A stretch of DNA of 64,000 nt. Source: Algoriphagus sp. CAU 1675. GTDB taxonomy: Bacteria > Bacteroidota > Bacteroidia > Cytophagales > Cyclobacteriaceae. The notes beneath the pieces were generated by a model. That model did no database searches, was not told the origin of the DNA, and was given only the letters and a program-made list of their open reading frames with translations. The position numbers and the translations under genes were made by a program. Location of the stretch: positions 186,001 to 250,000 of the forward strand of contig NZ_JARHUI010000002.1 in NCBI RefSeq assembly GCF_029222925.1, in the 5' to 3' direction. The stretch's first letter is position 1. Every line of letters starts with the position of its first letter. This document shows, piece by piece, positions 1-64,000 of the stretch.

Positions 1-1085
1 AGGCACTGAAAGAAGGGGCCACTGATTTTATTCTCAAGCCTTGGCAAAACGAAAAGTTACTTGCAACTCTCTCTGCGGCTGTCAGACTGAAAGAAAGCTA
101 CAACGAAGTAGAAAAGCTTCAGAAAAAACAAAAGCAGCTTCAGACAGATATGAAGAAGCCTTATACCGACATTATCGGGAACAGTGCTTCCATGAAAAAC
201 ATCTTTTCCATCATTGACAAAGTTGCTCAGACTGATGCCAATGTTTTGATTTTGGGAGAAAACGGAACAGGAAAAGAGCTGATTGCCCGTGCCATCCACG
301 AGCGCTCACTGCGAAAAGAAGAGATCTTCGTAGGTGTGGACATGGGAGCAATTACGGAGACCCTGTTTGAATCTGAACTTTTCGGTCATAAGCGAGGAGC
401 ATTTACCGATGCAAAAGAAGACCGTGCAGGTAGATTTGAGGTTGCGGACAAGGGCACCTTGTTTCTGGACGAAATCGGAAATCTTTCCATGCCACTCCAA
501 TCCAAACTTTTAACAGTACTTCAGAAAAGAGAAGTGACCAGAATCGGTACCAATAAGTCGGTTCCTGTAGATATCCGATTGATCTGTGCCACCAATATGC
601 CGGTCCATGAAATGGTTATGGACAATTCCTTCCGTCAGGATTTACTTTACCGGATCAATACGGTTGAGATTTTCCTTCCACCACTGCGTGAAAGGCATGA
701 TGACATCCCTCAATTAGCCAACCATTTCCTGAAGGTCTACTCTCAGAAATACAGAAAAAATTTCACAGGATTTAAAGCAAATGCCATGGAGTTGCTGCAG
801 CGCTACCCTTGGCCAGGTAATATCCGTGAATTGCAACATGCCATTGAACGGGCAATCATCATGGCTGAAGGAGATGAGCTGGACAGCCGAGATTTCTTCT
901 TCCTTTCTTCCAAGCCTGCCTCAGAAAAAGCTCCTGTAAATACCACATTGAATCTGGACGATATGGAAAGAAGTACCATTCAAAGAGCAATCGATAAAAA
1001 CGGAGGAAATATTTCAAAGGCAGCCAAAGAACTGGGCTTGACACGAGCTTCACTATACCGAAGATTGGAAAAATATGGATTATAA
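1..1085 (+). CDS. NtrC-family sigma-54-dependent response regulator (5' end outside the window)
   Basis: The open frame runs in from the window edge, so the start codon is missing. The first residues (DFILKPW) are the end of a receiver domain, including the conserved Lys-Pro. The AAA+ domain follows, with Walker A GENGTGKE, the sigma-54 loop GAFTDA (family consensus GAFTGA), Walker [10 protein letters not shown] and an arginine-finger region near [10 protein letters not shown] Fis-type helix-turn-helix ([19 protein letters not shown]) closes the protein. Known of the family: phosphorylation drives ATP-dependent opening of sigma-54 promoters. It overlaps the following histidine kinase by 11 bases, so the two form a two-component pair. 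The input signal cannot be read from the sequence. Confidence 0.93.
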
Positions 1086-2418
1086 AGTCGGCTTATTAGG
1101 ACGAATTGTCCTCTTGGCGGCGGCACTTTTTTTATTGGCCACTTCCATTTTCAATGAATGGGGAGTCTTTATGATTTCCCTGCTGATCATCATGGTGATT
1201 TTCCAGATCATCTTTTTGATCCGCTATTCTGAAAGCTCCTTCAAAAAAGTCAGGGTCTTCCTTGACAACATTAAACAGGACAAATACTCCCAGGTTTACC
1301 CAGTGAAATTTGACGGGACCGAAACCGACGATCTCCATATTGAGTTCAATGCAATCCTGGCAAAACTCAAAGAAGACCAAGCAGAAAAAGAGGCCAATTA
1401 CCAGTATTTCCGCTCGGTGTTTAAGCATCTGAGCATAGGCTTGATCACCTTTGGGGAAAATGGAGAAATACAGATCCTCAATACGGCAGCACGCAGAATC
1501 CTGAATGTGGACGTACTGAAAAACATCGGGGAAATCGAAAGCATCAATAAAGAACTGTTTTTAGCCATCCAAAACCTCCGAACAGGTGGCAGCGAACTCA
1601 TTAAAATCGCCCATCCGGATGGAATCATGCAGCTGTCCGTCTATGTGATCGAACTTTTGATGCGCGGGGAAAAATTCAAACTCGTATCGCTTCAGAACAT
1701 CCAATCCGAGCTGGAAGAAAAGGAAATGGAAGCCTGGCAAAACCTGGTAAAAATCCTTACTCATGAAATCATGAATTCTATCGCTCCGATCTCCTCATTA
1801 GCAGGAACCATCAAAAGCGATATTGAATCCAAAATGGACAATCAGGAAGAACTGACCATCACTGACCTTGAAGATTACCTGATGGGTATCAGCACCATTG
1901 AAAAACGCTCCGAAGGCCTGACCAGCTTTGTATCTGACTTCCGAAGTCTCGCCCATATCCCAACTCCAAAATTCAGCAGCATCCGGATTGCCAAGCTTTT
2001 TGAGCAATTGGAAGTCCTTCTCCATCATCAATTGGAATCAGGAAATATTCAAGTCAATATTGATTTGGAGCCTGAAGAACTCATCCTTTTTGGAGACCAG
2101 ACCCAAATCGAACAAGTCCTGATCAACTTAACCCAGAATGCCATTCAGGCACTGGAAGATGCTGAAGAAAAGACAATCACACTTCGGGGCTACATTGATG
2201 AAGCTGGCAAAATCATCCTGGAAGTAAGTGACACGGGCAAAGGAATTGAAGAGGAAGCCTTAAGTAAAATCTTCATCCCATTCTTCACTACCAAAAAGAA
2301 AGGGTCCGGAATTGGACTCAGTCTTTCCAAACAGATCATGCGTCGACACAAAGGAAACATTCAGGTCAGTTCCAAGCTAGATGAAGGTACTACCTTCAAA
2401 CTCATCTTCAACGGGTAA
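1075..2418 (+). CDS. NtrY-like membrane sensor histidine kinase
   Basis: Two membrane segments lie at about residues 8-25 and 30-50. A linker and a PAS-like region (about 105-205) follow. The phosphoacceptor is His230 in the H-box (LTHEIMNSIAP), then come the N-box (QVLINLTQNAIQAL), the G1 box (DTGKGI), the F-box (FIPFFTT) and the G2 box (GSGIGLSL). There is almost no periplasmic domain between the two membrane segments, so the signal is probably sensed in the membrane or the cytoplasm (inference). Its start lies inside the 3' end of the NtrC-like regulator, which makes translational coupling and partnership likely. The organisation matches the NtrY/AtoS type; no ligand can be assigned. Confidence 0.93.
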   Translation: MDYKVGLLGRIVLLAAALFLLATSIFNEWGVFMISLLIIMVIFQIIFLIRYSESSFKKVRVFLDNIKQDKYSQVYPVKFDGTETDDLHIEFNAILAKLKEDQAEKEANYQYFRSVFKHLSIGLITFGENGEIQILNTAARRILNVDVLKNIGEIESINKELFLAIQNLRTGGSELIKIAHPDGIMQLSVYVIELLMRGEKFKLVSLQNIQSELEEKEMEAWQNLVKILTHEIMNSIAPISSLAGTIKSDIESKMDNQEELTITDLEDYLMGISTIEKRSEGLTSFVSDFRSLAHIPTPKFSSIRIAKLFEQLEVLLHHQLESGNIQVNIDLEPEELILFGDQTQIEQVLINLTQNAIQALEDAEEKTITLRGYIDEAGKIILEVSDTGKGIEEEALSKIFIPFFTTKKKGSGIGLSLSKQIMRRHKGNIQVSSKLDEGTTFKLIFNG

Positions 2419-2436
2419 AAAGCCCAACAAGCCTTA

Positions 2437-2856
2437 TCAGGAGATTCTGACAAACGCCAGCTTTTCTACCTCAGTTTGTTTATAAATTAGCAAACCAAGG
2501 GAAATCAATGCTAGATTTTTTATGATATACTGACCGATCAAAGTTGGGGTAAGCCACATTTGCCAAGTATCCTCTGGAAGCAACAATTCGGGAAGAAAGG
2601 TCAACACCATATGAAAAAGGAGAATGTAAAGGGAAAATCTCGTGAGTCCGGGAACCAACCAAATTATGCCTATAAAACATTCAAATGCCCCAAAAAGCCT
2701 ATTGAAGATTTGAAAAGAAATGATCTCAGGAAAGAGTTGATCAAATAGATTATGAACTAAGGGTTCTGCAGGAGATATCCCGATTACTTTTAAAATTCCG
2801 AACCAGAAGAAGATTACAAATAGGGAAACACGTCCAAGGAGTACAAGTTTTTTCAT
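2437..2856 (-). CDS. DoxX-like small integral membrane protein
   Basis: The protein has 139 residues and four probable membrane helices, starting MKKLVLLGRVSLFVIFFWFG. The first helix with the GILK motif, followed by FNRLFGAFECFIGIIW, resembles DoxX/DUF417-type proteins. The open frame extends 43 codons further upstream without a membrane or signal character, so the internal ATG was chosen. It converges with the histidine kinase gene, 18 bases apart. DoxX-like proteins are linked in some species to redox or thiol stress at the membrane; no substrate or partner can be inferred here. Confidence 0.7.
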   Translation of the reverse strand: MKKLVLLGRVSLFVIFFWFGILKVIGISPAEPLVHNLFDQLFPEIISFQIFNRLFGAFECFIGIIWLVPGLTRFSLYILLFHMVLTFLPELLLPEDTWQMWLTPTLIGQYIIKNLALISLGLLIYKQTEVEKLAFVRIS

Positions 2857-3069
2857 ACGGGTATTGTTAAGACCTGAAACATACCTGTTCAAAATCAAGC
2901 TCTCAATGACAAAAATCAGTTTTTTTAAAGAATTTAATACATTTTCTATTCTGCCCTCAATTTTATAGGTATTACAGCGATTCAAGGGGGGCTAAAAAGA
3001 TTGATTTTATAGGCTTAACTGACAAGCATCATAGGAATTGAATAAGGGCTTTCCGAACTTAATTTCATC

Positions 3070-3486
3070 TTGAAAGCCTTCGATTACATATCACATACTG
3101 CGGATATTCGCATGAGAATTCGGGCTGACTCCTCTCCTGCCCTATTTGAGGCAGCCTTGGAGGGCATGAGCCAAATTATCAAGGCAGATGCCTGCAAGAA
3201 TCCACCTTTTTTCACTTTGACAATCCCTATCAATCTCAGGTCCAAAAACATAACCACACTTTTGATTGAATTTTTGGGAGAGGTATTGACACATTCCCAT
3301 TTGCATAATGCTATTTTCTGTAAACTCCAGATTAAAATTCTCAACGATCATTTTATCTCTGCATTGATTTTTGGATTCCCTGAGGAAAAAATAGATGAAG
3401 ACATCAAGGCAGTGACTTATCACGAAGCCGATGTTAAACTAAATCAAGACAAGCAATTAGAAACCATAATTGTATTTGACATTTGA
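3070..3486 (+). CDS. Archease, activator of the RtcB RNA ligase
   Basis: The 138-residue protein begins with KAFDYISHTADIRMRI, which carries the archease motif HTADI, and ends with an acidic strand (VFDI). Both ends supply the conserved acidic metal-binding residues in this family. Archease promotes guanylylation and turnover of RtcB, and rtcB follows after three bases, so the two are one transcription unit. The start must be TTG: an in-frame stop lies 25 bases upstream (3043-3045), and the first internal ATG would remove HTADI. A weak start may keep the activator below the ligase in amount (inference). Confidence 0.9.
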   Translation: MKAFDYISHTADIRMRIRADSSPALFEAALEGMSQIIKADACKNPPFFTLTIPINLRSKNITTLLIEFLGEVLTHSHLHNAIFCKLQIKILNDHFISALIFGFPEEKIDEDIKAVTYHEADVKLNQDKQLETIIVFDI

Positions 3487-3489
3487 GCC

Positions 3490-4935
3490 ATGGACCTAAA
3501 GCAACATATCCAAAAAGTAGATGAATACCTTTGGGAAATCCCCCAAAAAACCCGGGAAGGCATGCGCGTACCTGCTCAAATCTATGCCTCAGATAAGTTG
3601 ATGCAAGAGCTGGGAAATGATAATTCTTTGGAGCAACTCACCAATGTTGCCATGCTTCCCGGCATCAAAAAAGCTTCGATTGTTATGCCTGATGTTCATG
3701 AAGGCTATGGTTTTCCCATAGGCGGAGTGGCAGCAACCGAGTGGCCTCATGGGGTAATTTCTCCAGGAGGAATAGGATATGATATCAATTGTGGAGTCAG
3801 AATTCTTTGTTCCGAATTGGAAAGAAAGGATCTTAAAAATCGGGGAGAAGAACTCGCAAAAGCCCTCTATGCGCATATTCCCTCAGGGGTGGGAAAAGGA
3901 GGTTCCCTTCATCTGGATGAATCAGAACTGGATAAAGTATTGAGAAAAGGTGCACAATGGGCACTTGAAAACGGGTTTGCAGAAATGGAGGATATAGAAC
4001 ACATTGAATCCAATGGCTGCTTGAAAGATGCAGACCCAGACTTCGTGTCAGAATATGCAAAAAAACGAGGGGCTGACCAATTGGGAACCATAGGTTCGGG
4101 AAACCACTTTTTGGAAGTTTCTTATGTGGATGAAATTTTTGATTCTGAATCAGCTCGGGCATTTGGCTTGAAAAAGAACCAACTAATCATACTAATCCAC
4201 ACTGGATCCAGAGGCCTGGGACACCAAATTGCTTCAGATTACCTCAAACAAATGGTATCCACCTTAGATTCCTATCACATCCAATTACCAGACCGTGAAC
4301 TGGCCTGTGCACCCTTTGACTCCAAAGACGGTCAGGCCTATTTCAAAGCCATGGCTGCCGCAGCGAATTTTGCTTGGTGTAATAGACAGGTGATCACTTC
4401 AAAAACCAGGGAACTATGGAGGGAGTTTTTTGGCAAAGAAAAAGGGGGGCTTCGGCTTTTGTACGATGTAGCCCACAATATTGCCAAAGTTGAAGAGCAC
4501 ATCGTGGACGGAAAGAAAATAAAACTGATCATTCACAGAAAGGGCTCAACACGATCTTTTGGCCCCCACAACCCGGAAATCCCTGAGGCCCTCCGCTCCA
4601 CAGGACAACCCGTGATCATTCCGGGAAGCATGGGAACCGCATCCTATGTGATGGTAGGAACACAGACTGCCATGGAAAAAACATTTGGATCTACCTGTCA
4701 TGGGGCAGGAAGAAGAATGTCCCGGCATGCAGCCACCCGAAATGTCAACATCCATAATTTGGAAAAAGAACTATTGAGCATGGACATTCATGTGCGAGCC
4801 GGTTCAAGAAAAGGAGTAAGTGAAGAAGCTCCCATTGCCTACAAGGACATTGAAGAAGTGATCAATGTGGTTCACAATGCAGAAATCGCCCGAAAAGTGG
4901 CAAGACTGAAACCCATGGTCGTGATCAAAGGCTGA
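3490..4935 (+). CDS. rtcB: RNA-splicing ligase RtcB
   Basis: This is a full-length RtcB of 481 residues. Visible are PDVHEGYGFPIGGVAA, the metal site GYDINCGVR (Asp98, Cys101), GSGNHFLE (His206), HTGSRGLGHQ (His237), VAHN (His330) and STCHGAGRRMSRH, whose His404 is the residue that accepts GMP. RtcB joins 2',3'-cyclic phosphate (or 3'-phosphate) RNA ends to 5'-OH ends with GTP and manganese. In bacteria it serves RNA repair. The upstream archease supports an active, multiple-turnover enzyme. No RtcR regulator or RtcA cyclase gene is next to it. A 107-base gap separates it from the next small gene. Confidence 0.96.
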   Translation: MDLKQHIQKVDEYLWEIPQKTREGMRVPAQIYASDKLMQELGNDNSLEQLTNVAMLPGIKKASIVMPDVHEGYGFPIGGVAATEWPHGVISPGGIGYDINCGVRILCSELERKDLKNRGEELAKALYAHIPSGVGKGGSLHLDESELDKVLRKGAQWALENGFAEMEDIEHIESNGCLKDADPDFVSEYAKKRGADQLGTIGSGNHFLEVSYVDEIFDSESARAFGLKKNQLIILIHTGSRGLGHQIASDYLKQMVSTLDSYHIQLPDRELACAPFDSKDGQAYFKAMAAAANFAWCNRQVITSKTRELWREFFGKEKGGLRLLYDVAHNIAKVEEHIVDGKKIKLIIHRKGSTRSFGPHNPEIPEALRSTGQPVIIPGSMGTASYVMVGTQTAMEKTFGSTCHGAGRRMSRHAATRNVNIHNLEKELLSMDIHVRAGSRKGVSEEAPIAYKDIEEVINVVHNAEIARKVARLKPMVVIKG

Positions 4936-5042
4936 TTGACTTTAATTTTTCCAAACAGTGACCATTATCATAAAATTTATCAAAGGTTCAGGTTACCTTA
5001 ATTTTTGAAAATGAATTTGTTGAGCCGTAAAATTCTTGAGTT

Positions 5043-5300
5043 ATGAAACCTCATCCTCATAATTTACCCCCTAAAGCTGTGGATTACATTCGCAAAAATT
5101 TCCAGGAAGACTTCCTCTTGAACTTGTCAGAAATCAAGATGATCCAGGAGGAACCTCATTATTTTGTAGAGGTTGCAAAGGACAATTACCTCCACAAACT
5201 TCAATTTGATAAAGCGGGAACCTTGATAAATAAAGAGGCTACCGAGGCCTTTCCTTCAAATGACCACGATGGCAAAACATTCGGAGAGATACCAGAATAA
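5043..5300 (+). CDS. Small PepSY-like protein, function unknown
   Basis: This is an 85-residue protein without a signal peptide. An N-terminal helix (AVDYIRKNF) is followed by strand-rich segments (YFVEVAKDNYLHKLQFDKAG), a layout that resembles the PepSY-like/DUF2874 fold common in Bacteroidota. Most relatives of that fold are secreted, so the lack of a leader is unusual. It sits alone after rtcB and converges with the CapA-like gene, 17 bases apart. The family match is by pattern only. Confidence 0.6.
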   Translation: MKPHPHNLPPKAVDYIRKNFQEDFLLNLSEIKMIQEEPHYFVEVAKDNYLHKLQFDKAGTLINKEATEAFPSNDHDGKTFGEIPE

Positions 5301-5317
5301 TCCCTTGGATGAATCCT

Positions 5318-6277
5318 TTAAAAATTAAGAACTCCATCCTCTCCCAAAACCGTATCAAATTCCGATGAAGATTTTTGAAAGCGTCTCATCACCCATTGAT
5401 AATCTTCGCCAATGGCCTTATTGGCTTGGTAATCAAAAATCCTGACAGGAATTACTTCAAGCTTTTTCACTCCTGAACAACCCACATAAATCTCAAAAAA
5501 AGCTGAACGGTCATTTCTCAGCAAAGGATCTACTACATAATCATCCACAAAGTCCCCCGTATCATACAGGATCAAACCTCCATGATATTGTTCAACAGCC
5601 TGAAAAATATGAGCACTGTGACCATGGATTATATTCGCCCCATGATCAATCATAGAGTGGGCAAATTGGACAAATTCCTCTGGAGGGCTTTCTACCATAT
5701 TGGGGCCCCAGTGAATGGACACCACAAGGCAATCACACTGGCGCCTTGCTTTTTCTATTGTTTGGAGAACCTTTGCTCTATCTTTCTCACTTTCAATTTC
5801 CAGATAATTTGTTCCTGGCCCCTTACCAGCCTTCCAGGTCGATTCATTATCCGTCATTCCAATCACTCCAACCCTTATTCCTTTTATTTCAACAAATTCA
5901 GGGGACTCGGCTTCCTCTAGATTCATCCCGGCTCCTACATATTTGATACCAGCCCCTTTCAGAGTATTTAGCGTTTCAATCAATCCAGACTCCCCATAGT
6001 CCAAAACATGGTTATTGGCCAGATTTACCACCGTTATCCTTGCCTTGACTAAGCTTTCTACCTTATCAGGCTTGGCTTTGAAGTTGAAAGTTTTGAGCAC
6101 TTTATCCTCACTATTTGTCAAGGCAGTTTCCAAGTTGATGATATTCAAATCAGTTTGTTGCATGATTGGCAAAACATCACCCCACGGATACCAATATCCC
6201 CGCTCGTCCAGGATGTGATCAAGTGTTCTCCCCAACATCACATCTCCGGCAAATCCAATTCTAAGAGTTTGGTCCAT
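5318..6277 (-). CDS. CapA-family metallophosphatase-like protein
   Basis: The 319-residue protein shows the calcineurin-like fold of the CapA/PgsA group: GFAGDVMLGR near the N-terminus, INLETALT, LANNHVLDYG, VSIHWGPN and HGHSAHIFQ. The Asp, Glu, Asn and His residues of these motifs form the metal site in relatives. CapA proteins take part in poly-gamma-glutamate capsule formation, but this one has no membrane anchor and none of the pgsB/C genes nearby. It is therefore more likely a cytoplasmic phosphoesterase of unknown substrate (inference). Confidence 0.85.
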   Translation of the reverse strand: MDQTLRIGFAGDVMLGRTLDHILDERGYWYPWGDVLPIMQQTDLNIINLETALTNSEDKVLKTFNFKAKPDKVESLVKARITVVNLANNHVLDYGESGLIETLNTLKGAGIKYVGAGMNLEEAESPEFVEIKGIRVGVIGMTDNESTWKAGKGPGTNYLEIESEKDRAKVLQTIEKARRQCDCLVVSIHWGPNMVESPPEEFVQFAHSMIDHGANIIHGHSAHIFQAVEQYHGGLILYDTGDFVDDYVVDPLLRNDRSAFFEIYVGCSGVKKLEVIPVRIFDYQANKAIGEDYQWVMRRFQKSSSEFDTVLGEDGVLNF

Positions 6278-6378
6278 TGCTAAAAATCTAGATTTTTTGG
6301 TCCTTCACAACTTACTTTTGATCTAAGAACATAACAATGATTTTGGTCAGGGAAGACTTTTAGAAGGGAAGCAATTAA

Positions 6379-6404
6379 AAAGGCGACCCCAATGGATCGC
6401 CTTT
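6379..6404 (-). terminator. Intrinsic terminator of katG
   Basis: The inverted repeat AAAGGCGA...TCGCCTTT has an inner CC/GG pair and, read on the minus strand, is followed by a T-rich tract. It lies about 20 bases after the katG stop. Confidence 0.8.
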
Positions 6405-6424
6405 ATGACTTGAATAGATTGAAA

Positions 6425-8925
<2,501 letters not shown>

Positions 8926-8932
<7 letters not shown>

Positions 8933-8960
8933 AAAACCCAGCCTCTAGGAGCTGGGTTTT
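8926..8960 (-). terminator. Intrinsic terminator of the S9 peptidase gene
   Basis: The 10-bp arms AAAACCCAGC and GCTGGGTTTT enclose an 8-base loop. On the minus strand a run of T follows directly. It lies 27 bases after the peptidase stop. Confidence 0.9.
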
Positions 8961-8986
8961 CATTCTTATCAAAACGAGTAAAGTAT

Positions 8987-11461
8987 TTAATCATCCTTGG
9001 GTTTATCCCTTTGCATCTCTACCATATCCACAGGAGGAGGAGTATTGTCTCCCAAAAGATGGCGTACAAAATAATCCCCCATTTTCCAGAAGAAGTATTC
9101 TGTCATATCCCCATATCCATGACGCTGTCCAGGCAGGATCACAAACTCAAAGCGCTTTCCAGCCTTGATCAATGCATTGGCCATTCGAATAGTCCCCGCT
9201 GGGTGAACATTGTTGTCCACATCTCCAGTAGAAAGCATCAAATGCCCCTTCAGGTTTTTAGCTAAATCGGGATTCTTTTCAATCTGATAAACGAAAGTAG
9301 TATCCCCTTTTACAGAAACCTGCTCTTTCACACCATGGTGCTTTTCTGACCACCAACGGTTGTAGATATTGTTCTCGTGATTTCCAGCAGAGGAAACAGC
9401 CACCTTAAACACATCAGGGTAAACCAACATGGCCGCCGTTGACATAAAGCCTCCTCCGGAATGTCCATGAATCCCAACCTTGTTTCGGTCAATAAATGCA
9501 TGACGGTCAGCTAACTGGTCAATTGCAGCTTTTTTATCTGCTAAACCATAATCCCTCAAATCCCCATAACCATAATTATGATACCATTTGGAGCGGGCGG
9601 GATGTCCTCCCCTATTTCCCAAAGTTACCACCACAAAACCAAACTGAGCCAGACGGTCTGTTCGGTCCATACTTCTTCCAAAAGATTTGTTGACCGCTTC
9701 GGTCTGAGGCCCGGGATAGACATATTGAATCAAAGGATACTTGCGGGTAGAATCAAAATCAAATGGCTTATACATCACCCCATAAAGATCGGTAATTCCA
9801 TCATCTGCCTTGAATTTAAAGGGCTCCGGAAACTGGTATCCTGCTGCAAAAAGCTGGCTTAAGTCTGCCGTTTCCAAATCCATTACCTTATTCCCATTGC
9901 GGTCCATCAACACAGAAACCGGGGTGGTATTGACCCTTGAAAAGGTATTGACAAAATAAGCTGAATTGTCATTGATATCTATGTCATGGTTAAAATCCCC
10001 TTTGTTCAAGAGGCTAACTGCTCCACCGTCCAAATTCACACTATACAAGTGTTCGTAATAAAGATCTTCTCCTTTTTCACGTCCATTTGCAACAAAAAAC
10101 ACCTTTCTGTTTCTTTCATCAACCCTTGCCACTCCACTTACATGGAAGGTTCCCGTGGTAAGTTGTCGCTTCAGGGATCCATCTTTTCCATATAGGTATA
10201 AATGTCCCCATCCGTCCCTTTCAGACCACCAAATCAATTCATTCCCCAAGATTTCAAGTTTTGGAAAATCAATATAAGTATTGCTTCTCTCCTCGATCAG
10301 TACTTCCTTTTCATTGGTCTTTAAGTTCCATCTGCATACATCCACTCTTTTTAGATCCCGGGAAGTAATGGCAAAATAAAATCCATCCAAATCTCCCAAC
10401 CAAGTAGCAGGACGGAAGTCATCGTCCCGGGTATTGGCCGCAGGAGTGGTGGACCAAAGGCTGACTGTCTGATCCTTGAAAGTCGAAATCGGCAACTGAC
10501 TCATCTTTCCATTTGCAAAAGAATAGTGCAGCAATTCCGTCTGGGGTTGTTCCTTTTCACCCGGCATGGCATATTTATAGGTTTCCAATGTAGGGCGAGG
10601 GTTTCGTGTATTATGGATCACCCAAAGATCCTTTACTTCACGGGAATCTGTTCGGGTCAATACAAATTGTTTGGAATCCTGACTCCAAAGCACCCCTGCA
10701 CGCTTGCGGTCGTCTTTTTTCTTTTCTTCTTCCACATTGTCGTCCCCACGGCCAGCCCAACCGTATTCATAATCCTTTTCCCCATCCGAGGTCAACTGAT
10801 TCTCTACAATAGTGCTGTCTTTTTCATCCTTCACGGCCTTTAAAAAATTCTCCTTGTCCATCCAATACAGGTTGTAATTTTTCATGTAGACCACCTTGGA
10901 GGAATCAGGAGAAATATTGGCCCAGGAAAGTCGCTTTGGATCTTTTTCAGTTTCTATTTCTTGAAGCTGCTGGGAACTGATATTGAAAAGGAAGGTAAAA
11001 ACCTTCTTCTCAAGGGAATCCTTGGCATTTTTGTTTTTTTCCTTGATTTCAGCCCAATCCGATTTGACTACGTCCTGTGTACTTTTTACCTTAAACCGGA
11101 TGGTGTTTTCATCTTCAAGCAATTTCAGGTCATCCAATTTCAGATGCTGTCCATCAAACGGATCCTTGACCACCTTGGTGATTTCCATGGCAAGTTTATC
11201 CCTGTCAAATAACGCAGTCTTGGTTTTCCTCACAGGGTCCACCACATACCAGAATTTCCCCTCGCTGGTTTCGTATTCATACCAAAAACGATCTGACTTT
11301 TTCATCCAATGAGGATTCACACTGGTCGAAAAAATCATTTTCTTGAGTTTTTCCGGTGAAAAGCGGGCAGCCAGTTCATAGTTACCCGGGTAGATGGTTT
11401 CTTGGGCGGAGCTTACCAGATAGGTAAAAAAAAGCCCCAAAACCAAAATTGATTTTCTCAT
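8987..11461 (-). CDS. Exported S9 family peptidase (dipeptidyl-peptidase IV type)
   Basis: This is an 824-residue protein with a cleavable signal peptide (LVLGLFFTYLVSSAQ). The N-terminal two thirds form the DPP-IV-like beta-propeller. The C-terminal alpha/beta hydrolase domain carries the triad Ser668 (GHSGGGF), Asp747 (STGDVDNNVHP) and His781 (GQRHGYGD). Known enzymes of this type release X-Pro or X-Ala dipeptides from peptide N-termini in the periplasm or at the surface. The gene stands alone between a terminator and a 240-base divergent spacer. The exact specificity is not readable. Confidence 0.92.
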   Translation of the reverse strand: MRKSILVLGLFFTYLVSSAQETIYPGNYELAARFSPEKLKKMIFSTSVNPHWMKKSDRFWYEYETSEGKFWYVVDPVRKTKTALFDRDKLAMEITKVVKDPFDGQHLKLDDLKLLEDENTIRFKVKSTQDVVKSDWAEIKEKNKNAKDSLEKKVFTFLFNISSQQLQEIETEKDPKRLSWANISPDSSKVVYMKNYNLYWMDKENFLKAVKDEKDSTIVENQLTSDGEKDYEYGWAGRGDDNVEEEKKKDDRKRAGVLWSQDSKQFVLTRTDSREVKDLWVIHNTRNPRPTLETYKYAMPGEKEQPQTELLHYSFANGKMSQLPISTFKDQTVSLWSTTPAANTRDDDFRPATWLGDLDGFYFAITSRDLKRVDVCRWNLKTNEKEVLIEERSNTYIDFPKLEILGNELIWWSERDGWGHLYLYGKDGSLKRQLTTGTFHVSGVARVDERNRKVFFVANGREKGEDLYYEHLYSVNLDGGAVSLLNKGDFNHDIDINDNSAYFVNTFSRVNTTPVSVLMDRNGNKVMDLETADLSQLFAAGYQFPEPFKFKADDGITDLYGVMYKPFDFDSTRKYPLIQYVYPGPQTEAVNKSFGRSMDRTDRLAQFGFVVVTLGNRGGHPARSKWYHNYGYGDLRDYGLADKKAAIDQLADRHAFIDRNKVGIHGHSGGGFMSTAAMLVYPDVFKVAVSSAGNHENNIYNRWWSEKHHGVKEQVSVKGDTTFVYQIEKNPDLAKNLKGHLMLSTGDVDNNVHPAGTIRMANALIKAGKRFEFVILPGQRHGYGDMTEYFFWKMGDYFVRHLLGDNTPPPVDMVEMQRDKPKDD

Positions 11462-11701
11462 AATCTCTCTAGTTAAAATTCAGTTCGAAACTATATCAGG
11501 GACTCAAAAACTGCTATACCGCTTGCATAAAAAAGGCCAACTCGAACTAGTCTCAAGTCCATACGAAAACAAGCATTTTAATACATGCTTAACATGAATT
11601 TCATTTTTACCAAATAAAATTCTGAAAAAATAGCAATTCATTAATCAACCATTCATGACTGATTTATTTAAGGGTTATAGTTTTGAATCAAAACCAAACG
11701 T

Positions 11702-12562
11702 GTGAAAACTCAATTCAAAACCATCGTCCTTTCTGATGTACACTTGGGCTCCAAAGGCTCCAAAGCCAAAGAAATCGTGCGATTTCTCAAACAGTACAGC
11801 TGCGAAAATCTGATCTTGAATGGAGACATCATTGACGGATGGCAGCTCAAAAAATCCGGTAGCTGGAAAAGAAAGCATACGCGCTTTTTCAACAGAATCG
11901 TCAAAATGATGGAGAATGACAAAACAAAAGTTTTTTATCTACGGGGAAACCACGATGATTTTTTGGACCAGATTCTCCCCCTCCAAATAGGAAATCTGTC
12001 GATACAGAGGGATATGATCTACGAAAGCAATGGAAGAAAGTACTTTATCACACATGGGGATGTCTTTGACAGTATCACTACCAACCTGCGGTGGATAGCC
12101 TATATGGGAGACATTGGCTATACTTTCTTGCTTTGGCTCAATCGAATTATCAACCATTACCGCATGAGACGTGGCCTCCCCTATTTTTCACTCTCTCAAT
12201 ATGTAAAAGGGAAAGTAAAATCCGCGGTTTCCTACATTGACCAGTACGAAAGCGAACTGGCCAAAATGGCCCGCGCAAAAGGATGCGACGGGATAATTTG
12301 CGGACACATCCATAAAGCCGAAAATAGAAACATTGACGGAATAGAATACATGAATTCGGGAGATTGGGTGGAAACGATGAGTGCTTTGGCAGAGGATCAC
12401 GAAGGAAACTGGCAACTGATCTTTTATAATGAGATCAATTTCAAAGAAATCAGAAACAGCCAATTCGGCTCATTCTTCTCAGGAGACAGCCACTTCACGC
12501 CACTGCAACAGGTTGCCTTTGACTCTCCAAAAGAGGATTTGACACCACCAGCTTTTAGGTAG
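11702..12562 (+). CDS. LpxH-like metallophosphoesterase (UDP-2,3-diacylglucosamine diphosphatase family)
   Basis: The 286-residue protein has all calcineurin-like blocks: SDVHLGS, LNGDIIDGW, LRGNHDDF, THGDVFD, CGHIHKAE and MNSGDWVE. The family includes LpxH, which cuts UDP-diacylglucosamine in lipid A synthesis, but Bacteroidota carry several paralogs with unproven substrates. The start is GTG: an in-frame stop lies 18 bases upstream and the first metal motif begins at about residue 10. The glycosyltransferase gene follows one base after the stop. Joint action on a glycolipid is inferred from this coupling. Confidence 0.85.
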   Translation: MKTQFKTIVLSDVHLGSKGSKAKEIVRFLKQYSCENLILNGDIIDGWQLKKSGSWKRKHTRFFNRIVKMMENDKTKVFYLRGNHDDFLDQILPLQIGNLSIQRDMIYESNGRKYFITHGDVFDSITTNLRWIAYMGDIGYTFLLWLNRIINHYRMRRGLPYFSLSQYVKGKVKSAVSYIDQYESELAKMARAKGCDGIICGHIHKAENRNIDGIEYMNSGDWVETMSALAEDHEGNWQLIFYNEINFKEIRNSQFGSFFSGDSHFTPLQQVAFDSPKEDLTPPAFR

Positions 12563-12563
12563 C

Positions 12564-13682
12564 ATGAAATTTTTGTTCATAATTCAGGGGGAAGGAAGAG
12601 GGCATATGACTCAGGCCATCGCTTTCTCTAGATTGCTGAAAGAACAAGGCCATGAGCTCTGTTCAGTTATACTTGGAAAAAGTAAGAGAAGGGAAGTTCC
12701 GGCATTTTTCACCCGGGAAATCCTAGCTCCCATTCATTTGGTTTCAAGTCCCAACTTTGAGACAGACAGCACGGAAACAGCAATTCTATTGGGAAAAACA
12801 ATCCAAAAAAACCTATGCGCGCTTCCTGTATTCTGGAAAAGTCTCGAAAAAATCCACCAGATAGTCAATCGGGAACGACCGGACATCATTTTGAATTTTT
12901 ACGACCTGCTTGGCGGATTCTATAATTTCCTGTTTAGACCTAGAGCCGCCTATTGGGTGATCGGTCATCAGTACCTGATTGAACATCCGAGTTTCCCCTT
13001 TGCCCCATCCAAAGGACTGGAAAAAACCTTTTTCCAATTGAACACCCGACTGACAGCTTTGGGAGCAGACAGGAAATTGGCTCTTTCATTTCTTCCACAG
13101 AAAAATCCTGTCAACTCAATCCAGATAGTTCCTCCCTTACTTCGCCGGGAAGTTAAAAACCAAGAGATAAAACAGGGAGACTTCTTTCTCGCTTACATTG
13201 TTAACCCGGGATACGGAGCCCAAATATTAAATTATGCCCAAGCCAATCCTCATATCAAAATCAAAGTTTACTGGGATAAAAAAGGCGCTACTGAAGTCGA
13301 ACAACCCTTGAAGAACCTGAGTTTTCACCGGGTTCATGACCAAAATTTCCTGAAAGACATGGCTTCCTGCAAGGGTTTGGTTTGTACTGCTGGATTTGAA
13401 TCCGTATGTGAGGCCATGTATTTGGGAAAGCCAACTCTAGTAATTCCTGTGGCCGGGCAATATGAACAAGCCTGCAATGCTTTGGAGATTCAGCAAAAGA
13501 AAATAGGTATTGCCTCAACTGAATTTGATTTTAGCCTATTGGAAAAAATTCCACTGGAAGAAACAAAAACTCCCCAGGAATTTATCCATTGGCAAAATTC
13601 CTGGGGAGAAATACTTCAAAATCTATTGACCAAAGGGGAAGTTTTCTGGGATTCTACAGCTCCTTCTTTGGAAATGGGATGA
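12564..13682 (+). CDS. MurG-like glycosyltransferase
   Basis: The 372-residue protein opens with a nucleotide-fold strand and glycine loop (FLFIIQGEGRGHMTQA), as in GT-B enzymes of the MurG/UDP-glycosyltransferase group. The C-terminal half has the donor-site pattern CTAGFESVCEAMYLGKPTLV followed by QYEQACNA. It is translationally coupled to the phosphoesterase upstream, so a shared role in glycolipid or lipid A modification is plausible (inference). Its last 110 bases also contain a perfect 13-bp inverted repeat that probably terminates the opposing operon. Confidence 0.85.
   Translation: MKFLFIIQGEGRGHMTQAIAFSRLLKEQGHELCSVILGKSKRREVPAFFTREILAPIHLVSSPNFETDSTETAILLGKTIQKNLCALPVFWKSLEKIHQIVNRERPDIILNFYDLLGGFYNFLFRPRAAYWVIGHQYLIEHPSFPFAPSKGLEKTFFQLNTRLTALGADRKLALSFLPQKNPVNSIQIVPPLLRREVKNQEIKQGDFFLAYIVNPGYGAQILNYAQANPHIKIKVYWDKKGATEVEQPLKNLSFHRVHDQNFLKDMASCKGLVCTAGFESVCEAMYLGKPTLVIPVAGQYEQACNALEIQQKKIGIASTEFDFSLLEKIPLEETKTPQEFIHWQNSWGEILQNLLTKGEVFWDSTAPSLEMG
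13571..13607 (-). terminator. Terminator of the blaI-M56 operon, inside the glycosyltransferase gene
   Basis: This is a perfect 13-bp inverted repeat (TCCCCAGGAATTT and its complement) with an 11-base loop. On the minus strand it is followed by GTTTTTGTTTCTT. It lies 78 bases past the stop of the M56 gene, which otherwise has only two bases before the opposing coding region. Confidence 0.75.
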
Positions 13683-13684
13683 TT

Positions 13685-15448
13685 TCAGCACCCTACCTTT
13701 TCTTTTTCTTCTTGGGTTAATTCTGAGGGAAGTTTAAAAATTTCTTTTCCCTCTTTTAAAAGTTTTACATAGGGATACTGGGGGTTAGTAGGCCTGCTAA
13801 CAAGCTTTTTATCACTATAATCCAATGCAAAAAAAGCAGATTCAACTTTTAGAAATTGATTCAATAATGCCTCTTGCTTTGACTTGTAGATAAAATGGTC
13901 TTTTTCATTCCTGTTTAATTCATAGGTGAAATAAAGATCCTTATACACATTCAACATGGAAATGTTCGATGATTTAGGAGCTGGAGGAGGTGGTGCAGGA
14001 AGTGACGCTTTCTCTTCTTCAGTGAGATTTTCTCTCAGCTTATAATAAACCTCGCCCTCATTCTCCAACTTTACATAAGGTGCGTAGGGATGCTTTGGCC
14101 TTTCAGCTTTCTTTTTATCCATTTCCTGAAGTCTGAAATATCTCCCTCCGATATCCAAGAACAACTCCATAATCTCCAGCTGCTCATTTTTCGGTTTATG
14201 GATGAAATGAACGCCTGTGGCCAACCTTTCTTTATATTCCTGCAGATCGTTTAAATAATCAGTCAAATTATTGATCCTTTCATTTCTTTGAGGCCAGATT
14301 TTGGGATCATTGACATACAATATTTTTCGTATCCCCATTTCTCGGAATTCACTTTGAAAATCTGCCACCTCTCCCATCGATATTTTTGGTTCTGCCGAAA
14401 TAGAAAGCAATTCAATAGGTGAAGTCTCTTCCAATACTTTTTTCAACTCAGTTTTTTCATAAACCTTTCCTTCGAATTCAAATTTTCCACCAGACAAAAG
14501 ATGAAAAACGGGACCTTCAAGGACTTTTTCACCCAATTGGTTTTCTTGTCCATTCACCTTTTCAATGACTCTTTTTTCGCTGAAACCATAAATCACCAGT
14601 CCCAGCAATGGCAGAAGAGCCAGGAATTTGATCGCCCGAATAGTCGGTTTAGTTTTCTTTTTCATCATTTCCAGTCTTTTTTTGGTTAAAGAAAAATTCA
14701 AATTGCTCACCAAAGAATTTCCAGTTTGAAAAAGGGCCAACTGAAGCAATTCTTGCTGATATTGAAGTAGTGAAGACTTTCTGAGCGCTATCCGATCGGC
14801 AATAAACTCATGGTTCATCTGAATGCTTTGCTTTGCCCAGTACAAACCGGGGTGGAACCAAAACGGAATAATAAGTAGCTCAATCAATAATATATCCCAG
14901 CTATGCTTTCCCTTAACATGGGCAAGTTCATGTTCGAATACCGCATCGCTGATTCCTTCATTTTCAAACTTCTCTCGATTGACAAAAATGAATTGAAGGA
15001 AAGTATAAGGAAGGGTATCTTCTTCTAAAAGCACCAATACCTGTCCCCTATATGTCACCCGAATATTCCGACTGATCTTATTTCTTAGAATTCGAATATT
15101 ATTGAAAAACCGGAACAAGAAGATTAAGGAAATCAAGCCATAACCTAACCCCAATCCCAATTTCCATGAAAAATCAGCCTCAGTTGTAAGCCTTTGATCC
15201 ACATGAAGAACCGGATCAAAGTTTTGGGTCCCGTATTCGAAATCATTCGGCAAATTCCCCTCCTCAATTGACATAGGCTCAACCAGAACCTCTGTCTCAA
15301 AAGTATTCAGTGGGATCAGGAATGAGGCTACCACAGAAAACAACAAATAAAAGCGGTTGAACATGTGGAAAACTTCCTGTTGCAAAATCAGCCTATGGAT
15401 AGCCAGCAAAATCAGAAGACAAACTATAGATGTCAACAAATATTCCAT
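13685..15448 (-). CDS. M56 family metallopeptidase, BlaR1-like membrane sensor
   Basis: The 587-residue protein starts at ATG sharing one base with the blaI stop (TGATG). Membrane helices lie near residues 3-20, 32-48, 95-113 and 273-290. The zinc motif HELAH, about residue 187, faces the cytoplasm in relatives. BlaR1-type proteins cut their BlaI partner on receiving an envelope signal. The C-terminal region after the last helix (about 290 residues) is not a penicillin-binding domain. It contains two copies of a module with PYVKL...G..Y/F.L...LT.EEK, separated by a proline-rich linker. The sensed signal is therefore unknown. Confidence 0.9.
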   Translation of the reverse strand: MEYLLTSIVCLLILLAIHRLILQQEVFHMFNRFYLLFSVVASFLIPLNTFETEVLVEPMSIEEGNLPNDFEYGTQNFDPVLHVDQRLTTEADFSWKLGLGLGYGLISLIFLFRFFNNIRILRNKISRNIRVTYRGQVLVLLEEDTLPYTFLQFIFVNREKFENEGISDAVFEHELAHVKGKHSWDILLIELLIIPFWFHPGLYWAKQSIQMNHEFIADRIALRKSSLLQYQQELLQLALFQTGNSLVSNLNFSLTKKRLEMMKKKTKPTIRAIKFLALLPLLGLVIYGFSEKRVIEKVNGQENQLGEKVLEGPVFHLLSGGKFEFEGKVYEKTELKKVLEETSPIELLSISAEPKISMGEVADFQSEFREMGIRKILYVNDPKIWPQRNERINNLTDYLNDLQEYKERLATGVHFIHKPKNEQLEIMELFLDIGGRYFRLQEMDKKKAERPKHPYAPYVKLENEGEVYYKLRENLTEEEKASLPAPPPPAPKSSNISMLNVYKDLYFTYELNRNEKDHFIYKSKQEALLNQFLKVESAFFALDYSDKKLVSRPTNPQYPYVKLLKEGKEIFKLPSELTQEEKEKVGC

Positions 15449-15816
15449 CACTTTTTTTGGTTTAGTTGATCTTCAATCAAAGACTTAAGTTCCTCCAGTT
15501 CTTCCTTCGACAAATCCGCTTTTTTTGTAAAAAAGGAGGCAAACTGCCCGGGGGAATCATTGAAAAAGTTCTTGATCAAGCCATTGATATGCGTAGAGAA
15601 GTAATTTTCCTTGCTCACCATTGGGAAGTATTGACGCATATTCCCAATAGTTTTGTATCCCACAAATTGTTTTTCCTGCATTCTTTTCAATAGGGTGGAA
15701 ATCGTGGTGGCTGCCGGTTTGGGTTCAGGATAGACTTCCAAAAGTTCCTTCATGAATGCTTTTTTCAGCACCCACAAATGATTCATCAGCTCTTCCTCCG
15801 TTTTCGAAAGTTTCAT
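15448..15816 (-). CDS. BlaI/MecI/CopY-family repressor
   Basis: This is a 122-residue winged-helix repressor starting MKLSKTEEELMNHLW. The DNA-binding segment is around ATTISTLLKRMQEKQFVGYKT and the C-terminal half is helical for dimer formation. The ATG two codons after an upstream TTG was chosen as start, as it matches family N-termini. Two perfect copies of its expected operator lie 23-65 bases upstream, so it represses its own operon. It is released, by analogy, when the M56 partner cleaves it. Confidence 0.94.
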   Translation of the reverse strand: MKLSKTEEELMNHLWVLKKAFMKELLEVYPEPKPAATTISTLLKRMQEKQFVGYKTIGNMRQYFPMVSKENYFSTHINGLIKNFFNDSPGQFASFFTKKADLSKEELEELKSLIEDQLNQKK

Positions 15817-15838
15817 TTTCAAGAATTTAAGACACTAA

Positions 15839-15854
15839 TTCTACAAATGTAGAA
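15839..15854 (-). promoter_or_regulatory. BlaI-type operator, proximal copy
   Basis: The palindrome TTCTACAAATGTAGAA matches the BlaI core TACAnnTGTA. Read on the minus strand it contains TACATTTG, an exact Bacteroidota -7 element. Confidence 0.9.
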
Positions 15855-15874
15855 GAATATCAATGTTCTACAAA
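15844..15874 (-). promoter_or_regulatory. Promoter of the blaI-M56 operon
   Basis: On the minus strand TTTG (15871-15874) and TACATTTG (15844-15851) are separated by exactly 19 bases, matching the consensus of the main Bacteroidota sigma factor. Each element is embedded in one operator. Confidence 0.8.
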
Positions 15875-15881
15875 TGTAGAA
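15866..15881 (-). promoter_or_regulatory. BlaI-type operator, distal copy
   Basis: The same 16-base palindrome is repeated with 27 bases from start to start. On the minus strand its TTTG serves as the -33 element. Confidence 0.9.
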
Positions 15882-16021
15882 TCACAATAGTTGAAAAATT
15901 TTTCAATCAACTAGTTTCCAGGGATTTTAAGAATTTAACCGATAAGACGAAGAGAAATCCTAATTTTGGGCTTAAGTGGAAGAAAATTAATATTTTCAAA
16001 ACTGCTCAAAAAAGAACCTAG

Positions 16022-18694
16022 ATGTTAGCCGAACATATACGATTAAAGGAGAATAAGGAGAGGAAAAAGCATTGGAAAAAATGGGGACCTTATCTCACAG
16101 AAAGACAATGGGGAACAGTACGGGAGGATTATAGCCCGGATGGCGCTGCCTGGGAAAATGTCACACATGACGAGGCCAAAAGCAAAGCCTATCGATGGGG
16201 AGAAGAAGGGATTGCCGGAATTTCAGACCATAAGCAAAAACTCTGCATTGCTTGGGCTTTTTGGAACGGACAGGATCCCATCATCAAAGAGCGCCTTTTT
16301 GGCCTTACGGGCAACGAAGGCAATCACGGGGAAGATGTAAAGGAAGTTTACTATTACTTGGACTCCACTCCCACTCATTCCTATATGAAGATGCTTTACA
16401 AGTATCCTCAGAGCAAATTTCCCTATGAGGAACTTGTCAAGGAAAACAAACGGAGAGGAAGAAGCGAGCCTGAATATGAATTGGTAGATACCGGGATATT
16501 TGATGAAGACCGTTACTTTGACATCTTTATTGAATATGCCAAACATGATGTAGAGGACATCATTGCCATAGCAACCATCCACAACCGGGGACCTAAAGAG
16601 GCCAAAATCTGGGTTATGCCCACACTTTGGTTTAGGAAAACTTGGTTTACAGGTCATGAACCGTTCATGCCAAAAATCAGCCTGGTCAAATCCAACAAAG
16701 TCAAGGCATTCAACCCCAAGTCAGGAAACTACATGTTTACCTTTGACGGGGAACCCGATATCCGCTTTTGCAATAATGAAACCAACCGGGAAAAGCTGTA
16801 CCAAATCCCAAACGATAAAAATTACCCCAAAGACAGTATCAATGACTTTGTGGTAAACGGAGATGATTCCGGCTTGAACCCATCCTTTTTCGGTACCAAA
16901 GCTGCAGCAATCTATCAAATCACTATTCCTGCCGGTGAAAGCAGGCAGGTGAAAATGAGAATGCAACATCAAGCAGAGGAAGAACCCCTTAGAAACTGCG
17001 ACAAGTGCTTCAACAACCGTAAAAAAGAAGCAGATGAATTTTACGAGGATTTACAGCGGTCTATCAAAGATTCTGAAATGAAGCAAATCCAGCGTCAAGC
17101 CTATGCAGGCATGATGTGGTCCAAGCAATTTTATTATTACGATGTAGAGCGCTGGTTAGAAGGGGATCCAGGCAGATACCAACCCCCAATAGAACGGAAA
17201 AAAGGCAGAAACCGGCACTGGAAACACCTTCAGAATTACGACATCATCTCCATGCCCGACAAATGGGAATACCCTTGGTACGCAGCATGGGATTTGGCTT
17301 TCCATTGCATCCCTATCGCCCGAATCGATCCGGAATTTGCCAAAGAACAGCTACTCCTTCTGCTCAATGAATGGTATATGCATCCAAACGGCCAGATTCC
17401 CGCTTATGAGTGGAATTTTTCTGATGTAAATCCTCCGGTGCATGCCTATGCAGTTCAGCGAGTTTATCAGATTGACAAAAAAGCCAATGGAGGAAAGGGA
17501 GATCAGGAATTTCTGGAGCGGGCCCTTCACAAGCTTATGCTCAATTTTACTTGGTGGGTCAACCAAAAAGACTCGGAAGGGAACAACATATTCGAGGGTG
17601 GCTTCTTAGGTTTGGATAATATTTCCCTGTTTGACCGAAGTCATGCACAATATTATCAGGGAAAACTGGAGCAAGCAGATGCCACCTCCTGGATGGCTAT
17701 GTTTTCCCTGAATATGCTTCGGATTTCATTGGATCTCTGTGAATTTAACAAGGTCTATCAGTTTACCGCGACCAAATTCCTGGAACATTTCCTGTTCATC
17801 GCAGGTGCAATGAATAATATTTCCTCAGAACATATTTCTCTTTGGGATGATGAGGATAATTTCTTTTATGATGTCTTCCATGTGAAGGGGAAAGAATCCA
17901 AAAAAATGAAGGTAAGGTCCATTGTTGGACTCATCCCGTTGTTTGCCGTTGAACCAATCCGGGAGGACCTTTTCAATGAGCTTCCTGATTTCAAGGAGAG
18001 ACTGGATTTTTTCCTTCGGGAAAAGCCCAAACTGGCAGCCTTGGTATCGAGTTGGATTCAGCCCGGATATGACAAAAGGCGTTTATTCTCCTTGCTTAGA
18101 GGTCATAGGATGAAAAGTGTTCTGCAGAAAATGCTGGACTCAGATGAATTCCTAAGTGAATACGGAATCCGCTCCTTGTCCAAATTCCACGAAAAAAACC
18201 CCTATACCATGCAGATCGCCGGTGATGTACTTTCGATCAAATACACTCCCGGTGAAGCAGATACACAGATGTTCGGCGGTAATTCCAACTGGAGAGGGCC
18301 TATCTGGTTCCCGATCAATTTCCTCATCATCGAGTCACTCAAAAAGTTTGATTACTACTATGGGGGTGACTTCTCCATCGAATACCCGACAGGCTCCGGA
18401 AATTTCCTGACAATGGACATCATTGCCAAAGCCCTTTCCTATCGCTGCATCAAGATTTTCCTAAAAAATGAAAAAGGGGAAAGACCTGTTTATGGAAAGG
18501 ATAAAAAATTTCAGGAAGATCCTCACTTCAAAGACTACATCTTGTTTTACGAGTATTTCCATGGAGATAGCGGAAAAGGGTTGGGGGCCTCCCACCAAAC
18601 CGGTTGGACAGGCTTAGTAGCTGAAATGATTCATAATTTCTACAAAGAAAAAGAAAATCAAGAAAATGCCTCTCTTACCCTATTTAGAAGCTAA
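16022..18694 (+). CDS. GH63-like glucosidase (MGH1-like glycoside hydrolase)
   Basis: This is an 890-residue protein without a signal peptide. The N-terminal part (EHIRLKENKERKKHWKKWGP, RQWGTVREDYS) and the (alpha/alpha)6 part with WAWDLAFH-like YAAWDLAFH, GNSNWRGPIWFPINFLI and GASHQTGWTGLVAE are typical of bacterial GH63 relatives. Known members hydrolyse alpha-glucosides or glucosylglycerate-type substrates; the substrate here is unknown. A -7-like TAATTTTG lies at 15961-15968, but I see no good -33 partner. The 3' end overlaps the RNase HII start by 29 bases. Confidence 0.85.
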   Translation: MLAEHIRLKENKERKKHWKKWGPYLTERQWGTVREDYSPDGAAWENVTHDEAKSKAYRWGEEGIAGISDHKQKLCIAWAFWNGQDPIIKERLFGLTGNEGNHGEDVKEVYYYLDSTPTHSYMKMLYKYPQSKFPYEELVKENKRRGRSEPEYELVDTGIFDEDRYFDIFIEYAKHDVEDIIAIATIHNRGPKEAKIWVMPTLWFRKTWFTGHEPFMPKISLVKSNKVKAFNPKSGNYMFTFDGEPDIRFCNNETNREKLYQIPNDKNYPKDSINDFVVNGDDSGLNPSFFGTKAAAIYQITIPAGESRQVKMRMQHQAEEEPLRNCDKCFNNRKKEADEFYEDLQRSIKDSEMKQIQRQAYAGMMWSKQFYYYDVERWLEGDPGRYQPPIERKKGRNRHWKHLQNYDIISMPDKWEYPWYAAWDLAFHCIPIARIDPEFAKEQLLLLLNEWYMHPNGQIPAYEWNFSDVNPPVHAYAVQRVYQIDKKANGGKGDQEFLERALHKLMLNFTWWVNQKDSEGNNIFEGGFLGLDNISLFDRSHAQYYQGKLEQADATSWMAMFSLNMLRISLDLCEFNKVYQFTATKFLEHFLFIAGAMNNISSEHISLWDDEDNFFYDVFHVKGKESKKMKVRSIVGLIPLFAVEPIREDLFNELPDFKERLDFFLREKPKLAALVSSWIQPGYDKRRLFSLLRGHRMKSVLQKMLDSDEFLSEYGIRSLSKFHEKNPYTMQIAGDVLSIKYTPGEADTQMFGGNSNWRGPIWFPINFLIIESLKKFDYYYGGDFSIEYPTGSGNFLTMDIIAKALSYRCIKIFLKNEKGERPVYGKDKKFQEDPHFKDYILFYEYFHGDSGKGLGASHQTGWTGLVAEMIHNFYKEKENQENASLTLFRS

Positions 18695-19268
18695 CCGCTT
18701 AGAAGCTGGATGTGATGAAGTAGGACGAGGGTGCCTGGCTGGACCTGTAGTGGCAGCTGCTGTGATCCTACCCCAAGACTACTCCAACCCATGGATCAAC
18801 GATTCCAAAAAACTGGGAAAAACACAACGGGAGGACCTCATTCAAGAAATCAAGGATAAGTCTATCTCTTGGGCAATTGCGGAGGCCAGTGTGGCAGAAA
18901 TCGACCAAATCAATATCCTCAATGCTTCCTTTTTGGCCATGAAGCGGGCAATTCAGCTTTTGAAAGTTGAGCCAGAGTATTTATTGATTGACGGGAACCG
19001 TTGGAAATCAGACCTAACCCTCCCCTATTCTTGTATAATCAAAGGGGATGGGAAATTTGCCAGTATTGCTGCTGCCTCCATTTTGGCAAAGGTTTATCGA
19101 GATAAACTAATGGCCAAGCTTGCCGAAGAATTCCCTTATTATGGATGGGAAAAAAATGCTGGCTATCCTACTAAAGCCCACCGGGAAGGGATTTTGTCCC
19201 AAGGTTCCACCCTTTGGCACCGCAAAAGCTTTCAGCTTCTTCCCAAGCAATTGGAGTTGGGATTCTAA
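18666..19268 (+). CDS. rnhB: Ribonuclease HII
   Basis: The 200-residue enzyme shows CDEVGRGCLAGPVVAAAV with the catalytic Asp-Glu pair, INDSKKL, LLIDGN with a third acidic residue, and SIAAASILAKVYRD. It cuts RNA in RNA-DNA hybrids and removes misincorporated ribonucleotides. The start codon lies inside the glucosidase gene in another frame. Its stop overlaps the stop of the opposite small secreted protein gene. Confidence 0.95.
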   Translation: MPLLPYLEANRLEAGCDEVGRGCLAGPVVAAAVILPQDYSNPWINDSKKLGKTQREDLIQEIKDKSISWAIAEASVAEIDQINILNASFLAMKRAIQLLKVEPEYLLIDGNRWKSDLTLPYSCIIKGDGKFASIAAASILAKVYRDKLMAKLAEEFPYYGWEKNAGYPTKAHREGILSQGSTLWHRKSFQLLPKQLELGF

Positions 19269-19711
19269 TCTTCCTTTTTGAAATAAGGTTCAAATATCAT
19301 CCTGCCAACCTGTCCTCCCTCCAAAATGGGCTCCAGCACCAAGCGTTCAGGACTGAGTTCTATGATTTTTGCCTTTTTCACCTGCGGACCATCGAAGATA
19401 CTGAGTACCTGATCCTCAGAAATTTCAATCCTCACTCTCTTTTGAACCACTTGATAATCCACATTATCCGTGAAATACAAACTATCCATTGAAATGAAAT
19501 TGTAAACAGTATTCTCTAGCCTAGCCTTGATTTTCATTTCAATATCTTCCCTCATGGAGGGAACGGCCGTCCTGTAAGCCTGCGACGCCCGCATTTTATC
19601 TATCCCATCAAAATGAGTCAATTGCCATTCTTTGATTAGAAGTGAATCTTGGGCTGAAACTAGCAATACGGATGAACACAAAAAGGCGGTGAGCAATAGG
19701 ATTTTTTTCAT
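19265..19711 (-). CDS. Secreted lipocalin-like small protein, function unknown
   Basis: The 148-residue protein has a clear signal peptide (ILLLTAFLCSSVLLVSAQ). The mature part begins SLLIKEWQLTHFDGID and is predicted to be strand-rich, ending with LVLEPILEGGQ. The opening KEWQLTHF resembles lipocalin-like proteins of Bacteroidota, but this is pattern recognition only. It converges with rnhB with a 4-base overlap of the stop regions. Confidence 0.65.
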   Translation of the reverse strand: MKKILLLTAFLCSSVLLVSAQDSLLIKEWQLTHFDGIDKMRASQAYRTAVPSMREDIEMKIKARLENTVYNFISMDSLYFTDNVDYQVVQKRVRIEISEDQVLSIFDGPQVKKAKIIELSPERLVLEPILEGGQVGRMIFEPYFKKED

Positions 19712-19760
19712 GAATCAAAATTGAAAATAATTATGCAAAATCCCCTTAGTAGTAAAGCAC

Positions 19761-20258
19761 TTAACTGGACAAAAAGGGAAGCCATTCTTCAGCCTGACGC
19801 TCGGCATAATCGGCCAAAAAGAACGATAAGGTTGGTTTAAAAGGGAATGTTCTGAGGTTCATTCCAGTTTGCTCAGGAGTTTTGTCTCCTTTATTGACGT
19901 TACATCTGTTGCAGGCCGTGATCAGATTGGTCCAATTGGTCTTTCCTCCTTTGGATTTTGGAATTACATGGTCTATGGTGAGATGCCTCTTGCTCCCACA
20001 ATATTGACATTCTCCTTTATCCCTACGAAATAAGTTGACTCTATTGAGTAAAACGCCTCTATAAGGGATGTTTTTGTAGTGGTTGAGCCGGATTACCGCA
20101 GGATATTCAAAGCTCCTGCTTACTGTACGGATTTCAAGCAAATCATAAGTAGACAGCACATTGGCTTTGTCTAGAAGAGTCAAGACAATTGCTTTTTGAG
20201 CCGATACCACTGCTACCGGTGAATGATCCAGATTCAATACCAAAACTCTCTTTTCCAT
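19761..20258 (-). CDS. HNH endonuclease family protein
   Basis: The 165-residue protein has an N-terminal strand-helix region (RVLVLNLDHSPVAVVSAQKA) and a C-terminal HNH module. The module has zinc cysteines CQYCG and CNRCN around the catalytic stretch LTIDHVIPKSKGG. Stand-alone proteins of this build are common in Bacteroidota chromosomes, and their role in the cell is not settled. Context here is housekeeping (smpB, tsaD upstream on the same strand), not phage. It follows the NlpC/P60-like gene by 4 bases. Confidence 0.85.
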   Translation of the reverse strand: MEKRVLVLNLDHSPVAVVSAQKAIVLTLLDKANVLSTYDLLEIRTVSRSFEYPAVIRLNHYKNIPYRGVLLNRVNLFRRDKGECQYCGSKRHLTIDHVIPKSKGGKTNWTNLITACNRCNVNKGDKTPEQTGMNLRTFPFKPTLSFFLADYAERQAEEWLPFLSS

Positions 20259-20262
20259 TCCC

Positions 20263-21060
20263 TTAAGTTACTACGGATCTTGTTTCCAAAACAACTTCTC
20301 CATGCCTGTTGTTTTTTAAAAAAGCCTGCCACTCATCCAGGTCAGAAACTTTCATCTTATTATCCATCCAGAGTACATCCTCCAGGCCCAGATAAATTGC
20401 AAAGCTATCCTCTCCGCTTTCTCCATGATGACAGGTAAACAAATCTCCCGGCATGGCATGATTAAAAGGGATCAGTCTTCCGGGAAGATGGGAGGCATTC
20501 CAGTTATATCCTGCAATGGAATAAATAAGGGCAAAGCCCTGTAAGTCATCCAAACCAAAAATACTCCTCCCTCCTGCTTGCCAAGGTGCATTGACATATT
20601 TGAGTGCGATCTCAATCAATTGATCCCTGTCTGCTTTTAGTGCATGACTTCTGGTGGTACCTGTAAACCCAATATGATCCTGCCAGTTGAATAGTTCCAA
20701 GTCCGAAAAATGAAGACGACTTCCAGGCAAGAGATACAAATTAGTCCCGAGGTATTCAATAGCGGCAATGGGACTAGTCACCACCTGAAAATCCTGATTC
20801 AGGTAATTCTGATAATCCGAAGGAGAGATTTCCTTCAGTGATTTTGCAGAAATCCATCCACCGATTCTGGTATCCTCATGAAAAACCCGGTACCATTTTC
20901 GGTCCGAGGTTACTGCCAATACCTGATAGCATTCCCCAAAAAGCAATTGGGTAACCAAAGCCGAATCAAAGGTAGGTTTGCGGTATAGCGGCAAAATCGT
21001 TTGCCGACAAATACCGAACACGTCATTTAAGGGCCATTCGCTGGAGTTCTCTTTTGGCAT
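20263..21060 (-). CDS. NlpC/P60-like protein with SH3 domains, catalytic residues missing
   Basis: The 265-residue protein has SH3-like segments in the first half ([37 protein letters not shown]). The C-terminal half follows the NlpC/P60 cell-wall peptidase pattern ([28 protein letters not shown]). Active relatives have a Cys in GxDCSGF and a His in HVGIYLG. Here the first motif reads GLDDLQGF and the second DSFAIYLG, so both residues are absent. There is no signal peptide or lipobox. The start lies 38 bases inside smpB. It is most likely a non-catalytic binding protein (inference). Confidence 0.8.
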
Positions 21061-21490
21061 CTTTTTCCTTCAGATCCTGTCTTTTATCATGGAGCTTCTT
21101 ACCCCTGCCCAAGGCAATTTCCATTTTGGCTTTGCCCCGGTCATTGATAAATATACGAACCGGAATAATAGTAAGACCTTTTTCCTGGGACTTAGTTTGC
21201 AGTTTTTCGAGTTCTTTTTTACTCAAAAGCAATTTTCTGTCCCGCACAGGCTCATGGTTGTAGCTTGCGGCCATGGAATAAGGGGCAATATGCATTTGTC
21301 TCACATAGAGTTCCCCATCCAAAAAAATACAAAAAGCCTCATTCAGTGATACTTTTCCCTCGCGTATGGATTTGATTTCTGTTCCTTTCAGAACCATCCC
21401 AGCGACATAAGTATCTATAAATTCAAACTGAAAGCTTGCTTTCTTATTCTTGATATTGATGACTTTATCAAACTTGTTAGCCTTGGCCAT
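21023..21490 (-). CDS. smpB: SsrA-binding protein SmpB
   Basis: The 155-residue protein shows the OB-fold core ([35 protein letters not shown]) and the basic tail ([20 protein letters not shown]). SmpB binds tmRNA and brings it to stalled ribosomes for trans-translation. It follows tsaD by one base in the same direction. The tmRNA gene itself is not in the window. Confidence 0.97.
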
Positions 21491-21491
21491 A

Positions 21492-22505
21492 TTAGATTTT
21501 CATTTTAGCAAGAGGAGTCACATCCAGTGAGGAAAAATCCCCCTTTAAGAATTTGTAATGCGCTGCCATAGCAATCATAGCTGCATTATCAGTACAATAT
21601 TCGAATTTGGGTATATACAGGTTCCAGCCTTTTCGGGCAGCCAATTCGGTAAGGGTACTTCTCAGACCAGAGTTGGCGGAAACGCCTCCGGCAATCGCTA
21701 TTTCCCGGACCCCATATTGTTTCACAGCCTCTTTCAGTTTAATCAACAACATTTGGATCAAACTGTACTGGATACTGGCGCATAAATCAGCCAGGTTTTC
21801 CTCGATGAATTTGGGATTTTCCTGAAGTTGGTTTCTAAGAAAATAAAGGACGGCTGTTTTAATTCCGCTAAAGGAATAATCCAGATTTGGCATACGGGTA
21901 ATCGGAAATTCGAAAGCCTTTGGATTTCCTTCCTTTGCATATTTATCGATCAGCGGCCCACCGGGATAAGGCAATCCAAGCAATTTTGCTGTCTTATCAA
22001 AGGCCTCCCCAACCGCATCATCCCGGGTTTCTCCAATGACCTCCATATCCAAGTGATCTTTGACTAGGACCAATTGTGTATGTCCTCCACTGACAGTGAG
22101 GCAGATAAAGGGGAAATTCGGTTTGGGATCTTCGATAAAATGAGCCAAAACATGAGCCTGCATATGGTTCACTTCGATCAGGGGAATCTGTCTGGAAAAA
22201 GCAAAAGCCTTGGCAAAACTCACCCCTACCAACAGAGCTCCCATCAGACCAGGACCACGGGTAAATGCTACCGCGGAGAGTTGGTCTTGGCTAAGGCCAG
22301 AGGAATGAATGGCTTCCTGAACTACAGGAATCAGGTTTTCCTGATGAGCCCTTGATGCAAGCTCCGGAACTACGCCTCCATATTTTTCGTGAACTGATTG
22401 TGTGGCCACAATATTATTAAGTACTTTGCCATTTAAGATTACAGAGGCAGAAGTTTCGTCACACGAGGACTCAATTGCTAGAATAGAAATATCGTTGGTA
22501 TCCAT
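21492..22505 (-). CDS. tsaD: tRNA N6-adenosine threonylcarbamoyltransferase TsaD
   Basis: The 337-residue ASKHA-fold protein shows [14 protein letters not shown], the iron-site histidines in [11 protein letters not shown], the nucleotide motif SGGHTQL and [10 protein letters not shown]. It transfers the threonylcarbamoyl group to A37 of ANN-decoding tRNAs. Its start codon shares one base with the divergent tamB start, so the tsaD promoter must lie inside tamB or be absent from this junction. Confidence 0.97.
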
Positions 22506-25500
22506 TGGAAAAGAACGCGAAAGTTACGGATTTTTTGCACAAAGCTTTTCGAGTGCTTTTATGGATCGTATTCTCCATAGTTATACTTTTTACACTGATT
22601 GCACTGTTGATCCAGACCGACTCCTTCCAGAATTGGTCGATTGACAAAATTACCTCCTATCTCAATTCAAAAGGAAAGTTCAAAACCGATATTGATCAAA
22701 TTCATATTTCTTGGTGGGATGCTTTGGAAATTTCCGGCTTTGAAGTCCGCGATCATCGGGACTCAATTCTGTTCCAAATTGAAAAAGCCTCTGTGGATTT
22801 TGAGCTAAGCTCCGTATTGGCTTCAGGCAACCCTTCTCTGGACGCGGTAAGATTGGAACAGGCCCAAGTCAACCTATTTACCCATGAAGGGGATTCTATA
22901 ATGAATCTCAACCGATGGATTGGGGAACTAACTGACATATTTGGATCCGGATCCTCACAAGGCGGGTCAAAATTTGAAATCGGAACCATTGAAATCAGAA
23001 AATCCGGATTTTCCCTGGTGAATTACAATTCAGAACCCATCCAAGAAGGACTGGATTACAATAAAATGCGCTTTTCTGATGTGGTTCTAAGCGCTGAAGA
23101 CTTTTATCTGGAAAATGGAGAAGTCGGCATCAAGGTGGGATTGCTTACCGGCATGGAATATGCCTCTGGATTGGAAATCAAAGAGTTCAAGACCAACTAT
23201 ACTTTTTCCCCGGAAATGATGGAATTCGACAAGCTTTCCATCATTACCAACAACAGTTACATCAAAAATTATCTACGGTTTGAATACGCGAGTACCGCAT
23301 CTCTTTCAGACTTTGTCAATAAAGTAGCCATCATTGCCAGAATGGACGAAACGGTCCTAGGCCTAAAAGATTTGCATTTTTTTGCTCCTAGCCTTCCGGA
23401 TATTGATCATGACTTAGTGTTGACTGGAGAAGTCACAGGCCCGATTGCGGACATGAAATCAGACGAATTTCTTCTTCGCCTGGGCCAAAAAACTGAAATA
23501 TTCGGTTCCTTCCTGATAGATGGGCTTCCCAATATTGAGGAAACTTATTTGAATTTATCCCTTAAAAACTCAACCGTATTGGCCAAGGATCTCGATCCCT
23601 TTCTCAGCCCTGAGATCCAGAAGGAACTGAAAAAATTCAACACCATCCGATTGAACGCAGACTTTGCAGGACTTTTGAGCCGATTCACCACGAATGGAGA
23701 GTTTAAAACATCCATCGGAAATCTGACAGGCCGAGTATATCTTGACAGAAAGGACGGGGTCAACACCATCGTTTCCAAAGTCAGCATTTCTGATCTTGAC
23801 TTAGGTATCATCACGGACAGCCCGGAACTATTACAAAAGGTCAGTCTGGATGGAAATGTCAATATTCAAGGCTCCAACAAGGAAGATATTCTGATTGGCT
23901 TGGATGCAGCCATATCAGAAATTGGCATCAACAACTATACTTACAAAAACATCAACACGGATGCGGAATATGGATTGGATCTGTTCAAAGGAAATATTTC
24001 CATTCAGGATCCCAATTTGAAAATGATTGCCAATGGAGCCATCAACCTTCGCGACACAGTGGAATCCATCAATATCAAAGTTCAATTGGATACCGCCAAT
24101 CTAGGTTTGATCAACCTCAGTAAAAAGCAGGCCTTCTTAAGCGGGAATCTGGAAATGGACACCCAAGGGATTAAAATAGATGATCTGACAGGTATCGCAC
24201 GCTTCAAAAATATCAAAATCGGCTACGAAGACCGCTTTCTGGATCTGGGAGATTTCTTCTTCCAATCCCTTTTTGCAGGAGGTACCCGGTCCATGTCTCT
24301 AAACTCCGACTATTTGGTAGCAGGGGCCTCAGGGCATTTTGAACTGGAGCAAATGTATCAGGACCTGAAAGTACTATTCAGCCAATATTTAGCGATTCTA
24401 ATCAATGAAGAGCAGCCCATCGCAGATCTGAGCAATACATTTTCCCAAGCCTACAATCTGGATTTAAATGTGCGGATGATTGACATCAATCCCTTACTCC
24501 AATTATTTCAGCCAGACTTTAAAATCTCAAAAAACACCATTTTGGAGGGTGCTTTTTACCAAACTTCAGAAAACACCGTTTTCAACTTTTTTACCAGTAT
24601 AGATACTCTTACCTATAAGACCAATTCTGCAAGAGAAGTCAATATTGACTTCAACACTTCCAAAATCATCAACAGCGATGATATCCTTGCCTCCTTTTAT
24701 GTGTTTTCCAAAGCCCAAAACCTGGGTCAAGACCTTGAGTTCAACGATTTTGGATTTGAGGCAATTTGGAATGAAAATGTGCTTGACCTGGAATTAGCCA
24801 TAGATCAGGACAGCACCCAAAGTGAAGCACGGATACTTGCCTATGCACAGTTTTCCAACGAAAACACAAAACTTATATTCAAGGATTCTGATCTGAAAGT
24901 ATTGAATAGAACTTGGGAATTTGACCCGGAAAACCAAATTACGATTAGGCCGGGTGAAATAACCTTTGAAAATGTAAGGCTCAACTCCGAAGACCAGGAA
25001 ATTGACCTTGAAGGGCGCTATTCCAACCGTCCCGGAGATTTGCTCACTTTGTTGGTGGACAATGTGAATATGGATTTGCTAAATACCCTGACTCCACTTG
25101 AATTCCTGGGTAGAGCCAACGGTGAACTCTCCCTTAGCAATTCGGACAGTAGCCAAAGAACCCTAGATGCTGTCCTGAAAATCGATGATCTGAAAATCAA
25201 TGATTTCCCGATTGGAAATCTCTCTACGGAAGCTCACCTCAATGATTCTACAGTTCGGGTTTCCCTTGAAAATTTCACAGAAGGGAAACGCTCCATCTTC
25301 CTATCGGGTGATGTCTATCTGGAAAACTTTAAATATGACCTTCAGGGAGAACTTAGGGATGCGGAAATGGTGATCTTCGAACCGTTTTTAGCAAATTACC
25401 TAAGTGACATGGGCGGTACGGTTACTGGTGACCTCAAATTGTCAGGGACTGCATTGAAACCTATACTTACCGGATATGGAGCTGTCAGCCAGGGAAAACT

Positions 25501-27118
25501 GAAGGTGAATTTCCTCAACACCAACTACCAATTGGATGGAAGATTTCTGTTTGAACCCGGTGAAGTCAGTTTTGATCAATTGGTGGCAAAAGACATCAAT
25601 GGCAATACCGCCAGCCTTAACGGTGGATTGACCTACCAGGGCATTGAAGATATTGTCCTGAACATCAACTCCAGGATGAATAATTTTCAGGTTCTCAACA
25701 CTACCATACTCAACAATGAGGTGTTTTACGGCAATGCCTTTGTAACAGGCACCTTGGATATCATCGGTTCCACCTCTAATCTGGACATTAATGCACGTGC
25801 CACAAGTCAACCCAATACCCGGATTTACATTCCTCTAAGCAGTAGTGATGAGCAGACCAGTGAAGACTTCATTCACTTTATCAATGTCAGTGATACCCTC
25901 AGTATTCAGGGATTGACTGAGGAAATCAATCGTCTGGACATAAAAAATGTCAGAATGAACTTTGTATTGGACGTAACTCCCGATGCCTATACTGAGATCA
26001 TCATAGACCCGAGAACTGAGGAGAAAATTTCCGGAAGAGGACAGGGAATTCTCACGATGAATATTGACACCCAAGGCAATTTCTCCTTAAGTGGAACCTA
26101 TGAAGTGACTGAAGCCACTTACAATTTCTCTCTTTACAATGTCCTGAAGAAAGATTTCGAAGTTGAGCCAGGAGGAAGGATTACCTGGTATGGCAATCCT
26201 TATGAGGGCATCATGGATTTGACGGCTCGATACACGGAAACGGTTTCCATTGAACCTCTATTAGCAAGAAGCAGTACTTCGACTCAGGACCAATCCAGTA
26301 GCCTAGCCAGAAGGCGTTTTCCGGTAGATGTGATCATGGAATTGGATGGAAAACTACTTTCCCCTGATTTCAAGTTTGGCTTTGATTTCTCCAATTTTCC
26401 TACGAGCAGTGGGGAAATCCAAACTGCCATTTCAGCATTCCAAAACCGGATTGCCAATGATGAACAGGAAATGAACAGGCAGGTATTCTCTGTGATCATG
26501 ACCCGGTCCTTCTCTCCTGAAGGACAGTTTGCGGGGGTCAATTCCTTCTCCAACTCCCTGGGTCAATTGCTTTCCTCCCAGTTGAACAACTTCTTGGGAC
26601 AAGTGGACAAGAATCTGGAAATCAATATCGATTTGGCTTCATTGGATCAAAATGCACTGGAGACCTTTCAGTTGAGCGTAGCCTATACCTTTCTGGATGG
26701 GCGGTTGAGAGTATCCCGTGACGGAGGATTTACAGACAACAGAGGGCAGGCAGTTGCCACTTCTATTATTGGGGATTGGCAGGCAGAATATTTATTGACC
26801 GAGGATGGGGTTTACCGAATCCGGATTTTCAACCGAAACAACTTCAACACCTTCACTTCACTTTCACTTTCCAAAAATGTAGCCACTTATGGAGTTGCCG
26901 TTTCCCAAAACGTCTCCTTCAATTCCATTGGTGAACTTTTCCAGAAGATTACACGCAAAAAATCCCGAGAAAACCAGCTTCATGAGGATTCTGACAATTT
27001 CCTCCGATATAGTCAAGAAGACTGGACACCAATCAATCTGGATAATATTGAAGAAAGACTTGATTCCCTGAAAAATACACAGAATCAGTTTTTATACCGA
27101 AAAGAGGAAGATCAATAA
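22505..27118 (+). CDS. tamB: Translocation and assembly module protein TamB
   Basis: This is a 1537-residue protein with an N-terminal membrane anchor (VLLWIVFSIVILFTLIALLI), a very long strand-rich periplasmic body with AsmA/TamB-like repeats, and a C-terminal DUF490 domain ending near LSVAYTFLDGRLRVSRDGG. TamB-type proteins form a hydrophobic groove across the periplasm for lipid transport or outer membrane protein assembly. No ATG is usable: an in-frame stop lies at 22484-22486, and the candidates are TTG at 22505, TTG at 22535 or GTG at 22553. The last would leave only a short cytoplasmic tail before the anchor. Confidence 0.92.
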   Translation: MEKNAKVTDFLHKAFRVLLWIVFSIVILFTLIALLIQTDSFQNWSIDKITSYLNSKGKFKTDIDQIHISWWDALEISGFEVRDHRDSILFQIEKASVDFELSSVLASGNPSLDAVRLEQAQVNLFTHEGDSIMNLNRWIGELTDIFGSGSSQGGSKFEIGTIEIRKSGFSLVNYNSEPIQEGLDYNKMRFSDVVLSAEDFYLENGEVGIKVGLLTGMEYASGLEIKEFKTNYTFSPEMMEFDKLSIITNNSYIKNYLRFEYASTASLSDFVNKVAIIARMDETVLGLKDLHFFAPSLPDIDHDLVLTGEVTGPIADMKSDEFLLRLGQKTEIFGSFLIDGLPNIEETYLNLSLKNSTVLAKDLDPFLSPEIQKELKKFNTIRLNADFAGLLSRFTTNGEFKTSIGNLTGRVYLDRKDGVNTIVSKVSISDLDLGIITDSPELLQKVSLDGNVNIQGSNKEDILIGLDAAISEIGINNYTYKNINTDAEYGLDLFKGNISIQDPNLKMIANGAINLRDTVESINIKVQLDTANLGLINLSKKQAFLSGNLEMDTQGIKIDDLTGIARFKNIKIGYEDRFLDLGDFFFQSLFAGGTRSMSLNSDYLVAGASGHFELEQMYQDLKVLFSQYLAILINEEQPIADLSNTFSQAYNLDLNVRMIDINPLLQLFQPDFKISKNTILEGAFYQTSENTVFNFFTSIDTLTYKTNSAREVNIDFNTSKIINSDDILASFYVFSKAQNLGQDLEFNDFGFEAIWNENVLDLELAIDQDSTQSEARILAYAQFSNENTKLIFKDSDLKVLNRTWEFDPENQITIRPGEITFENVRLNSEDQEIDLEGRYSNRPGDLLTLLVDNVNMDLLNTLTPLEFLGRANGELSLSNSDSSQRTLDAVLKIDDLKINDFPIGNLSTEAHLNDSTVRVSLENFTEGKRSIFLSGDVYLENFKYDLQGELRDAEMVIFEPFLANYLSDMGGTVTGDLKLSGTALKPILTGYGAVSQGKLKVNFLNTNYQLDGRFLFEPGEVSFDQLVAKDINGNTASLNGGLTYQGIEDIVLNINSRMNNFQVLNTTILNNEVFYGNAFVTGTLDIIGSTSNLDINARATSQPNTRIYIPLSSSDEQTSEDFIHFINVSDTLSIQGLTEEINRLDIKNVRMNFVLDVTPDAYTEIIIDPRTEEKISGRGQGILTMNIDTQGNFSLSGTYEVTEATYNFSLYNVLKKDFEVEPGGRITWYGNPYEGIMDLTARYTETVSIEPLLARSSTSTQDQSSSLARRRFPVDVIMELDGKLLSPDFKFGFDFSNFPTSSGEIQTAISAFQNRIANDEQEMNRQVFSVIMTRSFSPEGQFAGVNSFSNSLGQLLSSQLNNFLGQVDKNLEINIDLASLDQNALETFQLSVAYTFLDGRLRVSRDGGFTDNRGQAVATSIIGDWQAEYLLTEDGVYRIRIFNRNNFNTFTSLSLSKNVATYGVAVSQNVSFNSIGELFQKITRKKSRENQLHEDSDNFLRYSQEDWTPINLDNIEERLDSLKNTQNQFLYRKEEDQ

Positions 27119-27159
27119 ACATTTTCTGCCTGAGTGTACTTGTTCATAAAAACAAAATC

Positions 27160-28458
27160 ATGCAACAAATCACCCTTTTTTGGTTCAGAAGAGATCTAAG
27201 ACTTGAGGACAATACTGGTTTTTTTTACGCCCTGCAACAGGAAAAAAATGTACTCCCTTTATTCGTCTTTGACACCAATATCCTGGAGAAGCTTGAGGAC
27301 AAGAAAGATGCCCGCTTGGAGTTTATCCATGAACAAGTCTGCAAACTAAAAAAACAACTAGAAGAAAAGGGAAGCAGCTTTTTGGTCAAAATTGGACATC
27401 CACTGAATGTATACAGGGAGCTTATGGAGAACTTTGACATTCAGGCTGTATATACCAACCGGGATTATGAGCCCTACGCAAAAGAAAGGGACAAAGCAGT
27501 GGAAAACCTACTCAAAGAAAAGTCCATTCCTTTCTACACATTCAAAGACCAAGTGATCTTCGAGCCGGGAGAAGTTCTCAATGGCTCTGGGGAATTTTAT
27601 AAAGTTTACACCCCGTATAGCAAGGTTTGGTTGGACAAATTCAAAAACACCAAAATTGAGTTATTGAGTAGCCCTCAGTGGAAAAACCTGCTTCAATGCC
27701 CTGCCTTTCCCCTTCCATCATTGGAGGAAATAGGTTTTGAGAAAACCGGAATCCAAATACCTCCGATGGACACCGATGAGCAACTGATAGCCAACTATGA
27801 CAAAACCCGGGATTTCCCAGCAAAGGCTGGAACTTCAAGACTGGGAGTTCATCTTCGATTTGGGACGATTTCCATCCGGAAACTGGCACTCATTGCTTCC
27901 AAACTCAATGCAGTTTTTCTCAATGAACTGATCTGGAGAGAATTTTACATGACTATTTTGGCCTACAACCCCCAAGTAGTGGAAAAAGCTTTCAAACCCG
28001 CCTACGACCGAATCCAATGGAGGAACAATCAGGAGGAGTTTAAAGCCTGGTGTGAGGGCAAAACCGGCTATCCCATTGTCGATGCAGGAATTCGTGAACT
28101 AAATGCAACTGGATACATGCACAATCGGGTCCGGATGATAGTTGCCTCTTTTCTTACCAAACATTTGCTGATAGACTGGAGATGGGGAGAGGCTTACTTT
28201 GCCAGTAAACTTCTGGACTTTGAATTGGCTTCCAATAACGGAGGCTGGCAATGGGCTGCAGGAACCGGTACGGACGCTCAGCCTTACTTTCGGGTTTTCA
28301 ATCCGGAGTCCCAAATGGAAAAATTTGACAAAGAATTGAAGTATGTTAAAAAATGGGTTCCAGAATTTGGAACAAATCTCTACCCAAAACCCATTGTAGA
28401 TCATAAATTTGCCAGACAGCGCGCGCTGGACACATATAAAAAAGCATTAGATCAATGA
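27160..28458 (+). CDS. Deoxyribodipyrimidine photolyase (class I type)
   Basis: The 432-residue protein has the photolyase N-terminal domain (FWFRRDLRLEDN, YTNRDYEPYAKERD) and the FAD-binding helical domain (TSRLGVHLRFGTIS, LNELIWREFY, ATGYMHNRVRMIVASFL, LIDWRWGEAYF, NGGWQWAAGTGTDAQPYFR). The tryptophans needed for electron transfer appear in place. It repairs cyclobutane pyrimidine dimers with blue light. It overlaps the next gene by four bases (ATGA). A cryptochrome-like role cannot be excluded from sequence alone. Confidence 0.93.
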   Translation: MQQITLFWFRRDLRLEDNTGFFYALQQEKNVLPLFVFDTNILEKLEDKKDARLEFIHEQVCKLKKQLEEKGSSFLVKIGHPLNVYRELMENFDIQAVYTNRDYEPYAKERDKAVENLLKEKSIPFYTFKDQVIFEPGEVLNGSGEFYKVYTPYSKVWLDKFKNTKIELLSSPQWKNLLQCPAFPLPSLEEIGFEKTGIQIPPMDTDEQLIANYDKTRDFPAKAGTSRLGVHLRFGTISIRKLALIASKLNAVFLNELIWREFYMTILAYNPQVVEKAFKPAYDRIQWRNNQEEFKAWCEGKTGYPIVDAGIRELNATGYMHNRVRMIVASFLTKHLLIDWRWGEAYFASKLLDFELASNNGGWQWAAGTGTDAQPYFRVFNPESQMEKFDKELKYVKKWVPEFGTNLYPKPIVDHKFARQRALDTYKKALDQ

Positions 28459-29402
28459 ATATAGGAGACCGGGTTCGGTTAATACACGGAAAAGAAGAGG
28501 GAATTGTACGAAAAATCTCTTCCAGCGGAAGGATAGAGGTGGAAATTGAAGATGGCTTCATCATCCCTGCCATGAAGTCGGAAGCAGTGGTAATCCACGA
28601 AACTGAAAAAGCCTACTTCGGAGACAAAGAAACCAAAGAAGAGTATACCCCTGCTCCTGTTTCCAGTTCCCCAAAAGACCAAGGCATCTATCTTGCCTTT
28701 GTCCCCATCAATGATCAAAACCTGAGCCTTTATCTCATCAACGACAGCAAGCAAGCCTATTTAGCCCATATCTCTGAGGTTTTTGGTGGAAATCACCGAA
28801 CCCTATTTGCAGGAAACATCCAATCTGGGGAGGGGAAAAAGTTCGATGACCGCCTATTGAAAGAAATGGATGAGTGGCCCGCATTTTTACTTCGATTCAT
28901 TCCGATTCAGGATAGACTGGAAAAGGCCAAGCCTGCCTTTGAAAGACAACTGAAAATGAAGCCAACCCAGTTTTTCAAACATCTCAGTAATGCTCCAATC
29001 CTAAACAAAACTGCCTACCTGTTTTCATTGGAAACGACAACCAAGGAATTGGACATCAGGAGCCTAAATCAGGAACTTGAACAACTCAACCCCAAACCGG
29101 AACCGCTTCAAGGCAGACAACCTGACAAAAGCATAGATCTACACATTGAAAAGCTGGTTCAGAACCATGACAAGATGAGTAATTCTGAAATCCTGAGAAT
29201 ACAGCTCGAAACTTTTGAAAAAAATCTGGATCAAGCAATAGCTTCCGGAATGCACGAAATCACTTTTATCCACGGACATGGAAACGGTGTTCTGAGAAAA
29301 GAAATTCATAAGCGCCTGAGCCAATTAGGAAATATTAAGTACTTTCAGGATACGCAAAAAGACCAATGGGGCTATGGGGCAACCTTGGTCAGAATTTATT
29401 AA
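28455..29402 (+). CDS. DUF2027 and Smr domain protein
   Basis: The 315-residue protein starts with an SH3/KOW-like strand region (IGDRVRLIHGKEEGIVRKIS), continues with a DUF2027-type middle part, and ends with a Smr domain (IDLHIEKLV, then EITFIHGHGNGVLRKEIHKRL). Smr domains bind or cut nucleic acids and occur in MutS2 and ribosome-rescue nucleases. The LDLH-like motif is IDLH and the HGxG motif is HGHG. It is translationally coupled to the photolyase and followed after three bases by a helical unknown. Confidence 0.85.
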   Translation: MNIGDRVRLIHGKEEGIVRKISSSGRIEVEIEDGFIIPAMKSEAVVIHETEKAYFGDKETKEEYTPAPVSSSPKDQGIYLAFVPINDQNLSLYLINDSKQAYLAHISEVFGGNHRTLFAGNIQSGEGKKFDDRLLKEMDEWPAFLLRFIPIQDRLEKAKPAFERQLKMKPTQFFKHLSNAPILNKTAYLFSLETTTKELDIRSLNQELEQLNPKPEPLQGRQPDKSIDLHIEKLVQNHDKMSNSEILRIQLETFEKNLDQAIASGMHEITFIHGHGNGVLRKEIHKRLSQLGNIKYFQDTQKDQWGYGATLVRIY

Positions 29403-29405
29403 ACC

Positions 29406-30239
29406 ATGCCGGTAAAAATCTCACCAGTATTTCAGGTTTTTGAGCAGCAGTATCAGGATGCAAAACAGCTTTATTTGGATCTGGGTAAACAAATAAAATC
29501 CAAAAAAGCGATTGAACTGCAGGGAAAGTTGAGCTTTCTGGATCTTTATGTTTCCCTAATTGCAAAAATTCACTTTGAAAAGGAAGGGCTTGAATTTCAA
29601 TTTTTATCCCCATTCAAACAGCTCACTAAAAATCTCAAGAAAATCAACCACCTCAAACTGGTAGAGCGCGGCTTAAAAAGAAGAGAGGGACGATCCGGAG
29701 AGACTTTCAATTCCTTTTCTGTCTATCTGGATAGGCAGAAAAAAGACCTATACAACGAGACTTTTGATCTGGTGGTAGGGAGCCCCTTGAAGACTTGGGA
29801 AGATTTTCATGTCAAATCTCTAGAATTCAGTAAAGGGATCAAACCACTGATGATCAATACAGCCATCAATCAACTGATCCAGGAAGAACTGGAGTTCTTT
29901 CATTTTGACCAAAGATCCGGGCTGGACAGCAAGGCAAAAAGAGACACATTTGAAGGTCTGAGAAGAATCATCATGTTGGAAAACCTTCTGATCAACCTAG
30001 GTTTCAATCCAATCTTTGTTGAAAGTGTACATTCAGAAATTGAAACACTCAAAGAGAATTTGAAACCTTGGTATGCCAACCACCTTGAACTTCAATCCCT
30101 CACCTATTTTCTGGGCCAAAAAGAGGAAGTTTCCAACAAATACCTGCAGTGGGTGATTGATTTAAAAGAGGAAAAGAAAAGCCTGTCTTCCAAGGTGGAA
30201 AAACAGGCTCTTGCTCTGTTTAAGAAAATTCTCGTCTGA
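29406..30239 (+). CDS. Helical protein of unknown function
   Basis: I do not recognise a firm family. The 277-residue protein has no signal peptide or membrane segment and looks almost fully helical, with basic stretches (LKKINHLKLVERGLKRREG) and a charged C-terminal helix pair. The pattern of basic helices and the ending (LELQSLTYFLGQKEEVSNK) faintly recalls CHAD domains, which bind polyphosphate. This is weak. It is the last gene of the photolyase-Smr unit. The final 60 bases carry a hairpin that seems to terminate the opposite gene. Confidence 0.7.
   Translation: MPVKISPVFQVFEQQYQDAKQLYLDLGKQIKSKKAIELQGKLSFLDLYVSLIAKIHFEKEGLEFQFLSPFKQLTKNLKKINHLKLVERGLKRREGRSGETFNSFSVYLDRQKKDLYNETFDLVVGSPLKTWEDFHVKSLEFSKGIKPLMINTAINQLIQEELEFFHFDQRSGLDSKAKRDTFEGLRRIIMLENLLINLGFNPIFVESVHSEIETLKENLKPWYANHLELQSLTYFLGQKEEVSNKYLQWVIDLKEEKKSLSSKVEKQALALFKKILV
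30180..30209 (-). terminator. Terminator of the cystathionine gamma-synthase gene, inside the opposing gene
   Basis: On the minus strand, arms AGCCTGT and ACAGGCT enclose a second TTCCA/TGGAA pairing and are followed by TTTCTTTTCC. It starts 30 bases past the stop. Confidence 0.65.
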
Positions 30240-31385
30240 TCAAATTTTGGCTAAGGCATTTGCCAGGTCGTTTTTCAGATCCTCTGCATCCTCCACTCCT
30301 ACACTCAAGCGAATCAGGGAATCCACCAAGCCGACCTTCTCCCGCTCTTCCTTTGGAATACTTGCATGCGTCATCGTTGCAGGGTGACCACAAAGGGACT
30401 CCACTCCTCCAAGTGATTCCGCAAGTGAAAATAGATGGAAACTTTCCATGACTTTCTTGGCATCCTCCAATTTGTTGCCTACCAAGGTGAAGGAAATCAT
30501 CCCACCAAAATCTCTCATTTGTTGCTTGGCTATCTCATGGTTAGGATGATCTTCAAAGCCAGGCCAATAGACCTTTTCAACTTTGGGGTGGTTTTTTAAG
30601 TAGGCCGCAATGGTCTTACCGTTTTGAGAGTGACGCTCCATTCTCAAATGAAGGGTTTTGATTCCTCTCAATACCAAGAAACAATCCTGAGGTCCTGGAG
30701 TAGCTCCACAGGCATTTTGGATAAACGTTAATTGCTTAGCCAATTCATCATCATTGACAACCAAAGCTCCCATGACTACATCCGAGTGTCCTCCTAAGTA
30801 TTTTGTTACCGAATGCATCACGATATCTGCTCCAAAATCCAAAGGATTCTGGATATAGGGGGAAGCAAAAGTATTGTCCACTGCCAATAACAGCTTGTGA
30901 TCCTTTGCAACTTTTGCCATTGCCTTCAGATCAATAATGTTCATCATTGGATTGGTGGGGGTCTCAACCCAAATCATCTTTGTATTGGAATTGATATAAG
31001 GAACGACCGCTTCAGCATCCCCCATGGGAACAAAATGAAATTTGATTCCATACCGTTCGAATACTTTGGTAAAAAGGCGGTAAGTTCCTCCATACAAATC
31101 GTTGGTACTGATGATCTCATCGCCAGGATTGAAGAGTTTGATCACTGCATCAATCGCTCCCAAGCCGGAAGAAAAACAAATTCCGTGTTTCCCATTTTCT
31201 AAAGCAGCGAGATTTTCCTGCAAAGCCGTACGGGTAGGATTATGAGTACGGGAATACTCATACCCCTTATGTTCTCCGGGGGAACTCTGCACATACGTGG
31301 AAGTTTGGTAGATCGGTGTCATAATCGCACCCGTAGATGGGTCTGGAGCGACTCCGGCATGAATTGCTTTGGTACCGAATTTCAT
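30240..31385 (-). CDS. Cystathionine gamma-synthase / gamma-lyase family PLP enzyme
   Basis: The 381-residue enzyme of the Cys/Met metabolism family begins MKFGTKAIHAGVAPDPSTGA. It carries the PLP phosphate loop (GLGAIDAV preceded by CFSS), ETPTNP, AVDNTFASPY and the Schiff-base lysine in HSVTKYLGGHSD. The C-terminal SLGGVESL and HPATMTHAS are typical. The activity may be cystathionine gamma-synthase, gamma-lyase or methionine gamma-lyase; they are not separable by eye. An in-frame extension of 38 codons upstream was rejected because family N-termini start at MKFGT. It is transcribed alone. Confidence 0.92.
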   Translation of the reverse strand: MKFGTKAIHAGVAPDPSTGAIMTPIYQTSTYVQSSPGEHKGYEYSRTHNPTRTALQENLAALENGKHGICFSSGLGAIDAVIKLFNPGDEIISTNDLYGGTYRLFTKVFERYGIKFHFVPMGDAEAVVPYINSNTKMIWVETPTNPMMNIIDLKAMAKVAKDHKLLLAVDNTFASPYIQNPLDFGADIVMHSVTKYLGGHSDVVMGALVVNDDELAKQLTFIQNACGATPGPQDCFLVLRGIKTLHLRMERHSQNGKTIAAYLKNHPKVEKVYWPGFEDHPNHEIAKQQMRDFGGMISFTLVGNKLEDAKKVMESFHLFSLAESLGGVESLCGHPATMTHASIPKEEREKVGLVDSLIRLSVGVEDAEDLKNDLANALAKI

Positions 31386-31426
31386 GGTAGGTAATATTGG
31401 CTTTGTAGACTTTGTTAAAATTTTGT

Positions 31427-31451
31427 CAGAAAAGAACACATTTCTTTTCTG
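31427..31451. promoter_or_regulatory. Hairpin between the divergent PLP enzyme and VTT genes
   Basis: Perfect 10-bp arms CAGAAAAGAA and TTCTTTTCTG surround a CACAT loop, in the middle of a 116-base divergent spacer. A -7-like TATACTTG for the rightward gene lies just after it (31459-31466). Operator or 5' leader function is possible. Confidence 0.4.
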
Positions 31452-31501
31452 CCCTGCTATACTTGCAGTCCAATAACGAAAAATTATTGGGTCAGCCAAA
31501 T

Positions 31502-32197
31502 ATGAAAAAAAAGGGCAGTATTTTCAACTTCTTTCGTTCGTACTTTAGCACCCATCCCCTAGCGGTCCTAGGTTGGATATGGGTAACTTTTGTACCTGCC
31601 TTGGGAAGCATTTTACTGGTGAGCCAATACTCCTACTTCGAAGAACTCTCAATTAACTCAGTGGGGGATCATTTTGTGCTTATTCTCATCCTTGGAATTG
31701 TCATGGGTTTTGCACTTCTTCCAACGACCTTGACGGCAGTTTTTACAGGGTATTTGATGGGAGTAACGGGACTTGTGGATTTATTGATTGGTTATACCTT
31801 AGCGAATATCCTAGGTTATGGGTTGGGAATGAAATTCAATTCAGACTTTCTGGAATTGCTCTTTCTCCGTCAACCTCAACTTTCTGGAGAAATCGAAAAA
31901 CGTAAGAAAAATCCGGGGGAATTGATATTTTTTATACGGATCAGTCCATTGATCCCATTCGCAATCTCCAATTTCATTTTTGCCTCGCTCAAGGTTCCTT
32001 TAAAACAGGTACTCAAATTTGGAATACCCGGAATGCTTCCCAGGACCTTGATTGCTTTTGCCACCGGTATGCTGGCCAGCTCATTCCTAAGTGCACGGGA
32101 AGCCCTTCAGGAACCCTGGCAGATTCTTTTTTTACTTCTGCTTCTTTTATTGAGCTCCTGGGGTATTTACAGAAATTTAAAAATCAAAAAAGCCTAG
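31502..32197 (+). CDS. VTT-domain (TVP38/DedA-like) membrane protein
   Basis: The 231-residue membrane protein has about six hydrophobic segments. The core matches the VTT/SNARE-associated pattern: AVFTGYLMGVTGL, a conserved Arg in FIRISPLIPF, and GIPGMLPRTLIAFATGM. Relatives in the DedA/VTT group act as lipid scramblases or undecaprenyl-phosphate flippases; the substrate here is not known. The ATG at 31502 was chosen over an upstream frame with no hydrophobic start. It converges with porU and shares four bases. Confidence 0.85.
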   Translation: MKKKGSIFNFFRSYFSTHPLAVLGWIWVTFVPALGSILLVSQYSYFEELSINSVGDHFVLILILGIVMGFALLPTTLTAVFTGYLMGVTGLVDLLIGYTLANILGYGLGMKFNSDFLELLFLRQPQLSGEIEKRKKNPGELIFFIRISPLIPFAISNFIFASLKVPLKQVLKFGIPGMLPRTLIAFATGMLASSFLSAREALQEPWQILFLLLLLLLSSWGIYRNLKIKKA

Positions 32198-35100
32198 CGA
32201 AGCAGGTACATTTTGCCATACCCCTTCTTGAAAGCCTTATCCCCTGCCGACGGTCTTTGCTCCATAAACTGCCCATTTTGGCGCACTAATACCCGGTAAA
32301 TATATACTCCGTTGGCGAGTTGGTCTCCGTACTCATCCCGTCCATCCCAGGCATATTCTGTGATATTGTTACCGATCCGGATTGGCCCCAGTTCATTCTG
32401 AAGAATCTCTCGCACAACTTTACCCGTGACGGTCATGATCTGGATTTTAATCTCATCGGGAACATCCGTACCAGTCAGGGTGAAAACAAATCTCACACTG
32501 GAGCTGAATGGATTCGGATAAGGGTAAAAATTGGTGATCTGAGCCTCATTGATCACTTCGAATGTAACCTCGTAAGGATGCGCAGAATCTTCATTCTGAA
32601 CTCTCAAAGTATACATCCCGTCCTCCAGTGGTCCAGGCAAATAGGACACCTTGAAATCCACATTTTCAGCAGCTGGGCTCCATGTAAGGTTGGGGTCTGA
32701 GAAATTGATCCGTTTGAAAGTACAGGTTTCACAGTTTTGCTTTAGATAAAGCTCCAGTCCAACTGTATCCTGCTTGTAAAGAAATGCCTGATCGTTTTTC
32801 AAAAGAGCTGTAATCAATACGTTGGGAGAGACAATATCCCCATCCATAATGTATACCCCATCAAAATTCACATCCAACAAAGAAGTGGAATTGTCTCCCT
32901 CCACCATGAGGTGCTCACCCAAATCCATTTGGTTGTTTCTATAGGTCTGCTCTCTTTGAATCCTTGGATTAGCAAAGACTTCCAGTTCATTGGCTCCCGC
33001 CTTTCCCATTGAATTGAAATCAATTGAAAAATCAAAGGCTTCTCCTGCCTTTAGGGGAGGAAATTTCTTGCTGAAATTTTCCTCCTTCTTTGCTGGTACA
33101 TTGGTCAGGGTCCAATTCACCTGAATGGAATCCAGAAAATCATATTTGGAGATATTTTTGAACTGAAACTCCACACTTGTAGACTCTCCTTCACGGAGTT
33201 GTATGGGACCACCGGGGGATTTCAAGGTCAAAGCCCCCTCCGGCACTCCTGTGTAATTCACCTGCCATTTGTCCAAAAATGCAGGAGCTGTGGATTCTGG
33301 ATCTTCCATTGAAAAACGAAGACGTAGATAAGGATAGGTCTCGGGATTGATAAAAGAAAGGTCCAATTGCGTATCTGAGACTCCTTCAAAAATCACCTCT
33401 TCTTCTCCATTCTCTTTTACTCCAATGATGTCAAAACTGGTGTTTTCTTCTTCTATCCAAGGTCTGTCATTAACTTGCTGGAAGAAACGTTCCCAAGCAG
33501 AAGCAGGGCCAACCCTCGGAGTAAAAATCACTCCAGAAGTTAAATACCCTTCCAAATCTGTCTCAAATGAAAGGGTCTGTTCCCTAGATGGCAATTCAAA
33601 ATTAGGATTCCCCACGATTTCCAACGCTTCTCCAGGATACATCCCCTTTCTTCCATACAGAATATAGGGGTCCCCTGTTTTCAAAGCCCTGAGTGTTACC
33701 TCACTTGCACCAAATTCCTTTAGGGACTGGTAGGCAATATCCGGCCATGAATCGAAAGTCACATTGCCCACAGAGAAAATAACCACATAGTCTCCATCAG
33801 GCACATTGGCCACATAGTCCTGAAGCATGGTTTGGCCCGGAGTTGTAATCCATGAGTTTCTGATACTTTGGATCAACTGGGGAGGTCTACCACAAGACCT
33901 ACCATCCAGGATATCAAACCCGGGAACAGGGATGGCCAAATAGGGCTGAAGAGATTTTTGCTCAAAAGCTACCAAACCCAAAGAACCGTCCGGACAAAGC
34001 CGGCTGTTGGCATTATTCACATTATCAATAATCTGGGGAACTTGGTTGAGATAGAACTGGGTATTTCTAAAGGAAAGCGTATCCACCCCTGCTCCTACGG
34101 TAAACACTTCTATTCCCAAAGTCTTGTCTATATATTTCCAGGTTTTCCCTGTCTCATCCAATTCAATGTTTTCCAGATGATCTTCATTCAGTTGAGGGAT
34201 TGTTCTCTGTATCCATCCTTCTGGCCCATCAGAAATAAAAGAGAAGGAAGAAGTGGTCCAAGAATCAGTTTCCCCAGGCAACACATCCTGAAAACGCGTT
34301 CTCCAATAGTAGGTCACTGTATCATTTCCGGAAAGTAACTCTACCGGCCAATTCACCAAGCCTCTCGTAGCCAAGCGAACCTCTTTTCTGTAGGCAGATT
34401 TAAAATCCGCTGCGGTATCGAGTTGTATAATCAGAGTTCTATCTTCAAGAGCTTTTCCCGGTATCTGGGCTATCAGTTCAAGGTTTTTGTTTTGGACGAT
34501 TCCATATTCCAACGGAAATAAATTCAAAGGACCGCTAAGTGAAATAAATTGACTAAAACTGATCGAATTATTGGAATAAGTCATTTCCGCAACATTCCTT
34601 TCCGTATTGACTTCCAACGTGAAGGTATTTTCTCCAGCAGAGTTGATCCCAATATTAGGAACTGAGAATTCGATGGAATCCAAGCGGGCTACATAGGGGA
34701 TTTTAATTGGGTCATAGTTGATTTCTGTTCCATCCGGAAGTTTGCGACTTACCCTATAAGTGATGGAGTCCGTGTTTACTATGCCAATATTGCGAAGAGC
34801 AAAGGTCAGCTTTAGGCTATCTGAAAGTGCTGAAATGGGATCTTCATCAAAACTTCCCAGTGAGACTTCATTTGCATCCACTGAATAATCTGCTTTATTC
34901 GCAGGGAACATTCTCAACGCGGGATCGCCAAACAAAATCATCTGTTCCATATGGGAATAATTCAGTTCCCCATATCCATACCTTCTGATAAAATGTCGCT
35001 CCGCCTCCATCTTGACCTCCCCGATAGAACGGTAAATCACAGAACTGTCAGCAAATGCTTTGCTATAAAACGACTCGGAGTACCTTCTCAGATAGACGTC

Positions 35101-37215
35101 AACCCCTATTGAGGAGTTTGCAAGAATATTGGAAGCCCCTTTATCCGGAGTCATTACCCAGTCCTCTCCTTGGGTATAACCCGTTCCAAACGCACTTCCA
35201 TAATCACAACCATTAAACAGCATGACTGGGTATTTCCCCTTATTCTGATAATTGATGGTGGGATCTGAGGCAAATCCAATATCAATATCCAAGATCGTGG
35301 GAGCTCCGTGCCCAAAAAAAGTGACCAATGATCTTCCTTCATTCAAATCCCCCGTGATATCGATTACTTCTATCACATTATTGGACCGCTTTCGATAGGT
35401 AGTAACATTTCCTCCTAGATAGGGTCCTTCCGCGATGGTTTTGAATCCATTTAAAAAATTGAAAAAACGGTCCAACTCAGCTTCGGAAACACCTCCTCCC
35501 AAGTGAATCAACTCTTTTTGCCAAGGCTGAGAAATCCCCAATTGATCCTTTTCAATTGCCTTACCCAGATAATCAGCCAATTCTTGGGAATTTTTGGCAG
35601 GAATACGGCCAATGGCAATATCCGGAAGGTCGGGTAATGTTGGGTCTAAGTTTTGGACATAAATATTGTCCGAAAAAGGATAACCTCCCACGGGAACCAT
35701 TTCCTGAAAAGGAAATACGGAAGGATTTTTTCGGTAATAGTGATTTACTCCTCCGGACCTTACAGTGGTATAAATGGCTAACCCCCTTCCTGCCAATAGC
35801 ACGTGACTTGGCTTATGAATGGGATAATAGGCTCTTAAAAATTCAAAAAGCGCAAGCGGTGAATTTTCACCAAAGCCGAAATGATTGATCAATTCGTCCA
35901 TTCTAAAGGTCAGGGTATCAAAGCCACCACCCACTGCAGAAGCCCGGTGTTCAGCATAGGCTTTCATAGGGTTTTCAAAAGTGCTTGAAGGCTTTTCCAA
36001 CTCCCGATTTCCAACTAGTATAAAGTTGGCTTCCTGCCCCAAAAAATCCCTGAATTTCAAACGTTCCATCTTATTCACAGGGATCAGGTTCTGGTCTGAT
36101 TGCAACAGGACCTTACTAATACGATTCGGATCTGTTGCCAAAAAAGAAAGCCCTTGGGAATTGGAAGTCAGCTGTACTCTTTCAGGGTTGCTTGGATCAG
36201 CTATGTCATAGGCAATATAATTTCCTGTTGCACCCAAAATCCTGACTTGCTGATTACCGGATGGAAGAATCAATGTTTCCGACTGTAAATCTCCAGTTCC
36301 AATGATTTTTTGGTAGGTGATTTTCGCATAGGCAATGGCAATATTATCGGCAGACTCCGTACCTGCAGCGTTAACACCGATAGAAATAGAACCATCGCTG
36401 TTAAAATCCGACATTAACAAGGGAACCGACAAACGTGCACTGTTGAAACTGGTAAATTGATGCAAAAAGACCTCTCTTTGAGAGGAGGCCGTAGGTCCGG
36501 CCAAAATTCTTGTATTATGGATATTTGCCGATCTTCCGACCAAACCTATTTCTAGAACAGCTTCTCCTGAACTGGCCAAACTACCCAATTGATCAAATAG
36601 TATCTGCCTGGTTGCCCCCTTTGAAACTACCGGACTCATCCAGCCCTGCGCCAGATCGTACTTGGCAAGTCGAAATCCCAAAGCATAGGAAATCCCCAAG
36701 GAATATTGATCTGAAAAAACCTGTAAACGCTCGGAAGCATAGGTATTGGCCTGTGGCAGACTTGTTGATGGGGTAGGACGAACCTTCATCCTTTTCCCAT
36801 TTTGACCTGGAGAGACGGTCAGAAAAAAGGCAGTTGTATCTGAAAAGGTATTGTAGTATGGGTTTGGAACCATAATTTCCTGATACAACAAGGAATCCAA
36901 GCTTGCATCATTTCTCAGTCCGTAAAAATCGATGTAGTCATTCGGATCCATCTTGCCATCGCCTCCTCCAGCCACATAAATGGCTACCTCTTTTCCCCTA
37001 TGAAACAACTGAAGGTTGGCAGGATTGATTGAAGATGGATTCATCCCAGCCTGACTCATTGTTTCATAGGAAATTCTGTAAATCCCATCCTGGGCAGTTG
37101 GAATTTTATAATAGTTTTGATCAAAGGAATACCAAGTAGGCTGCTGAGCTGGCACAGTACCTATGAAACCCAACAGGGATAAAACGATGATTACTATTTT
37201 TTTCAATGGCTCCAT
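32194..37215 (-). CDS. porU: Type IX secretion system sortase PorU
   Basis: This is a 1673-residue protein with a signal peptide (IVIIVLSLLGFIGTVPAQ). The gingipain-like C25 peptidase core has the catalytic His near residue 634 (FFGHGAP) and Cys near residue 670 (LFNGCDYG). Long beta-sandwich domains follow. The last 95 residues form a T9SS sorting-type domain (YPYPNPFSSSVRF, TVTGKVVREI, WDGRDEYGDQLANGVYIYR). PorU removes the C-terminal signal of T9SS cargo and links it to anionic lipopolysaccharide at the cell surface, docked on PorV. The start lies 13 bases inside the 3' end of porV. Confidence 0.95.
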   Translation of the reverse strand: MEPLKKIVIIVLSLLGFIGTVPAQQPTWYSFDQNYYKIPTAQDGIYRISYETMSQAGMNPSSINPANLQLFHRGKEVAIYVAGGGDGKMDPNDYIDFYGLRNDASLDSLLYQEIMVPNPYYNTFSDTTAFFLTVSPGQNGKRMKVRPTPSTSLPQANTYASERLQVFSDQYSLGISYALGFRLAKYDLAQGWMSPVVSKGATRQILFDQLGSLASSGEAVLEIGLVGRSANIHNTRILAGPTASSQREVFLHQFTSFNSARLSVPLLMSDFNSDGSISIGVNAAGTESADNIAIAYAKITYQKIIGTGDLQSETLILPSGNQQVRILGATGNYIAYDIADPSNPERVQLTSNSQGLSFLATDPNRISKVLLQSDQNLIPVNKMERLKFRDFLGQEANFILVGNRELEKPSSTFENPMKAYAEHRASAVGGGFDTLTFRMDELINHFGFGENSPLALFEFLRAYYPIHKPSHVLLAGRGLAIYTTVRSGGVNHYYRKNPSVFPFQEMVPVGGYPFSDNIYVQNLDPTLPDLPDIAIGRIPAKNSQELADYLGKAIEKDQLGISQPWQKELIHLGGGVSEAELDRFFNFLNGFKTIAEGPYLGGNVTTYRKRSNNVIEVIDITGDLNEGRSLVTFFGHGAPTILDIDIGFASDPTINYQNKGKYPVMLFNGCDYGSAFGTGYTQGEDWVMTPDKGASNILANSSIGVDVYLRRYSESFYSKAFADSSVIYRSIGEVKMEAERHFIRRYGYGELNYSHMEQMILFGDPALRMFPANKADYSVDANEVSLGSFDEDPISALSDSLKLTFALRNIGIVNTDSITYRVSRKLPDGTEINYDPIKIPYVARLDSIEFSVPNIGINSAGENTFTLEVNTERNVAEMTYSNNSISFSQFISLSGPLNLFPLEYGIVQNKNLELIAQIPGKALEDRTLIIQLDTAADFKSAYRKEVRLATRGLVNWPVELLSGNDTVTYYWRTRFQDVLPGETDSWTTSSFSFISDGPEGWIQRTIPQLNEDHLENIELDETGKTWKYIDKTLGIEVFTVGAGVDTLSFRNTQFYLNQVPQIIDNVNNANSRLCPDGSLGLVAFEQKSLQPYLAIPVPGFDILDGRSCGRPPQLIQSIRNSWITTPGQTMLQDYVANVPDGDYVVIFSVGNVTFDSWPDIAYQSLKEFGASEVTLRALKTGDPYILYGRKGMYPGEALEIVGNPNFELPSREQTLSFETDLEGYLTSGVIFTPRVGPASAWERFFQQVNDRPWIEEENTSFDIIGVKENGEEEVIFEGVSDTQLDLSFINPETYPYLRLRFSMEDPESTAPAFLDKWQVNYTGVPEGALTLKSPGGPIQLREGESTSVEFQFKNISKYDFLDSIQVNWTLTNVPAKKEENFSKKFPPLKAGEAFDFSIDFNSMGKAGANELEVFANPRIQREQTYRNNQMDLGEHLMVEGDNSTSLLDVNFDGVYIMDGDIVSPNVLITALLKNDQAFLYKQDTVGLELYLKQNCETCTFKRINFSDPNLTWSPAAENVDFKVSYLPGPLEDGMYTLRVQNEDSAHPYEVTFEVINEAQITNFYPYPNPFSSSVRFVFTLTGTDVPDEIKIQIMTVTGKVVREILQNELGPIRIGNNITEYAWDGRDEYGDQLANGVYIYRVLVRQNGQFMEQRPSAGDKAFKKGYGKMYLLR

Positions 37216-38333
37216 CCTTTAAACTTTCTGAAATCCTCCTCCAATTTATCCAAGGAAAGTCTCACACTGAACACGTGGGAATAGGGCGTATCGGACACAT
37301 TCCCTATATCGGTAAGTGCATAATCGATCCTGAGTTTTTCATTGAGATATACCCCCAATCCCATACTGGGGGTAAAATTCAAACTTCGGTTTCCTTGAAA
37401 ATCCTTGATGTATTGAAAATTCCCCAAACCAGCCCGTAAAAAGGCCATTTTTTCAAATCCAGCTTCAACTCCAAACCTAGGATCGATGCTGAAAAATCCG
37501 GTGGATACTACCGTATTTCGATTGCCATCAAAGGTCATATCAAAATCCAACACCGTCAGTAGGCTAAAGCGCTCTCCCAAACTCCAGTCATAGGCAATGC
37601 TGGAAATTGCTCTTGGCAAGGTAAGTTCAAGGGAATTGACCGGTAATTCATTATTAGTCTGGGCATAAACCTCCCTAACCAGTTCCGCATCGTGGGACCA
37701 GGCATTGAAGGTAGTGGTGATATCCCGCAGCATCAGTCCCAAAGTCAGTCTGTCCTTGATGTACATCCCACCTACATCCAGACCAAAGCCCCAAGCCTGG
37801 GCGAATTTCCCCACGTTTCTATGGATCACCTTGGCATTGGCACCTACCTTGAACTGATCTGACATATCCCTTGCATAGCTGAGCAGCAAGGCATAATCAG
37901 CGGCATTGAAAAATTGTATGTTATTGTAATTCAATGCACCGTTGGCATCATACAAAAAGCGGGTATCGGGAATATCATCCACTCCGAAACGGATCAAGGA
38001 AACAGCAACCTGGCTTTCATTTTTTATGGGAGTTGAAAAGCCTAAATAGTCGTATTGGGCAATTCCCGCAAAATATTCAGCATGCATCAAGGAAGCATCA
38101 TAACGGTGCTTAATTCCCATTAGACCCGCAGGGTTCCAATAAGCCGCCGTGACATCTCGGGATGCTGCTACCTGGGCACCTCCCATAGCCAATGCTCTTG
38201 CACCAACTCCAATACTTAAAAATTCATTGGAATATTTGGGGGCCAAAGCTTGCGAAAATACAGGACTGGTCCAAAAGCCAAAGAGCACCAAAAGAAGACA
38301 GATCAGAGCTGGATTAAAAAGGTTTCTGTTCAC
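37203..38333 (-). CDS. porV: Type IX secretion system outer membrane protein PorV
   Basis: The outer membrane barrel of the FadL/PorV group shows LAPKYSNEFLSIGVGARALA, MGGAQVAASRDVTAAYWNPAGL and a final strand region with VFSVRLSLDKL. PorV carries folded cargo from the translocon to PorU. The frame also has an ATG at 38393, 20 codons further upstream. I prefer the GTG at 38333 because it gives a normal signal peptide (LICLLLVLFGFWTSPVFS) right after a short basic start. Together with porU it forms one unit. Start confidence is moderate, identity is high. Confidence 0.92.
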   Translation of the reverse strand: MNRNLFNPALICLLLVLFGFWTSPVFSQALAPKYSNEFLSIGVGARALAMGGAQVAASRDVTAAYWNPAGLMGIKHRYDASLMHAEYFAGIAQYDYLGFSTPIKNESQVAVSLIRFGVDDIPDTRFLYDANGALNYNNIQFFNAADYALLLSYARDMSDQFKVGANAKVIHRNVGKFAQAWGFGLDVGGMYIKDRLTLGLMLRDITTTFNAWSHDAELVREVYAQTNNELPVNSLELTLPRAISSIAYDWSLGERFSLLTVLDFDMTFDGNRNTVVSTGFFSIDPRFGVEAGFEKMAFLRAGLGNFQYIKDFQGNRSLNFTPSMGLGVYLNEKLRIDYALTDIGNVSDTPYSHVFSVRLSLDKLEEDFRKFKGWSH

Positions 38334-38413
38334 AAATTGAAAATAAGTCAAATTATTTAGCCAAACAGATTCTGGGAAAAAAAATCTCTTCATCTAGCTC
38401 AAGGATGTCCGCC

Positions 38414-38435
38414 TGCGTACAGTTTAATGTACGCA
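38414..38435 (-). promoter_or_regulatory. Perfect palindrome upstream of porV
   Basis: The arms TGCGTACA and TGTACGCA are separated by GTTTAA, 81 bases before the preferred porV start (21 bases before the alternative ATG). It could be an operator or a leader hairpin for the PorV-PorU unit. The rest of 38334-38543 holds no gene. Confidence 0.45.
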
Positions 38436-38543
38436 ATTTTAACATTCTGAGCTTCTTCAATGAACCCTGAATTTTTGAGAAAAAAAATATGACCAAATGG
38501 AAATTTTTCAAAAAAAAGCTCCAAAACACCTTAAAAAGCCATT

Positions 38544-38576
38544 TTTGAAAAATTCAAAAGTTAAAATCTAACTTTT
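38544..38576 (+). promoter_or_regulatory. Promoter with overlapping inverted repeat upstream of the PadR gene
   Basis: TTTG (38544-38547), a 21-base spacer and TAACTTTT (38569-38576, one mismatch to TAnnTTTG) form a promoter. The -7 box is the right arm of the perfect repeat AAAAGTTA-AAATC-TAACTTTT. This is an arrangement expected of an autoregulated repressor. Confidence 0.5.
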
Positions 38577-38687
38577 AACGCAAGGAATTAGGTAATACAA
38601 GGTAGCTTGGAAAAGATTGGTACTATTTTTCATCTAAAAGGAATGGGGATAGCAAATTCCCTATCCTTGGAATTTAACCACCACATC

Positions 38688-39017
38688 ATGAACATCGCAA
38701 ATACACAAATTCAAATGCGAAAGGGAATCCTGGAGTATTGTGTACTCCACATCATCTCGAGGGGGGAAGTTTATACATCAGACCTGATTGAAGAACTTAC
38801 CCAATCACAGATGATCGTAGTGGAAGGCACCCTCTACCCTTTGCTGAACAGGCTCAAAACAGCCGAACTGGTAGATTACAGATGGGTAGAATCCGAATCC
38901 GGACCTCCCAGAAAATACTACTCTATTACTGAGAAAGGAAAAACATTCCTCAGCACCTTGTCCGAAACCTGGGCTTCCCTGGTCAGTTCCGCCACCCAAA
39001 TCACCACAAAGAACTGA
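38688..39017 (+). CDS. PadR-family transcriptional regulator
   Basis: The 109-residue winged-helix protein starts MNIANTQIQMRKGILEYCVL. The recognition part is around TSDLIEELTQSQMIVVEGTLY and the wing contains SGPPRKYYSITEKGK. A longer frame upstream exists, but family members start at this ATG. It stands 42 bases before the double PspC protein gene, an arrangement repeated in many Bacteroidota, so it probably controls that gene and itself. Confidence 0.93.
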   Translation: MNIANTQIQMRKGILEYCVLHIISRGEVYTSDLIEELTQSQMIVVEGTLYPLLNRLKTAELVDYRWVESESGPPRKYYSITEKGKTFLSTLSETWASLVSSATQITTKN

Positions 39018-39059
39018 AATCACAAGAGGTCCAATTACCGATGAATAACTGACATACAC

Positions 39060-41009
39060 ATGAAAAAGACTATAAGTATCAACATCAGTGGGATTCTTTT
39101 CCACATAGAAGAGGACGGGTATGATACCTTGAGAAAATACCTAGATGCTATCAACAGGCACTTTTCTTCTTACAAAGACAATCAGGAAATCATTTCTGAT
39201 ATCGAAAACCGTATTGCCGAGATCTTCCTCAGCAACTTAAAAAACAACAAGCAGGTCATCACCGCGGAAAACGTGGATAAACTCATTGAGAAAATGGGGA
39301 CCATTGCTGATTTTGTGTCCATAGAGGAAAATCAAAATGAAGAAGAGGATGAAAGCCAAGCCACCCAAGAGGATTTCTATAAGTATGTGACTCCTCCGAA
39401 CATGGAAAAGAAGGGCTACAAAAAGCTGGTTCGACTTGAAAACAAAAAAATCCTGGGAGGGGTCTGCGCCGGCTTAGCCCACTACTTTGCCATCGACCCG
39501 CTCTGGACCAGGTTGATTGCCATTCTACTCTTATTTAGCGGCAATCTAAACTTCAATCTGAGGTTCTTGGACATTCTCCCTTTTGACAACTTCAGATTTT
39601 CACTGGGCTTTGGCTTCTTTGCCATTGTAGCCTATATCGTGCTTTGGATCATCCTGCCTGTCTCCTATGAGGTAGAGGAAGACAAAAACATCAAGAAACT
39701 TTATAGAAATCCGGATGACAAAACCCTGGGAGGTGTAGCCAGTGGTCTGGCTGCATACTTTGGAGTAGAGGTAATTTGGACACGTTTGGCCTTTGTTGTT
39801 TTGACATTGGCTGGTGGATCTGGACTCTTGATCTATCTGATCCTTTGGATCATCACTCCGGTGGCTACTTCCATCACGGAAAGAATCCGAATGAAAGGAG
39901 GGGAAATCACCCTGGACAATATCGATTCTACCCTCAAGGAAAACCTCAACCCCAATCCGGTAAAGCCTGAGTCCAGAACTCGGCAGATTTTGATGACCCC
40001 TTTCAGGATTCTTGGACAGATAATCGAAGCTATAGGAAGTGCCTTAGGCCCACTTGGTAAATTTCTCCTAGCAGTGATTCGTGTCGTATTCGGTTTATTT
40101 ATTTTCTTCTTAGGACTGGCCTTGACCATTGCTCCTTTGATGGCGATGACCATATATTTGGGAATTTTCACCTTTGAGGATTACAGAATCCTGATGGATA
40201 ATTTCCCTATCGAACTCTTCTCCGATTTGGTCCCAATTTGGCTGGTGATCGCATCCTCCTTCCTGATGATCATTCCAGGAATCATCATCATCCTATTGGG
40301 ATTAAGTGTACTGGCTATGAAAAACCTAATTGGCGGACGGTTTGGATTGGTGGCTTTGGGACTTTGGCTCCTTTGCTTGGGCATTTCAGCTTTCCAGATT
40401 CCTAAAATTGTGGCTCAGTTTAAGGAAGAAAACTGGCATAAAACCGAAAAAAACATTCCTGTCAGTGAAGGTGTGATGATCCTGAGACTCAACCCAATTG
40501 GAGAGGAAGCCTCGTTCAACCATGTCAATCTGAAACTGGAAGGAAGTGCTGATTCCATGGTGGTATTGAACGAAGAGTTTTTCTCCAGAGGAAAAACCAA
40601 GGCAGAAGCTATGAGTAACGCTCAGGGATTCAAATACAACCTGGAAGTGGCTGACTCAGTCCTGACTTTCGATGAAGGATTTGATATCAGTTCCATCGCC
40701 GCATTTAGAGCTCAAAGGCTGAATCTGATCCTAAAGATTCCTTATGAAAAACCTTTCATCATCGAGCGTTCCCTTCTGGAAATTCTTCGAAATACCATTA
40801 ACCGAAACGGATATCGTTCTAGGGATGTATCCCAAAACACGGTTTGGACATTTAATGAAGCTGGTTTGGTTTGCCTGACCTGTGATAAGGATGACTCTGA
40901 GGATTTCGGTGAAAGCAGCAAAGAAGCTGAGGTACAGACCATTCCAAAAGAAACCTTGGATAGTCTCACCAAGGCAAAGTTTTCTGACTCATACTTTTTA
41001 AAAGACTGA
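39060..41009 (+). CDS. Membrane protein with two PspC domains
   Basis: The 649-residue protein has a soluble N-terminal region (about 1-110; SINISGILFHIEEDGYDTL). Two PspC domains follow, each starting with a basic stretch and LGGVCAGLAHYFAIDP or LGGVASGLAAYFGVEV plus two membrane helices. Three or more further helices lie around residues 320-450, then a C-terminal soluble domain with strands. PspC is the envelope-stress sensing partner of the phage-shock response. No pspA or pspF is nearby; the PadR protein upstream replaces that control. A strong terminator follows the stop. Confidence 0.88.
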   Translation: MKKTISINISGILFHIEEDGYDTLRKYLDAINRHFSSYKDNQEIISDIENRIAEIFLSNLKNNKQVITAENVDKLIEKMGTIADFVSIEENQNEEEDESQATQEDFYKYVTPPNMEKKGYKKLVRLENKKILGGVCAGLAHYFAIDPLWTRLIAILLLFSGNLNFNLRFLDILPFDNFRFSLGFGFFAIVAYIVLWIILPVSYEVEEDKNIKKLYRNPDDKTLGGVASGLAAYFGVEVIWTRLAFVVLTLAGGSGLLIYLILWIITPVATSITERIRMKGGEITLDNIDSTLKENLNPNPVKPESRTRQILMTPFRILGQIIEAIGSALGPLGKFLLAVIRVVFGLFIFFLGLALTIAPLMAMTIYLGIFTFEDYRILMDNFPIELFSDLVPIWLVIASSFLMIIPGIIIILLGLSVLAMKNLIGGRFGLVALGLWLLCLGISAFQIPKIVAQFKEENWHKTEKNIPVSEGVMILRLNPIGEEASFNHVNLKLEGSADSMVVLNEEFFSRGKTKAEAMSNAQGFKYNLEVADSVLTFDEGFDISSIAAFRAQRLNLILKIPYEKPFIIERSLLEILRNTINRNGYRSRDVSQNTVWTFNEAGLVCLTCDKDDSEDFGESSKEAEVQTIPKETLDSLTKAKFSDSYFLKD

Positions 41010-41014
41010 GACCG

Positions 41015-41043
41015 GAGGCACCCAAAAGGTGCCTCTTTTTTTG
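41015..41043 (+). terminator. Intrinsic terminator of the PspC gene
   Basis: GAGGCACC and GGTGCCTC form the stem, with a CAAAA loop and a run of T directly behind, starting six bases after the stop. Confidence 0.93.
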
Positions 41044-41071
41044 TATCTTCTCCCCATTAGTTAATACAATT

Positions 41072-42472
41072 ATGGATATTTCAGTAAAGTTTTTAGGAGG
41101 CGCCGGTTCCGTTACCGGCTCGAAGTATTTAATAGACACCGGAGATTTTGAATTTTTGGTAGACTGTGGCTTATTCCAGGGAAGGAGAGAGTTGAGGGAA
41201 CGCAATTGGGATAAATTCCCCATGCCCTTGGAAGAAATGGAAGCCATTATCATCACCCATGCGCATCTGGATCATGTCGGCTATCTCCCAAGAATTGTAA
41301 AGCAGGGATTCAGAGGCCCCATCTACTGCACGGAGGCGACAGCAGAATTGACCAAAATCCTATTATTGGATTCCGGTAAACTTCAGGAAGAAGAAGCAGA
41401 GTATGCACGTAAAAAAGGATATTCCCGACACGACGATCCTCAGCCTTTGTACACAGTAGAAGATGCCGAAGCCGTATTTCCTCTTTTGGTTCCCCAACCA
41501 TTTGAGGAGCCATTTCAAATACACCCTAATATCACAGTGACCTATTACCATGCCGGTCACATCCTCGGAGCAGCCATCACCAAGGTGCTGATCAAAGGAG
41601 ACCAACAGGAGAAAAGACTGGTATTCTCCGGGGATTTAGGAAGATATCATGATCCCATTTTGTTCCCCCCTACTCTTATCCCCAATGCAGATATCCTATG
41701 GATAGAATCCACCTACGGAAACCGTGTCCCTATTAATATAAAACCTGAGGAAGAACTTGGAAGAGCCATCCGGGAAACTTTTCATCGGGGTGGCTTAGTC
41801 ATCATTCCATCCTTTGCTGTAGGACGGACACAACTCGTCATGTATTACATCTATCAACTGATGAAAAAAGGGAAAATCCCCTCAGTTCCTGTGTTTTTGG
41901 ATTCTCCCATGGCCATAGATGCCACCAAATTATATCTGGATTTCAGTACTGACCATCAACTAACGGCCAGTCTACAAGAAGACAGTTCCCATTTGTTCAA
42001 TTTCCCACAACTTCATTATTACCAAAAACAGGAAGAGTCCAAATCTTTAAATGAGTTTAGGGGAAATGCCATCATCATTTCTGCAAGTGGTATGGCAACA
42101 GGGGGACGTGTCCTGCACCACCTTCACCATCATTTACCCAAGGAGCAAAACGGTGTGATTTTCGTAGGTTTCCAGGCCGAGGGGACCCGGGGCAGGCGCC
42201 TTGTGGAAGGGGAAAAATTTGTCACGATCTATGGAAATCAAGTAGAGGTCAAAGCAAAAATTTACCAAATTGAAGGCCTGTCCGCGCACGCTGACCAGGA
42301 AGAGTTGATGGAATGGGCGGAAGGCTTCTGCAAAAAGCCAAAGCTTACTTTTGTAATCCATGGCGAACCAGAAAGTGCAGAAGCCTTGGCAAATAAGCTA
42401 AAAGAAGAACTGGAATGGCATACCGTCATTCCAAATTACCTGGAATCCGTCATGTTGTTTGAAGGGATCTAA
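41072..42472 (+). CDS. Beta-CASP metallo-hydrolase (RNA-processing exonuclease family)
   Basis: The 466-residue protein has the metallo-beta-lactamase motifs THAHLDHVGYLP, YHAGHILGA and SGDLGRYHDP. The beta-CASP insert motifs are IESTYGNR, VIPSFAVGRTQ, SASGMATGGRVLHHL, LSAHADQEEL and the terminal VIHGEP. Members act as RNA endo- or exonucleases similar to CPSF73. There is no KH domain. The gene follows a terminator and precedes a lipoprotein gene by 12 bases. Confidence 0.92.
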   Translation: MDISVKFLGGAGSVTGSKYLIDTGDFEFLVDCGLFQGRRELRERNWDKFPMPLEEMEAIIITHAHLDHVGYLPRIVKQGFRGPIYCTEATAELTKILLLDSGKLQEEEAEYARKKGYSRHDDPQPLYTVEDAEAVFPLLVPQPFEEPFQIHPNITVTYYHAGHILGAAITKVLIKGDQQEKRLVFSGDLGRYHDPILFPPTLIPNADILWIESTYGNRVPINIKPEEELGRAIRETFHRGGLVIIPSFAVGRTQLVMYYIYQLMKKGKIPSVPVFLDSPMAIDATKLYLDFSTDHQLTASLQEDSSHLFNFPQLHYYQKQEESKSLNEFRGNAIIISASGMATGGRVLHHLHHHLPKEQNGVIFVGFQAEGTRGRRLVEGEKFVTIYGNQVEVKAKIYQIEGLSAHADQEELMEWAEGFCKKPKLTFVIHGEPESAEALANKLKEELEWHTVIPNYLESVMLFEGI

Positions 42473-42484
42473 AAGCAGACCACT

Positions 42485-42952
42485 ATGAAACAATTCCTGT
42501 TTTTACTGCCTATTATGGGAGCGCTGCTTACATTTACCCAATGCAAGCCCTCCCAACAAAAGGGAGAGGGTATATCCGGGCAAGTCACTTGGCTGGAAGG
42601 TAATCAAATGCCCAGAATTTCCGAAGAAGGAAGAGAAACAGAGGTTAACCCAAAAGGTATCCCAATCCAGCGTTTGGTGCGGGTTTATCCTCTTACCAAC
42701 TTCAAAGATGCCAAATTGGAAAACGGGCTTTTTCAATCTATCGCCTCAGAACCTATCCAAGAAGTGGAAACTGACCAAGAAGGCAGATTTAAAATTTCTT
42801 TGGCACCCGGTACCTATTCCTTATTTACAGTTGAAGAAGAAGGGCTATTCGCAAACATGTTTGATGCCCAGGGGAATATCCAGCCCATAATAGTAAAAAA
42901 AGGGGAATGGACTTTGTTGGACATTGTGATCAACTACAAAGCTTACTATTGA
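42485..42952 (+). CDS. Lipoprotein with a carboxypeptidase-regulatory-like fold
   Basis: The 155-residue protein has a lipoprotein signal (LLPIMGALLTFTQC, Cys as the first mature residue). The mature part reads GISGQVTWLEGNQMP, then PIQEVETDQEGRFKISLAPGTYSLFTVEEEG, which is the Ig-like pattern of carboxypeptidase regulatory domains. It probably sits in the outer membrane facing the periplasm. The stop codon is part of a 15-bp terminator stem. Function is unknown. Confidence 0.8.
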   Translation: MKQFLFLLPIMGALLTFTQCKPSQQKGEGISGQVTWLEGNQMPRISEEGRETEVNPKGIPIQRLVRVYPLTNFKDAKLENGLFQSIASEPIQEVETDQEGRFKISLAPGTYSLFTVEEEGLFANMFDAQGNIQPIIVKKGEWTLLDIVINYKAYY

Positions 42953-42985
42953 CGATCAGTCAATAGTAAGCTTGAAGATTTTTTT
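42939..42985 (+). terminator. Strong terminator overlapping the lipoprotein stop codon
   Basis: This is a perfect 15-bp inverted repeat (AAGCTTACTATTGAC and its complement) with a GATCA loop, then GAAGA and seven T. It isolates the following sigma-factor unit from the upstream genes. Confidence 0.9.
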
Positions 42986-43044
42986 GAACAGCAGTGCAAC
43001 TTTTTTAAAAGGTCCTGCATCTACCTAAATGAAAGCAAATCGGA

Positions 43045-43614
43045 ATGTTCAGCAGAACCAACTTTTCTACCGAAACAGGATTAATCAAAGCATGCCTCAA
43101 GGGTGATCGGTCAGCCCAGAGACATTTATATGATTGCTATTCGGGGAAATTTTTGGCCATCTGCATCCGCTACCTGAAGGACCGGGAACATGCCGAGGAT
43201 GTGATGATTGAGGGCTTTATGAAAATCTTCGAAAAACTCCCACAATTTCAGGCAAAGGGGAGTTTTGAAGGCTGGATGAAGCGAATCATCGTCACTCAGG
43301 CCCTGATGACTTTAAGAAGTCACCGGCACTTAATGATGGAAGTCAATACGGAGGATGAAGCCATGTATGCAGACCAGCACTATGAACTCTCCCATTTGGA
43401 AACTGCTGACCTGATGGACATGGTGGAAAGTCTCCCCGTAGGATACCGGACGGTATTCAACCTGTATGCAATCGAAGGTTACTCCCATCAGGAAATCGCC
43501 GAACTTCTGGGAATCACAGAAAGTACTTCCAAATCCCAGCTTAACCGGGCTAGGAACTCATTAAAAGATAAAATTGCCACACAGCAACTCAAGGAAAGGA
43601 GAATCAATGGCTAA
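43045..43614 (+). CDS. ECF-type RNA polymerase sigma factor
   Basis: The 189-residue protein has sigma region 2 (RYLKDREHAEDVMIEGFMKIF, followed by FEGWMKRIIVTQAL) and region 4 (SLPVGYRTVFNLYAIEGYSHQEIAELLGITESTSKSQ in two parts), as in ECF sigma factors of Bacteroidota. It leads a five-gene unit with a single-span membrane protein and three exported proteins, framed by terminators. The following gene overlaps its 3' end by eight bases, as anti-sigma genes often do. It most likely controls an envelope response including this unit (inference). Confidence 0.93.
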   Translation: MFSRTNFSTETGLIKACLKGDRSAQRHLYDCYSGKFLAICIRYLKDREHAEDVMIEGFMKIFEKLPQFQAKGSFEGWMKRIIVTQALMTLRSHRHLMMEVNTEDEAMYADQHYELSHLETADLMDMVESLPVGYRTVFNLYAIEGYSHQEIAELLGITESTSKSQLNRARNSLKDKIATQQLKERRING

Positions 43615-44392
43615 ACAATCCAAAAATATGGATCAGGTTTTTAGGGAAAGACTCGAAAACCACCAAGTCAAGCCCAGTGCATTAGCCTGGGAACAATTGG
43701 AAAACCAACTTCCCGTAACCCAAAAATCTTACAAAGGATATTGGTGGGCAGCAGCGGCAGGTATTCTGGTTTTGCTGGCTGCGGGGATTTTATTCAAACC
43801 TGGTCAGGATCAAATATCTGAGGAAAGACTTTTGGCGGAGGAAAATCCAAGCTTGGAAATCCCAGTTCAGGAGAAACAAGGCTTTGAGACTGAAATCGAA
43901 GAAAATTCCCCAGTCAGCAATCCAGTTGAGGAATCGGAGACAATAAAAGTGGAAAACACTGCCAAGACTGAAACAAAACAGAAAAAGCAAGTACAACCTG
44001 CTATTCAGGAGCCGTCTAAAGAAAGTCCCAAAAACCTGGTTGCTCTGGCCGAAACTCAGGAGGAACCTAAAGCAACTGAAATCATGGAAAAAATCAGCAT
44101 TGAGCCTATTATTCTGGAAACAGAGATTCCTGATTTACCTCAATTGCAATTGCAAACCACTATAGCGGAAGCCAGTCCTCAAGTGGAAGAAGAGCCTTCC
44201 TATAAAATCACCATCTTTTCCGACGGAATCAAAGAAGACAAAACCATCATTGACGGAATCGAAAAGCGAGTGGATCAGGTTGAGGGACTTTTAGGCAAAG
44301 TAGATAGTGGATTTGCAGGACTTCAGGATGCCAAAAACAACCTTTTTGCTACCCTGACTACCAAAAAAGACCGATTGACCGAAAAACCTTAA
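43607..44392 (+). CDS. Single-span membrane protein, candidate anti-sigma factor
   Basis: This 261-residue protein starts MAKQSKNMDQVF. A short cytoplasmic part (about 36 residues, with KPSALAWEQLENQL) leads to one membrane helix (WWAAAAGILVLLAAGILF). A long acidic, Glu/Pro-rich periplasmic stretch and a C-terminal helical segment follow. No zinc anti-sigma motif is visible. Position directly behind and overlapping the sigma gene, topology and the N-terminal motif seen in other Bacteroidota anti-sigma-like proteins support the role. The ATG at 43607 has a good purine-rich site ahead (GGAAAGGAG). Confidence 0.7.
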   Translation: MAKQSKNMDQVFRERLENHQVKPSALAWEQLENQLPVTQKSYKGYWWAAAAGILVLLAAGILFKPGQDQISEERLLAEENPSLEIPVQEKQGFETEIEENSPVSNPVEESETIKVENTAKTETKQKKQVQPAIQEPSKESPKNLVALAETQEEPKATEIMEKISIEPIILETEIPDLPQLQLQTTIAEASPQVEEEPSYKITIFSDGIKEDKTIIDGIEKRVDQVEGLLGKVDSGFAGLQDAKNNLFATLTTKKDRLTEKP

Positions 44393-44425
44393 AAAGAAAC
44401 ACCAACTGTTTAATTGGATAAAGAC

Positions 44426-45463
44426 ATGAAAAAGTACCTATTATTTATTTGCTTGATGGCACTGGTTCAAATTGGATTTGCTAGTACTCAATCCCTTAAG
44501 ATAGACCATCAAATCAATAAAGACTCCGTAGTGGTGGAGTTCGGACAATCCGGAAAAGTAATCATCATCGTGGACAGCAAAGAAGATTTTGAAAAGCTGA
44601 AAATGATGAACATCAACGAAATCATCCAGTCACTGGATTTGGAAGAAAACCAGGAGACCGGTGAATTGACCATCGTGGAAATCCGCAAAAAAGACGGAAG
44701 TACCAAAGAACTCGTAAAAGTGCGTGAAGACGGAATGGAAACAGAGGTCCAAATTGGCCGAATGAGGGTCTATGTGGACGAAAAAGGAGAAAACACCAAA
44801 GTCAAGATTGAATCCGGAAAAGAAAAAGAACCCAATCCTTCCTTCCGAACCCTCTTCAATATCGATTTGGGAATCAACAGCTACCTCAATCCAAGCGGCG
44901 AATTTCCGGGTTCGGACAAACCCTACGCGGCAAAAGGCTGGGGAAGCTGGAATCTAGGATTGAACTGGATGGCAAAACAACGTCTTTCAAAAGGATTTTA
45001 CTGGGACTTCGGCTTAGGACTACAGTTCTACAACTTCAAATTTGAAAACCGGGATTATCAAGCCACAAGGGGAGACAACAGCATTGAGTTCGTCCAAAGA
45101 AATGATGTGGATGGATTCAAAAGCAAACTCTCCGCTTCCTACCTGACTGCTATGACTCTCCTGGAACTTGATTTTGGAAAAATGAAGGACAAAGGCCGAC
45201 ACGGATTCAGAATAGCAGCTGGTCCCTATGCAGGCTACAGACTCGGGGGAAGATCTAAGTTTGTTTATCGTGAATTGGATGGATCCGGAAGGAAGAAAGA
45301 CAAAGAGACCACAGGGTTATATCTAAATAATTTCCGCTATGGAATAAGAGGTGAAATCGGAGTAGGAAGAGTGACCTTTTTCTCAACCTATGACCTAAAT
45401 CCCCTCTTTCAGGATCTCAAAGGCCCTGAGCTTAACCCTATCACTTTCGGAATAGTATTTTAA
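44426..45463 (+). CDS. Exported outer-membrane barrel protein with an N-terminal extra domain
   Basis: The 345-residue protein has a signal peptide (YLLFICLMALVQIGFAS). About 110 residues of charged periplasmic region follow (KVIIIVDSKEDFEKLK, GELTIVEIRKKDGSTKELV). A C-terminal barrel-like domain (GWGSWNLGLNW, FYNFKFENRDY, GPYAGYRLGGRSKFVYRE, NPITFGIVF) ends the protein. The barrel is clearly paralogous to the next gene product. An upstream in-frame TTG was passed over for the ATG at 44426. Function is unknown; control by the sigma factor is inferred. Confidence 0.8.
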   Translation: MKKYLLFICLMALVQIGFASTQSLKIDHQINKDSVVVEFGQSGKVIIIVDSKEDFEKLKMMNINEIIQSLDLEENQETGELTIVEIRKKDGSTKELVKVREDGMETEVQIGRMRVYVDEKGENTKVKIESGKEKEPNPSFRTLFNIDLGINSYLNPSGEFPGSDKPYAAKGWGSWNLGLNWMAKQRLSKGFYWDFGLGLQFYNFKFENRDYQATRGDNSIEFVQRNDVDGFKSKLSASYLTAMTLLELDFGKMKDKGRHGFRIAAGPYAGYRLGGRSKFVYRELDGSGRKKDKETTGLYLNNFRYGIRGEIGVGRVTFFSTYDLNPLFQDLKGPELNPITFGIVF

Positions 45464-45467
45464 TCTA

Positions 45468-45497
45468 AGGGGAGCTCAATACTCCCCTGCCCTTTTT
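45468..45497 (+). terminator. Weak terminator or attenuator between the two barrel genes
   Basis: AGGGGAG and CTCCCCT pair across a 7-base loop and are followed by GCCCTTTTT. It could lower expression of the last two genes of the unit. Confidence 0.55.
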
Positions 45498-45515
45498 GAA
45501 AACAAACCACTACAA

Positions 45516-46319
45516 ATGAAAACGCTCTATTTATTATTGGCGGGAATCTTCTTAGCAGCCAGTCCGACTATGGCACAAGACAGTCCCGAAAACCAACCGA
45601 AAAGCAAGACCTATAAATTTCTGGGCTCTTCCTACAAGTATCAAAATGAAGATGGAAAATGGAGTCTAGAATGGAAAGAAGATTCCAAATTCAAGACTGA
45701 GACCATCCATAAAAAAAGAAAGTTTGAAACAGAGGTGGTTCCAGAAGTTGGAATCAACATTTGGGTGCCTTCCAAAAACGCCCCTGAAATCAAGCCTTGG
45801 GGATCCTGGAATGTAGGGATCAATTGGCAAGGCATCCTCAAACCCAGTAAAAACTTTCACCTGAAAACCGCTTTGGGAGTAAGTTGGTACAATTTCAAAT
45901 TTGAAGACCCAAACATCCAGGCTGTGAAAACACCGGATGGTCTGGAATTTATAGACTACAATTTGATAGACCAGGAAGGATTTGATCCGATCAAATCCAA
46001 AATATCCTCCTCTTTCGCCAATTTGAGTATCGTACCTACCCTACTGACCAATGACGGAAATTTCAGACTTGGAATCGGTGCCTATGCAGGCCTTCGACTC
46101 GGAGGTAGAGGAAAATTTGTCTACGAAGATGCGGAAGGTGACAAACAGCGTATTTTCGAAAAATCAAACATGTATTTCAACAATTACCGATATGGAACCC
46201 GCCTGGAAATCGGAATTGGAGATGCCAACCTCTTTTTCAACTACGACCTCAATGAACTTTTCCATTCCGGAAAAGGTCCTGAAGTCAATGCCATCAGTTT
46301 CGGACTCATCATCATTTAA
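45516..46319 (+). CDS. Exported outer-membrane barrel protein, paralog of the preceding gene
   Basis: The 267-residue protein has a signal peptide (YLLLAGIFLAASPTMAQ). A short charged linker precedes the barrel domain, which shares PWGSWNVGINW, WYNFKFED, GAYAGLRLGGRGKFVYED, NNYRYGTRLEIGIG and a terminal AISFGLIII with its neighbour. The extra N-terminal domain of the neighbour is mostly missing. A tandem duplication followed by loss or gain of the N-terminal domain is likely. Confidence 0.8.
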   Translation: MKTLYLLLAGIFLAASPTMAQDSPENQPKSKTYKFLGSSYKYQNEDGKWSLEWKEDSKFKTETIHKKRKFETEVVPEVGINIWVPSKNAPEIKPWGSWNVGINWQGILKPSKNFHLKTALGVSWYNFKFEDPNIQAVKTPDGLEFIDYNLIDQEGFDPIKSKISSSFANLSIVPTLLTNDGNFRLGIGAYAGLRLGGRGKFVYEDAEGDKQRIFEKSNMYFNNYRYGTRLEIGIGDANLFFNYDLNELFHSGKGPEVNAISFGLIII

Positions 46320-46331
46320 ACAAATATCAGT

Positions 46332-47258
46332 ATGAAATCTAATTTTAAATTTATCCCGGCCCTACTGGTTCTTTTTGCTTTCAGTACGCTGAGTTTTGGG
46401 CAAAAAGTCCTAGTGGACGCCAACAAAACTTACAGTGGAATCTCTTCCATTGAGGTGGAAGGAGGTTGGCTGGATGTTACTTATACTGGGGGTAGTGGCT
46501 CCGAAGTCAATGTGGAGGCTTATTTAGCATCCAATAATGAAAAACAAGACATCGTGTTTGTAACTCTGGGCGATGTACTCAAAATCTCCTATGAAAGAAA
46601 CTCCAGCATTAATACCTGGAACGACAGAAGCGAAGGTTTCATCAAAATCACGGGTCCAATAGAGATGGAACTGGAAGTAAAAAACAGCTCAGGAAGTATT
46701 TATGCAAATAATGTGGCAGCTGAAGAAACCAACCTAAAGGTCAGTTCGGGAAGAATCACTGCCAACAGAATTTCTGGAAATCTGAATATCCATGCAACCT
46801 CCGGTTCCTTAATGGTAGATGGGGTAGACGGAAACGTGGAAGCTGGAGTTACTTCCGGCAAAACCGACATCAATGATGTCAACGGGAACCTAAATTATGA
46901 ATCAACAAGTGGATCTTTGGAAGCAAACAAGGTTTTTGGAGAAGTCAATGTGAGCCTAACCTCAGGAAATGCCAAGCTCTATAACATTGGTTCTTTGGGC
47001 AATCTGAAATTTACTTCTGGAAATATCCGGGCTGAAAATGCAGGACTAGGTCCAAACACAAGATTTAACGGAACTTCCGGGAATTTCAGAATTCAAACTA
47101 ACTCCAACCTAAGCTCTTTCAATTTTGAGCTCAAGGCTTCCTCGGGGAATCTCAAAGTCGGAAATGACAGCGGAAACAAAAGTCTTATTATAGATCAGGG
47201 TGGCTCCAGTTGGGTCAAAGGCTCCATCTCATCCGGGAACATTACCATAGAAAATTAA
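46332..47258 (+). CDS. DUF4097-type surface/adhesin-head repeat protein
   Basis: The 308-residue protein has a signal peptide (PALLVLFAFSTLSFGQ) and then a beta-helix-like body with about ten repeats of the motif T/S-S-G every 16-25 residues (NSSGSIY, SSGRIT, TSGSLM, TSGKTD, TSGSLE, TSGNAK, TSGNIR, TSGNFR, SSGNLK, SSGNIT). This is the DUF4097 or putative adhesin-head pattern. Such proteins often accompany anti-sigma or PspC-like envelope sensors. It is the last gene of the sigma unit, followed by a strong terminator. Confidence 0.85.
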   Translation: MKSNFKFIPALLVLFAFSTLSFGQKVLVDANKTYSGISSIEVEGGWLDVTYTGGSGSEVNVEAYLASNNEKQDIVFVTLGDVLKISYERNSSINTWNDRSEGFIKITGPIEMELEVKNSSGSIYANNVAAEETNLKVSSGRITANRISGNLNIHATSGSLMVDGVDGNVEAGVTSGKTDINDVNGNLNYESTSGSLEANKVFGEVNVSLTSGNAKLYNIGSLGNLKFTSGNIRAENAGLGPNTRFNGTSGNFRIQTNSNLSSFNFELKASSGNLKVGNDSGNKSLIIDQGGSSWVKGSISSGNITIEN

Positions 47259-47274
47259 AACCCAGATATATTCA

Positions 47275-47310
47275 AAAAAGAGGACCGGAATTGATTCCGG
47301 TCCTCTTTTT
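47275..47310. terminator. Bidirectional terminator between convergent genes
   Basis: A 16-bp stem (AAAAAGAGGACCGGAA and its complement) with a TTGA loop has A-runs on one side and T-runs on the other, so it works in both directions. The stop codon of the leftward gene touches its edge. Confidence 0.93.
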
Positions 47311-47813
47311 TATTCTGGTCGGGATGCTGCTCTTACCAAATCCCCTTGCTCCTTACTCAGTTTCATCAGCCTTTTCATTCGATCGGGTGTGGGTTTTCCC
47401 AAAGAGAAAAAAACCAGGGTGACCGCAAACAACACCACATGAACAGGGTTTTGAAAAAACAGCAAGCCTAAAGTGGTAATAATGGAGCTTCCAAAAAGCA
47501 TCCAAAACCTGCTTTTTGTGGCTTTCACGTAGATTCTAAATTTTCGGGATAATTCCTCCTCCTGAAAAGTTTTCTTCAAATCCCTGTGAAATCCCAGATA
47601 CTGCGCGATCAGCAGTCCCATACTGGCACCTGCCAACAATCCATTGAACATTTCAGGAAGGGCAGGAAGATCCCAATTCAGATTTCCGGAATTATAGTAC
47701 AAGTATACCCCTCCAAAAAGCGGTAAGGCAACAATCATGAGAATCAAAACCAGAAGTTCCATACCTCTGTAGAGTTTGCGAAGTTCTTCGAGTTCCAAAG
47801 CAATAAGGTTCAA
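47310..47813 (-). CDS. Four-helix membrane protein of unknown function
   Basis: The 167-residue protein has about four membrane helices in two pairs (MELLVLILMIVALPLFGGVYLYY; MFNGLLAGASMGLLIAQYLG; MLFGSSIITTLGLLFF; VHVVLFAVTLVFFSLG), written here in parts, and a basic linker. No family recognised. The start is uncertain: TTG at 47813 gives an amphipathic N-terminal helix, while the first ATG (47762) starts directly with the first membrane helix. It follows the PaaE-like reductase by 11 bases and may be co-transcribed. Confidence 0.65.
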   Translation of the reverse strand: MNLIALELEELRKLYRGMELLVLILMIVALPLFGGVYLYYNSGNLNWDLPALPEMFNGLLAGASMGLLIAQYLGFHRDLKKTFQEEELSRKFRIYVKATKSRFWMLFGSSIITTLGLLFFQNPVHVVLFAVTLVFFSLGKPTPDRMKRLMKLSKEQGDLVRAASRPE

Positions 47814-47824
47814 AGGTTCAGGTA

Positions 47825-48922
47825 TTATTCAACAATGACTTTCACGTCATCAGTAAGAGGCCTAGAAACACAGCAGAGGACGTAGCCCGCCTGTAGTTCC
47901 TTTTCACTCAATCCCGCATCTTCATCCATTTTCACCTTTCCACTAAGCAGCTTTCCTCTACAGGCAGTGCAAAGTCCACTTTGGCAGCTATATGGCATAT
48001 TCAAACCTGCAGCCAATCCAGCTTCCAAAACGGTCTTGTCCGGGCTTACGGTTACTATTGATTCCTCTCCTTCCAGCAGAATGGTCACATCCCTACTCAA
48101 GAGACCATTTCCCTTTTCAGCAAGATCATGCGCTTTCTCAGCAGCGGCAGAGTAAAAACTCTCCTTGTGAATATTCCCTTTGGAAACTTTGGCTTTTTCC
48201 AATGCTTCCACGGTTACATCCATGATCCCCTCAGGTCCACACACGAAATATTCCTTGGTAAAGTCAGACTCAGACTCTGCCTTTTGTACCAAATCGGCAA
48301 CTACTTTCTCACTCAACCTTCCTTTCATACCAGTCCAGCTACTGGATGGCTTGCTGAGGCTATGAATTACCTCAAGACGATCCGGATTTTTCTCCACCAA
48401 TTGATCCAACTCCTTTTTGAAAATAATCTGCTCCTCATTTCGGCTGCCATATAGAAGAGTAATCTTGGATTGAGGCTCATTGACCAAAACCGATTTCAAG
48501 ATGCTGATGATTGGAGTAATACCACTTCCTCCGGCCACCAAGACAAAATGCCTCTTGTTTTTGGAATGAAAATCTATGGTAAAATTCCCCAAAGGCTTTA
48601 GGACATTGATGGTCTTACCTGGGAAAATCTTCTCATTCAGAAAATTGGAAAAAAGGCCATTTGAAACTTTTTTTACCGAGATTCCAGGAAATGGATCCAC
48701 AAAGGGTGAAGTGCAAAGGCTATAGGATCTGCGCTGTTCTTTCCCATCAAACTCCATCACCAATGTCAGGAATTGACCTGGCTTATACTCCAGATAGGGC
48801 TCTGGCTGCTCAAAGTAAATACTGACCGTATCGTTTGTTTCCCTGACTACCTCTCGCACTTTAAGTGGCAAATACGGGCTGGATTTTACTTCCTCTTTCT
48901 TACGCTTGAAAATATTGAACAT
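47825..48922 (-). CDS. PaaE/Hmp-like flavin reductase with C-terminal 2Fe-2S ferredoxin domain
   Basis: The 365-residue protein has an FAD domain (RSYSLCTSP), an NAD(P)H domain (VAGGSGITPIISILK, CGPEGIMD) and a plant-type 2Fe-2S domain (CQSGLCTACRGKLLSG, fourth Cys in GYVLCC). It shuttles electrons from NAD(P)H to a partner oxygenase or other acceptor. In phenylacetate operons it is PaaE, but no paa genes are present here, so the partner is unknown. A TAATTTTG box on the minus strand (48953-48960) may be its -7 element. Confidence 0.92.
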   Translation of the reverse strand: MFNIFKRKKEEVKSSPYLPLKVREVVRETNDTVSIYFEQPEPYLEYKPGQFLTLVMEFDGKEQRRSYSLCTSPFVDPFPGISVKKVSNGLFSNFLNEKIFPGKTINVLKPLGNFTIDFHSKNKRHFVLVAGGSGITPIISILKSVLVNEPQSKITLLYGSRNEEQIIFKKELDQLVEKNPDRLEVIHSLSKPSSSWTGMKGRLSEKVVADLVQKAESESDFTKEYFVCGPEGIMDVTVEALEKAKVSKGNIHKESFYSAAAEKAHDLAEKGNGLLSRDVTILLEGEESIVTVSPDKTVLEAGLAAGLNMPYSCQSGLCTACRGKLLSGKVKMDEDAGLSEKELQAGYVLCCVSRPLTDDVKVIVE

Positions 48923-49150
48923 TAGAAATGGTGATTCTTACTGATTCGCATGCAAAATTAACCTCCCCACCGGTTTTATTCTGATTTAGGAGAGGAAATT
49001 CCCCTTGTCAACCCAAAATATTGAAACATAGTTTAGATTAAGCCCAGAATTATCCCCTATGAAGGTCATTTTTGGACTTTATAACCTAACTTTACAGCTA
49101 CCGAAAAAATCGGGTTTATTCATTTTTGCGAAGCAAAACCTAACCAAACC

Positions 49151-50494
49151 ATGGAATTAAATGCCCTGACTGCTGTCAGTTCTATAGATGGACGTTATGC
49201 AGGTAAAACCGAGCCGCTTAGAGCCTTTTTCTCTGAATTTGCATTGATCAAATACAGAGTGCATGTGGAAGTGGAATACTTCATTGCTCTTTGTCAGCTT
49301 CCTGTCCCTCAGCTGGAAGATTTCGACCATCAACTTTTCCCTAGCCTGAGAGAAATTGTCACTGGTTTTTCACTGGAAGATGCCGAGTGGATCAAAACTA
49401 CCGAGCGTACTACCAACCACGACGTAAAAGCCGTTGAATATTTCCTCAAGGAGAAATTTGACAAATTGGGGCTGGAGAACTACAAAGAATTCATTCACTT
49501 TGGACTTACTTCCCAGGACATCAACAATACCGCAACTCCATTGATGCTTAAGAATGGCCTTCAAGAGATCATTCTTCCATTTTTGGAGGAAGTCGTGGAG
49601 AGGCTTGCCGATTTGGCTGAGGAATGGAAAGACATCCCCATGCTTGCCAAAACCCATGGCCAGCCGGCTTCCCCTACTCGTTTGGGCAAGGAAATCCAGG
49701 TATTCGTAGTCCGTCTGAAGCATCAAATGGAATTGTTGGAGCAAATTCCATATTCCGCAAAATTCGGAGGAGCTACCGGAAATATGAATGCACATCAGGT
49801 GGCCTATCCGGAATTGGACTGGAATGAATTTGCCTTCTACTTCGTGGAAAACTACCTCGGACTGGAAAGAAGCTATCCTACTACCCAGATCGAGCACTAT
49901 GATAATTTAGCAGCGATTTTTGACGGATTAAAGCGCATCAACACCATACTCCTAGATCTATCGAAAGACGTTTGGCAGTATGTATCTATGAACTACTTCA
50001 AGCAAAAAATCAAAGCCGGTGAGATTGGTTCTTCTGCCATGCCTCACAAGGTCAATCCAATTGATTTTGAAAATGCTGAAGGAAATCTGGGAATCGCCAA
50101 CGCCCTGTTGGAGCATCTGGCAGCCAAGCTTCCGATTTCAAGATTACAGCGGGATTTAACAGACAGCACAGTCCTCAGAGTCATTGGTGTTCCTTTGGCC
50201 CATATGCTGATTTCTTTGGAATCCCTGAAAAAGGGATTGGGTAAACTGGAGTTGAACCAAGCTGCGATTGATGAAGACCTGGAAGAAAACTGGGCAGTAG
50301 TAGCTGAAGCTATTCAGACCATTTTGAGAAGAGAAGGCTTCCCAAAACCTTATGAAGCTCTGAAAGACCTTACCCGTACCAACGAAAAGATCACCCAGAA
50401 ATCCATTGCCACATTCATTGATGGCTTGCCTATCTCTGATGTTTTGAAAGGAGAGTTGAAAGCTATTTCTCCATTCAACTATACAGGAATCTAA
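49151..50494 (+). CDS. purB: Adenylosuccinate lyase
   Basis: The 447-residue enzyme shows family motifs TTNHDVKAVEYFLK, HFGLTSQDINNTATP, AKTHGQPASPTRLGKE, the signature SSAMPHKVNPIDFENAEGN (catalytic Ser loop) and KPYEALKDLTR. It acts twice in purine synthesis, releasing fumarate from SAICAR and adenylosuccinate. It is monocistronic, with a strong terminator after the stop. No riboswitch was recognised upstream. Confidence 0.97.
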   Translation: MELNALTAVSSIDGRYAGKTEPLRAFFSEFALIKYRVHVEVEYFIALCQLPVPQLEDFDHQLFPSLREIVTGFSLEDAEWIKTTERTTNHDVKAVEYFLKEKFDKLGLENYKEFIHFGLTSQDINNTATPLMLKNGLQEIILPFLEEVVERLADLAEEWKDIPMLAKTHGQPASPTRLGKEIQVFVVRLKHQMELLEQIPYSAKFGGATGNMNAHQVAYPELDWNEFAFYFVENYLGLERSYPTTQIEHYDNLAAIFDGLKRINTILLDLSKDVWQYVSMNYFKQKIKAGEIGSSAMPHKVNPIDFENAEGNLGIANALLEHLAAKLPISRLQRDLTDSTVLRVIGVPLAHMLISLESLKKGLGKLELNQAAIDEDLEENWAVVAEAIQTILRREGFPKPYEALKDLTRTNEKITQKSIATFIDGLPISDVLKGELKAISPFNYTGI

Positions 50495-50519
50495 ATCAAG
50501 GGAAAATTTCCCCACACAG

Positions 50520-50559
50520 AACTCCCGATGGCACTCCGAGCCTTCGGGAGTTTTTTTTT
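50520..50559 (+). terminator. Intrinsic terminator of purB
   Basis: ACTCCCGA and TCGGGAGT form the stem, followed by nine T. It reaches the end of the convergent hydrolase gene. Confidence 0.92.
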
Positions 50560-51496
50560 AACCTTTTTTCCCGTCAGGCAAAAAAATCTCAGCCATCATG
50601 CACCGAACACTTCCTCCCCCCAATTTCTCAATGGTAGGAATGGAAGGACTGATGATGGTGGAATACTTTTCTATTTGCTGAATCTGTCCCACAGTGAGAG
50701 AGTCGTATGCGGACTGGGACATCACCGTAAACTTTTCCTCCCCCTCATTTCTGAGCTCCAGCATATTGCCGGAAAAATTTAACTTCTGCTTAACGGTAAT
50801 AGGTACCACCTTTTTCCCTGATCTTGTGAGGCTTTGTTGTACGCGGAGGCGGTCGGAAGATTTCGGGATACTTTCTAAGCAGACTACGGCAATATCCGTC
50901 CCCACATGCATCATCACATTGGTATGATAAATCGGACTTACCTTACCATTGATTTCCTGAGCCGCCTCAAAAGACAAAAGCTGATATCCCAGCAATTTTG
51001 CCACATATTCGAGGGGAACGGGATGGGTTCTTTCTGACAGGCAGGCATAGATCACTTTTGCACCATGGTCCATCACCATACTTCCCGTACCCTCCAAAAA
51101 TTGTCCATCCTCCTCAAAGAAGCTGAGATCGATGATCTCAGAAACCATAAATCCTGAATGAATCAGTTGTTCAAGGATATCCTTTCTCCTCTCCAAGCGT
51201 CGGTTGGGAGAACTCATGGGATACAAGATCAATTTGCCGTCAGGATGGGTGCTGAACCAATTATTGGGAAAAACGGCATCGGTTTTTACAGGAAAAACCG
51301 AATCCTCTACAACTATCACCCTAATCCCCTGATCACGAAGCAAAGCCACAAAACCATCAAATTCCCTTTTGGCCAAGTCGTGGATAAGTTCCGGAGCACG
51401 GTCATCCTCCCTCTGATAGAAGTTACTTGTAGCAGTTTCGGGATTGAATCCAAAATTGCTCGGGCGAACCATCAATATCGTCGAAGTTGTCTGCAT
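50558..51496 (-). CDS. Arginine deiminase-related hydrolase (CtlX type)
   Basis: This 312-residue protein of the guanidine-modifying fold starts MQTTSTILMVRPSNFGFNP. Visible are the acidic/Asn motif VFPNNWFSTHPDG, FLEGTGSMVMD, the catalytic His in YHTNVMMHVG and the catalytic Cys in LGGGSVRCMMAEIF. The sequence resembles the citrulline-utilisation hydrolase group found in many Bacteroidota. The substrate is not proven; arginine or citrulline is likely. It follows the molybdenum hydroxylase genes by 171 bases in the same direction. Confidence 0.87.
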   Translation of the reverse strand: MQTTSTILMVRPSNFGFNPETATSNFYQREDDRAPELIHDLAKREFDGFVALLRDQGIRVIVVEDSVFPVKTDAVFPNNWFSTHPDGKLILYPMSSPNRRLERRKDILEQLIHSGFMVSEIIDLSFFEEDGQFLEGTGSMVMDHGAKVIYACLSERTHPVPLEYVAKLLGYQLLSFEAAQEINGKVSPIYHTNVMMHVGTDIAVVCLESIPKSSDRLRVQQSLTRSGKKVVPITVKQKLNFSGNMLELRNEGEEKFTVMSQSAYDSLTVGQIQQIEKYSTIISPSIPTIEKLGGGSVRCMMAEIFLPDGKKG

Positions 51497-51667
51497 GGGA
51501 TCATCAAATAGTAGGAAAGCTACTAATTCCAGTACCTGGACTTATTTGCTTAACGGTCTTTTGGCCAGAATTGGTTGCAGCATGAGCCAAGAAAAAATCC
51601 GGGCTTGGAAAGCGATTCCCCAAACCCGGATAAATTTCTGCTGTCAATGAATCAATAAGATTTTACC

Positions 51668-53950
51668 TCACAGCTTGAAAGGCAATTCGTAAATCCTTTT
51701 CCCGGTCAATTTGTATACCGCATTGGCCAATGCAGGAATGTACGGGGGAACAGGAGGCTCTCCTACTCCGGTAGGCTTTACTTGGCTTTCCACGATATGT
51801 ACCTCGGTTTTCTTAGGAGACTGGGGCATGCGGATAATCTGATAGGTATCAAAATTATTTTGCTGCACCCTTCCATCTTCGAAAGTGATCGCAGAAGTCA
51901 TTGCCAGGGAAGTGGCAAACTGAGCCCCTCCCTCGAATTGGGAGCGAATCCGGTCGGTATTCACGGCTACCCCGCAATCCACAGCGTAATGTACCTCAGG
52001 GATCATCAGGTTTCCATTGGCATCTTTCTCCACCATCACGATACAGGCCACATAGGTCAAAAAGCTCTTATGAGCCGCAAATCCCATTGCCTTTCCCTGG
52101 CCCAGATTGGAAGACCAATTTGCCTTCTCTGCGACTGTTTGGATCACTTTTTTCATTCTGCCTGTATTCCATGGATACTCCTCGATTTTTTCCCCATAGT
52201 TTTCATAGGCATTGTTGGTCTCTGCCGCAAATTCCAGATCACGGTCATCACCCAATAACTCCAAAGCCTGCTGAACCGGATCAATTCCTCTTGTTTCGGC
52301 AATCTCATCCATCATACAATTGATGGCAAAGGAATGGTGGATATTACTCACAGAGCGAAGCCAGCCGATTCGGGTATGGCCCTTGGACTCATGAGATTCA
52401 ATTCGGATGTTGGGAACATCATAGGGGTAGTCAATACAGCCCAGCCCCATTTCTCCATTAGAAGGATGCAGTTCATCCGGATTACCAGTCGAGCCAATAG
52501 CCGGAAAAACCGTATGGTGATTCCAACCGCTTAGTTTATTGCTTTTGTCCAAGGTTGCCACGATTCTCTGGGCACTTTGGGCATGGTAAAAATCATGGTG
52601 AATATCATCTTCACGGGTCCATTGCACCCTTACCGGGGTTTTGGCTGCTTTGGAAAGCAATGCTGCCTCGGCAACAAAATCCGGCTTGGATTTACGGCCA
52701 AAACCTCCACCCAAGAGGGTGATATTCATTTTGACCTTATCGATCTCAATTCCCAAAGCATTGGCGACTGCACCTCTTGCCCACTGGGGATGCTGGGTTG
52801 GAGCCCACACTTCCACAGAACCATCTCCTTTATATTCAGCAATAGCTGCCAAGGGTTCCATGGTGGCATGTGCATAATATGGAGCCTTATAAACTCTGTC
52901 CACAACCTTACCAGCGGAAGACTTAGCTGCATTGAAACTGCCACGCTCCCTTCTGACTTTCCCATTTTGTTGAGTACTTGCGGCCATCTCCTCCATTTGA
53001 GCCGCAGAACTGTAATTCTGGTTGGGACCAAGATCCCATTCGATCTCCAGCGCTTCCCTACCTTTTTTGGCTGCCCAGGTATTGGAGGCGATCACTGCCA
53101 AACCTTCCAGAGGCTTATCCAAACCTGCCGGGATTCCCGCTCCTTCTATTTTGACTACTTGACTCACACCCGGTACTGCCAAAGCTTTCTCATCATTCCA
53201 GGAAACAATTTTGGCTCCCACTACGGGGCTTCTGGCGATCATCGCAATTTGCATATTAGGCAGATCTATGTCTGCTCCGAATTTCGCTTTACCGCTCACT
53301 ATATCCTTGGCATCATAGATTGCCACATCGGTACCGACCAATTTGTATTCGGAAAAATCCTTGACCTGCACACTTGCCGGGTCCGGCATTTCCATTACCA
53401 ATAAATCTTCAACCAATTCGCCGAATTTGAACTGCTTGTGAGTACCTGTCAGTAAGACATGGCTGTTTTCAGTACTACATTCAGAAGGGTCTACTCCCCA
53501 GCGATTGGCCGCTGCAGTGATCAGCATGTGACGGGCAGTGGCCCCGGCCTTTCTCATAGGCTCATAAAACATCCGAACCGAGAATGATCCATCCGTATTT
53601 TGGTTGCCGTATTTATCCTCATCCCCTTCAGCTTGCACGATTTTCACTTGGCTCCAGTCGGCTCCCAGTTCATCTGCCACAATCATCGGCAGGGATGTGC
53701 GGATACCTGTTCCCATCTCGGAACGGTGGGCAATAATGGTCACCCCATTGTCGGTATCCAATTGAATGAAAACATTGGGAGCAAAGGTCATGGGTTCACC
53801 CTTGGGTCCAGTACATTGGAAGTTGACCCCCAACAAAAATCCTCCCGTTGCCAGAGAGCTGATTTTCAAAAAATCACGACGGGAAGGCACAAACACCTTT
53901 GACCGGTCTTCCGGGTATTTATTTTTCAGAAATGGAATAAAATTCTTCAT
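51668..53950 (-). CDS. Molybdopterin-binding large subunit of a Tat-exported xanthine dehydrogenase-family oxidoreductase
   Basis: The 760-residue protein has a twin-arginine leader (SRRDFLKISSLATGGFLLG). The molybdenum cofactor domain follows, with EMGTGIRTSLPMIVADELG, LGGGFGRKSKPDFVAEAALL and, near the C-terminus, the catalytic Glu in GVGEPPVPP. The type resembles isoquinoline 1-oxidoreductase beta and periplasmic aldehyde dehydrogenases. The small 2Fe-2S subunit is encoded 21 bases upstream, and there is no FAD subunit, so electrons probably go to a cytochrome or quinone (inference). Confidence 0.92.
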   Translation of the reverse strand: MKNFIPFLKNKYPEDRSKVFVPSRRDFLKISSLATGGFLLGVNFQCTGPKGEPMTFAPNVFIQLDTDNGVTIIAHRSEMGTGIRTSLPMIVADELGADWSQVKIVQAEGDEDKYGNQNTDGSFSVRMFYEPMRKAGATARHMLITAAANRWGVDPSECSTENSHVLLTGTHKQFKFGELVEDLLVMEMPDPASVQVKDFSEYKLVGTDVAIYDAKDIVSGKAKFGADIDLPNMQIAMIARSPVVGAKIVSWNDEKALAVPGVSQVVKIEGAGIPAGLDKPLEGLAVIASNTWAAKKGREALEIEWDLGPNQNYSSAAQMEEMAASTQQNGKVRRERGSFNAAKSSAGKVVDRVYKAPYYAHATMEPLAAIAEYKGDGSVEVWAPTQHPQWARGAVANALGIEIDKVKMNITLLGGGFGRKSKPDFVAEAALLSKAAKTPVRVQWTREDDIHHDFYHAQSAQRIVATLDKSNKLSGWNHHTVFPAIGSTGNPDELHPSNGEMGLGCIDYPYDVPNIRIESHESKGHTRIGWLRSVSNIHHSFAINCMMDEIAETRGIDPVQQALELLGDDRDLEFAAETNNAYENYGEKIEEYPWNTGRMKKVIQTVAEKANWSSNLGQGKAMGFAAHKSFLTYVACIVMVEKDANGNLMIPEVHYAVDCGVAVNTDRIRSQFEGGAQFATSLAMTSAITFEDGRVQQNNFDTYQIIRMPQSPKKTEVHIVESQVKPTGVGEPPVPPYIPALANAVYKLTGKRIYELPFKL

Positions 53951-53971
53951 AAAGGAAAAGAGTTAAGGTGA

Positions 53972-54430
53972 TCAACTGGACTTGGATGCAGTAAGAATAG
54001 CTTCCTTGATTCGGTTATAAGTTCCGCAACGACAGAGGTTACCCTGCATTGCAGATTCAATTTCGGCCTCAGAAGGGTTAGGAACCCGCTTGAGCAATGC
54101 AGCTGCATTCATAATCTGTCCTCCCTGGCAATAGCCACACTGAGGAACCACATGCTCCACCCAAGCCTCCTGAAGAGGATGGTTCCCATTTTCGGAAAGT
54201 CCCTCGATCGTGGTGATTTTACCATCCCCAACTTCAGAAATAGGAAGAGAACAAGACCTAACAGCCACATCGTCCAAGTGGACAGTACAGGCACCGCAAA
54301 GGGCCTGCCCGCAACCAAACTTAGTGCCTTTCATGGATAATAAATCCCTAAGCACCCAAAGCAGGGGCATATCAGCAGGGGCATCCACCTCATGTTTTTT
54401 ACCGTTTACGGTTATTGTATAGTGTTCCAT
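53972..54430 (-). CDS. 2Fe-2S small subunit of the molybdenum hydroxylase
   Basis: The 152-residue protein has two iron-sulfur domains: the plant-type cluster with [16 protein letters not shown] and a later Cys in RSCSLP, and the helical domain with [12 protein letters not shown] and [11 protein letters not shown]. It lacks its own export signal and is expected to travel with the Tat-tagged large subunit. It leads the two-gene unit. Confidence 0.94.
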
Positions 54431-54747
54431 AGTGTAATTATTTTCAGGAATTGACCTTAAAAGTTACTCAAAATGCCAGAAATATTGAGTTTTAAGTGTC
54501 CATTTTTAGAGGAATCCTGGAATTGTAGATCCTATAGTACTGGCATCAAAAAGAAAGGTCTTCAAAAAATCCAGGAACAGCAGAGGATTCAATTTGAGGA
54601 TAAGATAAAATCCAAAAAAATGTTCCAAATAAAGCTTCAAATCTAATCAGGCAAAAAAACTGCTCTTTTGATCTAAAAATAAGTCGCTGATTTAGAAGCA
54701 TGAAACCAAAAACAGGTTCAAAAGCCTAAGATTTTTTAGGAAACCTG
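54431..54747. other. Gene-free stretch upstream of tRNA-Asn
   Basis: I see no credible coding region. The stretch must hold the promoter for the leftward hydroxylase unit. Confidence 0.6.
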
Positions 54748-54779
54748 TTTGGAAAAAAATACTGATCCCCCTACATTTG
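54748..54779 (+). promoter_or_regulatory. Promoter of tRNA-Asn
   Basis: TTTG (54748-54751), a 20-base spacer and TACATTTG (54772-54779) are an exact match to the Bacteroidota consensus, ending 31 bases before the tRNA. Confidence 0.85.
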
Positions 54780-54810
54780 CATCACGTTATCGGAAAACGG
54801 TACGAAACAC

Positions 54811-54884
54811 TCCTCCTTAGCTCAGCTGGTTAGAGCACATGACTGTTAATCATGGGGTCCTTGGTTCGAGCCCAAGAGGGGGAG
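54811..54884 (+). tRNA. tRNA-Asn (anticodon GTT)
   Basis: All arms fold: acceptor TCCTCCT with AGGGGGA (one T-G pair), D-arm GCTC/GAGC, anticodon stem CATGA/TCATG with GTT at 54845-54847, and T-stem CTTGG/CCAAG around TTCGAGC. The discriminator base is G and CCA is not encoded. The 3' part is duplicated at two downstream places. Confidence 0.96.
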
Positions 54885-54926
54885 CAAAACAAAAAAGAGG
54901 TCAAAATTGACCTCTTTTTTTGTTTT
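54872..54926 (+). repeat. Repeat copy A: tRNA-Asn 3' end plus terminator
   Basis: This parent copy consists of the T-stem 3' strand, acceptor 3' strand and the terminator hairpin behind the tRNA. Its first 21 bases are identical to copy B. The 21 bases 54882-54902 are identical to copy C. Confidence 0.85.
54891..54921. terminator. Bidirectional terminator between tRNA-Asn and the efflux operon
   Basis: GAGGTCAA and TTGACCTC pair, extended by A and T runs on both sides. It ends tRNA-Asn transcription and also lies 103 bases after the stop of the leftward RND permease gene. Confidence 0.88.
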
Positions 54927-55023
54927 AAACCCAGAAGAATGGGATTTTAATAGATTTAAGAAAAGACTATATTCTTTTAATCTAAAATTCCTATTCAAGT
55001 TCGAAGACTTCGCCCTTTCGATT

Positions 55024-58000
55024 TTACCCATATTTCAGAAACCTTGCCTTCAACCTATCCACTGCCTCATAGACTACCGGCACCAGATACACCGTCAATA
55101 TCAAAGAAGAAAGCAGCCCTCCTATAATCACCCAAGCCAGGCCATTTTTCCATTCGCTGGCTGTGCCGCTTGCCAAGGCAATGGGTAGCATTCCGATCAC
55201 CATAGAGAGTGTAGTCATCAAAATGGGTCGCATCCTACCTTTTCCGGCTTCGAGGAGTGCTTCGCGAGTTCCCATTCCTCTTTCTTTCAGCTGATTGGTG
55301 AAATCCACGATCAAAATCGCATTTTTGGCCACCAAGCCCATCAGCATGATCAAGCCCAAGAGGGCAAACAAACTCAGGTTGTTCATCGACAGATTGAGAG
55401 CCAAAAAGGCTCCAATCACCGCAACAGGAATGGAAAACAGTACCACAAATGGATAGACAAAGCTATCGTACAGTGCTACCATGATCAGGTAAATCAACAG
55501 AAAGGAAATCAACAAAACCTGTCCCAAAGCCCCAAAACTGTCATTTTGCCGCTTGATATCCGAACCCCAAACCATGCTGATTCCTTCGGGAAGTGGATTG
55601 TCCTTCAAGTAGGCCACTACCTCATCAGCCACCGTACCGGAAGGTCGGCCCAAAGCATCAGCGGTAATGGTTAAAGCTGACTGTCTGTCTTTTCGCTCGA
55701 GCATGGAAGGAGAATTTGCCTGAATTACTTCTGCAACTTGTGACAAGACAATCGGCATTCCCTTGGGATTGATTAACTGGAAGTTTTTGACATCTTCGTA
55801 AGATTCTCGGTTGAAATTATCCAATTGAATCCGAACGGGATACTCTGTTCCGGCCTCAGTCAAGGTCGCATCCTCATTTCCAGCAAATGCATTTCGAAGC
55901 GTCAAGCCTAGTACGGCATTGGACAAGCCCAATCGCTGCAATTTGTCTGAATCTGGGATCACCTGATATTCAGGACTCCCTTCCTCGACTGATAATTTGA
56001 CATCATCCGCTCCGGGGATTTTTTCGAGAACCAAAGCCAATTCTTTCCCCACTTTCATCACCTGCTCTTGATCTGGGCCGCTGAGCGTCATCTCGATCGG
56101 AGCCGAACGGGGAATCAATCCCAAGGCAGTCATCGAGAAACTGATTCCAGGAAAAGTCCGCTTAAGCTCTTCCCGCACGTCTTTCATGAATTTTTCAGTA
56201 GAAAGTCCTCCGATTTCATTCTTGTCCAATAGCTGTATGGTCAGTTCAGATTTATAAGGCAATCCCACTCCCAAACTTCCGATCCCCGAGGTAGGTCCGG
56301 CCACATTGCTGAACAGCGTAGAGACTTCTGGCTGCTGCAAGAGAAACTGCTCCACTTGTTGGGTACGGAGATTATTTTCCTTCACACTTGTAGACTTGTC
56401 GTATTCCAGATAAAGTCGAAACCTTCCCTGATCACCCGTTGCAATTAGTTCTTTGCCAATAATCCCCTGCTTCATAATGGCCCCTGTCATTGCGAAAAGC
56501 AAAATCACAATCCCGGTAAAAGCTAACTTATGACTCAAAACCCAAGTTAACTGCCTGCCATACCAAGCGATAAAGCCATCCAACCAATGCTCAAAGCCAA
56601 GCAAAAACCGATTAAATGCATGGGCCGGCTTGAGGTCCTCGGCTTTACCGATTCGGGAAGCCATCCAGGGTGTAAGCGTAAACCCAACCAACAAACTGGT
56701 CAGCGTAGAAGTAATCACCACGACCGAAAACTGCTTCAGCATATCGGCCACAAAAACCTGAAGGAATAGAATAGGAAGGAATACCACTACGTCAACCAAC
56801 GTGATGGAAAGCGCCGAAAAACCGATTTCCATTCGTCCATCCATAGCCGCAGACTTTTTGTCTTTCCCCATATCCAAGTGGCGTTGGATATTTTCCAAAA
56901 CCACCGTCGCATCATCCACTAATATCCCAATGATCAGCGACATGGCCAGCAAAGTCATCAGATTGAGCGTATAACCCAAGAGCCACATCACCGCAAAGGC
57001 TGTTACCAGCGAAGTCGGGATCGCTACCAAGACGATCAATGAATTTCGGAAGCTGCGCAAAAAGAGCAGCATCACCAATGCCACCAAGATCACGGCAAGG
57101 ATCAAATCAAAAACTACCGAATTTACCGCTGCGATGGTATTGTCTGTGCTGTCATCCGCGATGATAAAGGTCACTCCATCCGAAGCATACTGAGCTTCAA
57201 TTTGGGAAAGTTTTTCTCGGACTGCCTTCGATACATCGACCGCATTGGCATCGCCCTGCTTTTTGAGCAAGAGCCCGATTCCTTCCTTGCCGTTGAATCG
57301 GCTTACAGAAGTGATTTCTTTAGTTCCGTCCCTGACTATTGCCAAATCCCGAACATAAATCGGTGCTCCCGGCATCGGCATGGCCACCTGGACATTTTCG
57401 ATTTCGGATAACTCATTGAATTTACCGCTTAATCGAACAGAACTTTGAACTTGATCTGTCTGCACATTTCCGGCGGGAATATCCAAGCCAGCCCGATTGA
57501 TGGACTCAACCACCTGCTGAAGTGGAATCTGATAAAAGCGCAACTTCTCAGGATCGACTTTCACCTGAATCTCCCGCTGCTCTCCACCCAAAACCGTGAT
57601 TTCCGCCACCCCTTTCAATTGCTGGATTTGGGGCAAAAACTCATCCGCCATTTTCTGGTAAAAAGCCCTGGACTCCAATTGACTGGTCGCGGTAATGGAC
57701 ATAATGGGGAGGTCGTTTGGTGAAACTTTCGTCATCACCGGCGAAAGCACATCCTCTGGCAGGTCCTTGGAAATATTGTCAATGTAACGCTGTGCATCCT
57801 GCATGGCCTGATCGAGGTCCACACCATAATTCATGTTGGCGATGACCACCGATGCATTGGGCATGGACTTCGTAATCAAATAGTCAATCCCTTCCAGATT
57901 GGAAAGCGCATCTTCAACTTTCTCCGAAACCGAAGACTGTACCTCATCCGGAGACGCTCCAGGATAGCCCGTCTTGATCACCAAAACAGGTTGATTGAAA

Positions 58001-58116
58001 TCCGGCATCAGTTCGTAGGACAAATTGGTAAAGCCGATGTATCCGAGGAGGATCAACAAGCTGAACAAGACAATGATCAGCGAGGGTCGGTTGATGGAAA
58101 TGGAGGTGATATTCAT
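55024..58116 (-). CDS. RND efflux transporter permease (AcrB/HAE1-like)
   Basis: The 1030-residue inner membrane pump shows the usual two-fold layout with twelve membrane helices and two large periplasmic loops. It opens with SINRPSLIIVLFSLLILLG, and GILVDDATVVLENI in helix 4 carries the proton-relay aspartates. The second half has GLVAKNAILIVDFTNQL. It exports hydrophobic compounds by proton antiport with its adaptor and TolC-like partners. It overlaps the adaptor stop by four bases. It is the last gene of the operon and closest to tRNA-Asn. Confidence 0.95.
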   Translation of the reverse strand: MNITSISINRPSLIIVLFSLLILLGYIGFTNLSYELMPDFNQPVLVIKTGYPGASPDEVQSSVSEKVEDALSNLEGIDYLITKSMPNASVVIANMNYGVDLDQAMQDAQRYIDNISKDLPEDVLSPVMTKVSPNDLPIMSITATSQLESRAFYQKMADEFLPQIQQLKGVAEITVLGGEQREIQVKVDPEKLRFYQIPLQQVVESINRAGLDIPAGNVQTDQVQSSVRLSGKFNELSEIENVQVAMPMPGAPIYVRDLAIVRDGTKEITSVSRFNGKEGIGLLLKKQGDANAVDVSKAVREKLSQIEAQYASDGVTFIIADDSTDNTIAAVNSVVFDLILAVILVALVMLLFLRSFRNSLIVLVAIPTSLVTAFAVMWLLGYTLNLMTLLAMSLIIGILVDDATVVLENIQRHLDMGKDKKSAAMDGRMEIGFSALSITLVDVVVFLPILFLQVFVADMLKQFSVVVITSTLTSLLVGFTLTPWMASRIGKAEDLKPAHAFNRFLLGFEHWLDGFIAWYGRQLTWVLSHKLAFTGIVILLFAMTGAIMKQGIIGKELIATGDQGRFRLYLEYDKSTSVKENNLRTQQVEQFLLQQPEVSTLFSNVAGPTSGIGSLGVGLPYKSELTIQLLDKNEIGGLSTEKFMKDVREELKRTFPGISFSMTALGLIPRSAPIEMTLSGPDQEQVMKVGKELALVLEKIPGADDVKLSVEEGSPEYQVIPDSDKLQRLGLSNAVLGLTLRNAFAGNEDATLTEAGTEYPVRIQLDNFNRESYEDVKNFQLINPKGMPIVLSQVAEVIQANSPSMLERKDRQSALTITADALGRPSGTVADEVVAYLKDNPLPEGISMVWGSDIKRQNDSFGALGQVLLISFLLIYLIMVALYDSFVYPFVVLFSIPVAVIGAFLALNLSMNNLSLFALLGLIMLMGLVAKNAILIVDFTNQLKERGMGTREALLEAGKGRMRPILMTTLSMVIGMLPIALASGTASEWKNGLAWVIIGGLLSSLILTVYLVPVVYEAVDRLKARFLKYG

Positions 58117-59174
58117 CGCTCAGAAGAAAAATTGGGTTCCACATTCGCACCTTCAAATACATTGACTAAGCCTCCGGTGATGACTAGGTCTCCGGACTTG
58201 ACCCCGCTTTTCAAAATGAGGTGATCACCGATTCGTTGAGCGATGGCAATAGACTGAAGTTTTGCCTTGCCTTCTTGAATCACATAGACCTTGGGATCCA
58301 AGTCCGAACCTACCAAAGCAGAGGCTGGTAAAATCACTCCTTCAGAATTTGCTTCGCCTTTCACCAAGACTTCCCCAAACATTCCGGCTTTGACAGAAAG
58401 GTTTGCTGTATTTTCAAAAGTCAGTTCCACCGGAAAATTATTTCCGACAGAGCCTCGACTGCCCACCAAGCTTACTCTGGCGGGAAATTCGGTAGAAAGA
58501 GAGGCGATTTTCACAAGCTGGGCACTCCCGTTTTGAAAAAAGCCCAAATCATTTTCCGGAACCTGAATAGTCAATTTCACTCGACTGAGATCAGTTACCT
58601 GGATCAGGGGTTTTCCCGGAGCGGCAAAATCTCCCACTTCGGTCATTTTTGCGGTAACAATTCCCGAAAATGGAGCTTTGATGGATGACTTTGCCAACTG
58701 CTCTTTTAGCGTAGCAATTTGCACTTCCAAACCTGCCAAAGCAAGTTCGGTCTTTTCCAACTGAATCCCCTGAATCGCTTCATTTTCCACCAACACCCGA
58801 TACCGCTTCAGGTCGGCTTCCAACCCGCCTTTCTGAACCTCAGCCGCTTTGAGCTGAAGCTGAAGTAAGGCCACATCCTGCTGCACCAGCAGTTGATTGG
58901 CACCGACACGCTGACCGACTTCCACGGCAATACTTGTGACTTTCCCCTGTACTTCTGCGCTGATTTTGCCTTCCCGAATGGGTTCGATCACACCAGAAAA
59001 GCTGCGCCGATTGTCCAAATGACCTTCTGTCACTTTTACTGCAAAAACAGGTACTGCTTGATCTTTGTCATAAACATAGACTCGCTCTTCGGCTGCCTTT
59101 TTATTGAGTACCAACCTGACCGCGACGATCGCGATCAAGGCCAAAGGAATAATATAGATGAGGATCTTTTTCAT
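58113..59174 (-). CDS. RND efflux periplasmic adaptor subunit
   Basis: The 353-residue protein starts MKKILIYIIPLALIAIVAV with a single anchor helix. It shows the lipoyl halves (ISAEVQGKVTSIAVEVGQRV and IKAPFSGIVTAKMTEVGDF), a coiled hairpin between them and a beta-barrel part with TDLSRVKLTIQVPEND. It bridges the pump and the outer membrane channel. A frame extension of 25 codons upstream overlaps the TolC-like gene and was rejected. The stop overlaps the permease start (ATGA). Confidence 0.93.
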   Translation of the reverse strand: MKKILIYIIPLALIAIVAVRLVLNKKAAEERVYVYDKDQAVPVFAVKVTEGHLDNRRSFSGVIEPIREGKISAEVQGKVTSIAVEVGQRVGANQLLVQQDVALLQLQLKAAEVQKGGLEADLKRYRVLVENEAIQGIQLEKTELALAGLEVQIATLKEQLAKSSIKAPFSGIVTAKMTEVGDFAAPGKPLIQVTDLSRVKLTIQVPENDLGFFQNGSAQLVKIASLSTEFPARVSLVGSRGSVGNNFPVELTFENTANLSVKAGMFGEVLVKGEANSEGVILPASALVGSDLDPKVYVIQEGKAKLQSIAIAQRIGDHLILKSGVKSGDLVITGGLVNVFEGANVEPNFSSER

Positions 59175-59181
59175 GGTAAGA

Positions 59182-60498
59182 TCAATTGAGAAGTGTGGAT
59201 GATGATTTTTTGAGTTCGAGGGTGGCTTTGAGGTATTCGACCATCGCATCGAGATAGGCTTGTTGGGAAGTTCTTAGCGATTGATCGGCAAGCAGGATAT
59301 CGGTCAAAGTAGCCAATCCCTCCTGCTGCAAAAGGAGAGATTTAGTGTATATGGACTCGGCTAGTTGGATCTGAGAGGCAGTAGTCAGGATTTGGTTTTT
59401 TGCTGTAGCCTGCTGACGCAAAGCTGTCTGATATTGGACCTGATTCTGATCGGCAAGCAGTGATTTTTGCAAGGTGGCATTTTCCAGTTCCAGTTCTTTC
59501 TGGCGGATTTTTTTGGTTGTTGCTGTCCCGTTGAAAATCGGAAAACTGATCTGCGCTCCGATAAAACTCTGGGGATAAAAATTCAAAAAAGACTCAGGAG
59601 CACCGCTATATCCAAAACCGGTCATTCCATAGTTGGCGATCAAATTGACGCTGGGAATCCGAGAATTCTTGATGGTGGTCAGTTCCTGATTGATCACTTT
59701 TTCGCGGAGTTCCTGAATTCTGATCTCTGAGGTCAATCCTGCAATAGGCACTTCTTCTTCACCCATTTGCACTTCCGAAACCACATCCATTTCTTGGTCC
59801 AGCGGTATGCCTATTGCCAATTTAAGCTGCTGTAGCACCGTCATATATTGATTTCTCAGTCGGATAATCTGGGATTGCAAGTGCTGATTTTGAAGGATTA
59901 CCTTATCCAGATCCGTTCTGCTGGCCAATTTCTGCTCATACAGCAAGCGAACGTTTCGCTCGAGTTTCTCGCCGTTGACTTGGTTGGCTTCGAAAAAAGC
60001 AACCTGATTTTTCAAAATCTGTGCATTGTAATACAGATTAGAAACCTCCAGATAAACCTGCTCCTCAGTTTTGACCCGCTGCCACTCGGCCAACTCCTGA
60101 TACGATTCAGAAATCTGAATTCCTGCCATCACCTGGGGATCGTAGATTGGCATTCGCAGGTTAATATTCCCCATAATGGTATGAGGAACACCAAATTGCA
60201 CCGCCCGATACACTCCCTCCGGTCCACCAAAAGCAACCTGGGGAAGCATTTGGTAGGGAAGTTGGCTGAAGTACTTGTAATCAGCAGTCGCTAGGATCTT
60301 GGGCAAAAGCTGACTTCGCGACTCCTGATTTTTCAAGTCCGCAGCAGCCAGCTGATTGGTGGCCATCTTCAAGGCCTTATTGCGTAGCAAGGCCGTATCC
60401 AGACTTTGCTTCAGCGTCCATTCCTGTGCCTGTACCTTCGCTCCGATTAGGAAAGCCAGAAGGAATAAAACAGAAAGTTTGTGAATATTTACTAACAT
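59182..60498 (-). CDS. TolC-family outer membrane efflux protein
   Basis: The 438-residue protein has a signal peptide (LSVLFLLAFLIGAKVQA). Two repeats of long helices and short barrel strands are visible (EWTLKQSLDTALLRNKALK at the start; SFIGAQISFPIFNGTATTKKI in the second half). It forms the outer membrane duct of the tripartite pump. The start region TTAGTAAATATT resembles one half of the TetR operator upstream, which may be chance. It lies seven bases before the adaptor gene. Confidence 0.92.
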   Translation of the reverse strand: MLVNIHKLSVLFLLAFLIGAKVQAQEWTLKQSLDTALLRNKALKMATNQLAAADLKNQESRSQLLPKILATADYKYFSQLPYQMLPQVAFGGPEGVYRAVQFGVPHTIMGNINLRMPIYDPQVMAGIQISESYQELAEWQRVKTEEQVYLEVSNLYYNAQILKNQVAFFEANQVNGEKLERNVRLLYEQKLASRTDLDKVILQNQHLQSQIIRLRNQYMTVLQQLKLAIGIPLDQEMDVVSEVQMGEEEVPIAGLTSEIRIQELREKVINQELTTIKNSRIPSVNLIANYGMTGFGYSGAPESFLNFYPQSFIGAQISFPIFNGTATTKKIRQKELELENATLQKSLLADQNQVQYQTALRQQATAKNQILTTASQIQLAESIYTKSLLLQQEGLATLTDILLADQSLRTSQQAYLDAMVEYLKATLELKKSSSTLLN

Positions 60499-60514
60499 CT
60501 AGAGGTAAATTTTT

Positions 60515-61090
60515 TTAGCGTTTAATCAGGGTTAAAATCGATTGGATCAGTTCCATTCCGGAGGTATTCAAGTCAAAATTGAATCCGGAAACTCGCCATT
60601 TGAACATCTGAAGGCGAAAGGCCCCCAAGACCAAATGCACCAATTGCTCTGCTGAAAGGTCAGATCTAACTATCCCATGAGCCTGCCCCTCTTGGATCAA
60701 AGGCATCAAGAAACCCATTTTCGTCTGCATCAAGGCCAAAATTGCCTGATTGATTTGATCGCTTTCTTCCCAAAGTCCATCAGAAAACACGGCTACCACA
60801 AAGTGTGGATGCTGGGAAAAAAAGGCAAACTGACTGGAAAAAATAGCCTTGAACCGATCTTCTACCGCTAAATTAGGGTCTAGAGAAGAAAGTCTCGAGA
60901 CCATATTTTCCCGAAGGAATTCGAGTAAGGTCAGGATTATTGCTTCTTTACTTGAAAAGTGCCGATAGATAGCCGCTTCTGAAAATCCCATTTCCAAAGC
61001 CAGCTTTTTGGTAGTCAAGCCTCCAATCCCTGATTTGGTCAGAATTCTGCCTGCTGCATCGATCAGTTCTTTTTGTCTTTCGGAGATCAT
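60515..61090 (-). CDS. TetR/AcrR-family repressor of the efflux operon
   Basis: The 191-residue protein has the N-terminal helix-turn-helix (GGLTTKKLALEMGFSEAAIYRHF) and a helical ligand-binding C-terminal domain. It is the first gene of the operon, 16 bases before the TolC-like gene, and a perfect palindrome lies 10 bases before its start. It therefore most likely represses its own operon until a pump substrate binds. Confidence 0.93.
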   Translation of the reverse strand: MISERQKELIDAAGRILTKSGIGGLTTKKLALEMGFSEAAIYRHFSSKEAIILTLLEFLRENMVSRLSSLDPNLAVEDRFKAIFSSQFAFFSQHPHFVVAVFSDGLWEESDQINQAILALMQTKMGFLMPLIQEGQAHGIVRSDLSAEQLVHLVLGAFRLQMFKWRVSGFNFDLNTSGMELIQSILTLIKR

Positions 61091-61099
61091 TTTTAGTTA

Positions 61100-61115
61100 G
61101 TTAGTATTTACTAAC
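61100..61115 (-). promoter_or_regulatory. Palindromic operator of the TetR-type repressor
   Basis: GTTAGTA-TT-TACTAAC is a perfect palindrome directly upstream of the repressor start. A related half (ATTTACTAAC) occurs at the start of the TolC-like gene (60487-60496). Confidence 0.75.
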
Positions 61116-61181
61116 AAAGGTAATCCACATTTTTTAAAATGCAAACTTTTGAGCTTTTGAATAGGCAGAGGCTATTTGATA

Positions 61182-61328
61182 ATGAAAAAATTCAGACTTA
61201 TTGTCTTTTTCCTGTTTGTCCTTTCTCTTAAAAAATCTACAAACTATTTAGCCCCAGCTACAGCTTTTGCCAAGAGGGGGAGCAAAACAAGAAAGAGGTT
61301 AGTATTGACCTCTTTTTTTTGTTTTTAG
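61182..61328 (+). pseudogene. Possible truncated exported-protein gene ending in repeat copy B
   Basis: A 48-codon frame starts with a signal-peptide-like sequence (MKKFRLIVFFLFVLSL) and then runs through the tRNA-derived repeat to a stop just after the terminator. The second half is only repeat sequence read as protein. It may be the 5' remnant of a gene cut when the islet formed. It could also be chance in an AT-rich spacer. Confidence 0.25.
61270..61325 (+). repeat. Repeat copy B: tRNA-Asn 3' end plus terminator
   Basis: The first 21 bases are identical to the tRNA-Asn 3' region, followed by the same hairpin with few changes (stem AAAGAGGT/ACCTCTTT at 61292-61315). Nothing upstream resembles the 5' part of a tRNA. 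The hairpin can also end the leftward lipoprotein gene. Confidence 0.85.
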
Positions 61329-61354
61329 ACTTTACAAATGGAGGTGGTCTCCAG

Positions 61355-62377
61355 CTATTTTTTCATTATCTGGATCATATTTGCTGAATTTCGATCCGAA
61401 ATAAAAACCAATCCGGATCGGATTTCTTGTTCTCTTCGGAGAATATTATCAAATGAAATGCCCAGGTGCTTTTCCCAGGTTACTCCTCCATCCTTGGAAC
61501 TCATCAACCAATTTTTGCAGGGAGTGTAAGGCAGGCATCCCTCGTCCAATAAGAATCCGATCACATCCTGACCTGTCTGAGATAGAATGTAGATCGGCTG
61601 ATCCAAACGAGTCTCGGTTCGGTTGGCCCAATTCCCTTGGATTGTTTCAGTTAACCTCATTTCATAGTATCGATCAGCATCTACAGGGTAAAAAAAGGAT
61701 TCTCCCCCAGAAGGATTGCTCCGAAATGGAGTCCAGGTCTCTCCCCCATCAATCGTGCGATAATGTGCCCCATCCAATCCTATAATAAATCCTAAATCTT
61801 CGGTTTTCCAGAGGAATTGAATCAGGTTGACCCGGCTGAAATCTACACTCGTCGGATTCCACGTTTCCCCTCCGTCTATCGTTTCGAAAAGCTGAAATTG
61901 GTCATTTAGAGAGCCAGTATATTCCACAGCATAAGCAAAGCCACGGGTTGGGCTCGAAAAGGAAATCCTTTCAAAAAAAGTGTTTTTCCGCTCAAAAACT
62001 TCCCATGTTTCCCCTCCATCCTTACTTCGATAAACAATTCCTTGGGGACTCTTATTATCTTCCTCCAATCGGGTACTCGTCAACCACAGCTGCTGCTCAT
62101 CCAATGCAAAAAAAGCTGGTGGATTGGGAGAATAAGGCATTTCGAAAATGCCAGTGAAGTTTCTTCCCCCATCGGTAGTCTTGTAAAGAAAAGGTCCGGT
62201 ACGAAACCCTACCCATTCATTGACAAATTGTGTCTTATCAGAGAAGTTAAAGAGCCAGGGAGAAATTGTCTCTTTTATCTCCCAATTTTCCAGTAGGGTA
62301 GTTTCACGGGGAGGAAGTTCATCTTTTCCGCAAGCCAAACAAAAAACTAAAACAATCCAGTAAAACCGCTTAATCAT
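61355..62377 (-). CDS. YCF48/BNR-type beta-propeller lipoprotein
   Basis: The 340-residue protein has a lipoprotein signal (FYWIVLVFCLACG). The body contains several BNR-like repeats of the type KTTDGGRNF, RSKDGGETWE, ETIDGGETWNP, RTIDGGETWTP and SSKDGGVTWE, which form a beta-propeller similar to YCF48/sialidase-like folds. No catalytic residues of sialidases were recognised. An upstream ATG 13 codons earlier was rejected because it would precede the lipoprotein signal. The gene lies alone between repeat copies B and C. Confidence 0.85.
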   Translation of the reverse strand: MIKRFYWIVLVFCLACGKDELPPRETTLLENWEIKETISPWLFNFSDKTQFVNEWVGFRTGPFLYKTTDGGRNFTGIFEMPYSPNPPAFFALDEQQLWLTSTRLEEDNKSPQGIVYRSKDGGETWEVFERKNTFFERISFSSPTRGFAYAVEYTGSLNDQFQLFETIDGGETWNPTSVDFSRVNLIQFLWKTEDLGFIIGLDGAHYRTIDGGETWTPFRSNPSGGESFFYPVDADRYYEMRLTETIQGNWANRTETRLDQPIYILSQTGQDVIGFLLDEGCLPYTPCKNWLMSSKDGGVTWEKHLGISFDNILRREQEIRSGLVFISDRNSANMIQIMKK

Positions 62378-62571
62378 AAGTCCAAATGATAAAGATTTAG
62401 GGAAAATATAAACCAATTATTTAATAGATAAAACCCTTTTGCTCGAAACCCCAAAAATGAGATCCTCTATAAATTTTAAGGAACGCGAATGATAAAACAG
62501 TTTGAAATTATTTCTTCTTGAATTTTTCTAAAAAGGAAGAAGGTCTAATTTCGGATGCAACAATTATTGAC
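62378..62571. other. Gene-free spacer before repeat copy C
   Basis: I see no credible gene between 62378 and 62775. The only structure is repeat copy C; the remainder on both sides is AT-rich spacer. Confidence 0.6.
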
Positions 62572-62619
62572 GGGGAGAGCAAAACAAAAAAGAGGTCTAA
62601 AACGACCTCTTTTTTGTTT
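62572..62619 (+). repeat. Repeat copy C: diverged tRNA-Asn 3' end plus terminator
   Basis: Bases 62577-62597 are identical to 54882-54902. The acceptor-derived part upstream is degraded (CGGGGAGAGC in place of GAGGGGGAGC). The hairpin GAGGTC/GACCTC with A and T runs (62586-62615) remains and can end the leftward DUF4382 gene. Confidence 0.75.
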
Positions 62620-62775
62620 AAATCTATCTCAGTTTAATTCAAATAAAATTAGTAAAAGCTGCAATTTTCTTAAACCCCAAAAGTCAAGCTAATGATCAGA
62701 AATACATCCAAATTATTCCAGACATTTGATAGTGATTTGCTTTAAAAATCCATTTTTAAATTGAACAATAGATTT

Positions 62776-63474
62776 TTATTCAAACACTGCTTGAGTCGCA
62801 ACATCCAACCTATTGGCAACTTGGTCGAAAATATCAGCGTTTGAAGTTTCACTTATAATTATTTTTCCATTAGTAAGTTGCGCATTATCCAACTCTTCAG
62901 CTGAGACTACACTAAACCAGTCTAAAGCATCAAATTTTATTTTACCTACAATATTGGAACCCGCTGGAATACTAACCACACTTGCATTCGCCTCAAAAAC
63001 TTCACCACTATTAAATTCTAATCTTATTGGAATTGAAGTTCCCTCTGAATTGATATAAGTTCCTTCAATTACAATGGATGGATCACTATTTTCGTCCTGA
63101 ATTTCGATTCCCAAATTTACATTCGTATACTCACCGGCCGGTACATCAATATTTACGGCAGGTGTAATCATTCCCGTGGCATAATCAATTTCCGAAATTT
63201 GTTCATGGGTTATACTCACAGAACGATTTTGAGTATCTCCATCAAAAACAACCTCTCTGAACTTGATTTTGCCACTTGTAAAGACCAGAGAGTTCTCATT
63301 GTTCACTCTCGCATTTATTAGTTTTGAGTCTGAACTCGTGGTTGTTACCGCAAGAGTTATACGTGCAGTATCAGGAGACAAATCCTTTTCATCACTACAG
63401 GCAAACTGTACTAAACCGATAATAAGAGCAACAACCGCTAATTTCATGGACTTTCTCTTCTTCATTATTTTCAT
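62776..63474 (-). CDS. DUF4382-domain lipoprotein
   Basis: The 232-residue protein has a lipoprotein signal (LAVVALIIGLVQFACSD). The body reads as a strand-rich domain of the DUF4382 type (ARITLAVTTTSSDSKLINAR, KIKFREVVFDG, VNIDVPAGEYTNVNLGIEI). These proteins are exposed on the outer membrane of Bacteroidota and have no known activity. Three ATG codons lie within the first ten; the first is used here, but the third (MKLAVVALI) would also give a complete leader. It precedes no gene on its strand before copy C. Confidence 0.8.
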   Translation of the reverse strand: MKIMKKRKSMKLAVVALIIGLVQFACSDEKDLSPDTARITLAVTTTSSDSKLINARVNNENSLVFTSGKIKFREVVFDGDTQNRSVSITHEQISEIDYATGMITPAVNIDVPAGEYTNVNLGIEIQDENSDPSIVIEGTYINSEGTSIPIRLEFNSGEVFEANASVVSIPAGSNIVGKIKFDALDWFSVVSAEELDNAQLTNGKIIISETSNADIFDQVANRLDVATQAVFE

Positions 63475-63805
63475 CGTTTCTATATAATTTTAATTATTAA
63501 AACTCACATCAACAACAGCATCAATTAAACAAGATACATCTACGAATAAATAACAAAATTGATTCCAACACAACATATAAATAGATAAAATTAATTTATA
63601 AATATTATTAAAAATCAAAGAATTTAAATTTTCATTATTGAATAGATAAAACAATTTAATATTTAATAAAAAATCATAAATCTAATGTATTTCAAAACAA
63701 AAATACTGAACCTAAAAAGCTGTAAAAACTTTAATTAATAATAGTTATAGTAGTATAAAATATTTTTTAATCCATCCTAATTGACATAAATCAAAACAAA
63801 AAAAT
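63475..63805. other. Very AT-rich gene-free stretch
   Basis: No gene is seen. Long runs of A and T dominate, with two copies of AATAGATAAAA (63580-63590, 63641-63651); a third copy is at 62423-62433. It should hold the promoter of the DUF4382 gene. Confidence 0.6.
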
Positions 63806-63833
63806 AAAGCCATCCTGTTTTCAGGATGGCTTT
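63806..63833 (-). terminator. Intrinsic terminator of the TonB-dependent receptor gene
   Basis: AAAGCCATCCTG and its perfect complement enclose a TTTT loop. A T-rich tract follows on the minus strand, 20 bases past the receptor stop. Confidence 0.92.
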
Positions 63834-63852
63834 CATGGCTTGGGCTTGCAAA

Positions 63853-64000
63853 TTAGAATTTAAAGCCCAATGTCGTATAAAAGGTTCTTCCGTCTGCCGG
63901 CATCAATCCAGGCCCGGGATATCCTCCAGCTCTACGCGTGAAATACCGCTCATCAGTCAGATTATTGACACCTGCCTTGAGACTATACTTTTTCCGGAAA
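63853..64000 (-). CDS. TonB-dependent receptor, C-terminal end only
   Basis: The last 48 codons of a leftward gene are visible and the rest lies beyond the window. The peptide contains KAGVNNLTDERYFTRRAGGY, then PGPGLMPADGRTFY and the terminal strand TTLGFKF. The VNNLTDERYFTRRAGGYPGPG pattern resembles the end of FecA-type ferric citrate or siderophore receptors, ending in an aromatic residue as outer membrane barrels do. Confidence 0.85.
   Translation of the reverse strand, partial: FRKKYSLKAGVNNLTDERYFTRRAGGYPGPGLMPADGRTFYTTLGFKF

What the first reader, a model, noticed from the sequence alone, without database searches (positions are those of the whole stretch)
54811..62619. Three decaying copies of the tRNA-Asn 3' end mark stacked islets
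The tRNA-Asn 3' end with its terminator occurs at 54872, 61270 and 62572. Copy B keeps all 21 tRNA-proximal bases, while copy C is degraded in the acceptor part. Each interval carries a leftward cargo: a TetR-RND operon, then a lone YCF48-like lipoprotein gene. Decay increasing with distance fits successive integrations at the tRNA, oldest outermost. No recombinase is present, so either the mover acted in trans or it was lost. The repeats also give every module a ready-made bidirectional terminator, which may be why this junction tolerates insertions.
Basis: partly seen in the sequence, partly recalled or inferred. Interest (0 to 1): 0.85.

Follow-up and report, generated by a model that had tools for sequence, protein, structure and literature searches.

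The report
Gene-cassette stack at a tRNA-Asn gene
The repeated tRNA ends are the seams of small gene cassettes stacked beside one tRNA gene in this bacterium and in many relatives; some of these cassettes appear to have moved between species as whole units although nearly all lack a recombinase of their own.

Summary
The three copies are real and, with their terminator, occur only here in the 3.81-Mb genome. They are seams of inserted modules. The bases in front of copies B and C, however, are not simply decayed tRNA: they belong to a conserved 28-nt module-end motif ending in GGGGAGC. A model built only from other species' seams ranks C and B first and second on the + strand of the surrounding 50 kb.

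The motif lies beside tRNA-Asn in Algoriphagus, Belliella, Aquiflexum and Indibacter. It bounds 42 modules under 12 kb (median 1.4 kb); 1 of their 108 ORFs matches a recombinase profile. The window's TetR-RND module recurs as the same unit in two relatives, 94.8% identical to each other against 68-82% in flanks, with edges at the GGGGAGC core. A toxin-like cassette is 92% identical between Algoriphagus and Belliella, flanks 70%.

So stacked islets: yes; decay with distance: no. Best explanation: recombinase-less cassettes inserted at the tRNA-Asn 3' end by a recombinase acting in trans, each restoring tRNA tail and terminator. A large serine recombinase is the leading, unproven candidate. Closest known: CIMEs and SCC composite islands.

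The parts
54811..54885 (+). tRNA-Asn (GTT), the anchor; core GGGGAGC at its 3' end (54879-54885)
   Evidence: ARAGORN; Rfam RF00005 (54811-54884); sequence
54886..54925 (+). linker and terminator stem-loop after the intact tRNA (copy A); by the module model it belongs to the tRNA-proximal module
   Evidence: inverted repeat I11; module edges in relatives
54879..61283 (.). Module 1 (TetR-RND cassette), from core to core, about 6.4 kb
   Evidence: same unit of 6317-6318 bp in G017 and G031
55024..58116 (-). RND pump, ACR_tran
   Evidence: PF00873 E 1.4e-238
58113..59174 (-). membrane-fusion protein (HlyD_D23); start codon chosen by eye, the longest ORF begins at 59249
   Evidence: PF16576
59182..60498 (-). 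outer-membrane efflux protein
   Evidence: PF02321
60515..61090 (-). TetR-family regulator
   Evidence: PF00440
61256..61283 (+). 28-nt module-end motif plus core at seam B (AGCTACAGCTTTTGCCAAGAGGGGGAGC)
61284..61324 (+). linker and terminator of seam B
   Evidence: D1
61277..62580 (.). Module 2 (YCF48-like protein cassette), about 1.3 kb
   Evidence: spacing 1297
61355..62416 (-). YCF48/BNR-repeat protein with a lipoprotein-like N terminus (lipoprotein reading by eye)
   Evidence: PF14870, PF02012
62553..62580 (+). 28-nt module-end motif plus altered core at seam C (GGATGCAACAATTATTGACGGGGAGAGC)
62582..62619 (+). terminator of seam C, perfect 16-bp stem
   Evidence: I14

Best explanation
The locus is a short array of integrated cassettes at the 3' end of tRNA-Asn. 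Each cassette, read from the tRNA outward, is: core GGGGAGC (last 7 nt of the tRNA) - short linker - intrinsic terminator - cargo - conserved 21-nt end motif - core. A site-specific recombinase supplied from elsewhere joins the end motif plus core of a circular cassette to the tRNA T-arm plus core. The crossover falls inside GGGGAGC, so the incoming cassette rebuilds the tRNA's last bases and gives it a new terminator, and the old tail and terminator are pushed outward with the cassette's end motif in front of them. The regenerated tRNA is again a target, so cassettes stack. SHOWN: the modular structure, edges at the core in the compared pairs, the conserved end motif, different cargo and order in relatives, higher identity of four shared modules than of their flanks, one filled/empty site pair, near-absence of recombinase genes in small modules. 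INFERRED: circular intermediate, trans action, newest-next-to-tRNA order, and the enzyme. The most likely enzyme is a large serine recombinase of the tRNA-targeting clade found beside tRNA-Asn in relatives (about 0.5 within this explanation).
For: Terminator-bearing repeat confined to this locus in the own genome. End-motif model trained on 6 foreign seams: C (18.0) and B (15.4) are 1st and 2nd on the + strand of 50 kb, next 12.2; over 59 region sets (1,334,029 bases, both strands) 17 of the top 18 hits are followed by a GGG(G/A)AGC tail, 6 of them the training seams. In the genus 39 matches (up to 3 mismatches) in 23 of 72 genomes versus 1 for the reversed pattern; by hand count, 22 of the 39 are on the same contig as the tRNA-Asn, all 22 downstream on its strand, and 17 cannot be placed. 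37 stretches in genome contigs, 0 in viral contigs. Shared modules versus flanks: RND module G017-G031 94.8% over 6366 bp, flanks 68-82%; 2.8-kb module G019-G013 89.6%, only other match 232 bp at the tRNA, 76%; 5.5-kb module G017-G019 97.8%, flanks 88-89% left and 90-93% right; zeta-toxin-like cassette of Algoriphagus G011 and Belliella L176 92.4-92.6%, upstream flank 70%. Edges at GGGGAGC in the G017-G031 and G017-G019 pairs. Filled/empty: the stretches flanking the RND module in G017 abut in G019, where an 87-bp overlap is single; it is double in G017. 1 recombinase among 108 ORFs of 42 small modules. Serine recombinase: genes overlap the tRNA-Asn 3' end in G033, G013, G051, a remnant in G046, others 1.9 and 32 kb downstream in G055 and G017; the two closest relatives outside the genus in the 245 family genomes searched, 62% and 47%, also flank tRNA-Asn; the left block resembles the tRNA T-arm best at a 5-bp shift (0.565, best of 16, permutation p about 0.014), as reported for attP versus attB (PMC3783163, passages).
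Against: In the window the RND module is only about 75% identical to its relatives, hardly above flanking genes (69-73%), so recent transfer is not shown for the window itself. The YCF48 module was not found as a cassette elsewhere: 4 other of 72 genomes have homologs at E<=1e-30, none with a motif in the short fetched flank. One motif-like seam (G050 C67, 3 mismatches) lies about 380 bp after a tRNA-Met on the same strand. One of the 37 genome contigs titles is a Sphingomonadales MAG, unexplained. For the enzyme: 18 of 23 motif-bearing genus genomes have no PF07508 match, and 15 of 23 other motif-bearing genomes searched have none; no complete serine-recombinase element with the common motif at its far end was found, and the one whose far end could be read (G013) ends in a different sequence scoring -13.0; the right half-site is not conserved; one module (L153) carries a 174-aa tyrosine recombinase next to its seam. 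I chose the centre and motif frame after seeing the data, so the 5-bp result is suggestive only.
Confidence: 0.82

Rival explanations
1. One reading: plain copies of the tRNA 3' end, left by successive classical tyrosine-integrase islands, decaying with age.
For: Classical islands do occur at this tRNA: tyrosine integrases directly after tRNA-Asn in G024, G071, G036 and G002, with long distal tRNA copies in G024 (100% over positions 8-75), G036 (98.7% over 9-85) and G071 (86.8% over 8-120).
Against: Those copies span most of the tRNA. Window copies B and C keep at most the last 7-14 nt of the tRNA plus terminator and carry the foreign end motif in front.
Confidence: 0.08
2. Same cassette model, but moved by a tyrosine recombinase (a small one like that of L153, or a resident Xer/IntI-like one) rather than by a serine recombinase. 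This competes only with the enzyme part of the best explanation.
For: A strictly conserved 7-nt core fits a tyrosine-type overlap region (recalled); 174-aa Phage_integrase protein beside the seam in L153; the own genome has, on another contig, an NF040815 recombinase over its curated cut-off (227.1 against 220).
Against: 1 of 108 module ORFs only; the L153 protein's best match in 72 genus genomes is 29% identical, E 2.5e-8; the NF040815-type gene has no match at E<=1e-40 in motif-bearing G019, G024, G033, G036, G037 (G037 is an incomplete assembly); no conserved binding arm right of the core.
Confidence: 0.3
3. Modules were exchanged by homologous recombination between arrays, using the tRNA and terminators as short homologies, with no dedicated recombinase.
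For: Repeats of about 50-90 bp exist between modules.
Against: Edges fall at a 7-nt core in front of which the sequences differ; a 28-nt motif is conserved at the same side of modules across families.
Confidence: 0.1
4. An integron-type array, with the motif acting as a folded single-strand attC.
For: Single-gene cassettes, a site at one end of each, stacking next to an anchor; the own genome has a recombinase of the family NF040815, described as 'site-specific tyrosine recombinase/integron integrase'.
Against: Three representative motifs do not fold clearly better than shuffles (z -0.5, -1.1, -1.0); palindrome pairs covary only in part; no Phage_integrase match on the window's contig; that recombinase misses the integron-integrase cut-off TIGR02249 (213 against 265).
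Confidence: 0.04

Closest known systems
CIME accretion (cis-mobilizable elements stacked at a tRNA or gene 3' end)
   Same: Elements without integration genes that keep their att sites and stack in tandem at one site (PMC5704250, passages).
   Different: Here small cassettes, often one gene, recur between species and genera, with a common one-sided motif and a terminator each; they do not look like remnants of individual large elements.
SCC composite islands (staphylococcal cassette chromosome, Ccr large serine recombinases)
   Same: Tandem cassettes at the 3' end of one gene, some without recombinase (pseudo-SCC) (PMC6243372, passages); the G033 recombinase's best NCBIfam match is CcrB, far below its cut-off (96.8 against 900 bits).
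   Different: Target is tRNA-Asn, hosts are nearly all Bacteroidota, the site sequence differs, each cassette restores tRNA tail and terminator; enzyme not proven.
Integron gene cassettes
   Same: Discrete small cassettes with a recombination site at one end, shuffled cargo including toxin-like genes.
   Different: No integron integrase at the anchor, no folded attC-like site, anchor is a tRNA gene.
tRNA-targeted genomic islands with tyrosine integrases (Islander type)
   Same: Displaced tRNA end marks the far edge (PMC4383910, start of abstract in a search listing).
   Different: Only a very short piece of tRNA is displaced, and the modules lack the integrase.
Tycheposons
   Same: Cargo modules at tRNA genes (recalled; search listing only).
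   Different: Not compared in sequence here; different hosts (recalled).

Membership tests
Site-specific cassette array at tRNA-Asn | Same module in different flanks with edges at one fixed core | tested here: met
   RND module (G017, G031), 5.5-kb module (G017, G019); toxin-like cassette (G011, L176). Not shown for the window's second module
CIME accretion | Element lacks integrase but keeps att-like ends and lies in tandem | tested here: met
   42 modules, 1 recombinase in 108 ORFs
CIME accretion | Derived by decay from a known ICE or IME | not tested
   no ancestral element identified; no conjugation genes sought in the small modules
CIME accretion | Can be excised or transferred with a helper | not testable with these tools
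   needs cells
SCC (Ccr-type) element | Insertion at rlmH/orfX 3' end | tested here: not met
   target is tRNA-Asn
SCC (Ccr-type) element | Carries ccr | tested here: not met
   no PF07508 match in the genome
Integron | Integron integrase adjacent to the anchor site | tested here: not met
   no Phage_integrase match on the window's contig; one of the other-contig recombinases passes NF040815 but not TIGR02249
Integron | attC site folding as a single strand | tested here: not met
   three motifs, z between -0.5 and -1.1
Classical tyrosine-integrase tRNA island | Integrase gene at one end and long tRNA-end repeat | tested here: not met
   window; met by G024 and G036
Large-serine-recombinase att site | Outer motif shifted by 5 bp between attB and attP half-sites | tested here: inconclusive
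   left half fits, p about 0.014, frame chosen after seeing the data; right half not conserved

The most novel reading that the evidence does not exclude
Bacteroidota have a cassette system of their own, parallel to integrons: recombinase-free cassettes of mostly a few genes or one, each with a one-sided 28-nt site and a built-in terminator, stacked at tRNA-Asn and exchanged across species and genera by helper recombinases carried on larger elements that use the same core.
Probability: 0.4. Interest if true: 0.88.

Novelty: new variant of a known kind. Interest (0 to 1): 0.7.

Why it matters
If right, it gives a precise sequence rule for finding mobile cassettes in Bacteroidota, explains how genes without any recombinase keep arriving at one site without breaking what seems to be the genome's only tRNA-Asn gene (no second close match; inference), and names testable helper enzymes. 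Five literature searches aimed at such arrays and one at tycheposons, in an open-access PMC library only, showed no paper describing them. Titles and abstract starts were seen, 10 of 53 papers; two reviews were looked at by passage, none whole.

Tried and rejected
Rejected: a scattered terminator family; chance repeats; pure decay of tRNA copies; a phage carrying the motif (no exact match in viral contigs); a known RNA family at the seams (only tRNA found in window, L176 and L161); an attC-like hairpin.

Led nowhere: far ends of serine-recombinase elements (7 region sets of family genomes; no tRNA was found in one, G285; no convincing repeat in the other six; L266 was fetched for the same purpose and not examined); far ends of the G254 and G179 elements (contig ends first); an association of PF07508 with the motif in the genus (5 of 12 recombinase genomes carry the motif, 18 of 60 others; hand count, not a clear link); the L153 recombinase in the genus; the YCF48 module elsewhere.

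Rows dropped: 13 of 72 genus genomes had no tRNA-Asn region fetched for (gene not found by me in the listing, or short contigs). Of 50 intervals, 44 end in a motif; 42 of these are under 12 kb. The two larger ones (G013 33.2 kb, G017 58.6 kb) do contain a large serine recombinase, and of the 6 intervals that end in a longer tRNA copy, 5 contain a tyrosine recombinase; these 8 are not in the '1 of 108' count, which also leaves out ORFs under 80 aa. Pfam was run on 40 of 74 cluster representatives.
Full report
OBSERVATION. The window has one tRNA gene, tRNA-Asn at 54811-54885. Its 3' end with terminator recurs at 61270 and about 62570. In the whole 3.81-Mb genome the terminator-bearing match exists only at these three places; the four other places matched cover the tRNA body only. 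The first interval holds an RND efflux operon with TetR, the second a YCF48/BNR-repeat protein. The window's contig has no Phage_integrase match (4 elsewhere in the genome) and the genome no PF07508 serine recombinase.

WHAT THE COPIES ARE. In relatives the same tail and terminator recur downstream of tRNA-Asn, and the bases in front of the displaced tail are alike from seam to seam. A weight model of 25 nt trained on six seams from other species puts window seams C and B first and second on the + strand of the 50-kb region (18.0 and 15.4; next 12.2). Over 59 region sets (1,334,029 bases) 17 of the top 18 hits carry the tail; 6 of the 17 are training seams. From 71 distinct junction sequences the conserved block runs from about -3 to +24, i.e. 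28 nt ending in GGGGAGC, while the linker after it varies. With that second model B and C are the only hits above 6 bits in the 64-kb window, both strands (34.2 and 8.9; B was 1 of the 71 it was built from). Among 58 genomes with sequence after tRNA-Asn, 57 different 36-nt sequences follow it; divergence alone could contribute to that number.

HOW WIDE. With up to 3 mismatches the pattern gives 39 matches in 23 of 72 genus genomes and 1 for the reversed control. By hand count, 22 of the 39 are on the same contig as a tRNA-Asn, all 22 downstream of it and on its strand; the other 17 are on contigs without it and cannot be placed, and one of these follows a tRNA-Met (G050). A scan of genome contigs gave 37 stretches; 36 titles name Bacteroidota taxa (Algoriphagus, Belliella, Aquiflexum, Indibacter, Marivirga, Flagellimonas and MAGs) and one a Sphingomonadales MAG; viral contigs gave none. 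Of 31 motif loci scanned for tRNAs 10 held one, tRNA-Asn each time. The genus name of the window rests on contig-length matches of relatives: G019 with A. limi, G017 with A. kandeliae, G024 with A. marincola, G038 with Algoriphagus sp. AK58.

MODULES. One search lists 50 intervals between marks; 44 end in a motif and 42 of these are under 12 kb, median 1.42 kb, 21 under 1.5 kb. They hold 108 ORFs of at least 80 aa in 74 clusters. Pfam on 40 cluster representatives found a zeta-toxin-like kinase, HigB, Fic, GIY-YIG, PIN, GNAT, glyoxalase, cupin, DinB, MFS, fatty-acid desaturase and others; several had no match. Profiles for large serine, small serine and tyrosine recombinases matched 1 of 108 (a 174-aa tyrosine recombinase in L153). 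The two motif-ended intervals above 12 kb (G013, G017) carry large serine recombinases, and five of the six intervals ending in a longer tRNA copy carry tyrosine recombinases.

MOBILITY. The window's RND module occurs as a 6318-bp unit directly after tRNA-Asn in G031 and as a 6317-bp unit, the third interval, in G017. Between those two it is 94.8% identical over 6366 bp, while matched flanks are 68-82%; homology starts and stops at the GGGGAGC core. A 5.5-kb module is 97.8% identical between G017 and G019, against 88-89% in left and 90-93% in right flanks. A 2.8-kb module is 89.6% identical between G019 and G013, whose only other match is 232 bp at the tRNA. A zeta-toxin-like cassette of about 1.05 kb is in G011, L161, L163 and twice in tandem in L176; Algoriphagus G011 and Belliella L176 share it at 92.4-92.6% with 70% upstream, so it has probably crossed genera. 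In G019 the stretches on both sides of G017's RND module abut, with an overlap of 87 bp that is present once in G019 and twice in G017: an empty and a filled site. The window's own RND module is only 75% identical to the others, its flanking genes 69-73%, so it looks like an old resident.

ENZYME. PF07508 is found in 12 of 72 genus genomes (17 matches) and in 8 of 23 other motif-bearing genomes searched. Genes for such proteins overlap the tRNA-Asn 3' end in G033, G013 and G051, a remnant does so in G046, and G055 and G017 carry one 1.9 and 32 kb downstream. Among 245 family genomes the G033 protein's nearest relatives outside the genus (62% in G179, 47% in G254) also sit at tRNA-Asn; of the 30 loci fetched 23 have a tRNA in the flank, of Asn, Pro, Arg, Leu, Ser, Met or Glu. 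Its best NCBIfam match is CcrB, far below the cut-off. Serine integrases place an outer motif 5 bp further out in attP than in attB (PMC3783163, passages). With the centre between GGGG and GAGC, a 5-bp shift is the best of 16 (0.565, p about 0.014), but I chose the frame after seeing the data and the right half shows no such conservation. The one serine-recombinase element whose far end could be read (G013, 30 kb) uses the same core but a different end sequence. I therefore give the serine recombinase about one chance in two; a tyrosine recombinase remains open.

Stacked islets: yes. Mover in trans or lost: yes. Terminator with every module: yes, and the model explains why, since an incoming module must give the tRNA a new tail and terminator. 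Decay with distance: no, because most of the mismatch is a conserved foreign motif, and the two models used disagree on whether B or C is the more degraded upstream. C's core does carry a change.

KNOWN KIND. The closest are CIME accretion (PMC5704250, passages) and SCC composite islands (PMC6243372, passages). It works like these; it is not an SCC element (target and ccr tests not met) nor an integron (no integrase at the anchor, no folding site). Small, recurrent, recombinase-free cassettes with a one-sided site at tRNA-Asn make it a new variant.

Noticed in passing
L176 (Belliella pelovolcani), tRNA-Asn 5802-5876, motifs at 4835, 3791, 2734 (- strand): Array of at least three motifs about 1.05 kb apart, two neighbouring modules encoding the same 191-aa zeta-toxin-like protein.
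   Followed up: partly
G024, G071, G036, G002 regions downstream of tRNA-Asn: Tyrosine integrases right after tRNA-Asn; in G024, G036 and G071 a long distal copy of the tRNA marks a classical island, a second class of element at the same site.
   Followed up: partly
G033, G013, G051 tRNA-Asn loci: The serine recombinase reading frame runs through the terminator and ends inside the tRNA gene on the other strand, so its last residues (GLEPRT or GLEPWT) are tRNA-encoded.
   Followed up: partly
L153, 581-1102: A 174-aa catalytic-domain-only tyrosine recombinase lies next to the far seam of its module.
   Followed up: partly
L228 (G050 C67), 7385-7459 and about 7839: A motif-like seam with tail lies about 380 bp downstream of a tRNA-Met, the only motif-like seam seen next to another tRNA.
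   Followed up: no
L166: A perfect motif 570 bp after tRNA-Asn in a contig titled as a Sphingomonadales MAG: misbinned Bacteroidota DNA or a wider host range.
   Followed up: no
G038 region +19 to +34 kb: Gene families that lie upstream of tRNA-Asn in the window lie downstream of it in G038 in reversed order, suggesting an inversion around this locus.
   Followed up: no
L165, 249-1031: Two neighbouring near-identical GIY-YIG reading frames; the first, as called mechanically, starts inside the tRNA-Asn gene.
   Followed up: no
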